A stretch of DNA of 64,000 nucleotides from Cenococcum geophilum 1.58 (lineage: Eukaryota; Ascomycota; Dothideomycetes; Gloniales; Gloniaceae): the NCBI GenBank assembly GCA_001692895.1, contig KV748182.1, forward strand, positions 434,001 through 498,000, read 5' to 3'. Made by a program: the position numbers and the translations under genes. The first letter of the stretch is position 1. The number at the start of each line of letters is the position of its first letter. Positions 1-64,000 of the stretch are shown piece after piece. The notes under the pieces were generated by a model that was not told where the DNA came from, did not search any database, and was given only the letters and a program-made list of their open reading frames with translations.

Positions 1-3000
1 TATATTACTTTCCATATTATTCCCGTAAACACTCTGTTTCTATTCTGTATTAGGAATATAGATAAATTAGGCGTTAAACTTAACAACCTTAAGAATATGC
101 TTGTGTAGGGAGACAATTAGGTGCCTATTATATATAAGTGGGGTTACCTTTAGCTGCTCCTTTAATAACTAGAAAGGAGTGTTGCTTAGAGCTATTTAAC
201 TAAGTTAGAGTTACGCTAACTATACTATTGTTTTAACTACCTATCCGTTTATTAATTGCTTAGGGTTCTTTAGTGAGTAGGCTATAAAGTTAAGGTTAAG
301 GTAATTAAGTATCTTATAAAGTACTGCCACTACTGCTAAATGAACTAGAAGTCCCCTAGCCGATTTAAGTTTACCCTTAAAGATAACTACGACTTTAACT
401 TTTATATTATTATTGACGTTATATATCTTAGCGGCAAGCTAGTACTTTAAGTTATTAACTTCTTAACCTCCTTCTAAGCCGCACGTTTCTTAAAGGATAT
501 ATTAGCTAGAAACGCATAGGATACCCTATAATTATGCTAGATTAATGTCTACTTAGGACCCCCTAATTAAATCGTTTATAATATAGAAAAGAACTTCTTA
601 TCTATGGAGTTCCGATAATAGATAAAGGTAATAGCAATTAAGGTTAAGGAAGTCCCTATTAAGGCATATAATAGTGTTAGAAAAGTAAAATAATACTATA
701 CGCTATTATACTGCGTATATAAGATTATTTCTTTAGAACTAGAGGATGCTAGCGAAGAACTTACCTTGTAAATAGCTGTTAAAGCTATTAACGATTCCAC
801 TGGCCCAGATAGACTTATACCTACATTGCTAGTCTTTAGCGCCTACCCTTAAATAACTAATAATTCTTTACTATCTCCCTCTGTTATATAATAAGCTAAG
901 GCTATTTGTAAGGCAATAAAAGAGGTATAACGTCTCTACGCTATACGCCAGGTTAATAATGCACTAGGAATAAGAAATGGCCTAAATACCTTAACTACGC
1001 TTGATCTGCCACTTTAGTCTAAGGTACGCGTATAGCGTAAAAAGGGAGGATGGTTAGGCCTATATTAACTTATTATAGTTAATAGTTAAACTTATACTAT
1101 TTAGATGCCTTATAGACCCACTTAATTCCGTTTAACTGTTATTAAGCCTTATTATAAAGATAATAGTTCTAAGCCTTTGCAGGATACCATAAAAGATGCC
1201 TTAAAGGAGAGCCACGATTAACGTGCTCTAGAAGGCGACCACAATCCTAATATAATTGTAGTAGATACGCCGCAACTATAATGCGGTAGAGGTCGCCTGA
1301 AGGGATTACGAAATTACTAATATCTTATTAATTTTAAAGAGTAATTTATTGCTGCCATCGAGAATAGAGTTAAGCTATTAATGGCCTTTATAACAGCTAA
1401 GGAGAAGGCTAACTTTAAACTTGTAAAATAGCTCTAAAAGGAAGGTTATATTATAACTTTAGGAGCTCCTTTCTAAGTATCTAATAAGCAAGAGATCGAT
1501 GGTCTTATCGCAAGAGGAGTCTTTAAGTTTAAGAAGTATAACCCTACTAAGTTTAATAAAGTTTATATCTTTAAGTTAAGAATAGTTAACGAGATTAAAG
1601 GCAAAGCTACTAACGCCCTATTTAAGAAATTAAGGCTTGTTATTTAAGGCTATAATAACAATAGTAAGGAGGTAATTCTTATATAATCTCCTATAATTTA
1701 ATAAGCTAGTTAGCGAGTTATTGTTGCACTAGCTCTCTCCCTAATAAAGAATAAAATGGCGGTCTATCTGTGAGATATTACTTAGGCCTATACCTAATTA
1801 GAGACGTACCTTTAGCGCTTAATATTAGTATACCTTTTAGAGTAAATTCGCCACTAATATTCCGAAGATATAATTATGGTTATGCTTAAGCCATTATATG
1901 GAATTGCAGAGGTAGGAACTTACTGGTAGGCTACCTATAGCAAGCACTATAAAGAGAAGCTTTTGATGACTACTTTTATATTTAATCTATACTTCCTTAT
2001 TATAACTACGGAAACTCTATTTAGAATTATTGGCATATAAATTAATAATATAATTATCTTAGGAGATAACTAATTCTTAGCTCTTAAAGAAGACGAGCTA
2101 GTAAAGGCAAATCTTATAGTAAAGCTAAAGGAAATGCTTAATTTAATAACACTATTACTCTTTAATAGATGTGTCCTCTCCCTAAATAAGGATTCCATTG
2201 CTTTATGCCAGAAGGGTTAAGGCAAGAAGATTAATATTATTAACGTTAATTCTCCAAAATAAGGATATATAGAGTAACGCGCTTATAGAGCTTATATCGC
2301 TTCTATTTGTTAACCTAAGGCTTTATTTAATCTCTCTGTTGCCGCTTAATACTAGGAACTAACTAAGGATAACGTCCTTGCCCTAAATAAGCGTCTCTCC
2401 TAGTAAATGAACTATCTTAACTAGGGACTACTCTACGTGCCTATTAATCTTCCTACTGCTAAGCTCTTTATATTTGTTAATAGATTATTTATAAATAATA
2501 AAGATTTTAGCTTCTAGCTAGGATATAAGATTATTATCGCAAATGAATCTACTAGAGAGAATAACTTTATAATCTACGGCAATCTTATCTATTAGAGCTT
2601 AACTAAGAGTAAGCGCGTTACTTAAAGCGTTCTAGTATTAGAGATATATAAAATGGTTGGCGGAGTTAATATAGCAATTGCAATTAGAACTACCCTAAAG
2701 ATAATTATAGATCGACTTGAACTTCCCGTTATCCCTATAATCGTATATACTAACTTATACTCCCTTTATAAATGCTTAGTTAAGCTTAGTACTATAAAGG
2801 AGAAGCGCCTTATAATTAATATTATAGCACTTCATTAATCCTATGAAGGGTGAGAACTCTTTAAAATTTAATAGATTAACGGTTAAGATAACCTAGTAGA
2901 TGTAATGACGAAGGCAAACCCAAATAAGGCTTTAGAAGTGTTTATTAACATAAATACTTTACGTATATAAGTTAAAGGTTGGGTTAAAAGGGAGTAAGAG
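1..3000 (+). mobile_element. Ty1/Copia retrotransposon, decayed; 5' part lies outside window
   Basis: Fossil LTR retrotransposon read on the plus strand. Recognisable conceptual-protein similarity falls in Copia order: integrase core about 370-780, reverse transcriptase about 1500-2450, RNase H about 2480-2960. An open stretch at 2653-2838 lies inside the RNase H region and reads like the fungal Copia consensus around 'KEKRLIINIIALH'. The element is broken in dozens of places and shows strong RIP-type base composition (TpA-rich, CpG kept). The integrase, RT, RNase H order marks Copia rather than Gypsy. Family assignment is by recall of family motifs, not by a search. Confidence 0.8.
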
Positions 3001-3452
3001 TATAACGCTTTATAAACCCTGATTTTAACTAGCCAATTAGGATTTTCTATACCTGGTATAGAAAATTGCTATTAGCTTGCTTATAGCTAGCGCCTTGGCG
3101 GCCCTAACGGCCCTAACACGATGTCTACCTATAACTCCTTAGTAAGAAAGCACCACGTGCTAAGAGGTAAATTTTGGGACAGCGAGACTTATATTATAAT
3201 AGTAATAGTAAGTAAGGAGGATCTATATTTGTTATAATAGTTAAGTAGTATTTATATATAGAGGGCAACTATAAAAGAAGAGTTGCTAGTGTCGGGAATA
3301 AGGTAATTTGCCGTTATATACGGCAAATTGCCGTCACGTGATGGCAAGTTACCATTACGTGTCGCCGCGGCACTAGCGTGGCGAGGAGCCTTAAGCTCCT
3401 CGCCCTTCCTCTTTTCTAATTAATAAGCTTTATTAACCAACATCACTGTAAC
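3001..3452 (+). repeat. Probable 3' LTR of the Copia element
   Basis: The segment follows directly on the RNase H end and a purine-rich run (2975-3000, polypurine-tract-like). It includes the palindromic module at about 3042-3070 and a GC-richer block at 3301-3420, and ends near a TGTAAC at 3447. A partial second copy of the 3301-3420 block occurs at about 47920-48015, as expected for an LTR family. The 5' LTR is outside the window, so both borders are estimates. Confidence 0.5.
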
Positions 3453-3499
3453 CTACTCGAGTAGTCGTTATTGGTGAGTCACCCTATGTGACCAACAAT

Positions 3500-5100
3500 A
3501 TTTAAGGTATTTGCCTATTTATATCTTTATAAGAGCGTAGTACGTTAATTTACTATATATTAAAGGCTTACTATTAAAGCCTTATAGGCCTTAGGGCTTA
3601 TTAAGTTTCTTTAAATTTAAGCGTTAAGTTTTTACATAGTTTATATTAATAAAGCCTATACTAATAGCTCTACTATTTATAAGGATTTATACTTTTTTCT
3701 ATTTTCTAAGTATTTAAATTTTGCTAAGTATATTAAGGGAGTTATATTATATATTAGCGCTAAAAGAGCCTAGATACTTATACTCTTCTACTTTTTATCT
3801 TAAGGCATAACTTAGCCTTAAGACGATTTGTTTTCTAAATTAACTAAAAGTAAAATACTTTATAGCGACTAAGTATAATTTATAGAATAAGTATAATTTA
3901 AAGACTAAGAAAAACTACGTTAGACTTTTTTAAAAGGGTAAGTTTAGTAATTTCTTTAAATATATCCCTTTTTTCTATATCTAAAGCATTCTCTATTTAC
4001 AGCTTGTATTCTTTATTTATTAATTCCTAAGGGTATATAGGATTAAGTAGTGTTAAGGTCTATAGGGTCGTATATAGGGCTTTTTAGTTTTAAAGACGGA
4101 TCGCGCTTTAGGGTATATACCGGTTTTATAAAGTTTTAAATGTAAGGTATAGTTAGCTTTAGGAAATAAGTCTATTTGTTATATTAAAGGTCCTTATTAA
4201 TTTGTTAATATATTATAGCAAATTTAGGTAAGTCCTTTAGTAGTTCTCTACCTACTAACTATACTTTAATTTTATCTAAAATAGCTTAATAGAGAGCAGT
4301 AACTCTAGCGGCTTTATTCTAATCTAGTTTACTAATAAGGCCTAAAATTTCCAAAAAGAAGCTAGTAAAGTCTCGGTTCCGTTATTATAGGTTTTTAAGT
4401 TTAGTAATAGCTATATATTTATAGCTGGCGTTATTATATATTTATTATAGTAGAGAGATAAAGATTTTAAAATTAATAAAGGTGCTATTACGGAAGAATA
4501 AGTCTATAGTTTATATAGCGTCTTTATTTAAATAAGATATTTTATAGCTAATCTTGCTAGCTTTAGTAGAACATTAATTATAGTTTATTAAAAGTTTAAG
4601 ACGGAGCTTAGTTATAAAGGGACGTAGGTTATTTTAATTTCTATTAAATATTAGAGGGTTAGGGAGCTTTTTAAATTTTATAGTAGGTATTAGGTTCGTT
4701 ATAAGTATAGGTTAAGCTACTATTACTAGTTTAGGGTTTATATTTAATGGGCCGGGTTTATATATAGTTATTTTAATTTTATTTATAGGTATTACTATTA
4801 AGGTCTTTAATATAAGTGCTTTAAGGTTACGGAGTTCTTTATAGATTACTTCTATTAATTACTAGTGCTAAACTTTTAATATCGCTTACTGTTAGGCCAA
4901 AGCATCCATAAAGGACTGTTATATTATAGTTAACTGTTCCCTAACTAGGGCTATAATGCTTATAGTTAACGCGGTAGGTTTAAGTTCGTTTACTATTTTA
5001 ATAGTAATTATTTTAATATAATATAATATAAGGGCGCGAAGAGACTTTAGGAAAGATTTAAAGGAATAATATAAATTTTATCTAAATCTAAGGGTATATA
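3500..5100 (-). mobile_element. Gag-like fragment of an LTR element (probably Ty3/Gypsy), decayed
   Basis: AT-rich, RIP-like DNA. On the minus strand it gives short blocks resembling a fungal Gypsy gag capsid region (about 5030 down to 3950), followed by a possible zinc-knuckle area near 3950-4020. No protease, RT or integrase follows, so the fragment is incomplete, perhaps cut off by the Copia LTR on its left. Broken in dozens of places. The family call is tentative. Confidence 0.4.
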
Positions 5101-5379
5101 GCTCTCGCTAAAAACAAGATATTACGTAAAGAAGAGAAAGGAATAATAAGAGAATTATATAATTAAATAGTTAGGGGCTTAGTGGTTAATGCGTGCGTAT
5201 ATATACACGCAGTCTTTAACAGACTTTAGTAAAATTTAATAGATCTGGTAGAACTTAGCAGAAGTTAATTAAGCTAGTAGAATTTGGCAGAATTTGGACA
5301 AAGTGTTAGAATTCGTCTGTTAAGTGTTTCACTAATACGTTCCTATTGTAACTAGGCTAGTTCTATTATACTTTAATAG
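5101..5379. other. AT-rich intergenic/repeat DNA, no gene seen
   Basis: Contains a short stretch around 5235-5295 with repeated 'gcagaa/ggcagaat' words. These resemble the end of the Gypsy LTR family at 11295-11531 in reverse orientation. No coding region is visible. Confidence 0.4.
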
Positions 5380-5947
5380 CCTAATAAATAGTAAGTCTTT
5401 ATAAAAGCGCCAAACCTTATATAAAAGCCTATAACGTTATAAAGGTCCCTAATAGTTTTATACTAACGTATACGTAAGCATAGGTGTATATTTTATAGCC
5501 TATATAGCGTATACTAAAGTCTGCCTAGTATATATTAAGGCACGCAAACTTTAAAGATTAATTCACTAGCCTAATACTATATATATAATAAAAAATTCTT
5601 ATTAGATTTTTAATTTATACTTAATAAGATATAATATAAAAATATAATAAGTAAAAATAAGTATTATTATTTCTAAAACTTCCTAATTAGAAAGATATAA
5701 AAACTTTTATTAGGGACCTCTATAGTCTAGTTACTTTCCACTAATAGCTCTAACTAAAATATTAAAAATTGAACTTTATATAGACTCTATTATATATATA
5801 TTTATAGCTTTAAGACTTTTTACTAATAATGTAATAACTTATAATGACTTTTACTAATTATTTATTACTAAATTAATAGTTTAGCAATTTTTAATTTTTA
5901 AATTAGTTATAACTAAGGTTACCTTTATAACCCTATTATATACGTTA
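5380..5947 (+). mobile_element. RIPped copy of the MITE-like family seen intact at 30280-30895
   Basis: Two blocks match the 30.3-30.9 kb element after allowing for C-to-T and G-to-A changes: about 5400-5560 matches 30490-30640, and 5850-5947 matches 30800-30895. The right terminus (5931-5947) is a decayed form of that element's TIR. The left TIR was not found, so the copy may be truncated or its left end too decayed to recognise. Confidence 0.55.
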
Positions 5948-6449
5948 TAGAGTTTTAAGCTCTATATTAAAATAACGCCAAAAGCTCTATTTTAGAAGCT
6001 ATATATAATAAAGTTGCTAATATTCTAGCGTTTTATAAGCGGTAACTATATAGACAAAATTACTCCAAATTAATAGATTATAAACTAAATCTAAAACCTC
6101 CATATTGTAACCGAGTAACTCCTAAGGTAAATATCTCGCTACTTATTACGTAAATAGTGCACAATTATTATAATAATACTAGAAATTAGGTAGCAGTTTT
6201 AAACTCTATAAAGGTATATTCCCCTTAGCCCTCTATAAAATAGATTTATAAAGAAAATAATATATTATATATAAAAGTGTTAATTAAGGTGGCAATGACG
6301 CAACAGTTGTTATTGTTAACGTTAACCTTCGCCACCATTTTATATATAAATAGTCTCTTTTCTTTATAGTTTAATCTATATATAAGTCCTTCTTTTATAA
6401 CCCTATTTTGCGTTTAATAAAAAGTCTCCCTAAATATAAAACCGCTAAT
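5948..6449. other. AT-rich spacer with a weak foldback
   Basis: No gene seen. An imperfect inverted repeat (about 6250-6302 against 6330-6400, both rich in 'tataaagaaaa' and 'tatataaaa' words and closing on 'ggtggc'/'gccacc') brackets a short loop. It could be a tiny foldback element or chance in AT-rich DNA. Confidence 0.3.
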
Positions 6450-8340
6450 ACTCTTAAGGCCCCTATAAACTTCCCTTACTAGTAAAGCAATGGTGTAAGG
6501 TTATTTAAGCTCTATTAGGTCCTTCTTCTTAAGCTATAGTATCTACTAGTATAGAACCTTAGCCTTTATAAACTTCCTTTACTAATAAAGAGATATTATA
6601 AGGTTATTTATACTTATAAGCGTATTTAAGTACTCTTTTCTAAGTACCTTCTCCCTAAGCTGCAGAGTCTGCTAGTAGAGATTTAGCTTCTATAAACTTC
6701 CCTTACTAATAGAGAGATAATATAAAGTTATTTATACTCCTAAGCGTATCTAGGTACTCTTTCCTAAGCACCTTCTTTTTAAGCTATAAAGTCTACCAGT
6801 ATAGAGACTCGGATTTTATAAACTTCCCTTACTAATAAAGAGATAATATAAGGTTATTTATACTCGCGAGGGTATCTAGGTACTCTTTCCTAAGTACTTT
6901 CTCTCTAAGCTATAGCGCCTGCCGGTTTAGGGCCTTAGCCTCTATAAACTTCTATTACTAGTAGAGTAGTAATATAAGGCTTATTACGCTCGCGAGGGTA
7001 TCTAGGTGCTCTTTCCCAAGTGCTTTCTCCCTAAGCTGCAGCGCCTGCCGGTGTAGGGCCTCGGCCTTTACGAACTTCCCTTGCTGGTAGAGAGATGATG
7101 CAAGGTTATTTATACTCCCGAGCGTGTCTAGGTGCTCTTTCCCGAGCACCTTCTCCTTAAGCTGCAGCGTCTGTCGGTCTAGGGCCTCGGCCTCTGCGAA
7201 CTTCCCTTGCAAACGGAGCGATAATGCAAGGTTATTTATACTCGCGAGGGTGTCTAGGTGCTCTTTCCCGAGTACTTTCTCCCTAAGCTGCAGCGTCTGC
7301 CGGTGTAGGGCCTTGGCCTCTATAAACTTCCCTTGCAGGTAGAGAGATAATGCAAGGTTATTTATGCTCGTGAGCGTGTCTGGGTGCTTTTCCCCGAGCA
7401 CCTTCTCCTTAAGCTGCAGCGTCTGCCGGTCTAGGGCCTCGGCCTCTATAAACTTCCCTTGCGAACGGAGCGATGATGCAAGGCCCATCATGCTTGCGAG
7501 CGTGTCTGGGTGCTCCTTCCCGAGCACCTTCTCCTTAAGCTGCAGCGCCTGCCGGTCTAGGGCCTCGGCCTCTACGAACTTCCCTTGCTGGTGGAGTGGT
7601 GATGCAAGGCTCATCATGCTCGCGAGGGTGTCTGGGTGCTCTTCCCCGAGTACTTTCTCCCTGAGCTGCAGCGCCTGCCGGTGTAGGGCCTCAGCCTCTA
7701 CGAACTTCCCTTGCTGGTAGAGAGATGATGCAAGGTTATTTATGCTCCCGAGCGTGTCTGGGTGCTCTTTCCCGAGCACCTTCCCCTTAAGCTGCAGCGC
7801 CTGCCGGCCTAGGGCCTCGGCCTCTACGAACTTCCCTTGATGGTTAAGCGATATTGTAAGGCCCATCATGCTCGCGAGTGTGTCTGGGTGCTCTTTCCCG
7901 AGCACCTTCTCCTTAAGCTGCAGCGTCTGCCGGTGTAGGGCCTCGGCCTCTGCGGGCCTCCCTTGCGAACGGAGCGATGGATGCAAGGCCCATCATGCTC
8001 GCAAGCGTGTCTGGGTGCTCTTTCCCGAGCACCCTCTCCTTAAGCTGTAGCGTCTGTTGGTATATGCCCTCGCCTCCACGAGCCTTCCCTTGCTGGTTAG
8101 AGTGATGATGCAAGGCCCATCATGCTCGCAAGCGTGTCTGGGTGCTCTTTCCCGAGCACCTTCTCCTTAAGCTGCAGCGTCTGTTGGTGTAGGACCTCGG
8201 CCTCTACGAACTTCCCTTGCTGGCAGAGCGATGATGCAACGCCCATTATGATCCCGAGCGTGTCTGGGTGCTCCTTCCCGAGCACCTTCTCCTTAAGCTG
8301 CAGCGTCTGCCGGCCTAGCAGCTCGGCTTTTGAATAGTTG
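6450..8340 (-). repeat. TPR-coding tandem array, 15 units of 126 bp (42 aa), part of the NLR gene
   Basis: A fixed word (cttaag-ctgcag or decayed forms) recurs at 8292, 8166, 8039, 7912, 7786, 7660, 7534, 7408, 7282, 7156, 7030, 6904, 6778, 6652 and 6526. Spacing is 126 bp except for two 127-bp steps (8166 to 8039 and 8039 to 7912). Each unit encodes a tetratricopeptide pair of the fungal NLR type, with E-A-E-A-L, L-Q-L-K-E-K-V-L-G and E-H-P-D-T-L. Units from 8340 to about 7030 are nearly identical and GC-normal. Units below about 6960 carry many C-to-T/G-to-A changes and cannot be read through. The open part 6958-7986 covers about eight units. Near-identity implies recent unit amplification or conversion. 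Confidence 0.9.
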
Positions 8341-10768
8341 CCTGCAATACGATAGCATTCTGCTAATTTAAGTAGCAACATCGGCGGTAGCTCTACTCCA
8401 CCTAAAAGGTCTATAGAAGTAATAATAGTCTCCGTGTGAGGAAGGTATTTCATCCATACAGCCCTGTTTTCATGCTTCGGCCATGGAAAAATGTCGTTTA
8501 TTTGCTGTAAAGCCTTCTGGTTCCAATTTCTTAAATCGTCCTTAAGCTTTAACCAATTTTGCATTGCCGTATGAACCAATCGATGCATATCATATGATAT
8601 CCCGCTGAGGCGTTCTTTAATAAACCCAAAGGCTTTTAAGGTGCCAAGTGCCTCTGTCTTATCGAATTTAGAAGCTAGAGGCAACAGGTCCAAGGGAATA
8701 TCTTGCCCTTTGATACAAGAAATAAAGGCCATATAGTCCGCTGCTAAAGGATCTCGGATTCGGATTTGCTCGAAGGAAATAAGCCAGGTCGTAGCAACTG
8801 GGTTCTTCATACCCGGATATCTCCTTATATCCTCGAAGTCCTTGCCTAACAACTTGATAACATTATCACTGCTCTCTTCATAGATTCTGAGATACTCAGC
8901 GATGGTGCTACTCTTGGCGTTTAAGTATGCGGCCACTTGCATTATTGCAAGTGGAAGATTGACAAGTAATTTCAGTAGTTTGATTGTACCGTCCTTATCT
9001 TCGATGAGTTGTTTGTTTTGAAGACTTCGTTCAAGGAGCTTCCTGGATTCTTCATCGTCCATCTCGTCTATATCAATCACATTTGAGCCAGCGTATCTTG
9101 TAGCAGCCTCACGATCCCGAGTCGTGTAGAGAATCGCGCCCAGAGGACTGAAAGGAAGATACTCAGATAATGCACCGGATCCGCTGTCTTTGTTGTCATT
9201 GTGATAGAATATTTCGAAGTCATCCGCGTTGTCCATAATCATAAGCCATTTCCCTGTGCTTTCTTGGGACAACTTAGTCTTGACTAATATTTTGACGTCT
9301 GCTTTATCGTCCTCAAGTCCGGGAATCTTGAGTTGCTGCCCAATTTCGCGAAACGCATTATCGAAACTCGTTGTGTCACTAGCCCGGACCCAAAACACGG
9401 AGAGCACTGGAAGAATCTTTTGGAGCCTAAAGGCGCACTCTAAGGCAATTTGGGTCTTCCCAACGCCACCAAGGCCTACTAGAGCTACACGTTGACAGTC
9501 TTCCTGGGTATCCTCAGTATATAAAATATTGATCAGCCGATCTAACTGAGACTGGCGGCCAACGAAATCTTTGTTGCGACCAAAAGGTAGCACCCTGAGT
9601 GGTTTTAGAGGTACTAACTTAGAATTAGTTATAATACACAGAAGTTACGTCACAAAATGCATGACATGTGCTGAATATCTCACATCTTCACAAAGGATGG
9701 CAATGACACTATTTTCTTTAGAGAATACAATCTTGAAAACACAAGATATGCCACATGTAGATTGATATTTAGCAGAAGAATGTACTCACGAGGCGTCTTG
9801 ATCACTTCCTGTTCATCGATAAAACCAAGAAGCGCTCTAGCGAATGCTGCCGCTGTGGCCGCAGCATAAGGTTGCCATATTTTGTTCTTGTGCGAATCCG
9901 CATAGTCACAAATTCCTCTGATCATAAGACACCGAAAATTGTCTATCAGTCCAGCTGCCTCCATCTCGAAACAAACTACGCCTTCTTCCTTAGCTATTTT
10001 ATCTCGAGTAGTACCATGCTTCATCACCTCGTTCCCAGATGCGATGTTCCCGTAGTGTATCCTGGGAGTAGAGTCTTCGCGGGCCGGTCTCTGCACAATC
10101 AACTTAGGGTCGCACTCATCGCACGTCTCGTCACCTTCGTGGTCATAGGTGGCCTCGAACAGCTGGTCATGATCTTCCCCTTGATATCGATAGGTCCGGC
10201 CCATTCGCGGCTTGTTCCGAACCATGAACGAAAGAGACCCTACAATATCAACACCGTCTGTAAGATCAAACGTCCTCAACTCCTGCAACGCGTGCAGTAA
10301 CACCGGTGGTGGTTTATCCAGGGAGCCAGTCCGCTGAAATTTCCCGCCTTTTCCCGTCTTTCCAAAATCCCACTGCACCACCCCACCATGAGCCCCTGTG
10401 GGTTGACTGACAACGACATCTCCAAGACGAATATCATCTTTCTTGCTCCAAACACCACCACCAACGCCGACCATAAGGCCGAATTTGATTGGGAAGCTTC
10501 GTCGCATATTGTTTGCGACAATAGCGGCAGGACCATTTCCCATTAAGCCAGCTGGGAGGCAAGCAATAACGACATTGTGAACCCCAATTCTACCTAGTGT
10601 GTATTCGTTCTCATCGCCGTTTTCCTTCTTTAATTTAGGGTAAGTTTCGTCCAGCATCGCTACCATAGCGGCCTTCTCAGTTGCCAAGGCGCATATGACT
10701 CCGATTTGGTAATCTTCGTGTGTTCGAGGAGGATGCGCCATCGCGGCGTCGGCAAGGCTGTCGCTCAT
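8097..10768 (-). CDS. NLR-type receptor: PNP-like domain, NB-ARC, start of TPR (array out of frame)
   Basis: Two exons, 10768-9790 and 9613-8097, joined by a 176-nt intron (9614-9789) with GTGAGT donor, 'actaat' branch-like site and TTAG acceptor. The phase fits and gives about 831 aa. Residues ~19-320 resemble the purine-nucleoside-phosphorylase fold used as an N-terminal effector in fungal NLRs ('IGVICALATEKAAM', 'VGVGGGVWSKKDDIRLGDVV', 'FEMEAAGL', 'RGICDYADSHK'). The next exon carries NB-ARC motifs: P-loop GLGGVGKT (nt 9476-9453), 'FWVRASDTTSFDNAF', Walker B-like 'WLMIMDNADD', 'GAILYTTRDR' and 'LPLAI'. Two TPR units follow before the frame closes at 8097, where a +1 shift in the repeat array begins. 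Known relatives act in heterokaryon incompatibility or innate recognition; that role here is inference. It may be a frameshifted allele, a truncated receptor, or a sequence error in the repeats. Confidence 0.8.
9614..9789 (-). other. Intron of the NLR gene, between PNP and NB-ARC exons
   Basis: Donor GTGAGT follows the first base of a codon at 9790. Acceptor TTAG ends at 9614, with a branch-like 'actaattc' about 15 nt upstream. Only this acceptor joins the PNP frame to the NB-ARC frame; the nearby alternatives (after 'ctaag' or 'ctcag') are out of phase. Confidence 0.7.
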
Positions 10769-11130
10769 GAGACAGCGGTAGACGTCCGAGAAGAACGTTC
10801 ATCTAATATGGAAGTACTAGTAGAATATTAGCTTTGCATTTCAGACATCTTTGCTAGTTGAGTACGATCGTGGTGCTCGTAACTTACAGAACAAAAGCGC
10901 GTCCTTTATTATGGTGCTTCTCAGCTCTATGATCGTCCCGAGGGACAGACACGCCCGCTTGTGGCCCAAGCTCCAGCGTGGATTGTCGTGGATGCCCTAC
11001 CCCAGACCTTCTTACCAGGGTTTGGCCGCAGCGCTAGCCATTTCGGGCGAAACCTTCATAAGAAGCCGATTTCGCTAGCGACCGCACGGGAATAGACCGG
11101 TTTTTCCGGAGAACCACCTGCTACAACACC
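10769..11130. promoter_or_regulatory. Upstream region of the NLR gene
   Basis: GC-normal DNA between the NLR start codon and the mariner-like TIR. It must hold the minus-strand promoter. No TATA box or clear operator stands out. An open frame at 10851-11078 has no recognisable similarity and I do not call it a gene. Confidence 0.3.
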
Positions 11131-11170
11131 TACAAGGGTGTGGCCGGAGCGGGTCGGCCGCCCTCCCTAC
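11131..11170 (+). repeat. Left TIR of a mariner-like pair (partner 16410-16449)
   Basis: Begins TACAAGGGTGTGGCCGG. Its inverse complement at 16410-16449 matches 36 of 40 positions. The ends carry TA, the Tc1/mariner target. The 'GCCCTCCCTGC' block at its inner end is also in the TIRs of the 12298-13677 element, so the two families are related. Confidence 0.65.
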
Positions 11171-11294
11171 TTGCAGTAGCGACATCCAGTGCTAAATTAG
11201 TTTAATTACCGTTAGATATCACCGGTAAGCATGCTTATGCAGCTTAGCTGTTTTACAAGAAAGAGCAAGTAAAGATTATCAAGAACCTTAAATC

Positions 11295-11531
11295 TGTTAG
11301 CGACTCAGTCAATCAGGTCATGGGCACGGCAAAAGGGACGCGCAAGCCTGTACGATTGGATTGTCTATAAACGAGAATCTAAAGCTAGGGAAAGGAAAGG
11401 AGAAGAAGAGCAGCGCCGTTCGATGTTTTATAAGATCTTCGCGTCACGTGACCGCAATATGCGGCAATCTGTGGCAACTTGCCGGTGCGTAGTTCTGCCA
11501 AGTTCTGCCAAGTTCTGCCAGTGCCGTAACA
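11295..11531. mobile_element. Solo LTR of a Ty3/Gypsy family, target duplication AAATC
   Basis: A 237-bp LTR beginning TGTTAG and ending GTAACA, flanked by AAATC at 11290-11294 and 11532-11536. It matches the LTRs of the Gypsy element at 55503-61482 almost throughout and carries one extra 'aagttctgcc' unit. It is much less RIPped than those. A solo LTR with intact duplication is the known outcome of LTR-LTR recombination. Confidence 0.9.
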
Positions 11532-12297
11532 AAATCGGAGAGAAAGATATTATAACGGGAGATCAGATATTACAGGAAACTTTGGTATATAACGGTTACT
11601 ATGCTATCGCAATCTAAGCGGCGCTCAAAGAATACGGCGAAGGGAAGAGACTAGCAGTTCAGTGCAGGTGCAGTTTAAGAGAATACCTAATCCTAAATGC
11701 AAGGATTTGGCTATCCCATGCGCCGTTGAGAAAGGCGTACGCACAAGCGAACCAATCAGAGTCTCTAGATTGAATCGTGTCTTCGCGAAATGAGCCGTGA
11801 ATTTGATCAATAAATTAAGGCTCTAAATCATTATAATAAAGCTCAAACTTGATATATAACTGACTCTATCGTGTCCTGATTAGGCTGAGGTATTCCTGCC
11901 AGCAAGTCCTTCTTTGTAGAGGGGTATATTGCATAGAGCACAGCCGAATTGAGTCCTTGGAGGAGCGTGTGAAAAGTTTTGGTGTTCCCGCACGGGCCTC
12001 TTTTGGCGTACGCCTCAACGGCGCATGGGATAGAAACTTAATAAGATGGTGTTTAAAATATAGTTCTAACCCATCATTTCCTAAATTTTAAGGAATCCGC
12101 AATTGCCTGCAGGTGATCCTCTAAAATCCTAGGCCCATGTTTTGTGACCTTGAATAACAGCTCTCTCTTCTCTAAGGCATGGGATGGTGGAGTTCGACCA
12201 TAAATGTCCTTTAAGTTCTTTCTTTTTCCTCTATGCCTTGTCGGGAGCAGTGCATTAGGGCTTGTTTCGTCTTAAGCCACAACGCTAACCGAACGAT
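11532..12297. other. Non-coding spacer with a 28-32 bp inverted repeat
   Basis: No gene recognised. Arms at 11711-11742 and 12006-12033 are inverse complements ('ctatcccatgcgccgttgag' and continuing) except for four extra bases in the left arm. The loop is about 260 bp. Confidence 0.5.
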
Positions 12298-13677
12298 TAC
12301 AAGGGGGCCTCATGAGCGGGCTGCTCGCCCTCCCTGCTAGCGCCTCCGTTAGTGCTTACAATTGCCACATCGCCACATGAAAACAGTGCTTATTCAGTAA
12401 CCAATTACTAATATTTCGTTGGGCCGCCATCTGCATCAATTACAGCCAAGCAGCGCTCCCTTATATTGCCTGTATACTTTTCGAATTCTTTAGGTTTGAG
12501 CTTCTCCCATTCCTCCTCAGCGTACTGCTATACTTTGTCATTTATTCTAGGGAACCGGCGTTATATCCTCCCCTTTAACAGCCTCCAGATATTCTCAATT
12601 AGATTTAAATTAGGAGAATTTGCTGGCCATTCTATTACTAGCATGCCGTTCTGTTCCTAAGCAAGGCGCGTTACTTTTACTAAGTAAATTAAGGCATTAT
12701 CCTCTATAAGGATAGGCTGGTATTATAGTATCTGCCATAATTCCTATATAAAAGTCTTAATTTTGGGGTATATATAGGTACGGTAGACGTTGCCATTTAT
12801 CGTCTTTTTCTTGTATCCTAGCTTAATTAACTAGTCCTTTTTAAAAATAACTAAAGGTCCCTTATTCCTATGGGAAATACTACCGTAGATTATCTAGCTT
12901 GAATACCCCCTAAATTTAGGGACACAGCAATTAATATTATATTTCTCCTCGGCGCTTCTAGTAATAAAAATCTGGCCTCCACCGGTTTAAATAGACGCTT
13001 TATCTATTTAAATTACTGCTGCCCACATCTTAGGAGTCCATTCTAGATAAGAATAGGCCTATTTAAGACGGGCCTCTCGTTATTTAGGCGTAATAAGGGG
13101 CTTCTCTGTTACAACGCGGCGGAAGTAGCCCTCCTTTTTAAAGGCCTTATATAAAGATCGCTTACAGGCAGAGATTCCCTTAAGAAATGTAATCTCCTTA
13201 AAGGATTTCTGTCGGTGCCAACGGTCCTACTTTGCTTATACAATTAGACGCTGTTATGCTGGGGTATTAATATTCGGCTTCCTTCCCCTCTGCTTTTAAG
13301 GGGTCTATGGATTCTAGAGAGAATTTAATATAGTTCTGTAAGGTATACTAAGGGAGGCACTAATCCTTTAGTGATTCCAACTAGCGTATTAAGAGAGGAA
13401 ATAAGCAATATTACGCTCACGGTAAGAAAGACGGGTGCCTAGATCTCAAAGAATTGGGTATTAGATTTTTAGTGGATAGTAGCCTCGCTGCCGGCGTATA
13501 AGATTTAGTATTTTTGTAATACAAGATATAAGGCCCCCCTGCCGTTGTTTTATATGTTATCTAGCTAGTCTGGTGTATTCTAGTGGCTTCTGTGGATTAT
13601 TCATACGCTACATATGGCTAAAGCCACGCCAGCGCTAGCAGGGAGGGCGAGCAGCCCGCTCATGAGGCCCCCTTGTA
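12298..13677 (-). mobile_element. Tc1/mariner DNA transposon with perfect 46-bp TIRs
   Basis: TIRs at 12298-12343 and 13632-13677 are exact inverse complements starting TACAAGGGGGCC, with TA at each outer edge (TA included in these coordinates). The length, 1380 bp, is normal for the superfamily. The interior is AT-rich and RIP-like, while the TIRs show no such decay. A transposase relic lies on the minus strand between them. It is non-autonomous in its present state. Confidence 0.9.
12408..13500 (-). pseudogene. Tc1/mariner transposase, inactivated
   Basis: Conceptual minus-strand reading shows the DDE transposase landmarks: an 'IDKAS' block near 13005 (first acidic residue), 'LIEDNALI' near 12700 (second), and 'WPANSPNLNLIENIWRLLK' at about 12630-12575. 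In the last block the usual catalytic Asp of 'SPDLNPIEN' reads Asn. The C-terminus 'DADGGPTKY' ends in a stop at 12408. Several in-frame stops lie at CAA/CAG/TGG-type positions, as RIP produces. The start is not resolved; the N-terminal helix-turn-helix would lie at about 13200-13500. Confidence 0.75.
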
Positions 13678-13773
13678 TAAATTCGCGTCCTCTAAGCCCC
13701 TAAACCCACCCAACTTTAAAGAAGTAACCGCAGGCAGCCTAGATCTCTTCGCTCCCCCACCTAATCAGAAGGT

Positions 13774-15527
13774 ATGATTAGATCCAGCACACGACCGAAA
13801 CGTAAGCCCCGCCATGCAGGCAGGATATCGAGACCCAAAAAGACCCGTTCAAGGATCCTGCTACGCCTAAGAAAGACTATACTACGCTGGCTTAAGGCAA
13901 TAGGTGTTATATTCTTACCCACGCTAGCACTCTGGTTCGGATACGCTAGTTGGACGGATGGGCGCTGCATGGCCAAACTAGCGAAGTGGACGGCTGAGAA
14001 AGACTTCCTAGCGTACTGCAGTGAGGTAGACAACATAATTGCGATACTAGGATGTCTATTAGTCTATGTTGACTTGCATAGGAGAACGAATCCAGCAAAG
14101 GTTGCACTGAGGCCCTCGAGGCAGGCTTGCCAGAGCCTCCGCGTTGTTCAAATCAAAAATCCAGAATACCCGTTACGACGGTTAAGCTTACCCAACCTAC
14201 TATCGGCCAATTTGATAACGCAGCTATTCGTTTATCTATAAATGCTGCCATTCAACCAAGTCGTGGAAGCGATATCGCAGAAACCAACGTTAAGCCATCA
14301 CAAGTCTCGAAAAGTCTCTCGCCTCTGTCTTCTCACGAAAATGGCGTCCTCAATCCAGGGCGCACTACTTTTTCCACCATTTTTCTTCCCAAGACCCACG
14401 TATTGGGGACATCCAGCTCTCCTGCTCCCTTCACAAGCATAATCGATTTATCTCCTTCCCAAGGTACAGGTAAAATCGCTCTGCAGATAACTTCGGCTCT
14501 TAGGGGAAGCTCTACAGGAGGTATTCAATTTCCCACCGTTGCTCCTAGTTCTGTCGCCAATTCTATTGGATCTGCTGGAGGTCTTGCCGCTACTATTCTA
14601 GCCCCATCTGGCGCCGGCATTATACCATCTTTAAGCTTAACCAGCGGCCTCCTTGAAACAATCGCGACATTTATTCTAACATCAGAGAGCGAGCCTAATC
14701 ATGCTCAGGTCTCGTTGGAATTACCACCTATATTTCAACCTACTCCCGGAACCGTCGTTAGATATATGACAGCATCTAGATTAACAGACTCACCAATAGC
14801 TTCCGGTCCAGCCCCTATTACAACCTTAGAGAGCATGTCTATTCTGTCACTTGTATCCTCTCTGGTCTCCCAGCCGTCTTCCGTGCTTCAGCCCACTCAA
14901 GTTATTCCGTCTCTCAACGGCGCCGTTCTAAGCAGCGGCGTAGGACTGACTAACCCTACATCTGAACCAATAGCACCAATTTCTACTCCCACTGGCGTAA
15001 CTCCTATTCCAGTTCTGTCCTCTTTCACCTGGGAACTTTCAAGTGACGTCTCGTATCTCCTAGCTAACAGCGATGGCAACCAGATCCGTACTGTCAACGG
15101 ATTAACGCTTGCTGGCAAAGTTGAGCCAACCCAACTATTTGTTCTATTAAGCACAGAACCCAATAAATACGGCATTGGAGGTACGATATGTAAGGACATG
15201 AATATTAACCGCAAAGTTATGCTTACTAGTGTAGGGATTGCTACGGGAGCTACCATAGGTGCGATAGCATGCGGTGTTGCCATGTTCCTCGTTGCGCGCA
15301 GGTATAGGAACAAGAAGCACCAACGGTCGAACTTGGTGTCTAGTGCCAGTTACTATACCTATGAATCAATGGCTGGTGGTGCTGCTTGGATGCCTAGCGG
15401 TCGTCCTGGACAATCTTCTCCTGGAAGCCGTGATACCCGTGGCAGTGGAGGAAGCAACGGACATGCTATACGACGACGGCAGATCTCAACTCCTGTTCCG
15501 GCTGAGAATTCCCTTGGTTGGAATTAG
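13774..15527 (+). CDS. Ser/Thr-rich two-pass membrane protein, function unknown
   Basis: Two exons, 13774-14025 and 14082-15527, with a 56-nt intron (GTAGAC donor, 'ttgac' branch-like site, CATAG acceptor). The phase-0 join gives about 565 aa. The N-terminus is very basic (R/K-rich, residues 1-38) and is followed by one membrane segment ('AIGVIFLPTLALWFGYASW'). Next comes 'LAKWTAEKDFLAYCSE', continuing across the intron into 'GCTEALEAGLPEPP', a motif pair I recall from uncharacterised fungal membrane proteins. A long Ser/Thr/Pro-rich region follows, then a second membrane segment at about residues 460-487 ('TGATIGAIACGVAMFLVARR') and a basic, Gly/Ser-rich tail. The layout resembles cell-wall sensors and mucin-like proteins, but no WSC or other named domain is seen. 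It shows no RIP damage although transposons surround it, and it lies between the TIRs at 11131 and 16449. Confidence 0.7.
14026..14081 (+). other. 56-nt intron of the membrane-protein gene
   Basis: GT at 14026 and AG at 14080-14081. Splicing joins 'AYCSE' to 'ENESSKGCTEALEAGLPEPP' in one frame. The downstream frame has no ATG near its start and the upstream frame soon loses its conserved motif, so both support the intron. Confidence 0.75.
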
Positions 15528-16409
15528 GATATGCCTAAGTGGTTTCTTAGCGCGATGGTGTGGAGCGATTAAGAAGATAGTAAAGCATATAAGATAATGG
15601 GAATGACAAGTGGGAGGGACAATATATGACGTAGCGTAGGTCGTAGGGTGATCTTAATTCGGAAAGATCGATGAGAGCTCAATAGACATGGAACTGCCGC
15701 AGTGTATCCCTTCCAACGGTACAATTCGTCCTACCATTATCGATAAGAGCCAGCCAATAGAATTGATAGGACGAATTGTACCGTTGGAAGGGATATATGC
15801 GCCTCCAAGTTCCATCCAATAAACAGTTGCTTGCAAGCTTCAGTCACGAATGCGTTCATATCGCATCCCATGTGAACCTCTCATACTCGTTGCCAATGCG
15901 CGGCTTAAGCCGCTTCCTATAAGTTGCACACCATTCGGCTTCCTATGCTTAAGCTAGCCGTACCTTTGTTTCGGGACTTTCGTTTGCGGGCGTCCTTGAC
16001 TGCCATAAATGGTGGTCTCCCAGATAGCTGCTCCAGTTTAGCGCACCACCGTGCTCCCTACAAACAAGTATTTCATACTCGGCTAGATAATGCACCGGGT
16101 CTTCAGCTGACTCTAGTGACGGGGTGGCTTTTGTCGGGTCTTCTTTGGCGGGCCTTGAGCCTGAGAGAGAGCTGTACCTTGACACATGGCCACTTCCTCG
16201 TTCGCCAGACTTCCATCCATTAATAAAACCTTTTATTACAAAAAGTTTATTTTTCAAAGTATCTTCTCAGTCTTTCGCTCGCCATGATCATCTTCACTCG
16301 TACGACATGCGACAACACAGCCCCCCTACTTTTCTCCACGACTTTTAACGAAGCTAACGAGATACACCTGGACAAAGTATTATGAGTTTCTAACACCTCG
16401 ACCGTCCTA
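15528..16409. other. 3' flank of the membrane-protein gene, with a perfect hairpin
   Basis: No further gene recognised; several open frames overlap each other on both strands without family features. The region includes the strong hairpin at 15705-15795. Confidence 0.4.
15705..15795. repeat. Perfect 29-bp inverted repeat with 33-bp loop
   Basis: Arms 15705-15733 and 15767-15795 are exact inverse complements (tatcccttccaacggtacaa and continuing). Weaker pairing extends outward to about 15678 and 15817 (atggaact / agttccat). It lies about 180 bp after the stop codon of the membrane-protein gene. It could be a mini foldback element or a transcript-end hairpin. Confidence 0.85.
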
Positions 16410-16449
16410 GCAGGGAGGGCGGCCGACCTGTACCGGCCACACCCTTGTA
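16410..16449 (-). repeat. Right TIR of the mariner-like pair (partner 11131-11170)
   Basis: Inverse complement of the left TIR with four mismatches in 40, ending CCCTTGTA. The outer TA (16448-16449) falls inside the candidate target duplication of the adjacent LINE, so the LINE would have inserted exactly at this edge. Confidence 0.65.
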
Positions 16450-16559
16450 TCCGGGTTGGACCCCCTTGTATTACTGACCCCGGATAGAACTTTTGAAAGA
16501 GGAGGATATTTATCTCGGACATTCTTTTAATTAAATCCTAGTCTTTTGTTTAGCTAGTT

Positions 16560-17950
16560 CCCGCTACAAGGCGGCCCCTGCGGCCCACCGAACGAAGCCC
16601 CGGAGCCCCGATGGCTGCTTTGACCCCTGAACGCGTATCAGCAACACTGCCTCTGGACCCGCTAGCAGCTCTACTAAGACGTATAAAGAAACCGAGCGCG
16701 AAGGTGTAAGAGGCCTAGTAGTCGCTGAGGACACGAGCCTAAATATTAGTATAGTTTGAACAGTAGACAACCGCACTATAAACCGGACTACAAGCTACAT
16801 AGCATATACTGCCTCTATTCCCTATAGTAAGAGTCTCTACCTTACCCGAACGTAAAGGAGGAGGTATTAATTATAATGAATTTTATCAACTTATTGAAAG
16901 CCTTAAAGAAACTATAGTATAGTAGAGCAACATTATTATAAACCAGAATAGTATTATTAAGAGCATTAGAAATAACTTTGTAGATATTAAATTGAAATAG
17001 CAAAGCCTTAAAAAGTAAAACGCTAAACTCTAAAAGGCTATTTGGTCCTTATAAGCGTAACTAAACACTCCCTTAGCTCTAACACAATTATAGGCATCGG
17101 TAGCGGCTAGTAAAGGCACGGCAGGGTTAGAGATAACCTTACCACAAATAATAAGCGCTAGGAACCCCAAGGAACCCAATTAGCAGCTAGTAATAGACGT
17201 TAGCCGAGCAGGTTTAGAGGTAATAGAGAGGGTAGCTACTACTAAAGTAGTAAAGTAAACCATTGCGTAAGGTATAAAGGATGTTAAGGGGCTTATAGGA
17301 GCTATACTTAAGGACTTCCGCGTATAGCGAATAAGCGACAGCGCGAGCATTATTAGATTTTTAGTGGAAAAAGATAAAGAAGCTGTGTTTAGGTAGATAA
17401 TTGCTTAATGGCTTAAACCGCATATCCCTAGGGCGAGGCTTATTAGACCTAAGTGGTATATGGTTAAGGCGGACTGGGTTAAAGTACCTTTAGCGATAGA
17501 TATTAATAGTAGAAAAGTAAGTAAGTTAGCTATAGAGTGCTTTAGGGTAGAGAATAGGGTAAAGGTATATATAATGAGATAGCTAGGATAACTAAGGCCG
17601 CGCGGCTAGCACGCGTTAGTGATTATTAAAGTGGCAATAAAGGAGGATGTAGAGAAGCTGCTTACGTTAAACAACGTATTATTTAGGGGAGGCGCGATTA
17701 TTATATTACCATTTAAGGAGCGATATACCCCTATAATATACTATAAATACAAAAGGTTTAAATATAGGGCTAGAGACTGTACGCGACCTAATATATGCAA
17801 AATATATAGGCGGGAAGGCTATCTCTAGTATAAGATGGTAAATCTATACTATGTAAACTGCTAGGGTCCTTACTAAGCCTTATACCGTAAATACCTAGTA
17901 TACAGAAAAGAGATAGATAGGATTCTTATATAATAGCGCTATAAATAGAG
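16560..17950 (+). pseudogene. LINE ORF1 (Gag-like, zinc knuckles), inactivated
   Basis: The first 200 bp are GC-rich and little decayed (conceptual 'AAPAAHRTKPRSPDGCFDP'), then AT-rich. An open piece at 17619-17828 ends in the start of a CCHC-type zinc knuckle ('CKIYRREGYL'), and a further Cys-rich stretch follows to about 17900. This is the usual nucleic-acid-binding C-terminus of Tad-type ORF1. Multiple stops elsewhere. Confidence 0.6.
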
Positions 17951-17999
17951 AACTTTAGATCCTCTAGGCGAATATAAAGAAGTATAGGGAGGCGTAGTA

Positions 18000-20900
18000 T
18001 GCGCTATATAATAATAAAGCGCTAGCAGACTTCTACTTTATTTTAGGCCAGGAGCCTTACTGCTTTCTCTTAGATGGGGAAGTGGTGCTAGCTGGCTTAA
18101 ATCCCTAGTGGATAAGGTTCGTCCTAATGGGCAGGCAGTAGTAGTATTCCCTAGTTAGGTTATATATCTGGGTATCTAGAGAGCTGGCAGCTATATAGCT
18201 GTAGGTAGATTTAGCAGATATTACGGCGGTAGTAGCGCACGTTAGCTAAAGGAGACTTATAATTATATTAGTATATATTCTAGATAGATATTTAAGGAGA
18301 ACTAAGGAAGAGAACCTAGAGGAGCTCTCTAGTAAACTGGAGATAATTAATAGGCTAATCTAAGGTGAACTATTACGCGACCTACACACTAAGGTAGTAA
18401 TTGCAGGTGACTTTAATTGGCATAATCCGCTATGGGGAGGAAGTTATATTAGTACCACATTAACGCAGGAAGAAAGCGCGCCAATTATTAACTTTATGGC
18501 GGACCGGTTACTCTAAAGCCTACTTTTAGTAAGAATACCTACGTTTAAAAGCAATATAGGGCGAATATTAATAATTAACCTTATACTTGCAACCCTGGGC
18601 CTAGCGAGTAAACTAGTAAAGTGCGCTATTTAGAAGTATAAGTACAGATTAGACTATAGAGCTATCTATACTAGCTTTTAGGTTAATATAGATACGCAGG
18701 AGAGCTAGGAGAGGCTACTTATTAAAAATGCAAATTAGGATAAGATATAAGAAGATATAGAGTAATAGAAAGAGATAGGATTCCCTATAGAAGATATAGA
18801 CAAAATGGTTAACTACCTTAATAGGTAGGTTAATAAAGCCCTTAAAGCACACTGCTAATGGGCTAGACTATCACTGTATATAAAAAGATGGTGGAACGAA
18901 GACCTTATAACGCTAAGGAAGTTATATATATACTAAAGAAACAGAAATAGCGCGATGCGGAGGCAAGGAAGGGATGACCCTAAGCTACGTAATATTATAG
19001 TAAGAGTAAAGAAGCTCTTCTATAGGACTATTCAGCGATATAGGAAGCTCTATTAGGACGAATTCCTTAGTAATAGTAATAATATATAAAAAGCGTCGAA
19101 ATACCTCAATCTGTAGGCTATATCCGCGTTCGCTAGAATACTACTAATTAAGAAGGATGGAGGATAGGGAGAAGTTATTACAGAGAACTATAATATTGCA
19201 AGAGAACTACTCTAGGTATTCTTTCCGGTCCTACCGCCGTGTAAATAAGAGGAGGAAGCTATAACTAGCTACAACTAATTGCCGTAGGAGCCTATCACCA
19301 AACATGAGGTCAAGGTAGCTGTGTTTAGGGCTAGCCTAAATAAGGCTCCTAAAAGGGACGGCCTACTAGCCAGGGTGTGGCAAGAGCTGTGGCCCATACT
19401 AAGTGGTAAAATTACCACTCTCTTTACCAAATTACTTAAGATAGGAAAGGTACCCTAGGAATAAAAGGTAGTAAAGATTATACCGCTATAGAAGCTAAAG
19501 CGGGGGGACTATATAGTAGCAAATAACTATAGGCCGATCTCTTTTCTCCCAATACTAGGAAAAGCACTTAAATCGCTAGTGGCGGAGAGGATAGCATACC
19601 TAGTAGAGGAATATAGCCTACTACCTAAGACGCACTTTAGAGCTAGAAAGTAAAGGTTAATAATATATACGCTATTATATCTCTATAAGGACGTATTTAG
19701 AGCATAAAGAGGAAAGAAGACGCTATCTTTAGTATTATTTAATATTAAGGGTGCGTATAATAATATGGCTATAGAGCCGGAAATTAGGAGATTATAGTAG
19801 CGATAGATACCTTAGACGATTATATAATAGGTGTAGGACTTTTATATAAACTATTAAGCCTATATCCTAGTTAACGGATATATATTAGAGGTATAGGCGC
19901 TCCCGCAGGCGGGTCTCCTATAGGGATTAGCACTAGCCCTAATACTCTTTCTATTCTTTAATGCGGATCTTATATAAAGCGCACCTAGAAATAGCAGCTC
20001 TATAGCCTTTATTAACGACTACTCAGTATAGGTTATAGGCCCTACGGCGGAGGAAAATACGCAGATTATCTAGGGTAAGATTATACCAATGCTTGAGAAA
20101 TAGGAGAGGACTAGTAGAGCCCAATTTAAAGCGAAGAAAACGTTATTTATCTACCTTACTAGATATAAAGAAGTAGGTAGGGATACTACCACGCCGCTCC
20201 AATTTAAAGGAAAAGGGATCCCCCTAACTTAGGAAGTTAAAATCCTTAGGGTAATTCTTAATAAGGAGCTACGGTTTAAGGCGTACCTAATAGATAAGGT
20301 AGGTAAAGCCACTAAGGTAGCGCTAGCGTTACGCAGATTAAAGGGACTATAGTTTAAGAGCGTTAAGCAGCTAGCTAAGAGCTTAGTCCTACTAGTAATA
20401 GACTACGTGTTACTAATATAGTACCTACTTATAATATAAGAGTTAATATAGCTCCTTTAGTAGGCGCAGAGGATTACGGCATAAGCTATTATTAGGGGGT
20501 TCCGCTTTATTGCCCTACTAATAGCAAAAGTAGAAGCCGGCTTACTCCCTCTTAAGTAAAGGCTGCGTAACCAGGCTATTGCGTTTTAGGTATTAATCTA
20601 TAAACTAGGCAAATTATATCCTTATTAGATGATTTAAAGACAGAGGCTCTATAGACGGCACCAATTGCCGCTTTAGAGGACAGTAAAGATATATAAGGAT
20701 GTCTAGGTAAATAGGGTGCTAAAGGTTAAACCATATACATGCCCGCCGTAAATAGCTAAGCCTAATATAGTAATATATAAGGACGAAGATTATACTCAAG
20801 CTATTATTAAAGACTATAAGCTAGGGTAGGTTAATATATACATTAATACATCGGTGCGCAATAGTAGGGCAGGAGTTAGTGTATATGCTACGCTATCTAA

Positions 20901-21900
20901 AGCAACACTTTTAAAAACGGTAGTGAGCTCTAATTAGGCCGACGCCTACCTTATAGAGCTTTTAGCAATTAGCAAGGCAGCTAACTGGCCATAGGACCCT
21001 ATATACACGGCTGTTAACTAAGTAGGTTTTCTAATACCTATATCTAGTATAAGAATATTCTCTAACTTATAATTAGCGTTACTATTAGTATAGAGCTAGA
21101 GGGCTAGAGCCTACTAGGAAATAGTCACAAAGATTTTAAAAAAGCTTTAGCTAAACAATATTACGCTATACTAGATTCTAGGCTACTTAGGATTTATAAA
21201 AAATAAAAAGGCCAATAAGCTTATTAAAGCAGCAATAAGACTAGAGAGCGAGGAGCCACTATAGAAAGACGGCCTCCTATAGTACCTTGTGACGCAAGCC
21301 TTAAAAAGAGCTAAAATAATAACAGAACTGCTTTTATTAGGAAGATCTAATACAGGTAAGTTTATAAGGAAGATTAACGCAGCACTCTACCTTAGAAAGG
21401 CTGTAGGATTATACTAGCAGCTAATTAGCTTAGAAGCTATTATCCTTATATAGCTACGGACCAGTAAGTTATTTCTAAAGGAATATCTCCACAAAATTAA
21501 TGCATTAGAGATGGCGTTATGTAACTATAAGCTTATAAAGTTAATATAGCACTTCCTCTTCTCTTATAGGAGGTGGGCGTAGTAAAGGATTAAACTAAGA
21601 GAGTAATATAGAGATTAATTTAGGGATCTATTATATATATTAGGAGGCTACTTACGCAGATAAGAAGGAGGTAGGAATATTAACGGCCTAATTAAGCGCT
21701 AGAAGCCAGACATTAGCGTAGTTAAAGCTATAATTAAATTTATAAAGGAGACTGGATATTTATACCTAAGTATATAAGATATAGAGAGTATAAAAGCTGA
21801 TATTAATAAGTAAAGACTCTTAAGAATTCCTCCTTTAATTATCTAACCGAATACACCGCGAGCCTCCTCTACACGTGCCTCTACTAGTACGTTGCTAATT
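18000..21900 (+). pseudogene. LINE ORF2: endonuclease, reverse transcriptase, RNase H, inactivated
   Basis: Conceptual reading gives an APE-type endonuclease block ('VVIAGDFNWHNPLWGG' near 18390-18440). It then gives RT blocks ('NNYRPISFLPILGKALKSL' near 19530-19580; 'LSLVLFNIKGAYNN' near 19725-19765). The RT catalytic loop reads 'FINDYS' near 20010, where Tad-like elements have F-V-D-D. An RNase H-like block follows at about 20830-21260. Many stops; not functional. Confidence 0.75.
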
Positions 21901-22205
21901 AAGAAGCGTATAATGCTAGAATAGCCCTATAGACACAAGGCATTAAAAACTACTTACTTAGGCTCGCCTCTAAACTTTAACTTTCTTTAATAGTAACATA
22001 TTACTTTCCTTTATTTTTTCCTTAGTTAAGCATAGTGTTAGGTAATAGATATATAGTTCTTATAGTTGGCTTCTAAACTAGAGCAAGCATATTAATAGCA
22101 GGAAGTATTTAGTTAGCGCTCTGTAACGGCCTATACCCTAGATGGTGCATGGCCATAATAGAATATATATATATACATACACGTATCCGGGTCGGGATGG
22201 CGCTT

Positions 22206-22833
22206 ATTTAACCCCTGCCTGGCTCCTATATAAGGCTCGCGCAACTCCCGCCAAGAAGGTGGATGGTGGACTGGTGGATATACGCTACCATTAAAACACT
22301 TGCTATATAAGGTGTAGCTAAAGTTTTAGTGCCTATAGTAAGGCTAACTACCTTAGGCCTACCCATGTAATATTAAGTATATTCTTTTTCTACTCTTAGT
22401 AGACGTATTAAGGTTAATAAAATCTACATATTTATAACTGTATAAGAGCTTTATATTAAAAAAGAGTTCATAAAATTTATAGTATACTAGATCTTCCGCT
22501 AGCCACGTACGGTAGGTGGTTCGACAATCCTAATACTCCAGAGGGACCGGTCTAATATTCCACGGTTGCAGTACGTACAGGGATGAAATCGTTAAAGTCC
22601 GTGGAGCAAGCGAAGTGACCAGGTCCTATTACCGACCTTGCCCATCCTTGCAACTTCACTAATGCCGTGCCGCAACCTTTGTGACAACCACCTTTGGAGG
22701 GGGTTTATGTGTAGTTTTTCAGCTTCATTCGTGCCCTGCCAATTCGAGCCTCTCACTTTCTTCCACTTCTTTCTACTCGCTTCCAATCTGTCACCTCCAA
22801 TCTGTCACCTCCAATCTGCAACCTCCAATCACC
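22206..22833. other. Spacer between LINE and P450 relic, with short direct repeats
   Basis: No gene recognised before 22834. Around 22778-22830 a word of about 13-14 bp ('tccaatctgtcacc' and variants) is repeated about four times directly upstream of the P450 start. Open frames here overlap on both strands and look like chance. Confidence 0.4.
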
Positions 22834-24770
22834 ATGCCCTCTCACTACCGCAATCTCCCTTTTCTTCGTTGCCCTCCCTCTACAAAACATTTCTAGTCCT
22901 CCAATCCCGCTTCTACCACTACCTCGCTTTCCACAAGTATGGTTGCCTCCCACCGCCCTCTCTCCCGCAAAAAGACCCCATCTTCGGCATCGACCTCATC
23001 TTGCAATTCTTCCGCACAACCCGCAAGCACCGCCGTATGCGGTTCAACCAGGCCAACCACGCCCGCTACGGCAACACATTCCAATCCCGTCCCTTCAGCA
23101 GCCGAGTCGTGTCGACGATCGCGGTGTGCAACATCCAAGCCGTGTTCGCGACCAACATGGACTCGTTCGGCATCGGCGCCACGCGGTACATGTCAACGGA
23201 GCCGCTGCTCGGCCACGGCATCATTAGCTCGGACGGGTCGCGCTGGAAGCGGAGCCGCGGGCTCATACAGCCGACCTTTGCACGGAGGAATCTCGAGTCG
23301 TTGCAGAACTTCGAAGTCCATGCGGGCAGGATGATGAGCGGATTCCGACGAATGGGGAGACGGTGGGTCTGAAGCCCTTGTTTGCTAAGCTGGCGCGTCT
23401 GCTTACTGCTATTTAGACTCGATGCAACACCTCCCCGTCTTCTTCTTCTTCTTCTTCTTCTTCTTCTCCCCTAGTCAATCCCACCCTCCCAAAGCAGGAG
23501 CCCAGCAGCACGATTATTCCAGCAAACTCCAGCCCAGCTATAGAGCCCCCCCCCCCACCCTCCAGATCCTCGACTCATCCTCCGAGTTCATCTTCGGCGA
23601 ATCCATCAACTCACCCCACTCCGACCCCCCGGAAAACATCAAATTCTTCGAATGCTTCAACTTCGCCAAATCGGGCGTCGGCGTGCGCTTCTTCCTCGGC
23701 TGCCTGCGCTTCCTCCACCACGACAGCAGATTCCGCGACGCGTGCCGCTACGTCAACGCCTGGACGCAGCAGCGCGTCGACGGGCCTTCGAGGGGGCTCA
23801 GCGGCAGGAGGCCGCCGCCAAGCAGCAGCAGTAGCAGGGCGGCGCCGAGCCGGGAAGCGTGGAGAAGGAGTCCGGCCAGGAGGAGGAGCTGGAAAGCGGC
23901 GGCGGCGGGAAGCTGCTCGGCGGCGATGTCGGCGGCGAACGGTATGTGTTGGCCCACGAGCTGGCGAAGTGGACGGGGGACCGCGATGCGGTGCGGCAGG
24001 AGCTGCTGAATGTGTTCCTTGCGGCGCATGACGGCCCGGCGATTGCGCTGACGAGCATCGTGTTCGATCTGGCGCGGCATCCGGCGGTGTGGGGCGAGGC
24101 CGAGGGAGGAGGTGCTGGGGCTCGGGGATGCGCCGGTGATATTCGAAGAGTTGAAGAGCCTGACGTATCTGAGATAGGCGGTTAATGAGAGTGAGTTTGC
24201 TGTTTAAGATTCGTGCTCTGCTTCGCTACCTCTTTCATCTCTACCTCCTCCATCCCCTCCCTCCTTCCTCCCACCTCCTCCCCACCTCCTTGCCCTGAAC
24301 ACCACCAGATAACAAAGCCAGGAATACCCTCCAAAATGCAGGCTGAAAGCCCCCAGGCCTCCGCCTCCACCCCATCGTCGCCAACAACTCCCGCACCTGC
24401 CTCCGCCGCACCGTCCCCACCGGCGGCGGACCCTACGGCATAACCATGCTCCTCCTCCTCCCCGGCGACACTGTTAGCATGAGCATCTACGCGCTACACC
24501 GCACCGACCTTCCACCCCTACGCCGACCGCTTCCGCCCCGAGCGCTGGGCCACCCTGCGGCCCATCTGGGACTTCGTGCCCTTCAGCGGCGGGCCGCGCC
24601 ACTGTCCGGCGCAGCAGCTTGCCAGGAGCGAGATTTAGTATGTGCTTGCGAGGTTGGCGAGGGGGTTTCAGGGGGTGGAGTGTAGGGATCCAGTGGGGGA
24701 GTTTGTGGAGGAGGTGAGGTTGACGTTTGAGAGTTTTCACGGGGCTCAGGTTGGGTTGATTCCGGCGTGA
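22834..24770 (+). pseudogene. Cytochrome P450 (CYP52-like), broken
   Basis: Family role: ER-bound heme-thiolate hydroxylase of alkanes and fatty acids. The ATG at 22834 has a good CACC context, and a hydrophobic N-terminus is traceable. Recognisable pieces in order: 'HKYGCLPPPSLPQKDPIFGI'; 'GTGHGIISSDGSRWK'-type block (here 'LGHGIISSDGSRWKRSRGL', 23211-23260); 'SEFIFGESINS' (about 23587); I-helix 'FLAAHDGPAIAL' (24021-24050, where A-G-x-D-T-T is usual); 'TVPTGGGPYG'; 'RFRPERWA'; heme loop '[18 protein letters not shown]' (24582-24636) with its Cys; and 'LIPA' before the stop at 24768-24770. These pieces lie in different frames with at least four shifts and stops inside 'YLR*AVNE' and 'SEI*YVLARLA'. 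Introns could explain some breaks (a (CTT)n tract at 23441-23468 sits in one) but not all. GC-rich, so decay was not by RIP. Confidence 0.8.
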
Positions 24771-25063
24771 GGAGGTGGGCGGTTAGGGGTGGGCGGGGGC
24801 GATGTGGTTGTCAAAACCGGCGCGAAGCGGTCAAAGGGGGGCGAGGCGACCGGGGGGCTCGGGTTGGGAGAAGGGTCGCGGGACTATATTTGTGGTTGCG
24901 GGTGGCTAGATATAGATATAGAAACACCTGAACTCCCCTTTTCCTAAAGAACGCCGTCATGGAAAACTTTGATAGCAGATATTATATATCAGCATCGCAT
25001 CCTCCCCTGCACCCCTATCTAGTTAGCCTGGAAATTTCGTCATAGCTCGTGCGCGTGTGTACA
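24771..25063. other. Intergenic region between convergent P450 relic and F-box gene
   Basis: G-rich at first (24771-24870), then neutral. No gene seen. It must contain the 3' end signals of the minus-strand F-box gene. Confidence 0.4.
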
Positions 25064-26807
25064 TCATGATGAATCTGACTCTGAATCCGATTCCGCCTCA
25101 ACTTCGAGCTCTGACCCTGAATCCGAGTCTACAGAGCCGACCTTCTTAGTCCGGTCGCTCAGCTTCCAGAACGCGGTTGGGCCGACCGGGCCATGTACGT
25201 CATAGTCCTTGTCAAACCACGTCCCAACGACGCCGCGCTTGGAGCGGATCCCGCCGACTTGCACGCCTTCGCTGCGCCACCGTTCTTCACCACTATAAGC
25301 GGAGTCAGCTGATTGCTGTTCAAAGAAAGGTTTGGTTCGCGTTGTTGGCAGGAGGGGTAAAGGGGGGTGAAGCATCGTACCCGTAGAATATTGAAACGGT
25401 AGTCCAGCGTACTTCGCCTTCTGACGTCAGCCTGACACGGCCTGTGTAATATTAGTTAGCATAGCTTGGTCGGGTGGATGAATGGGGGAGGGGGGAACGG
25501 ACCCTTGATACGAGAGTTGGCGTTAGGGTCCCATAACGCGTCGAGCGAACGCGAGGAGCCGCTGAAATGCACGATTGGTAAGGAGGGGTTGTCGAAGCGG
25601 CCCGGGGCCTCGATTTTGGTCACTTTAAGCTTCATGATGATGAGCCGGATTGCTTCTTCCGTGTAGAGTGGGATCCTGGGTTCGTCGCTGGCGACCGGTG
25701 AATTGGCGAAGTTAAAGGCGTAGAGGTCGTTGTAGTCTGCAGAGCGTTAAATGCGAATTGACCTCAAAGGGTAAAGTCTCAGATACCTAGGAAGCAGACA
25801 ACCTGGTTGAATTAGCAGAGGAGTTTGAAACTGACAACACTAGATATCATCACTCACCCGCATCCACGTGCCAGAAATATTAAACGGATCCCTTGCCTGC
25901 AGTGGTATGTCTGGTTCCTCCGGCAGAGCCAGCGGATATGTTGCACTGAAGCTGTTATTCGCGACACCATCAAACGGTATCTCCCATACAGGCTTGAAGC
26001 GGCCGCCAGTGCGCTCGCTAAAGATCCGCATATTATACGCCAGCACGATCATGATGGTTTCGACCATTTCCCAATCAACGAACAGCGACCCATCCATGCG
26101 GAAGGGGCCCCATTCTGTCTTATCCGTATAGTTGCGTAGGTCGTAGACGTATGAGCGTGCGTATGGATGTGTGGAGAAGGACCGTCGACCGACAGGATCG
26201 ACAGGGTTGCCGTAATGGCAGTGGAGCTTTGCGCTTAGTTGCCGTTGCTCTTCTGTGCTGGCTGGAGTTTGCCGGTCGGTCCCTGCACGAGAGAAGAGGG
26301 AGGATCGGCAGAGGAACGCGTCGACATTCTTTTGTAATTTGAATAGGTCTGAGAGGAAGGAGATGTTTAGAGAGGGTCGGGAACTGTCCGATGAAGTTTT
26401 GAGAAGACTTTCCACGGCGCTGGTCAGGAAGTCGAAATGCCGTATCTAACGTGACTGTAAGCCACTGGGAAGACAAATGCTCTATGAGTTGGCTTACCTT
26501 GGCATCAAAATCATCAGATTGGAGGATTTTTTGGCATTTTACAAGAATTGGGAGCTCCTTCTCCCAGTGCGGCTCCGCATCCGCTGCATGCCGGCGTGGG
26601 TCGTCCTACCAAGCATCAGAGACATCAGAGTACTGGATGCATTTAACATACGAATCTCTGCAGATAAAGTACTCTAAACAGCCGCCGATTACCCCTTATG
26701 AAAGTGTTGAAGCTTCGGCAACAGCTCGAACAGCGGGCCAATTCTTGCGGCTCCAATTCTTGAAGAATGCGGATCAAGACGTCGTAGCAGAGATCTAGCA
26801 GCTCCAT
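25064..26807 (-). CDS. F-box domain protein, seven exons, intact
   Basis: Exons 26807-26652, 26605-26498, 26445-25858, 25802-25787, 25736-25503, 25441-25381 and 25292-25064 join in phase to 463 aa, ending in TGA at 25064. Donors include GTATGT, GTAAGC and GTGAGT; intron lengths are 46-88 nt. The F-box lies at residues ~8-52 ('[20 protein letters not shown]', '[13 protein letters not shown]'). The rest follows a fungal family: '[14 protein letters not shown]', '[20 protein letters not shown]', '[18 protein letters not shown]', '[20 protein letters not shown]', '[13 protein letters not shown]', '[19 protein letters not shown]'. The C-terminus is an acidic Ser/Glu/Asp tail. Expected role: substrate adaptor in an SCF ubiquitin ligase; the substrate is unknown. 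The start is chosen because it puts the F-box at the N-terminus. One donor (GTCCGT at 25502) is non-consensus. No RIP damage. Confidence 0.85.
25787..25802 (-). other. 16-nt micro-exon of the F-box gene
   Basis: Sequence gttgtctgcttcctag, between introns 25803-25857 (GTGAGT...CCAG) and 25737-25786 (GTATCT...GCAG). It supplies V-V-C-F-L plus the first base of the next Asp codon, restoring the family motif '[16 protein letters not shown]' across three exons. Confidence 0.75.
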
Positions 26808-28385
26808 TGTATGTTATATGACCAGGGAGTCCAAAAGAAGCAGAGGGATTCGGGATAGCTAGAGTGGCGTTGAGCTCGTCATCCCAACTGGGCTTCGTCT
26901 GTCATCATTATTGTTCACGCGGGGAAATTGTTGTCTCATAAATCAGACCTTCGGTGGATTATTGTGACGGGCATACTGCTCCTTATCCAAGTAAATTTTC
27001 CACAGCTTATTGTCCCAGCTTTGGTGGTAGCCGAGCACTATAAAATACACTCGTCCCTTTTTTAATGTCTAATTATCTTAAAAATACTATAGGTAGAAGC
27101 TCTTTATTATCTCTATCTTTATATCTAATAACTATATCATAGCTATATTACTTTTAATTTGATTCTTGTTTTACGTCTGATGCGGTCCTCTTGCGAGTCC
27201 ATGCAGACTACTACCGTGATATAGATACAAAAAACCTCCAAGGCGAACGTGAGTGGTAATACAGGGTGTACCCCTCTAGGTAGCACGCCCGTACTACATC
27301 AACGGGAGGAAAAATACCTTTTAGGTCGCTGCTCTGAGACCCCCGTACGGGGGTGTCCTGATTGCCTATCTTGCCCTGTCTGCCTTTCGTACCATGCTTC
27401 CTATTAGATATAATTGCCGTAAAAAATTTGTAATCCTGCCCTTCCGCCCCTATTTAAATACCCTAGCGTGCATACGCCTATAGTCCTCCTGCTTGCAGCA
27501 TGATTTCCACCCCAAAGGAACAGCGGGACGAATATACTAGGTGTCTTGTCCTAGGGCCCCAACCTAGGTCCCCTACAACCTACCTCCTGCAACCTAGCTG
27601 GGCTTCGAGACGTAGAGGGAGACAGAATACCGCGTAGGTAAGTCCAGGCTGTCGGGTAGAGTGGGGAATGAGAGGCTCATCACAGACCTCCTAGGGCGTA
27701 TAAGGTGTTCAGTCGCTGCTTACGGCTCGTCGGTCGCTGCATGCGGCTCGTTTGGTCGTGTAGGTATTCGTATAGGAGGTAGGGGGGGACGCCGGTTTAG
27801 TTGCCGTACTTCAGGTGTACCAGACGTATACGTGGAGACATAGTAGTCGTACTTATAGGTCTTTCGCTGGGGCTCACCCTCCCAGCAGAAGACTTTTCGC
27901 ACTACTACTACGTCGCAGCGCCGGCGCCGCACAGCCGTACGCACGTCTCTGCGTTCGCTCTAGTAGTCTATTGGCACGATCTAGATAGAACGCCAATAGT
28001 TGCATACTAGGTTCCCGGGCTCCACCGCGTGGGGGTGCAAAGGCCGATTTTATGGAGTCGTCTTGTTGACTGGGTCTTGCGCCAAGACCCGTGAAAACTC
28101 TGCTGTTCTGACGGCGTCAAGGGTTAAGTATTCAGAGACCCCTCTAGCCACGACGTAACGCCGCTGCATCAGTAACAGACGAGATCCTCACTCTTAGCTT
28201 GACCGTGCGGACAAGAATAAGACGGAAAGGAACCCCCATAGGACAGTATGGGTCGGATCTCGATTTTGGTGTTCCTTTTCATAGCTATATTATATAAAAA
28301 GTTGGATATAGGTCGTCGGTCGCGTTGTAGCCAAAATCTACCAAAATCAGCCAAAATCGCGAAAATCTAGATTCCGTTTAAAATC
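26808..28385. other. Upstream region of the F-box gene, then decayed DNA without genes
   Basis: 26808-27040 is GC-normal and should hold the F-box promoter. From 27050 on the base composition turns patchy and partly RIP-like. A 16-bp perfect palindrome (acccccgtacgggggt) lies at 27339-27354. Open frames at 27661-28354 overlap on both strands and show no family features. Confidence 0.4.
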
Positions 28386-29120
28386 TAAGGGTACGTTCGG
28401 TTGCAAATTGGCTCCATATCATATTTATTCAATCCGTGCGCCTTTTAGTGTCACCCGTTTTGTAATTGGTGGCGGCTACTGCACTGGCTCATTTGAATCT
28501 GTAAATGAGTCGATCGTTCGGTAAGCCTCCATATGAGGCTCCAGATTTGGCTTCGCACAACCCGTGATTGACGTCGGTGAGCGATTCGAGTGAGCCCCTC
28601 TCCGCCACCAGACCTCTATCGCGACTCCCAATCGAGAAGCTTCTTAAACACCTCGGGCCTCATACGAGTCAGATTTACGAGTCGTTGCTCGTGGCCGTAG
28701 AGCAACTGTGACGTCCACTTTGTTCCCCGCCATATATCAGTATGCCGAGTACGGACACCCCCCAGAAATAAGCTCATTGCGATTACAAAGGTTAAAATAA
28801 TAACATTAGGTAAGGCTTATAAATGCGACAGCAGTATCGCGATCGGGGTGTGTGGAGTCGCCATATCACAAAAGTCGTTACTTTGGCGCGTATACGAGAG
28901 CTCCATATTAGGGGGGTTTCGATGAACCGTTGAAAGGTATCTGTTGGAAGATAGAACTATAATTTAGTGCGTACTAGCGCTTACTCTTACGTCAAGCGTA
29001 ATTAATCAACGCTTTGTTCAAAAGGGGTTTCGATAAAAAGCGAATTAAACGGTTAATTTTACCGAACCCACTACTACTGCTGCCGCCTCACCACCATATT
29101 AATATCCTTCTTAGTAGAGC

Positions 29121-30190
29121 TATGGATGGGCTCGAACGTCGCATGTTCTTTGCTGCTGCAGCTTAGCTATTGCAGATGAATAACGCTAACGCGCTTGCTG
29201 CCGCTATAGCTGCCTCTAATAAAGCTCAACTAGTGTGGCTATGGAAGCCCTTAAAGAGACTTAGTCCTATATAAAAGCTTATTAACGTATAGGCGCCAGA
29301 AGAGGAAGAAGGCCTAAATAATAAGTATTTTAAGTTCTTTACCCGCTTTACTAAAGTAGAGGTTAAAGAGCTTACACGGCAGATTAATCTACCTACTAAG
29401 TTCGCTATTAATCTACGTTTTGGCTGGCTAAACGCATTAACAAGCTTACCTAAAGAATTACTCTTTGTCTTCCTCTGGCGCTCTGCCCATCCTATATTGT
29501 TTAGATATATTATAATATTCTTTAGAATAAGCCAGCCGTGGCTATTGCGGGTTTAGAACGGCGTTTTAGATAATATAATAAAGAGGTAGGGTAAAAGGAT
29601 TAAGATGGATAGGTAGTTAATATTGCCTAAATAAATAAATTTGTATACTAAGGTAATCAGAAGCTAACTTAGTAAGGCTTCTATCTTTAGCTTTATTAAC
29701 AGAATAGAGGTTTAAATCTGCTGTCCTGGTAAGGAAGAATAAACTCTATTTTAGAGTAGCTATAAGAAATAATACTTACTAGGATACCTCGCGATTATCC
29801 TACCTAACGGTTTATTTAGCGCGGTCTTTACTAGTCTTCCTTTTACTGGCGGTAATACTACGCTAGCTATTAAAGTCAGCCTTAGTGCGAAGCTATAAGA
29901 TCTACTAGGATATCTGCTAGAAGGCTAAGAGCGCTTTATATATAGGGATGCTGCTTTTAGGTCTTAGTAGGGAGTATTAGGACCGTATAAAAAGCCTAAA
30001 GGAGGAATAATTATACTAAGTTAGCAAGCTCTTAATTAGTGGCTTTTAATTAGGCGGATTATTGTTAAACATAGCTTTAGTAGAGTAAAATCGCTCTTTA
30101 AACTGCTTACCCATTTTTAAGTCTTAGAGGTTAGTTTATACCCTATTAGCTACTATATACCGGCTTTTTTATTTCTTTATAACTGTTAAA
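29121..30190 (+). pseudogene. Harbinger transposase (DDE_Tnp_4 type), inactivated
   Basis: Starts at ATG 29121 ('MDGLERRMFFAAAAQLLQMN' when decayed codons are ignored). Conceptual pieces show the fungal Harbinger pattern: 'NNKYFKFFTRFTKVEVKEL', 'ILPNGLFSAVFTSLPFTGGN' near 29800-29860 (the usual I-x-P-N-G-L-F block), 'FIYRDAAF' near 29936-29960 (the G/R-D-x-A-Y/F acidic site), and 'VKHSFSRVKSLFKLL' near 30066-30110. Several in-frame stops at RIP-type positions. Confidence 0.75.
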
Positions 30191-30279
30191 TATATTTATA
30201 AGGGCAGAATTAAATATCTAGAACGTTTAGTTTGTTACCACCGTTATTAGGTATATATTTATTTAGTAAGGATAAGGAG

Positions 30280-30895
30280 TAACGTATGTGATGGGGTTAT
30301 GAAGGTGACCCTAGTTATGACCGATTTACATTACCGCCTTCTTATTTAGGGTAGCTAAATATACTGCCGCTTTGAACATCAACACATCAACTTTTCTCCT
30401 TACTTCCTTGCGCAGAACTTAAAGCCATGCCTTGCTGGCCAAGTGCTCTAGATACAAAAGATCGTCTATAAGCAGCTTTAACGGCCTAGCGAAAAAAAAT
30501 CTTTATAAAGGCGCCGAAGCTTGTGCAAAAGCCTAGGAAGTTTTAAACTAGCGTACGCGCAAGCACAGGTGCGTATTTTGCGGCCCACGTAACGTATCCT
30601 AGAGTCTACCTAGCGTATATTAAGGCATGGAAACAATTAACCGCTCCAAAAGCGGGCGGAAGAGTCCTCCGCAGCCGCCGCTACAGCTACAGCTACAGCT
30701 TTAATTATACAACTTTAGGAGACCGATAAGAGGGCAGTAGAAGAAGCTGCTTACCAAAGGATTCGCAGGAAGGATGATGCGATAATTTATAATAGCTTTT
30801 ACTAATTATTTACCACCAAATCAGCATTTTGGTAAATTTTGATTTTCAAATCGGTTATAACTAGGGTCACCTTTATAACCCCATCACATACGTTA
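30280..30895. mobile_element. MITE with 48-bp TIRs, inserted in the Harbinger element
   Basis: TIRs 30280-30327 and 30848-30895 begin TAACGTATGTGATGGGG and differ at two G/A positions out of 48. TA at each end suggests a TA target (mariner-like), but longer duplications were not found. The interior (30370-30830) is GC-richer than its host and has no complete ORF. A decayed relative lies at 5380-5947. Confidence 0.8.
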
Positions 30896-31018
30896 GTAAA
30901 AGGTAGAAAGAGGATAAAGTTAGTAAAGGTTAAATTAAGCTTATTTCTATTCTCTATTATAGGCTAGAGATAAAGAGGCGAATAAGGTCTCTTTTGCTAG
31001 TATATATACTAAGATTTT

Positions 31019-31333
31019 TGTAAGGGTTATTTTGGCCTTTACTCGGCTGCATCGCCTAGGGGCTCTTAGGGGTCGCCAAGGCTAGCCTTTGGCTAGCCCT
31101 TGGCACCGCCTTATAAGCACCTCGGGCTTGCAGCCCTTCCCTCCTCATCGGTTCGTCTCTCTCCGTATGAGGCTATTGCCTACTCTTTACCATATCGTCC
31201 TCTTCCATCGACTCCCTATGTGACTTATGCTTGGCTTGCCTGCTCCCTACCATACGCCCTAGCAATACTGCCTTACAATTTTCCTCTTATTCTTTATCTA
31301 TACTAGAGAATAACTACGTTATATATCGTGACA
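31019..31333. repeat. Possible solo LTR
   Basis: A GC-richer, little-decayed 315-bp block begins TGTAAGGGTTATTTTGGCC and ends ATCGTGACA inside AT-rich Harbinger sequence. The TG...CA borders and composition suit a solo LTR. Its flanks (atttt / tttaa) do not form a clean 5-bp duplication, and no internal copy is present in the window. Confidence 0.35.
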
Positions 31334-31399
31334 TTTAAACCTTACCCTTGTTGTTAACTTCCTTACTACCTTCCTCACTACCTTACTGCCCACTACCTT

Positions 31400-32370
31400 C
31401 CTTTCCCGCGCCCCTAGTAAGTAGTGAACTAAGTATACGTATAAGCTCGTTCTGCTACTTCTTCTACCTTCTTTTTATGGCTTCTAAGCGCTGCTAATTT
31501 ATATTATCTAGCTAGTAAAGCTTTTTATTAAGTTTGTCGCGGGTAATAGATTCTGTAGGTAGTTAAGCAGCTACTATATAAGACTCCCTAAAGGCGGCCG
31601 CAAGAGTTTTAGCTAAGCGTTTACTAGTAGTAGCTAGATCTTATATACTATAAGCCACTATTTAACTAGTTTGCTAGTGCTTCTGGCTTTAAGCGGAAGA
31701 AGTAGAGCCTTTCTTAGTACTTCTTTTACCCCCCTTAGTATCTATATACTAACTAGCAGTATCTTTATTCTTATCGCCATTAAAAACCTTACCTATATAA
31801 TACTTCTCCCCTAAGTGCTAATAAAGATTGGCCCTTGTTTGTTCCTTCGCAGCTAGCTACTTAAGCGTTTAGGTACGTCTTTTAAAAGGGTTAGATATAA
31901 TATTATCGCGCTTAATAAAGATATTAAGATAAGAGTAGTAATCACTTTACCGGATTTCTTTACTAGAGGTATCGTCTTCTGCTACTTCTATTCTTTGCTC
32001 CCTTATCTCTCTATAAAAGAAACTCTTTACTATATTCTAATTATAATTAGGGCCTTTAGCTAATTGTCGCTTACGTACTAAAATCTTCTAGAATTTATCC
32101 TTTTTGTGACGATTTAAGTCTATATAGTAGATATTAGCTGCTAGTTTAACTAGCGCCTTTTTTTTTTAAATAATTTTATATAAGTCTTCTTCCTCTACCC
32201 GTAGTTATCCTTATTGCCACTTAACTTTGGTTTATTAGGACCCCATCTAGTCCAGTGCAGCTGTTTAGATGGCTATTTAGATAGCTATTTAGAAGCTTTT
32301 AGGCGATGCTCTACTTGCTTAACTTTATCGTAAGTTTATTAAGCGATATTAAGGGGTTAGTTTGCTTGGT
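31400..32370 (-). pseudogene. Second Harbinger ORF (Myb/SANT-like), interrupted and decayed
   Basis: Minus-strand reading gives basic, helical-looking blocks with many stops. The block continues past the Gypsy insertion at 32371 into 47241-47500. By position it should be the Myb-like DNA-binding partner that PIF/Harbinger elements carry opposite the transposase. Sequence support for the domain itself is weak. Confidence 0.35.
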
Positions 32371-32796
32371 TATTACGAACGCTTTAAGTACGATGTTACG
32401 ACTACTTAGAGAAGAGTTAGAAGAAGCTAGTTGGTTAATATAGGCACGGTCTAAGATAGAACCCGTGGAACCATATAATAAAGAGTGGTAAGCGAGTTAT
32501 ATAATGTTATACGCAGTATACGTAGTGTACGCGGTATACGACACGTATAATATATATAACACGTATATTATGTATAAGGAGGATTTTATAGGAGTACAGT
32601 TGTGTATTTAAGGACCCTTGGTCCCTACCTAGATAGTTTCTTCCTTATAGTAATTCTTAGAATATAATTGGAGTTAATCTATTAGGCAACTACTCCACTA
32701 GTTATTATTACGTTATTAACTACTATCTTTGCATTTCCTATACACCTAGCCTATTAACAGAACCTATTGTAGTTCCTACTATAAGGTTCCGTTATA
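32371..32796 (+). repeat. 5' LTR of the outer Gypsy
   Basis: 426 bp; pairs with 46815-47240. Includes an internal run of 'cgcagtatacg / cgtagtgtacg' short repeats near 32510-32545. Confidence 0.85.
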
Positions 32797-35700
32797 TAAT
32801 TACTACTACGGTTATAGTATTAAATATAGGAAGTCGAACAACATACTACCAAAAGCAGCCACTACGACGCTATTAATGGCGGCAACTACTTTAAGGTTAG
32901 GGGGTAACACTAGTATAGCGGATACTGACTCGCAATAACCTATAACGGTAGGACAATTATAAGAAATAGTTAACCGGTTAATAGAAAATAATGCGATACT
33001 TAAAAATAGGATTAACGGGATAGGCGCAGCAAAGGTTAAGTTACTATTAATTAAAAGATTCTTAGGAGAAAGATTAAAGCTTAAGGGATTCCTTACATAA
33101 ATACACTTTAAGGTAGCATAGAAGGGAGTAAAGCTGGCAATACCTATGGATTAAGTAGCGTATGCAGGACTATTCTTAACAGAAAGGGCACTTAAATAGT
33201 TTAAGCTTTACCTTATAGAAATACAAGTAAATGGAATAATAACTACGAACTAAGAGGTATAGTTTATGTTTTTAAGCTAGAATGGATTTGTAAAACGACT
33301 TATATAAATATTTAGAGACCTAGAGGCAACGACTATAGCGGAAAGAAAACTCTAAGACATTATATAGCGAACCTTAGCAATTAAGTATATAACGCAGTTT
33401 TAAACATTAGTAATATAAGTTAAGTGGAATAATAAGGCGCTTATAGCACAGTATAAATAGGGACTTAAGGCTAAAGTCTAGGACGCAATTATCCTAATAG
33501 AAGATATGGACACCCTAAGGGAACTAATAGATTAAGTAATAAAGATTAATAATAGGATTTACTAAAGGGAACAGACTAAGAGAGGTTAGAATAGAGTTTT
33601 ATAATTATATAAGACGTAAAGCACGTAACAACCTAAGCTAAATTAGAAAATATAGTATAGCGCAGAGCTAATAGACCTAAGTAGTACTAAAGAAACCTAT
33701 AAGAGATAGAGTAAGAAACTATAGAAACCTAGAGGTTAAGGATTAAGTAATTATAGAACTAGGGAGCATAGGCTAAACTAAGGATCTTAGTAGCAGAAGA
33801 TGTTTGAGCGGACTCTATAATAAAAGTAATAGTTTAAAGATAGAGCTTATATAAATTGCGGAAAATAGGGTTATTTTACTAGAGACTATAAAAGTAGTTA
33901 GAGTTATTATATAGTAAAGGGAACTAGACCAGTAGTATATAATACATACATATAGAGGGATAATAGTATACTATAAGGAATAAAAGAATGTTTAATTAGA
34001 AGTTTTGTGTTTTATTATAATAACGCATGCTGAATTTATAAAGACGCTAAGTACGGTATAAGCTATTAGCTATAGGAGCTAGAGTTAAGAGGACTTAAAG
34101 GAACTAGAGAGTTAGACAAAAAAATAAAATCAACTCTATAAGCTAGATTAAGATATTATAGTAATATACGGATAATAATTAGTAACAATAACAATAGAGT
34201 TGGAGTACTTATTAATTAATAGTAATAAGGATAGTAAAGGAACTAACTAGGGGTATCTAAATCTTAATAACGCAATAGAGGTAGAGACTAAGACTACTAT
34301 AGAGTAAGGTTCAGTAACGGGCATTATAATATCGTTGGATACAGTATCTATTGCTTTATAAGACAGAAGGAGTAATATCTAAAGACAATTAAGCAAGCAG
34401 ACGACTGCTAGTGCTAGCTTACCACTTAATAAAGGTAAAAGGCTAAAGGCTTAAGATTTTTAAGATAAGATAAGGCATGCTTAAGGACCTATAACGGACA
34501 AAAACCAATAGGATAGAGTAATAGCTTAGTTTAGTAATATACAAATAAGCTTAGGACGAAGTTTCCTAAAGGTATAAGACTCTTAAGATAAGATAAGTAA
34601 GATCTAGGACTCTTAAGATAAGATAAGGACACTAATAAAGCCTAGTTAAACTAAGGCTGGAGCGTAGCTTAAGAAAGAAGTAAGCTTAGGGTTAAATAAT
34701 CTAAAGGGTTAAGAATTCGGAGTATGAATTAAAACACCTATAAGTAAGAGGCAAGGAGCTTCTTTATAGATTAGAAAATCTATAATATAAACAGCAGTTA
34801 GATTAGGAGATAGATATATAAACTTAGAAGACTTACTAGACAAACGCAGTATTTAACCTAAAGATTAAAAAGTTAATATAGTAATTAAAAAGTAAGAGAA
34901 CTTTAAGGATCTAATTGCAAGATATAAACCAAAAAAAACTATAAATAAGTTTAGAGCAAGAATCCTTATATAGCAAGAAAAGAAACTAGATATAAGATCT
35001 AGCATACTAGGTTGTATAAAGGACAGAGCACCTATATAAAGAATTACTAATAGGCTAAGAGTAGGTATACTAAAAGCTAAGTGGCTTACCGAACTAGAAA
35101 ACAAAGAGGATTTAGGGATTCTAACTAGGTTTAAGGAACGATATATAAAAGGCTGTTATAACACAGCAATAAGAAGATACTTCCTTATGGATAAGCCGTA
35201 TATACTCTAGCAGCTGTACTAAAAGTAGTATAGATAACAACGCAATAATAAGTAGGAAGATTTCTATATATAGTTAGATAAAAGAGTTATCTAAGACTAC
35301 CTAATTATAGAAAAAGCAATAAATTATATTAAGGGAGCCTTAATTATAATATTAAAGGATTTAAAGGAACGATTAGAGGACTAGAAAAGCGAGAGATACG
35401 TCTTAGTACCTGCGAATAAAGTTATAATATTTAGATTAACATAATAGAGGTTTAAACTTAAGGATAAAGATGAGTTAAGAGTTAACCTAAAGCACATAGC
35501 ATACTATACACTATTATAGATTATATGTGTAGATAATATATATAAGATACATAAGAATCCAAAAGAGAAAAACTGGAAATACCCTATAAGGATATATTAG
35601 GCGCTAGATAAGCAATAGTATAGAAATGTTAAGTATATACACGGCTAGCATCTAATAAAAGTTTAGGAGTTAGGGGACTTAATACTTTAACTAGGAAGAT

Positions 35701-36673
35701 TCCTTACGGAGGAATACCTAGATAGACGACAATAGTAGGAATATTTAGAGAACACCTATCTATAGTATATTAAAGATAAAAAGCAAACTAAGCACTAGCT
35801 AAAGAGTGAGTTAAGCGCAATAGAATTAAGCAGCTAATAGTTAGGAAAAGTAGAGGCCTATAGAACTAAAAGGAGCTAGTAGTAGAGCCTTAGACCCTTA
35901 AAGGAATTTAAAAACAACACCTAAATTTAAAAGTTAATTAGTAAAATTAACAGTTTAAAGCATTAGTAGATAGTAGAGCAATAAGAAACTATATCTTACT
36001 AATAGCAGTTAAAAGGATGGGGCTACTATATAGGCAAAAGGAGCACCCTTATCTATTAGTAACAATTTTAGGAAATCTAATAGCCTACGGAGGAAGTATT
36101 ATTAATCTTAAAACAGGACCAATTTAAATAACCATTAAAGGGAGATAAGTCGAGATGTCTTTTAATATATTACTATTAGGGAATAATAAGGCAGTATTAG
36201 GAATGCCTTAGTTATAGAAATATAATCTAAAGATTAATTGGATTATAGGTTAAGTTAATATTAGGGATATATAATAATATAAGATGCGATAATAAACTAA
36301 GTTAGTATAGTACTAAGTTAGAGCGATATATAAGGAGACTAATTAGGGATTAAGTTATATACTAAAGAGATACCACAAGTATAGTAAGAAGCTATAGTTA
36401 CCAGAAAGTAAAAAGCTGTTAGATTATATAGTATAGGACTATAAGATAGAGTTAGAACTAAAAATAAGTTTAAGGTTTTACCTAACTTATAAGTTAACAG
36501 AAAAAGAGTTATAGGCACTTAAGGAGTTTATCTAGGAAAATCTTTAAAAGGGATACATTAGACTATTATAGTTATTAGTAGGATATCCAGTACTATTTAT
36601 ACTAAAGAAGAATAGAAAACTTAGGCTATGCATTAACTATAGATAGTTAAACAGCATTATTTAAAAGGATAGG

Positions 36674-36860
36674 TGTCACGGCACTGACCTGACGTATACT
36701 GTTTCATACTGTCTCGTACTGTTCCCTACTGTTAGCTAGCCCACCACTAGCGACTTAGCGGCCGGCCCTACTATTTATATACAATACCCCCTTTCTACCT
36801 TCTTCCCCTCTTTATACTATAACGTAGTTATTTAGTCTACTTTATTGCAGCACTGTGACA
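36674..36860 (+). repeat. 5' LTR of the inner Gypsy
   Basis: 187 bp, TG...CA borders, adjacent to target duplication ATAGG. Confidence 0.9.
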
Positions 36861-39800
36861 GTTTATGGTATCTTTAATTTGCGCCCCATCGCAATCACTA
36901 ATTCCCTATACCCTAGCTAATTAACCTCCGCCCTAGAGCAATCGCGACCTATACACGCCTTTGCTAAAACCAACACGTCCCTAGCACAGTCCTAGAATAA
37001 TCCTTAGTTTTTACTTAGCGCCTAGATGGGTAACACTAATAATGCCAAAATGGCCAAAACCTAGAACCCCCGCGATATTTTCGCAGACCTATTTACAGAG
37101 ATATACCCTAATATCGCGTGGACAATCCGCCGCTCCCTACTATACCCTAAGACCTTTAAGCCTAGCAAAGCTTACCTTACCCTTATTAACTATACCAATA
37201 AGTTCCTTAACAATATTAAAGTAGGACTATAGTATATATATAATATAAATACCGCTAACAAGAAAGCTAATAAAAACCTTAGTGCCCTTATCGCTTCTTA
37301 GATAGGAACTATTAACTCCTAGGCAGAGACTATTACCGTTCTAAAATAATTAACCCCTATAATAATAGTAGTAACCTAGCAGAAAAAACGGAGATCTAAA
37401 GACCCGCCAATATTTAGCGGAAAAGGCACCCCGCTAGAATAACAAGCTAATTTTAAGACCTAGCACATTAAGATTAAGGGAGTCTTTAACTGGGACTAGA
37501 ACTACTTTAATATAGTTCAGTCCCAGATCCTTTATATCTCGGATATACTAGAGGATAAGGCTTATAAGTTTATTAAGCAGGGCCTAAAGCTTATACATAA
37601 GAACCTAAACAATATATCTACATGGAAATGGCCTACTAAGGAAGATATGCTTAAAGACCTTACTGCCTACTATAAGGTCCTTAACATAACCTAGGTCGCA
37701 AAGAACAAGCTTAATTATTTCCCCTAAGGTAAGCGTAATTACTAGTCCTAAAAGGAAGAGCTTAACAAGCTAATAGTCTACGCTAAGAAGACAGACGAAT
37801 AGAAGGTGGACCTACTCTAAAAGTTTATCTCTCCGAAAATAGAAGAGCTGGTACTTAAACTGGCCCATAAAATTAATAATAGTAACTATATAGGTTAAAG
37901 CAAGTAGATAGATATATTCGCTAAGAACCTCGCGAACTATATACACCAAGCCAACCTTAAGAAGAACGCTAACCACCACCTACCTGCCTAAGCCCCTACC
38001 CCTATATTAACCCTAACCCTAGTAGTAACTAGAGAACCTATAGACCTTAATAGAATCTTAGACACGGAGCATAAGCGCCGCGTTAATAATAGATTACGCC
38101 TTGCCTATAGCCTACCTAGCCACTAAAAGGATACCTATAACCCCGCTAAGATAGCAAACCTAGTCCTAATGCTACCCCGTTAAACGACATAAATAAATAA
38201 CCGCGGACGCGGCGACTGTAGAGTCTATTATAGACACGGCGACCACGGAGCCTATTATAGCCGCGGCAGACGACCCCCCCCCTTTAACCCTACGGCTTAG
38301 TTACTCCAAACTATACCCTATATAGGAGCCTAACCCATTAATAACGCCTAGCATTAGTGACTTCGCGCTAGCGAATACGAACACGGCTACGTTATTAGTG
38401 AGGTATTATCTTCCTATACCCCGACTAAAACAGAGATAAACACCGCCAGCTAGACGGACACTAGACTGCCCCACTAAGATAGCCCCGTACCCCAGTCATT
38501 AAAAGGCAAACCTTTAGACTAAGTTGCGCCTAAGGGTTTAAACTATATAAGGAGAAAGACGAGAAGATTAGGTCCCTATTACTAGATTAATTAGTCCTTT
38601 CTATTAGTAAACTGCTACTTAATCTTAAATTAGTAAATAGTAATAAGAAATTAATCCTTATTTAAACCTAACTCTCCTTATTACGTAACCTATACCCCTA
38701 AGTTTATATTAATATAGTAAGCCTAGTAGACTCTAGTAGTACCATAATAGCATTTGCTAACGTAGAGTCTATTATAAGAAAGTATAACGTTATAACCAAG
38801 AAGCTACTAGCACTTAGGCCACTGCGCCTTGCAGATAGTATCCAAACTTCACTTATTACGGACTACTTCACCGCCCAAATATTAATTGGCCTCTATACTA
38901 AAGCTATACTCTTTTTTATTACTAAACTCTCGCCCGCTACCCTAATTATTCTAGGCATACCCTAGCTTCAGAAGCATAAGCCCTGTCCTAGCTTTAGGAA
39001 ACTTAAGATCCGCTTTAACTTAGACTACTACTCTAGGCACTACCTCCCATAGGGGATAGCCAACATTAGCAGGGACGCCCTATATAGACACTTAGTACTA
39101 CTAAGCCTAGTGCCTAGGACTATATACAAAGCCCTAATAGTAGAAGACGTTCCTAATAAAGGGGAGCCCGTATAGCTATAAAGAAATGAGATAGTAGAAG
39201 ACTGGACTAACCTAGCACTTAAGACTAAAATAACGGGCTAGCCAGCCCTGCCGAGACCAAGGAAGAAGGTCCGCTTTGCGCCGTTACTACTAAAAAACCA
39301 ACCCTAACCTAGGCACTATTTAAACCCCAGCCGCCTAGCCTAACACCTAAAACTAAGCTATATGCTATATATACACACTACAGCTTGCGTTATAGTAAGG
39401 ACTGGTTATAGAACTACTAAGACCTAGATAATAGAAACCGCGCCACTATAATGCCTAACCTTACACCTATCTCCCGCGCGTACTGTATAGGGCCGCCGCC
39501 TCGTTTTCGCCCCCCTAGGCTAACTAAGCTATGCTAGCCTAGCCGTAGCACCGGAGAGCTAGATACGCCCCAACCTAGACGATATTAAATGCACCTATAC
39601 TATTAATTTTACCTAGTTCTATAAATAAAAAGACGTAAAGGTAATAAGGATTTATATAGCGGAGCTAGTAGAACTAGTTAAACAAGATAAGCACCGACAG
39701 CTGCTTAAAAAGCTGCCTATAGGCCTAATAGAAGTACTAAACTTATTAGAAAGGTCTTTCCGCTGGCTAGTGGAAGGCAACTATATAATAAAGGAAGCCC

Positions 39801-39869
39801 GTAAAGCGCTCCCCCCCTATTTCTATAACTTTCTTAAGATAAATCTAAAAACTAAACCCAAGCTTTTAT

Positions 39870-39936
39870 NTTGGAAGATAGTNNANACTAATNTTAAAAA
39901 ATTCCTAAAAGGNAAACCAGGATTAACCNGTAAAGA
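39870..39936. other. Ambiguous bases (N) inside the inner Gypsy
   Basis: Scattered N calls fall in about 67 bp, and one more N is at 61154 in another Gypsy. This points to uncertain consensus calling over repeats. Local readings there are not reliable. Confidence 0.95.
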
Positions 39937-42900
39937 NATTCTATAACGCCTACTAAAGGAGTTTAGTAAATATATTAAGCACTTCCTCCCTAAGAACGTA
40001 GATAAGCTGCCCCCTTACTAACTATAGGACCATAAAATTGAGATCACCCCTGGAAACTAGGCCCCATACTATAAAAATAAACCACTCTTACCTGCTAAAC
40101 TTAGGTATGTAAAGAAGTGGATTAATAAGATGCTAGATAAGGGTTTTATCCGCGAATTAACCTCACTAGCTACTATACCACTCCTCCTCGCTGCTAAGCC
40201 TGGCGGCGGTGTATAAATTTATTACAACTACCAAGGCCTAAACATAGTCACTATTAAGAATTGATACCTACTGCCACTAATCCACGAGACACTTGACGTA
40301 CTTTATAGCGCTAAGTACTTTACTAAACTTAATATAATTGCTATATTTAACCGGATCTAGATTGCGGAGGGCTATAAGTGGCTTATAGTATTTATTACCC
40401 GGTTTAGACTCTATAAGATACTAATTACACTATTTAGCCTCTATAACGCACCCGCTACGTTCCAAAACTATATTAACTATATTCTATATAATACCCTTAA
40501 TAACTACTATACTACCTACCTTAATAACGTCCTTATCTTTTCTAAAACACGCGCTAAGTATACTAAGTATATAAATAAAGTTATCTAAAAACTCGGCAAT
40601 GCTGGACTTTAGATTAATATTAATAAGTTTAAGTTCTACTCTACTAAAATAAAATACCTCGGCTTAATTATTTTAACTAATAGTATAACTATAGACCCTA
40701 AGAAGATATAGGCCTTATAGGAATAGAAGGACCTAACATTAATTAAAGAACTACAACAATTTCTCGGCTTCGCGAATTTCTACTAACGATTTATCTAAGG
40801 CTACTCTACTATCGCTACACCTATAATAAAACTTCTAAAGAAGGATATCGGATGGCTATAGGGACTAGAATAAGCTAAATCATTTAAGGCCCTTAAGGGA
40901 GCCTTTACTTTAGCACTAGTACTAGCATACTATAACTATATAAAGAAAACAGTGGTAGAGACAAACGCATTAAATTAGGCTTTTAGCGGAGTCCTTTCCT
41001 AATATAATAATAACAGAAAATTAAGACTAGTCGTATTCTTCTCTATAAAGCACTCCGCGCTAAAATATAACTATAAGATCTATAATAAAGAACTCCTAGC
41101 TATTATTAAGGCTTTAGAGGAATAGCGTCCTAAGCTGCAAGGGACTAAGGAGCTGTTTAAAATTATTACTAACTATAAAAACCTATAGACGTTTATAACT
41201 ACTAAGCAGCTAAACTAGTGCCAAGTCTAGTAGGTAGAGTTCCTTTTATAGTTTAACTTTATAATTATATATAAACCTAGCAGCAAAGCCACGCTCCCTA
41301 ACGCCCTAAGCTAGCTACTAGGAATAAGGCCTAAGGACGCTAATAATAAACGCCTCCGCTACCGAGCCTAAGTTATTATACTGCCCTAGAAAGTTAACCC
41401 TATAATCTTAGAAGAATTACTATATAGGTCCCGTAACTCTAATAACGCAGAGTTTATAGCCGCTCTAGACCCCAAAATAGCTAAAAAGTTACTAGATAAG
41501 TTAATTTAGCTAGGATACTAGGAGAACAAACTTATAAGAGATATAGTGGCAGCCTTACGTAATCGGAAAGCTCGCCGTTAGCTAAAGAAAATTAGGAAAT
41601 TACTCTATTGCGATAAGTTAGAATATAGTATTATTAATAGACAGATCTACTTCCGCTAACATCTCTTCGTCCCTAACGCCCTAGACCTCCGCCTAAAAGT
41701 TACCTATTACTCTTATAGCAGCGGCCCTACTAGTTACCCTAGCCGGGTTAAGACTCTTAACCTCTTAAACTAAATATACTAGTAGCTAGGAATCTCCTAG
41801 TTTACGGCTACCTTTATTAAAAACTGTGCCCTATGCTTTTATACTAAGACCCCCTATTCTGCCCTACCTAATTTCCTAAAGCTACTAGAATTACCTACCC
41901 GCCTATAGACCAATATCTTAATTAACTATATTATAACGCTGCCAGTATACTAACGCTACGGTAAGGCATATAAACATATCCTTATTATTATAGACCGCCT
42001 AACTAAAATGCGATATCTTATTCTAGTAATAGGACTCTTAACAGAGGAGTTAGTTAATAGCTTTATTAACAACGTATATAAGCTCTACGGTGCACTAAGC
42101 ACGATTATCTCTAATTACGGTATATAATTTATTAACAACTTCTAGTAATAACTAAGTAAACGCCTTAAGACAACCTTGCGACTAAGCTTAGCCTAGCACC
42201 TAGAAACGGACGGCTAAACTAAAATTATTAACGCCGCCGTAAATAAATACCTTTATGCTTTTATTAGCTTTATATAGGACGACTAGGTTAACTACCTACT
42301 GCTTACTAAGTTTGCTATAAATAACCAAGTTAACAAGAGCATAGGCATCTCCCCATTTTTTGCAAACTATGGCTTTAACCCTTACCTTAAAATTGAGCCT
42401 ACTGGCCCCCGCCTACCGACACTATTAGTATAAGTAAAGAAGGAGTTCTTCCGCGTAGACTTTATAGCTAACTGCTTTAAGCGGATATTAATATAGCTTA
42501 AGGCCCTAGCCCGGATTTTACAGTAACGCTATAAAGATAATGCTAATACCCGTAGGGATAAGAGCGTGTTATTCTATAAAGGTAATATAGTTATGGTTAG
42601 CTTAAAAAATATAAAGACAAACAGACCTAAGAAGAAATGGGACAATAAATGGGACGGCCTGTACCCCGTACTCGCAGTATACTAAGGGGTAGTTATAGTA
42701 AACCTCCTAGACCACATCCGAGTAAACAAATCCTTTTATATATCTAAGGTCCGCCTCTAGGCTGCTAAAGAGATCCCTAGCTAAGCAAATATTAATACTA
42801 TAGAGCGCCGTAATATACAAGGACGAGTAATAGAGAGAAATAATAACGGCAATATAGAAGATAAATAGGAGTTTAAGAAAATCCTTAATGTACACAACAA

Positions 42901-43401
42901 AGACCCCTAGGGCCTAACTTATAAGATTAAATAGAAATATTATAAGGATATAACCTAGCAGCTAGAGGAAAACCTAAAGGGTTATAAATAAGCTATATAG
43001 CGCTTTTATAAGTAATACCCTAAGAAGCTAAGACCCTCAGACTAGGTATAAGATAAGGAAAAGTCACGCTAAGGTCGCGGCCGACCACCGTATTAAAATT
43101 TATGGTGGTTAAGATGTTATAGAACTTTAACTAGCGGTTAAAGTTATCTAATTAGCCAAATTCTTGCTAAGAAATGCTATACGGACCGATTTAGGTGGCG
43201 GTATAGAGTTCTGCTAACCTTATTTACTAAACTAACTAATTAGGATTTTCTATGCCTGGTATAGAAAATCGCCATTAGCTCGGTTAAGGGCGGTAAGCGG
43301 AACTAATATCTTTGCGGTAGAAAATAGACAACCCCGTACACTACCTATTTTTAAGTTATCTATTCGGTTTAGGGACCAAACCATTTGGGGGAGAGGAGTA
43401 C

Positions 43402-43588
43402 TGTTATGGCACTAACCTGACGCATACTGTTTTATACTGTCTTATACTGTTCCCTACTATTGGCTGGCCTACTACTAGCGACTTAGCGGCCGGCCCTACT
43501 ATTTATATACAATACCCCCTTTCCACCTTCTTCCCCTCTTTATACCACAACGTAGTTATTCAGTCTACTTTATTGCAGCACTGTGACA
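43402..43588 (+). repeat. 3' LTR of the inner Gypsy
   Basis: 187 bp, preceded by a G-rich polypurine tract (about 43387-43399) and followed by ATAGG. Confidence 0.9.
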
Positions 43589-46500
43589 ATAGGTATCCTT
43601 TACCCTTAATTAGCAAAATCTAAGATAGGATTAGTAATACGTAAATCTTTACAAAGATAGATCTAAGATAGGCGTATCATTAGATTAGGATTAAGAAAGG
43701 CAACAAATAAAAGGCAGCCTTTAGGTTAAAGAAAGGACTATATAAACCACTAGTTATATAATTTAGGCTTATAAATACACTAGCAACGTTTTAGAAGCGT
43801 ATTAATAATATATTAAGAGAACACTTGGATGAATTTGTTATGGTATACCTTAATAATATTATTATCTACTTAATAAGTAAGGAAGAATATAGAGAATACG
43901 TTAAATAGGTTTTAAAGAGACTATAAGAGGAATAGATACTAGTAGTAATTAAGAATATAAGTTCTTTACTAGGAAAACTAATTTTATTAGATTTATTATT
44001 AAACTAGGCTAACTTAGTATAGATTTAAAAAAGATCGAGGCCATAGTAAATTGGTAAGAACTAGAAAATATAATACAGCTAAGGTTATTTCTAGGGTTCT
44101 GTAATTACTATAGAAGGTTTATAGCTTAATAGTTAAAGAATATTAAGCCATTTATAAGATTAATAAAGAAAGAAGAACTATAGGCATAGGGAGAGGAATA
44201 AAGAGAACTATTTAAGAGGATTAAATAGTTGTTTACCTAGGAGCCAGTTCTTAAGATCTATTAGCCATAGTTAGAGATAGTAGTTAAGACAGATGCATTA
44301 GGAGCGTACTTTCTATAAAAAATATTAAGATAGATGGCACCTAGTGGCATATTATAGTTGAAAGATAATACTACTAGAACTAAACTATAACATCTATAAT
44401 AAGGAGTTATTAGGTATAGTTATAGCATTAAGGGAATAGAGATTATTCTTATAAGGTATAGAGAAACTATTTATAGTTAAAACAGATTATAAGAACCTAA
44501 CGGGGTTCCTAATAACAAAAGAACTTAATTACAGATAGGTTAGATGGGCTGAGATGCTTATAGAATACCATTTTAAGATTTAGTATATTAAGGGTTTAGA
44601 GAACGTATAAGCAAATGCTTTAAGTAAAAAGGCTAAACTATAAAGCGACAAAAAGCTATTAGGGGCTTTACTGCGAAAGGATATAGATAGATTAATTAAA
44701 TATAATTATCTAAAGATTATAGTAACATAAGAAGAGAAGATCTATAAATTACTAGAGAGTAATTAGATATAAAAGATCCTAGACGCACAAACAGAGAATT
44801 TAGACTTAGAGCAGTACGAAAATTAAGAAGCGATATATATGCTAAGGGCTATTATAAAAGAGTTTATTAAGTTATTTTATAAAGGACTAACTTAAGGACA
44901 CAACGGAGCTATAGGCTTAGTGTTAAGACTTTAAGAGAAGTATATTATTAATGGAATCTGGGGATTAACTAGGTAAGTTATAAAAGAATATCTAAATTGC
45001 TAAAGAAATAAACTAATAAGGCATAAGCTATATAGAGGGCTATAACTAGTTAAAATACTAGAGAGACCATAGGAGGTCATATTATGGGATTTTATTATAA
45101 AGTTACTAAAGTTAAGAGATCCTATTACCGGATAAGATTATAACGTAATCTTAGTAATAGTAGACAAGCTTATAAAGTGGGGATACTTTATAGCATATTT
45201 AGAAGAAATATTAGCAGAAGATGTCGCTAAAATCTATATTAAAGAAGTGTTTATAAGATATAGAGTACTAAGTAAGATTATATTAGACAGAGATCCAAGA
45301 TTTATAGAAGTATTTTAGAAAGTATTCTTAGCAGAGTAAGGAGTTTAAATAGTAACTTTTACCGCATATTATCTACAGACAGACGGTTAAATGGAAAGAT
45401 TAAATTAAATACTAGAATAGTATCTAAGGCATTATGTTAATCATATATAGAACAATTAGGTATTACTATTACTAGTTATATAGTTTATATATAATGCAAC
45501 ACTATAGGAAGGAATGGGTATATTACTATTTAAAGCAAATTACGGATATAAGCTAAGGACATTATTATCGCCACGTTAAGTAAAGAAGACAAGTAGTATA
45601 GCTAAAGTGGTACAGCAAAGAATGGAGAGGTGCTATAATGCTAAAAGATCTAAGGGACCAGATCTTAAGGAGGGAGATAAAGTGTGGCTACTATATAAAA
45701 ATTTCAAGAGTTAACAACTAAGTAAGAAGTTGGACTATATTAGACTAGGACCTTTTAAAATTATATAGAGAATTTCATTGGTTATATTTAAGTTAAATCT
45801 ACTAGCCAGGATAAAGATCTACCCTATACAGTATATTATAATACTAGAGCCAGCATATAGAAATATTAAGCTACCAGTCTACGAGGCAGACACGTATAAA
45901 GGATAGGAAGAAGATAAATAGCAAATTTTAAAGATCGTTAGTTATAAGGACGTAGACGATAAAACATAGTATAAAGTAAAGTAGATAGGCTATAACGAGA
46001 CTACCTAGGAGCTACTAGAAAACCTAAAGAATGCTATAGGAAAGGTATAGGAGTATTAGAAAAGAAAAGGTTAGGTAACATTAATAAAGGGGAATCGCTA
46101 AAGAATAAGTTACCTAAGGGGGACCTAAGAAGAGCGACTGCCAAATTATACAGAGTTGTTTCCTTCTTTATTAGAAGAGAATCCGTTCTTTTATCGCCAA
46201 GTTCCTATAAACCTTATTCTATAAGTTTCCACTCCTTAGAATAAACCTTTTTATAAACTTTCTTAAGATAAATTAACCAAGTAGACGCAGCAAGACGAGA
46301 ATTAAGAGCCTGTTATTAAGTATTAGCGGCCTCCTTCTTAGCGTCGCGTAAATAATAAAGTTCCGCTAGGGCGACGGACAGTTTACTATTAAGCTTTATA
46401 GCAGCAAATTAAATATAAGACCCTATAACAAATTACTTAGGGAACTTAGAAACTATTAAGAGTTATAAGACGCGTATATTTAGCGTTAGAAGTAGAATAA

Positions 46501-46814
46501 ACATCGTAAGACAATTAAATATTTATTTTAGTGCACTCTAAATAAGAAGAAGGTTATTAAGATAAAGGATTTGCTAACGTAATATAAACTAACCCCTCTT
46601 TTAAATAACAAGAACATGAAGATAGTATTATTTCACTAAGCGATAATATTACAGCAATAGTGCGGGCACGGCGTTGCGCTTATAAAGAAAAAGAGGCTTT
46701 AGGTATTATAAGTAACAATATTAACTAAATTAATTAGACGGATATTACACCTTTAGTAAATAACTTAGAGATATTAGGTATCTTTAAGGACGAAGATAGA
46801 GAGGAGGGAGATAG

Positions 46815-47240
46815 TGTTACGAACGCTTTAAGTACAATATTATAACTACTTAGAGAAGAGTTAAAAAAAGCTAGTTAGTTAATATAGGCATAGTCTAGGA
46901 TAGAACCCGTAGAACTATATAACGAAGAGTAGTAAGCGAGTTATATAATGTTATACGTAGTATACGCAGTATACGCGGTGTATAATACGTATAATATATA
47001 TAACACGTATATTACGTATAAGGAGAATTTTATAGGAGTATGGTTGTGTATTTAAGGACCCTTAGTCCCTACCTAGATAGTTCCTTCCTTATAGTAATTC
47101 TTAGAATATAATTAGAGTTAATCTATTAGGCAACTACTCCACTAGTTATTATTACGTTGTTAACTACTGTCTTTGCATTTCCTATACACCTAGCCCATTA
47201 ACAGAACCTATTGTAGTTCCTGCTATAAGGTTCCGTTATA
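46815..47240 (+). repeat. 3' LTR of the outer Gypsy
   Basis: 426 bp beginning TGTTACGAACG, preceded by the purine tract gaggagggagat. Matches 32371-32796. Confidence 0.85.
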
Positions 47241-47817
47241 TCGGTTAGGCGGGGTATAAATAGCACTAGCTTTACGTCGCATTTGCTCTACTAAATTAGC
47301 TATTCGGCCTTCCTTATAGATAGGATTAGAAGGTATAGCGGTAATAATAAACTGTAGTAAATATAAGGGTAATTGATGTAGTAAATAAAGTGTTATATAG
47401 GCTTAAAGTTCCGTTAAATATTTTCATTAGAACTTCTATAGTTTACTAAGAATTAACTCTGTTAAAAGACCTTACTAACTATATAATACTAGTACGTGCA
47501 AATCGCTGACTGATTGCTCGGTTTAAGTTGAATTACCTTCTAACAGATACCTTTTAACGGTTTATCGAAACCCCCCTATTGGTATGGAATATGGAACGGA
47601 GGCTCGAAGGCAACATATTGAAACGGTGCCAAGAACCTTATTTTAACTACCGTATATAGTATAGCTTGCAAATTTGACGCACTTACCGATATGGAGGAGC
47701 TCCATATTTAAAAGTCGTTATATTTACCGAACGACCACCTTATATTTAGATTTAAGCTCCGTTTTGGTTAAATATGGAGCCTCCATATTGGATATAGAGG
47801 TATAACCGAATGGCCCC

Positions 47818-48240
47818 TAACTTATCTTTTACGACGCCGTATCTCCCCCCTTAATATTATAGATATAGGGCTGTAATATATATAGCTGTAGCTAGAATAT
47901 ATTGCATTGCAATAGGAGGCAAATTGCCGTTACGTATGGCAAGTTGCCGTTACATAAGGCAAGTTGCCATCACGTGTCGCCGCGGCACTAGCGTGGTAAG
48001 GAACCTTAAGTTCCTCACCCTTCTTCGTATTGAAAGACAAGATCTACCTACAACACCGCATAGTATATATTATTGTGATATATATATTCTGCACGTTGTT
48101 AAAGTATACTAATAATAGCTAAGGATATAAATACTTAAAGAATCTGTTATATTAATGTTCGTACTAACTTAATAGCACAAGTAAGTCGTATCCACGGGCA
48201 CGAAATACGTGTAGTATTGTATGCTTGTTTGGATGGTGAC
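47818..48240 (+). repeat. Partial Copia LTR remnant and AT-rich flank
   Basis: 47920-48015 repeats the GC-rich core of the Copia LTR at 3301-3420, including 'gtcgccgcggcactagcgtg', on the same strand. Ends are not resolved. The open frame 47924-48112 is inside it and is not a gene. Confidence 0.5.
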
Positions 48241-51200
48241 TGTTAATTCTATTAAGGTAGACTACGTGGTCTATATACTAACGCGCCTCCCCCCTAATTA
48301 GTTAGCACGTAGGTGGTTAGTGCACGAACGCGTATTTACGCGTTTATATACTAGGTGCTATAATTATACACTAGCGGTACTTAGAAAATAAAACCACTTA
48401 TATATAGCCTCCGTAATTGCCTTAATAGAACTATAAAATATATAAGAAAATATATAGGAAACTCCTCCCAAGGTGCCTTCTAGGCTGCCTTCCAAACGGT
48501 GCCCTAAGCTAGCCGTAAGTCCTACTTATGGTCCGTAAAATAAACCATACAGCCTTTTAACGGGCAGTAGACGAGCCATAAGTTAGATCTTAAGGGCCGC
48601 TAAGACGCTAGTGCTAAGCGAGCTAATAGCGATTTTCCGTGCCTGGCATGGAAAATTATAATTAGTGGATTTAACTTCTGTGGCAGAATATAGTAGAATT
48701 TGGCAGGTTACGTAAGTCCACTAAGTTCTATTATAGCTTTCTACCGTTTTCTACCTAATAACTTATAGTCCGTAGAATAGGCCGTATAATAAGCCGTACG
48801 GCCTTTTAACGGGCCATAGGCGTACTATAGGTACTCCGTTAGTCCCATTCTACCTATTTTATAACTTTTAGGTTAAGCTTATTTGTGTTAATTAGGGTTT
48901 TAAGGGCTTAATACGGCTTTGCCTTAGTTATAGCGTCTGCTAGGTTATTTCCGCCACTAATTTATTTAACCTCCGCAATTTTATATTGTTTGTAGGCCTA
49001 ATATAAGCACATTAGGTTGACTATAAGCCTCTTCTCTTATATTGTACCTAGTTTAACTAGGTAGTCATAGAGGGACTTTAAATTGGTGTATAAAACCAGG
49101 GGTAACTACTCTAGTTGTAGAATCTTCTAGACCGTTAATTTAATTGCAGCTGCTATATTAAAGCTATAAGCTAGTATATATAGTTTAGAGGCTAGTATAC
49201 TGCGGGTTACTTATTTACACTTAATTAAAGACTAGTGCAGTATATTTACGTCCTAATTATAGTCTATAAGTACGATTACAAAGCCGATTTACGATAATAG
49301 GTCCCTATTATTAGTAAAGGAGGCGTTTATAAATGCTAGTAAGCTAAGGGAACTTAGGTCTAGTGGTATAAAAGTAAGTTTCCTTACTATATTGTCAATT
49401 TGCTACTAAATGCACTTATTAAGCTACTTAATATTTTCTTTTTATAGATTTACTGCCTGGGCCGCAAAGGATAAATTGTAGGTAGATTTGGGTTAATAGA
49501 CTATAGCAATATAGGCGCCTCTTGCACGCTATGCAACGTATTAGTTCTTTATATTTATAGTCTTATAGGTCTCTCCGTAGGAGCTAGTAAGGTCTATAGG
49601 CTTTGCTATAACGGGCTTTAGGTTTTAAGCTTAGCGTTTCTAAGTTAGCTTAATTAGGTTGCCCTTTTATATAATTAGGCCTCTATTAAACTTAATCGGA
49701 TTCTACTTAGTTGACTACTCTTGCGGCTTTACTAAGAACTTAGCCTTTTATAGTTTAGTTTCTTTAGTGTCCGTAAAGGTCTAGTCTACTAGGAATAGGG
49801 TATTGTCTATTTAGAGTTTAATAATACTAAGCTGTTTAATGGGCTGTATAGGAGGCAGGGGTTATAGGTTAACTGTTTTATTTTAAGTTTACTAACGTGG
49901 TACTAGTAGTATATCTTAAATTAATGGTTTCTAGCTTCTAGTACCCTATAAAGAGGTTTTATAACCTATAAAATTGTTTTTAGTTATAGGTTAAGCTTAT
50001 AGGGTGGTTATATAAAGATGTCCCTACTTAGGTAGGTATTTAACTGCACGTAGGCTTGTGAGATGTCCCGTAAGTAAAGGGCTACGGGTTTAGTTTACTA
50101 TAGTCTAGGCATAAGTATAAGTATAATCTATTAACTAACTTATTAAATTATAGGCGATTGCGTAAGAATTAGGTCCTTTCCCTAGTTGTTATAAGCTTAT
50201 ATAATAAGCCTTAATTTCTTAAAAGCTTTATTAGTACTAGGGTGCTTAATCTTATTAATAAAGCGTAAGTTGAATATACGGACGCCTTGCGGAATATCTT
50301 TTTTTGTTATAACCATAAAGACGCCCTTTTTAAGTAGTCCGTTAATCTCTTTACGCTATAAGTCCGTAAAAGGGGTTTCCTATACTAGGACTGATATATC
50401 CGTAGGTAGAGATTATTTTACGGATATACCTATGGAGGTTAGGTAATTCTTTATTATAGGGTTCTTAGTTACGGGATACTTTTAGGGGCGTCTTTGGCTA
50501 CGCTTTATAGTAGGTTTAGCGGGTTTAGTAAGTTCCTAGGGGACTTCTAAGGTAGGTGGGGGTACTTCCAGTTTATCTAGTTTAACGTTATAGGTATTTT
50601 TTAATCGAAAGTAGGGTTTTACGGACGTACTTCTGAAGCTAGTTAGCCCGCTAGGAAGCTATACGCAGCACGTCTTATTTTCTACGGCTAGTAGGTAATA
50701 GGGTCCATTCTAGCTGCCACTTTTACACTATATAAGGACTTTAGAGTTAAGTAGGAGGTTATATACTAAGGTTGTATTAGGTCCGTTGCGGTAGTATAGG
50801 GCGTTATTAATAGTTTATTTGGCCTATAATTTGACTATTTCGGCCATTGCCTTCTATATTGTAGCTGCTCGTTCCGTAATAGATAGGGTAGAGGGGCCTA
50901 GGTTGCTTATCCTTAGGTAGGCTCTATAAACCAAGAGGGTAGGTACTAGTCCGTTAGGGCTAGCGGTGTTATTAACGGCTTTTACGGCCATCTATAAAGC
51001 TAGTTCCTTTTAGATATCCTTATACTCGTCCGTAATAATCTAATAAGCTTTTTATAGAGCTAGGTAAGCTTACTTAATAAGCCTAATAGACTAATACGCC
51101 TTAACTAGAACAGCTTTTGTTAATATAGCTATGGCTATAGCATACTGCTAGAATTTCTTGCTAATAAAGTTCCTATTAGTGTTGTAGGTAATATACTTAG

Positions 51201-52434
51201 GAGGTCTAATATACGTATTAATCCAGCAGGTCCGTAAAATATCCTAAGTATACTTTATAGATATATTTTGTAACCAACAGGCGGCTTAGTAGCGGGTTAC
51301 CTCGTTAATTATATATAATACTAGGCTGCCGTTAATATATATAATGTCTACATATACTAAGTGGTTAAAGTTAAGGTCCTTATAAAGGGTGAACTTAAAT
51401 TAGCCTAGGGAACGTCCGTATTTCTGGTAAAAGGAGTAGTATTTAGTTAGGTAATTAACTGCCTTCTTATTAATATTGTTGTGTCTAGAGTGTTTAAGGA
51501 CTCTATATAGCTTTTTGGCTAATAGGTAGCCAAAACGGTAGTATAGATAGTGGATCTCTATACTAGTAAGGTAGCACGGGTTATAGTTAAAAGATTCCTA
51601 AATATAGGTCTATAAAGTCTCTCCCTATATAAGAAACGGGTGTCTAAATCGTTATATAATTAGTAGGGTAATATACTTACTTCCTAGGGCAGTTGCGGGG
51701 CCGATTAAGGTATCCGTAATATTATTATAGTAAACCTATAACCTATCTATATCCGCAAGGCAAAGTAAAAAAGAGGTGTCTGCTTTTACTATATAGAAGT
51801 TAACTAGGCTAATTAGGGTCTTAACTATAACTAATTTAATTAATATAGTTAAGCTAATGCCGAATTGGACGTTTATAGCCCCAGTTTATATAATATTAAT
51901 GTCCGTATTATTATTTGCGGTGGTCCTATATATAAGGTATTGTCCATAGCCTATAGTAGACTTCTTAGAGGCGCCTATGTTAATTATAACACCATAAAAT
52001 TCCTTAGGGGTATAGCGTTCTGTAGTAATATATACAAATAGGTCCTGCTTATAATCTATAATATCTATAATAGGGGTACTTACGGAATAGTTTTTGGGTA
52101 TAACTAAGTATATAAAGGAACGGTCGGCTAATATAATTGTAATATTAAAGGCTTAGCTATCCGTAAAAGGTCTAAAAGTAGTTAGAAATATCTCTAGGGT
52201 CTCCTATTCCTAGTTATTTAGGTTAAAGTTAATTATAAGGGCTTCTATTAACTTATTAGGGGGCTTCTCTTCTTTCTCTCTTTTATATTCTAAGATAAAC
52301 TAGCTAATCTATTTATTAAATCTCTTCTTAGACCTATTACGTTTTTCCTAGGTATACCTTATAGACTAATATCCTTCCTTACTACATATAAAGTATTTCT
52401 GGCTTGTTTATCTATAGGGGTATACTTTTATATA

Positions 52435-52700
52435 CATCAGGAAATTTTTTTTTGGGCACGTTGTTGCAAACGAAAATCGGGGTCTGCAAAACCTGCGTAA
52501 GTCGCAAATTTGGCAATTTGCGGCGATTTGTAGCAATTTGCTACAAATACATAGGCTACCTATGCACGCGCCTGCCTTATCTATGTGTTTGTAGCAAATT
52601 GCTGCAAATCGCTATAAATTACCAAAATTGCGACTTACGCAGGTTTTGCAGACCCCAATTTTCGCTTGCAACAATATGCCTAAAAAAAAATTTCCTAATG
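52435..52700. repeat. 266-bp foldback at left end of the cassette
   Basis: Arms 52435-52549 and 52586-52700 are near-exact inverse complements (gacttacgcaggttttgcag in one arm, its complement in the other) around a loop of about 36 bp. Each arm starts with the TIR, so this alone could be a complete MITE whose right TIR was passed over when the arrays were added. Confidence 0.85.
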
Positions 52701-53605
52701 CAGAGGCTCTGCATGAGGCTCTATACAAAGCTCTGCATGCACGAAGCTCTACACGGAAGCTCTACACGAAGCTCTACACGAAGCTTTGCACGAGGCTTTA
52801 CACGAGGGCTCTTCACAAAACTCTGTGCGTACAGAGGCTCTGCCACGAGGCTCTACACAAAGTTCTACACGAATTCGTGGCACGAAGCTCTGCACGAAGC
52901 TCTAACGAAGCTCTACACGAAGCTCTACACGAAGCTCTACACGAAGCTCTACACGAAGCTCTACACGAAGCTCTACACGAAGCTTTGCACGAGGCTCTAT
53001 ACGAAGCCTCTACACGAAGCTCTACACGAAGCTTTGCACGATGCTCTACACGAAGCTTTGCACGATGCTCTACACGAAGCTCTACGTACAGAGGCTCTAC
53101 ACAAAGCTCTACACGGAAGCTCTGCACGAAGCTTTACACGAAGCTTTACACGAGGCTCTACACGAGGCTCTACACAAAGCTCTGGGTACAGAGGCTCTGC
53201 ACGAGGCTCTACACGAAGCTCTATACGAAGCTCTGCACGAAGCTCTACACAAAGCTCTACACGAAGCTCTACACGAAGCTCTACACGAAGCTCTACACGA
53301 AGCTCTACACGAAGCTCTACACGAAGCTCTACACGAAGCTCTTACGTACAGAGGCTCTGCACGAAGCTCTACACAAAAGCTCTGCACAAAGCTCTATATA
53401 AAAGCTCTACACGAAGCTCTGCATAAAGCTCTACGGAAGCTCTACACAAAGCTCTACATATAGAGGCTCTGCACGAGGCTCTGCGCGAAGCTCTACACGA
53501 GGCCCTCTGCGCGAAGCTCTACACGAGGCTCTACGCGAAGCTCTACACGAGGCTCTGCGCGAAGCTCTGCATACGGAGGCTTTACACGAAGCTCTACACA
53601 AAGCC
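52701..53605 (+). repeat. 12-bp minisatellite (gctctacacgaa)n, about 75 units
   Basis: Units are mostly exact with C/T variants (gctttgcacgag, gctctgcacgaa) and irregular interruptions 'gtacagaggctctgc' at about 53085, 53190 and 53345 that suggest a higher-order period. Five of six frames lack stops over long runs because of the unit's composition. I do not regard these frames as genes. Confidence 0.9.
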
Positions 53606-53759
53606 TTTGTGTGTGGGCGCGCGACACACTACTATCGGGTCCCCGCTATATTCCCGATAGCCTCTACACGTGCCTCTGCCAAGTATACCCCCCTATATAC
53701 ACCTAGGTAGCCACCCTCATTTTTTACCCTTCCTTACATCCTCCCTACCTAGGAAGACA

Positions 53760-54175
53760 CCAGAACGACAGCCAGCAGACAAACCGTTGCCGGAGCCAGA
53801 CGACCGTCGCCAGAGCTAGACGACCGTCAGAGCCAGACGACCGTCGTCAGAGCCAGACGACTGTCGCCGGAGCCAGATATAAACCGTCGCGCCCAGAAGC
53901 TGGAGACGACCGTCGCCCGGAGCCAGATAACCGTCCGCTAGAGCTAGACGACCCCGTCGTCAGAGCTAGACGACCGTCGTCAGAGCTAGACGGCCGTCGC
54001 CGGAGCTAGATGACCGTCGCCAGAGCTAGACAACCGTCAGCCAGACGACCGTCGTTAGAGCTAGACGACCGTCGCCGGAGCCAGATAACCGTCGCCAGAG
54101 CTAGACGACGTTAGAGCCAGACGACCGTCGTTATCGCCACACGACCGTCGCCAGAGCCACACGACAACCGTTCGA
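53760..54175 (+). repeat. Minisatellite based on ccagacgaccgtcg with agag spacer
   Basis: Roughly 18-bp units (ccagacgaccgtcgccagag type), about 20 copies, with losses and substitutions. 'cgaccgtcg' inside each unit is nearly self-complementary. Confidence 0.85.
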
Positions 54176-54235
54176 CGACCAGCCAGCGAATACGATAAAC
54201 GATTCGATTGATCGATCAAATCAAGGTGACATAGA

Positions 54236-54307
54236 CAGGTAGCACAGACAGGTAGGCACAGATAGGTAGGTATAGGCGGGTAGGTATAGACAGACAGACA
54301 GGTAGGT

Positions 54308-54342
<35 letters not shown>

Positions 54343-54355
54343 TAGGCAGGTAGGT

Positions 54356-54402
<47 letters not shown>

Positions 54403-54435
54403 TAGGCAGGCAGGTAGGCAGGCAGGTAAGTAGGC
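54236..54435 (+). repeat. (GGCA/GGTA)n tetranucleotide tract
   Basis: Runs of ggca with ggta variants, preceded by 'gacagacaggtag' words. Simple repeat. Confidence 0.95.
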
Positions 54436-54599
54436 AGATAATTTAGAGCCTCCGCGAGAGGCTTCCCCTTAACGCCTAAAGTAGATAGCTCTACATTTTA
54501 TATAGTTATAATATAAATATATTTAAAAGTATACTACAGAAATCTATGGAAATATGTGATAATTTGGTTATTATATAATATAATTATAATTTATATAGT

Positions 54600-54742
54600 T
54601 ACAATTTATACAGTTTTTACAATTCGTACAATTCGTACAATTCGTACAATTCGTATAATTCGTACAATTCGTACAATTCGTACAATTCGTACAATTCGTA
54701 CAATTCGTATAGTTTTTACAATTCGTACAATTCGTACAGTTT
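54600..54742 (+). repeat. 9-bp minisatellite (acaattcgt)n, about 14 units
   Basis: Exact or near-exact acaattcgt units with variants acagttttt and ataattcgt. The open frame 54556-54810 is a product of this repeat. Confidence 0.95.
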
Positions 54743-55502
54743 GCGCACTATTTATTTATAGGGTAGCATTTTGCCGTAATTTGCTATTAGGTGCTGTAAA
54801 TTTGTTATAAAACGCGCAAATTACTATTAGGGTGCTGCAAACTTGTTGCAAAACGTGCGTTTTACGCAAATTGCTATTAACCATATCCACCTGCCGCAAC
54901 CGTACGGTTTGTGGCAATTTGCCGCAAACCGCAACAACGAGCCCCAAAAAAAATTTCCTGATGTAGGGGTTGCTGCAGGGGTTATAGGTAGGACTTGGTT
55001 AGTATAGGTGCTACTAGCAGTAGCGGCGGTCTGTAAAGTAGACGTCTAAGTTTATTTATAGATATTAAATATCTATAATAAAGGCTTAAGTGCTACTTAG
55101 TAGGTTTAAGACTTTATAGGTTATAATAGAGGAGTATAGATTATTAATAAGGCCAGCTAAGGTATCTATAGGCTTATAGTAGGTGTATTTATAGGGCTCT
55201 ACTTCCTAGTAGGCCGTAATAAGTTTATTATATAGGAAGTCGTCTGTTTAAAGCTTAGCGTTAAGGCCGTACTATAGGTGCCAGAGGTCTTTAATAAGAA
55301 TTTGCAGGCACTCTATAGTCGATTTTTTAGTGTTTTTATTAATTACGGTCCGTAGCTTAGTCGCATTCCATTAGGTAAGGATATTACGCCTATATTCTAG
55401 TCCTTTAAAGTAGTTATAGGTAGCTTTATATAGCTTATTAAAGGGGACACTAAGGGGGTTGCTCTTAAGGTTAGTGTAGTAGTAGTTAAGTACTAGGCCG
55501 CG

Positions 55503-55729
55503 TGTTAGCGACTTAGTTAATCGAGGCATGAGCATAGTATGAGGGACGTGCAAGCCTGTACAATTGGATTGTCTATAAACAAGAATCTAAAGCTAAAGAA
55601 AGGAAAGGAGAAGAAGGGGAGCGCCGCTTGAAGCTATATACGATCTTCGCGTTACGTGACCGCAATATGCGGCAATCTGTAGCAACTTGCCGGTGCGTAG
55701 TTCTGCCAAGTTCTGCTAGTGCCGTAACA
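55503..55729 (-). repeat. 3' LTR of the minus-strand Gypsy
   Basis: 227 bp, TGTTAG...GTAACA. Confidence 0.9.
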
Positions 55730-58700
55730 TTATCCCCCCCTCTAAAAAAGCCTGCCCTTAGGCTTTGCCGCTAAAAGTCTTAGCAAGAGAATCTAACCAA
55801 TTAGACAACTTTAACCGCCGGTTGAAGTTCCTAGATATCTTAACACCTTATATAACTAAGAAATTTCTAGGGTGTTTTTGTCCTTATGTTCTTCTAGTAG
55901 CTTATTATTTTTATTATGCTAGCATTCTATCTACTTATCTAGGTACTTTAGCGGTCCGGGTTTATTAGGGTAACGGCTATAGAACTCCTAAAGCTTATAG
56001 GGGCTACCTATAAAGTTCTATATAGGGTACTAAGTAGGGTCCGGGTTATATCCTTTCTAACTAATACGATACTTTAACGTTCCCTTTATAAGTTTACAGG
56101 CCAGTATTTCTTTAATTTCCTATTTATTATTGTTATTAACTTAAATTAGTAGGGGAGGTTTATTCTTTTATTCGGGTAGTAGGTTATTTATAGCTTTCTA
56201 TAGCTTATCCGGTAAGAAGATAGGGTGGACTTTAATTAAGTTTAGGAGCTTAACCTTGTACGAGTTGCCTACTTTATTAAGAATCTTATACGGTCCTACC
56301 ACCTTATAGTTCAGCTTATGGCTAGGCCGTTCTGTCTTCTAGTTCTTTATTGTAACCTAGACTATATCGCCTATAGTAAAGTTAGGCTCGCGCCTATACT
56401 TATTTGCCTACTATTCCATTAATTTCTAAGCCTTTTCTAGGTTTATATGGGCTACTTTCTAGGCTTCTTCTAAGCGCTTAGCGTACTGCTAGGCTTCCTT
56501 ATAAGATAGTTTTTCGCGTATAGTCTGGGGCCCTTTTAGTCTTTCCCAGTTAAAGCTTATGTGGGGTAGGTAACCTATTTCTAGTTAAATAGGGGCAAAT
56601 CTGGTAAAGTTATGGGGTAGGGTCGCTTGGGCGTAGTCTATTAAGGGTAACAGTTCGGCCTAGTTATCCTAGAAGTAGTTAACGAAAGGCCGGAGTCTCT
56701 GGTCCAAGTATTAATTTATAATCTCTATTTAACCGTCTATCTAGGGGTGATATGCCGTAGAAAGCTTTAGCTTAATGCCTAGGATTTGGGTAAACTTATT
56801 CCAAAAGGCTAATATAAACTGTGGCCCGTGGTTAGATATAATAGTATCTAGTAGTCCGTAAATTTGGTAGACGTAGTAAATATATAGTTAGGCTGCCTCT
56901 TTAGCATTAATATTTTTGTAATAGGGAATTAAGAACGGGCGCTTGCTAAAGCGGTTAACTAGGATTATAACTATATTATATCCGTCACGGTCTGGAGGTA
57001 GCTTATAAAAGTCTATAGAGATATATTGCTAGGGGCGGTTGGGTATTAGGAGGGGTTTTAATAGTCCTAGGGTCTTATCTTGTGGGATTATAGACCTATA
57101 GTAGTTATTGCAGTTCCATATATAGCGGTTAATATTTATAACTATTCTAGGCCAGTAGTAGCGGTCGCCAATAATCCTACGGGTCTTATTCTTTCTAGGG
57201 TAGGCCGTAGAGACCTAGGTATGTGCTTTAGCAATAAGCCGAGTCCATAAGTTCTGTTTCTTTACCACTACTAGCTATTCCTAATACTTAAGTAATCCAT
57301 TTTCGAGGGACTATAGGCTAGTAACGTTCTTTGCCTTTTTACGGTACTCCTATAGAGAAGGGGCCATATAGTTTATCTATAGCAATTTGTCGATTAAGTC
57401 AAGTCCTAAAGGGTTAATAGGATACATCTTAGCGCCTAAGGGGTCTATACTTAGTTTTGCCTATATCCGGGGGTTAAGGTGCTCTGGTTATAGTAGCGTC
57501 TAGGTCTATAATAAGATCTTCGCAGCTATATAGTTACCTAGGTCTTATTCGCGCCTAGTAAGAGTATCCGCACGGTTTATAGCGCCTGGTCTATATATAA
57601 TTAAGAAGTTAAACTAAGATAGGACGTCTGCCTAGCGTGCCTACTGGGCCGTAAGGGCCTTAGTTATTATAAAGTATTCTAGGGCCTTATGATCTAATAC
57701 TACTTTAATAGGTTTAGGGGTTCCCTCTAGCTATATACGCCAGTGCTAAAAGCTAGAGATAATAGCCAGCATTTCTTTATTATAGATGTGGTAGTTTAGT
57801 TCAGCATCTATTATAGTCTTTAAATAGTATACGATAGGGTGCCATTCTCCGTCCGGTTGCTTCTAGGAAAAAACACCGGCTATTACGCCGTCTAAGGCAT
57901 TAGTTTCTAGCATTAAGGGCTGTTCTAGGTTAAAGTAGGCAAGTAGGGGGGCCAACACTAGCCGTTTTTTAAGCTTATTAAAGGCCTGTATATATATGGC
58001 GTTAAAGTAAAAGGGCTGGTCTTTCCTAGTAAGGCGGTTAAAAGGCCGGGTGATCCTACTGTAGTTTTTAATAAAATATTAGTAGAAGTTACAGAAACCT
58101 AAAAATAATTGCACCCCCTTTATAGTCCAAGGGGGCGTCCACTAGTTAATTACGGTCGTTTTCTCTAGGTTAGCCTTAATTCCGTCCATGCTAATAATAA
58201 AACCTAGGTACTTTGTACACTTAACACTAAATTCCAACTTCTTAATATTGGCCTAGAGGCCAGCTTCGCAGAGCCGTTATAGGACTTTATAAACGTGCTC
58301 CTTATATTCCAGTTTATTCTCCGAATAGATTATAATATTATCTAGATAGGCCGTATAGAAGTCGTTAAGGTAGTTAAAGAGTACATTATTTATATACCGC
58401 TGGTATATAGCTAGTCCGTTAGTTAGTCTAAAAGGAAGTACCTTATATTTATACGTCCTGTAATAGGTCTAGAATGTAGTAAGATCCTTAAACCCGGGGT
58501 CTATCCTAATTTGGTAAAAGGCCTGGCGGATATCGAGCTTTATAAAAACCTTAGCTTTACTTATTTGGGTAAGAGTCTTATTAAGTAAGGGCAGCGGGTA
58601 GCGGTTCTTGTAGGTTATATTATTTAGCTTATAGTAGTTAATACAGAAGCGTAGTCCTCTATTTAGCTTTTTAATAAAGAGAATAGGTAAGTTAAAAGGG

Positions 58701-61255
58701 GCTTGGCTAGGCTTGATAAAGCCCTTATTTAAGTTATTAATAAGGTACTGCTTTATGGCCTATAATTCGGCAATAGACTATAGGTAGAGAGGGCTAAAGC
58801 TAAGGGTGCTTCCCTTGTCTTGCTTGATCTTAATCTTATAGTTATATAATTAGTGGGGTGGAAGCATGTTAGACGCTGCCTTAAAGAATACGTCCTTAAA
58901 TTTCTGGTGTCGATTGGGCAGTTTTTACTCTACTAGTTCTTTATCCATAAGCCCGCTTTCCTATCCACTAAGCTTACTTTCCTTTTTCTTAATTATTCAG
59001 TTAATTTTATATAGGCTAGTTATAAAGGTAATTATATTAGGCTAAACTAGGTTCTAGTAGAATCCTATAGCGCTAATATAGTAGATATTAACTAGTGGGA
59101 GGTCTGTAGGTTTCTTTGGCGTCCGTTAGGCCGTAGTTTGCGGTATAGGGTTTATAGTCTTCCTTAGCTTACATTCCATTTTCCGTAAGTTATCCTTCCT
59201 ATCTATTAGTTTAGTGTAGCGTCCGATATCCCTAGCTTTCCTTTATAGCTTTATAGGGTTCTCTATAGGGAATTTAGCTAGGTTATTACCGACTTCCTAG
59301 GTCTTTAGTGTGGGTGGCGTAATATAGGTAGTTTGGGGGCGGCGTAGTATATAGATCTGTTACGGGTTAAGCTATACGTCCTTCTTAAAGGCCTAGTCTC
59401 TGCGCATAGCATCGGCCTAGTAAATGGTATTAATCTAGGGCCGTATGAGGTTTTCTATTATAATGCTGATTTCTTTTATAAAGGAAGGGGTTGGGGGTAG
59501 AGTTTTGGGCCAGATAAGCCGTCTACTCTGTACTTTAAGCTATAAGCCTAAATAGGCTAGCTATTTTCTTCCTAAGATTATATCGTGGCTTCCTAAGTCC
59601 GTAATAAGAAAGGGGATGTTATACTACCTTTGTCCGTTAACGCGGAGGTAAATCCGCAAGATAGTTATAATAGGTGGCCCTATCCGTCCGTTATAACCGC
59701 AAATAGGGATTAGTTTAGGTAGTTCTTTAAGGGGTACATTTAAAAAGTTAGCTAGTTTTGCAGCGCACTTTATATTAATTAAGGTAAAGGCATTTACTCC
59801 TAAGTTAGCTAAAGTAGAGGTTAAAACTTAATATCTATTGCGAAATAAAGTATAAGGGATAGTGCAGCTTTTTCTACTAACTAGCTGACCCAGATTAATA
59901 TATGACATATTAATCCCTTTTAACCCTAGAGAGGAGTCTTCCTCTAAGGTTCCTCTTTTTCTAGCTCCGTACTGTCCTCCTAAATTAATAGGACCTCGTT
60001 TGTCCTTGCCTTTATTAGGCAGTTCCTTATAAGGTGGCCTATTTAACCGTATAAAAAGTAAGCTCCTTAATTGCTAAGGGCCTATATATAGGGGTCGCTA
60101 TATATAGGCCGGGTGTACACTAGGCTTATAGTAGGGGTAGCTGCGCGGCTAGCTGCCGGGTTAGCTATAGGAGTTGCCGATTATACCGGGGCACTATAGG
60201 CCGTACTTATAGTACTCATGGCCTAGTTTGTAAGGTTTCTAGTTTTTAGCCAATTAGCACGTGCCTTAATTTAATAGAGGCCTTAGTTAATAGCTAGGCA
60301 ATAGTCCGTAAGTTCCTTTAACGTCTATACCGTAGTATAAGCTAGTAATACGGCCCGCTATAGGTCTAGGGTAAGCTTATTAAAGAGGTCTGGTAGTAGG
60401 TCTTCCTAGGGGATCTAGGCCTGTCCGGCTAGGTGTAAAAAGCAGGTTTAGAAGGCTAAAAAGGTCTCCGTTGTTTTTATATTTAGGCTTTTATAGCTAA
60501 GGTAGGCGTTTCATACTTTAAAAGGGTCCTTATAAATAGAAGATAAGTATTTAATTATTTCTTCTTTAGAGATAAAGGGGTCTGCTAAGTCTTTAGTGTA
60601 TTGTAGGCGTAAATGCGTCTAGGCGTTTCCGCCAGTACGGCCGAAAATATAGGCCATTCTGGCTTAGGCGTTAGGGAAGTGGTCTATATTAACTTTAAGC
60701 TTATCTTATAATTAGAGCTTCTAATTATTAAATATAGGGTCGGTTCTGTTTATAAGTAGTAGGGGGTCCGCGACCTTTACTGACCGCTTCGGTGCTATAT
60801 AGGCCTTAGTAGATCTACTAAGGCGCTAGGATAGGGCCTAAAGGACTATAGTAAGTCTTTAGTTGTTTAATAATGACTTATTATTAGATATAGGGGTATC
60901 TCTGGCTTTAAGCAGCTTTCGCAATTATTTAATTTTAGTATTGGCAGCCGCAAGCTCCGCCTAGGGGGTTAAAACGTTAATTGTTTCTTTATCTAAAGTA
61001 TTTAAGGGTCCTATAGCTGCTTTACCTGCTGCTGTGGTTTATAGCATGGTAGTAGGGGTGTTAGGTAATTCCGGGTAATTTCTTTAGGGGTTCTAGTCTG
61101 TGCGTGTCTTATAGGTCCTTTCCTTAGGGTTCTATTCTTTTCTTTTAGGTCCTNTCCTTGTGGTCCTAGTAATGTCCTTAGGGTCCTATTCTGTGTTCTT
61201 ATAGATATATTTAAGTTCCTTCTTAGGAAGAAAGAGTAGAGTGAGCTTTAGATAA

Positions 61256-61482
61256 TGTTAGTAACTTAGTTAATTGAGGCATGAGCACGGTATGAGGGAC
61301 GTGCAAGCCTATATAATTGGATTGTCTATAAACGAGAATCTAAAGCTAAAGAAAGGAAAGGAGAAGAAGGGGAGCGCCGCTCGAAGCTATATACGATCTT
61401 CGCGTCACGTGACCGCAATATACGGCAATCTGTGGCAACTTGCCGGTGCGTAGTTCTGCCAAGTTCTGCCAGTGCCGTAATA
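61256..61482 (-). repeat. 5' LTR of the minus-strand Gypsy
   Basis: 227 bp, TGTTAG...GTAATA, followed by CCGCG. Confidence 0.9.
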
Positions 61483-62675
61483 CCGCGCAGTATAGTAGAG
61501 TAGGCTTAGCTAAACTCTTATTTAAAAATATCGGCCTTCTAGCAAAGGTCCGTAAAGATAGTTAGTTTAAAGTTAAAATTATTATTTTCACCGCTATACT
61601 TAGATTTGTTAGTATAGAGCTTAGCTAGGTTAGCTAGCTCCTTACTATAGGTCTTTACTTAGGTAGATTATAGATCTATAACTTATAGATCTATAGCTTG
61701 CGGATATATAGCTTATAGGTCTGTGACTTAAATAGCGGGGGTAATTTAGTCCATATTTTGGTTTATAGGGGTATTATAATCTATAACTTAAGAGTAGGGT
61801 ATATTTTAGCCAATAAGGTTAAGTCTAAAGCCGCTTAAGTTTATAGGACGAATTTAGTTAAGTAGGTTAGGTATAAGGCTAGCAATTATATTAAGTTTAG
61901 AAGAAGTAAAGAGTTCCTTAGTTTCTTAGAACTAGTCTAGGATTTCCTCTTTAGTCTATTTTAGTCTATTCTATTTAGTCCTTTTCGTGTATTATATTAT
62001 ATAAGGACTATACAACAGTAACTTATTTATTCCTTTTAACCTATACACCTTAGTTATATAAAAGGGTTTATAGTTTACAAATAGTAATAGGGTTACAGGC
62101 CTTAAGAATAGCTTCCATAAAGTTCGCAAAGTCTTCCTAGTATTACTCCTATAGGTCGTTATTTATAAGCTTAAAGTATTTATATTTAAGGATTTTAAAA
62201 CTAATATAGTTGTTAACATCGTTTATAGACGTAATATTAACTCCTTATCTCTACTTCTTTTAACCTTTACTAACTTGCTTGCTAATATCTGCCATATTAT
62301 AGTATAGTATGGTGCGTAGCGGGTAGTAGCAGCTTATAACGGGTGGGGGAGGTCTTATAACGGTCCGTAAAATCAATTAATAGGTCCGTAATAGTTTATA
62401 GGAGGGTAAAAGGTTTCTGCAAAAGGTCTAAAGAGGTTTAAGGTTTAAGGGGGTTAAGGATAGGGGTTCCATATAGGTCTATATTCGCGTCTATAACTTT
62501 TAGTAAACCGTACTAAGACTTAAATAAGTATATAGAGTTAGAGATAAGTCCGTAATCCCTAACTTCCGACCTTCTAGTAGGTCGTACTAGGAGTCTAAAT
62601 AAGTGGTCGCTGTCGTGTATATCGCTTAGGGGGAGGTATTAAGTAATTACTAATCTATACGCGCTTACTAATTGT

Positions 62676-64000
62676 TACGGCTCGTACAAATGCCTCTGAA
62701 CCGAAGCTTGTAGAATGCTATATTACGAAGATACTAAGCTAAGGAGCAGAGAAGGTTAAGGAAAGGACACGTTTATATATAGGCGCCAAGTCTCTAAGCG
62801 AGCCCCTAACTAGGGTCTGTAACGGTGCCGTGATATCACCCCCTCCTTTAAGAAAGCCTGCCCTTAGGCTTTGCCCCCTTGTAGAAAAGAAAAAGAAAGA
62901 AAAGAAAAAATAATCTAGCATCTGGCGCTTAATCGCGATGCCGGTTAACGTAGGACTTACAGTAATCCTATAGCTCCTGCTGCTGTAGGGGTATATTACT
63001 ATACCTAGTTAATATGGGGCAGGCAGCCGTCCTGCAGCTCCTGCTACTGCGAGGGGTATATCGCTAGGAGCCCTCCGTTAGTTATTATTCCTTCTCCCTC
63101 CTCCTAGAACTCCGGTACCTCCTAGCTCTACTATTCCCCCTTTTATTATAGCGCGCCCTAAGCTATAAAAAAAGCCCCCCTAGTCCCCCTTTTAAAAAAG
63201 TAGGCGTAAAGGTTTAATAAGGGTGGGAGGGTTAGGGAGTTACTCGTATACATATTGGCACGAGTTCTTGTCTATTTAGTAGTAGTATAGTGCCAGTAAC
63301 AGGTTGTTTAGGTAGCAGTATAATGCTAGCAATAGGGTTATATTCTAGGGAGTAAAGCTCTACCTAGTCCTGTTTAGGTCGTAAGTGTATTAGCGTAACA
63401 GGTTATTAGGGTATAGTTCCGCAAGCATATTAGCATGGTAACTTATCAGGATTGTAGCAGTACGGTGCTAGCGATAGGCCGTATTTTAGGGAGTAAAGCT
63501 CTACCTTATATATAGGTATTACTATAGGCGGAGCAGTAAAAGTCGGTCGGCTGCAGGTAGAGCAGTAAGGGTTAGTTAGCTATAGGTAGAGTAGTAAGGG
63601 TCTATTGGAATAGCAGGTATATTAACGCTATTATTATCTGGTTTATGGTTCGGCTCGTAGGCGTATTAGCGCGAGTACTTGTTAGATTTAGGTAGCAGTA
63701 TAGTGCAAGCATTGGGTCGTAATAGTAGTTAAACATAGAGCTTAGTCTATTAGTTAGTTAGTAAATCGCAGGCGTATTAGCGTAATTGTTTAGTTAGTTA
63801 GCTATAGGTAAAGTAGCAAGGTATCAGTTCTTATAGCAGTGCGGTACTAGCATTAAGTAGTAATAGTAGGTTAAGCATAGAGCTCGTCTATTAATAGGTT
63901 ATAGATCTATAGGCATATCGGCGCGGAGCTTATTAATTTAGGTAGTAGTACGGTGCTAGTGGCGGGGTCGTATCTTAAGGGACAAAGCTCTCCCTTATAT
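62676..64000 (-). mobile_element. 3' end of a further Gypsy-type element, continuing beyond the window
   Basis: A probable 3' LTR at 62676-62833 (TGTTACGG...) is followed inward by a purine tract (complement of 'caccccctccttt') and the words 'aagcctgcccttaggctttg', which also adjoin the LTR of the 55503-61482 element at about 55746-55766. The two are therefore related families. The rest, 62900-64000, is an internal region of degenerate repeats without recognisable pol domains in the window. Confidence 0.6.
63240..64000. repeat. Degenerate interspersed repeat block
   Basis: Words recur with variation: 'gtagcagtacggtgctagc' types near 63312, 63450, 63690, 63835 and 63945; 'gggagtaaagctctacctt' types near 63346, 63500 and 63980; 'gcgtattagcg' types near 63393, 63660 and 63770. 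Spacing is irregular. Probably an old tandem array scrambled by RIP. Confidence 0.6.

Follow-up and report, generated by a model that had tools for sequence, protein, structure and literature searches.

Non-autonomous DNA transposons that contain tandem arrays are already known (PMC4079207, PMC9659126), and the comparisons made here draw on parts of the cited accounts. The foldback element Tetris of Drosophila virilis is non-autonomous, has no apparent coding capacity and carries tandem repeats that vary in number, and a relative, DAIBAM, has part of Tetris in common (PMC4079207). The elements miDNA4, Xmix (Xenopus) and (GTCY)n (Lepidoptera) are non-autonomous and carry or give rise to tandem repeats (PMC9659126), and in Pseudomonas, by the title of the report, TIMEs give rise to mosaic non-autonomous transposons (PMC4133298). 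The PlavakaB lineage, described in Agaricomycotina, has termini CATCA..TGATG and makes target duplications of 2 or 3 bp (PMC12730594). An element that we analysed in Cenococcum geophilum 1.58 has the PlavakaB termini and 2-bp duplications and sits in a genome with abundant Plavaka transposases but, unlike PlavakaB as described there, it lacks a transposase, contains a left foldback and four arrays, and belongs to a family in which some copies end in CGTCA..TGACG. Tetris differs from it in having repeats of ~220 bp within long terminal inverted repeats (TIRs) and duplications of 8–10 bp; for miDNA4, Xmix and (GTCY)n the account names one repeat per element, whereas here four arrays stand in a fixed order; and the mosaic transposons of Pseudomonas are bacterial and Tn3-derived. 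The original prediction recognised no described family of this build. Transposons with internal arrays do exist (Tetris, miDNA4, Xmix), and what stands of that claim is that the open-licence literature, covered largely through listings, yielded no four-array build, no single core with two sets of ends and no family-wide contrast in repeat-induced point mutation (RIP).

The window, the whole stretch of 64,000 nucleotides of contig KV748182.1 that we analysed, contains at 52435–54963 a single TIR-bounded element, which comprises a foldback and four tandem arrays and has no evident gene (Table 1). The left TIR, CATCAGGAAATTTTTTTTTGGGC, starts at 52435, its inverted counterpart extends to 54963, and the element is flanked by TA on either side. 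A 15-base TIR pattern matched both ends of the element exactly and the inner end of the foldback (52686–52700) with one mismatch, three matches in the window (≤2 mismatches) being in themselves not unusual (shuffle mean 1.7; 25 of 100 shuffles reach 3). The foldback, folded as single-stranded DNA over 52435–52701, reached −110.5 kcal/mol (z −21.75), and none of 200 shuffles was as good. Its outer end resembles the right end of the element over ~33 bp, and the foldback does not extend beyond the leftmost 266 bp, so that the long inverted repeats at both ends that characterise FB/Tetris-type elements are absent. Tandem Repeats Finder (TRF) gave 69.7 copies of the 12-bp unit (52740–53604), 19.1 copies with a 20-bp period (53783–54165), 36.8 copies in the CAGG/GGCA tract (54291–54437) and 15.4 copies of the 9-bp unit TACAATTCG (54600–54738). 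TIR positions, folding and TRF confirm the single unit with foldback and four arrays that had been predicted, while the 12-bp array, estimated at about 75 units, and the array taken to be of ~18 bp are real but have the copy number and period given above.

Table 1. Modules of the element and its target duplication, in window positions
Feature	Positions	Strand	Basis or remark
Left 2-bp target duplication (TA)	52433..52434	.	Flanking sequence, empty site
FB1, foldback of two inverted arms	52435..52700	+	Outer TIR CATCAGG is the element's left end; inner end CCTAATG
A12, 12-bp array, consensus CACGAAGCTCTA	52701..53604	+	Begins at FB1 junction CAGAGGCTCTGCA
S1, unique spacer of shared core	53605..53782	+	36-base piece recurs in genome; F1 and F2 consensus equal over 145 bp
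A20, array of 20-bp period	53783..54165	+	TRF
S2, unique spacer of shared core	54166..54240	+	F1 and F2 consensus equal over 76 bp
GGCA/CAGG tract including irregular start	54241..54437	+	F1 and F2 diverge at its right end
S3, spacer with F1 ends, not seen with F2 ends	54438..54599	+	Fetched copies
A9, 9-bp array (TACAATTCG)	54600..54738	+	TRF
RT1, right subterminal region and TIR (CCTGATG end)	54739..54963	+	Genome copies
Right 2-bp target duplication (TA)	54964..54965	.	Flanking sequence

The element overlaps 22 stop-to-stop frames of at least 60 aa, and 10 of these were scanned against Pfam. Seven matched no family at E 0.01, and two, both in the 12-bp array, had matches only below the curated cut-offs; the long frames in this array exist because its repeat unit has no stops. 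The remaining frame, on the minus strand of the GGCA tract, scored 23.5 bits (cut-off 22.9) for C_tripleX, a 17-position cysteine repeat; we take this match for low complexity. The 10 scanned frames of the 22 thus gave no convincing Pfam match, in agreement with the predicted lack of a gene.

Joining the flanks without the element gave a sequence that was uninterrupted in all 40 places scored (of 770 first-look candidates), aligning over 398–400 of 400 bases with 89–93% identity. This empty site shows the whole unit to be a single insertion. The surrounding repeat had been called a Copia gag; the insertion is indeed clean, but the gag was not confirmed, as the two read-through flank stretches scanned had no Pfam family and gag/CCHC-like stretches were seen by eye only. 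A third flank stretch, further right, matched a Tf2-1-like SH3 domain.

The element recurs across the 177-Mb genome. A 17-base TIR pattern had 461 exact matches, compared with 3 for the reversed control, and a 36-base piece of S1 had 183 (≤3 mismatches) and its control none; the foldback arms matched 457 times (≤3 mismatches; control 0), a count that does not settle the number of solo foldbacks. Searches with the left end, the right end, S1 and S3 each had 40 candidates scored out of 364 to 1316 first-look candidates. Modules may be missing and insertions may be nested or adjacent, but otherwise the 68 fetched stretches (~52 places) have a single module order, as do 8 further copies. The copies measure 1.3–3.2 kb, or 6.0 kb where another element is nested inside; high copy number and the lack of an evident gene are what is expected of a miniature inverted-repeat transposable element (MITE), but this length is not short. 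At one place (G000:C6:2979356-2986922), two cassettes with the ends of the window copy lie in the same orientation ~2 kb apart.

What differs between copies is the length of the arrays. The gap from foldback to S1, which holds A12, ranges from 122 to 1428 bp in 29 copies, that of A20 from 100 to 956 bp in 55 stretches, that of the GGCA tract from 102 to 310 bp in 46 and that of A9 from absent to 543 bp in 52, the last including 4 negative values where the array is absent or the anchors overlap. A common remainder modulo 9 is found in 37 of the 52 A9 gaps, so that units are gained and lost whole; A12 gaps showed no clustering modulo 12. The arrays and the three short unique spacers would be inherited within the element, and array length would then shift by gain or loss of units.

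To count target duplications, we started from 36 single-stretch copies, 7 of them without a left end found, and so had 29 single and 5 paired rows; with L007/L064 left out, its right end being outside the fetched piece, 33 copies were counted. The 2-bp flanks were identical in 30 and unequal in 3. The 30 duplications comprise eight different dinucleotides (TA 19, AT 3, AG 3, and one each of GA, CC, AA, GT and CG), that is, 2 bp of variable sequence with a bias towards TA. The TA duplication originally noted therefore holds for the window copy, but it is one form of a variable family duplication. With the same build at many places and each having its own duplication, the view of a single mobile cassette moving as one piece is borne out.

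The other course that had been envisaged, a foldback MITE landing in a repeat and its arrays expanding in place, finds a parallel in a solo foldback derivative of 170 bp (L070) and in the variation of array length between copies. At this locus it is contradicted by the empty site, which marks the whole unit as one insertion, and elsewhere the arrays recur in the same order in copies with their own duplications; we give it next to no credence. Copies with the same TIRs and no arrays had been proposed as a check, and L070 excepted there were none among those fetched, the arrays being present even in the diverged subfamilies. Copies with different arrays had been proposed as well: the arrays do vary in length and, unexpectedly, the ends vary too.

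The core of the element (12-bp array, S1, 20-bp array, S2 and GGCA tract) also lies between a second set of ends, CGTCAGG..CCTGACG, and we refer to copies with the ends of the window copy as F1 and to those with the second ends as F2. In L048, L052 and L044, the three of the 68 stretches that lack F1 ends, the F2 ends consist of a foldback (FB2) and a right region (R2), with the TIR CGTCAGGAAAAAATTTACCAGCAT, which matched 436 times in the genome (≤2 mismatches; control 0). Among 100 S1 places listed of the 183, 52 were within 2 kb of F1 markers, 32 within 2 kb of F2 markers, 16 near neither and none near both, the markers including copies classified by fetching. A third set of ends was sought in 20 fetched core copies, of which 10 were F1 and 9 F2 and one (L073) had none of the modules. 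Six F2 right ends without a core listed nearby were also fetched. The core was present in five of them, and in the remaining one (L123) R2 and the GGCA tract were the only modules seen, next to RIPped sequence that resembles a retrotransposon. One F2-ended core copy (G000:C7:501257-503224) is found ~12 kb to the right of the cassette, 3 kb past the end of the window.

Counting each place once, the S1 consensus of F1 (48 places) and that of F2 (26 places) differ at 0 of 145 bases and the S2 consensus (54 and 14 places) at 0 of 76. Within F1, S1 has changed: from F1a, F1c (4 copies) differs by 6 transitions, 1 transversion and 7 gap columns, and F1d (2 copies) by 6 transitions and 39 gap columns. 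The ends of F1c and F1d nevertheless still align with those of F1a, with 88–89% identity on the left and 73% on the right (z 14–23; for F1c, 89% with z 20.8 and 73% with z 13.9), whereas F1 and F2 ends have 47–60% identity (z 0.6–6.7). The cores thus pair F1a with F2 and the ends pair F1a with F1c and F1d, and we read this as an exchange in which core and ends have recombined, as far as the sequences of the copies tell.

In a scheme with no exchange, F1 and F2 would be sisters: their ends would have diverged rapidly, and the core would have been kept by selection or homogenised by conversion. Both ends do start with C[A/G]TCAGGA, both types follow the plan of foldback, core and right end, and their right ends have kept a weak similarity (z up to 6.7). 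Moreover, the right ends of F1a and F1b are by the same measure only 57% identical (z 11.5); rapid change of right ends thus occurs within F1 as well, and the gap between the end types is one of degree. We think descent as sisters unlikely since S1 has changed within F1, in F1c and F1d, where the ends still align, yet is the same in F1a and F2.

The exchange that we prefer could perhaps have arisen during gap repair, if the template was switched at the terminal motif common to both types on the left and in the GGCA tract on the right. RIP-type changes aside, the F2 copies L048 and L044/L071 have the left junction of F1 (the foldback end followed by CAGAGGCTCTGCA); in L052 and L120, also F2, the inner arm of the foldback is truncated and the junction is not shared. 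S1 is less variable in F2, and this holds as well for copies that were found through their ends (2.40 transitions per copy in 5 F2 copies compared with 8.30 in 20 F1 copies). For this reason transfer from F1 to F2 appears the likelier direction, though not an established one. Tetris and DAIBAM, as presented in the part of the report drawn on here, have ends in common, whereas F1 and F2 have the interior in common (PMC4079207). One core with two sets of ends would mean that cargo and ends of non-autonomous transposons are exchangeable, and families named by ends and families named by interiors therefore need not agree.

The ends also bear on the enzyme. The 2-bp flanks agree with the duplications of PlavakaB, the F1 ends CATCAGG..CCTGATG contain its termini, and the F2 ends CGTCA..TGACG are one base off. 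A transposase of the Plavaka group (PlavakaB; a CACTA/EnSpm-related clade) is on these grounds the most likely mobilising enzyme, and we consider it probable that the element belongs to an abundant family of non-autonomous DNA transposons that lacks an evident gene and is most likely moved in trans by PlavakaB. The genome has 123 Plavaka matches over the cut-off, some being two pieces of one gene, and those listed have internal stops. None of the 123 is within 6 kb of 200 listed TIR places (100 of the 461 and 100 of the 436, less than a quarter of the TIR matches), and at these places no transposase with the family's TIRs and no transposase match inside an element was found. Autonomous copies may have mutated ends; Plavaka-bearing elements with ends CATCAGGAAATTTTTT.. 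or CGTCAGGAAAAAATTT.. would favour Plavaka as the enzyme.

Several candidates for an autonomous partner were rejected. A 6-kb TIR pair (L069) proved to be a cassette with a nested hAT-like element flanked by the 8-bp duplication GTATTTGT. Eight TIR1 pairs without a listed core were all cassettes when fetched, with S1 recognisable in seven and not in L113. The transposase next to the core of L044 is that of a pogo-like element of 1830 bp nested there, which has TIRs of its own and a TA duplication.

Two other superfamilies were considered. In some lineages of the PIF/Harbinger-ISL2EU type (PHIS) the duplications are of 2 bp. The genome has 66 DDE_Tnp_4 matches, two of them within 6 kb of a listed TIR (1.5 and 5.6 kb), and Harbinger-related transposons are described with duplications of 0, 2 or 3 bp (PMC12730594). 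An origin of this type is nonetheless improbable in our judgement, as both nearby matches lie on the outer side of the TIR and not inside an element and the termini CATCA..TGATG are those of PlavakaB in the sections of the report drawn on (PMC12730594). A MITE-type element of Tc1/mariner (pogo/Fot1), with TA as obligatory target, would suit the window copy and the 19 of 30 matched duplications that are TA, and the F2 copy L044 contains a nested pogo-like element whose duplication is TA. That element has other TIRs, however, and 11 of the 30 matched duplications are not TA, which makes a TA-specific transposase unlikely; we regard this origin as very improbable.

RIP has length and identity thresholds, as known from work on Neurospora. 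The 3-kb flanks of the window copy are RIP-like (TA/AT 1.88 and 1.93; (CA+TG)/(AC+GT) 0.36 and 0.48), compared with a TA/AT of 1.13 and a (CA+TG)/(AC+GT) of 1.19 for its unique modules taken together. The same contrast was seen across the family: among 28 copies tried, 9 were dropped for having less than 200 bp of flank, and of the remaining 19 all had RIP-like flanks and none RIP-like ends (median TA/AT 1.73 and (CA+TG)/(AC+GT) 0.38 in flanks, 1.00 and 1.66 in ends). The arrays themselves had been said to be barely RIPped compared with their neighbours; the contrast holds for unique modules and ends, but RIP indices inside arrays are set by the unit sequence, are uninformative and were dropped. 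The S1 copies contain 175 C>T changes, 109 of them in CA and 35 in CG, and 123 G>A changes, 59 in TG and 56 in CG, which indicates that RIP or deamination has touched the copies, lightly.

Of the two explanations first offered, late growth and escape from RIP, the data favour escape, without proving it. We hypothesise that the array build is the cause: no unique block is longer than ~270 bp, and the intervening arrays differ in length between copies, through which the element would escape RIP. The copies might instead be un-RIPped because they are young or were inserted after RIP ceased, which we hold possible but on balance doubtful. The S1 of the window copy (53634–53780) has no substitution relative to the consensus and F2 copies have only 1.23 transitions per 144 sites, as youth would predict. 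F1 copies found by their right ends, however, average 8.3 transitions in S1 (20 copies), and together with the RIP-type changes this argues that the copies did encounter RIP, with no more than light effect. In L069, moreover, the nested hAT-like element is RIPped (1.68 and 0.44 without its own array) and the host copy is not (1.19 and 0.94), so that the host copy had probably inserted before RIP acted, with the reservation that this is one locus and that the hAT-like element might have been RIPped before moving.

To go beyond escape and regard the array-spaced build as a design for evading RIP, with the core taken up by second ends because it evades RIP and so being a parasite of two end systems, is a tentative step that we rather lean against. 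On this view each unique block would be too short for RIP to recognise, and hundreds of copies could survive with light mutation although the genome is capable of RIP. If the array build does shield from RIP, a repeat family can thrive although the defence mutates the repeats next to it, and the family would offer a direct test of what RIP needs for recognising repeats.

Other elements were seen within the copies and elsewhere in the window. The RIPped hAT-like element of L069 (2224–5908) is nested within the loop of an F1 foldback and carries a 23-bp array of its own. The 1830-bp element in the F2 12-bp array (joined coordinates 2195–4024 of L071/L044) has a pogo-like N-terminal frame and is little RIPped (TA/AT 1.21, ratio 1.01); the hAT and pogo labels were given by eye from duplications and reading frames. 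At window positions 29713–30180 (+) there is a RIPped match to a DDE_Tnp_4 (Harbinger-type) transposase (E 8.9e-6) with 11 stops, and 6562–8318 is a direct array with a period of 126 bp, or 42 residues, and 13.9 copies, a candidate repeat-protein gene.
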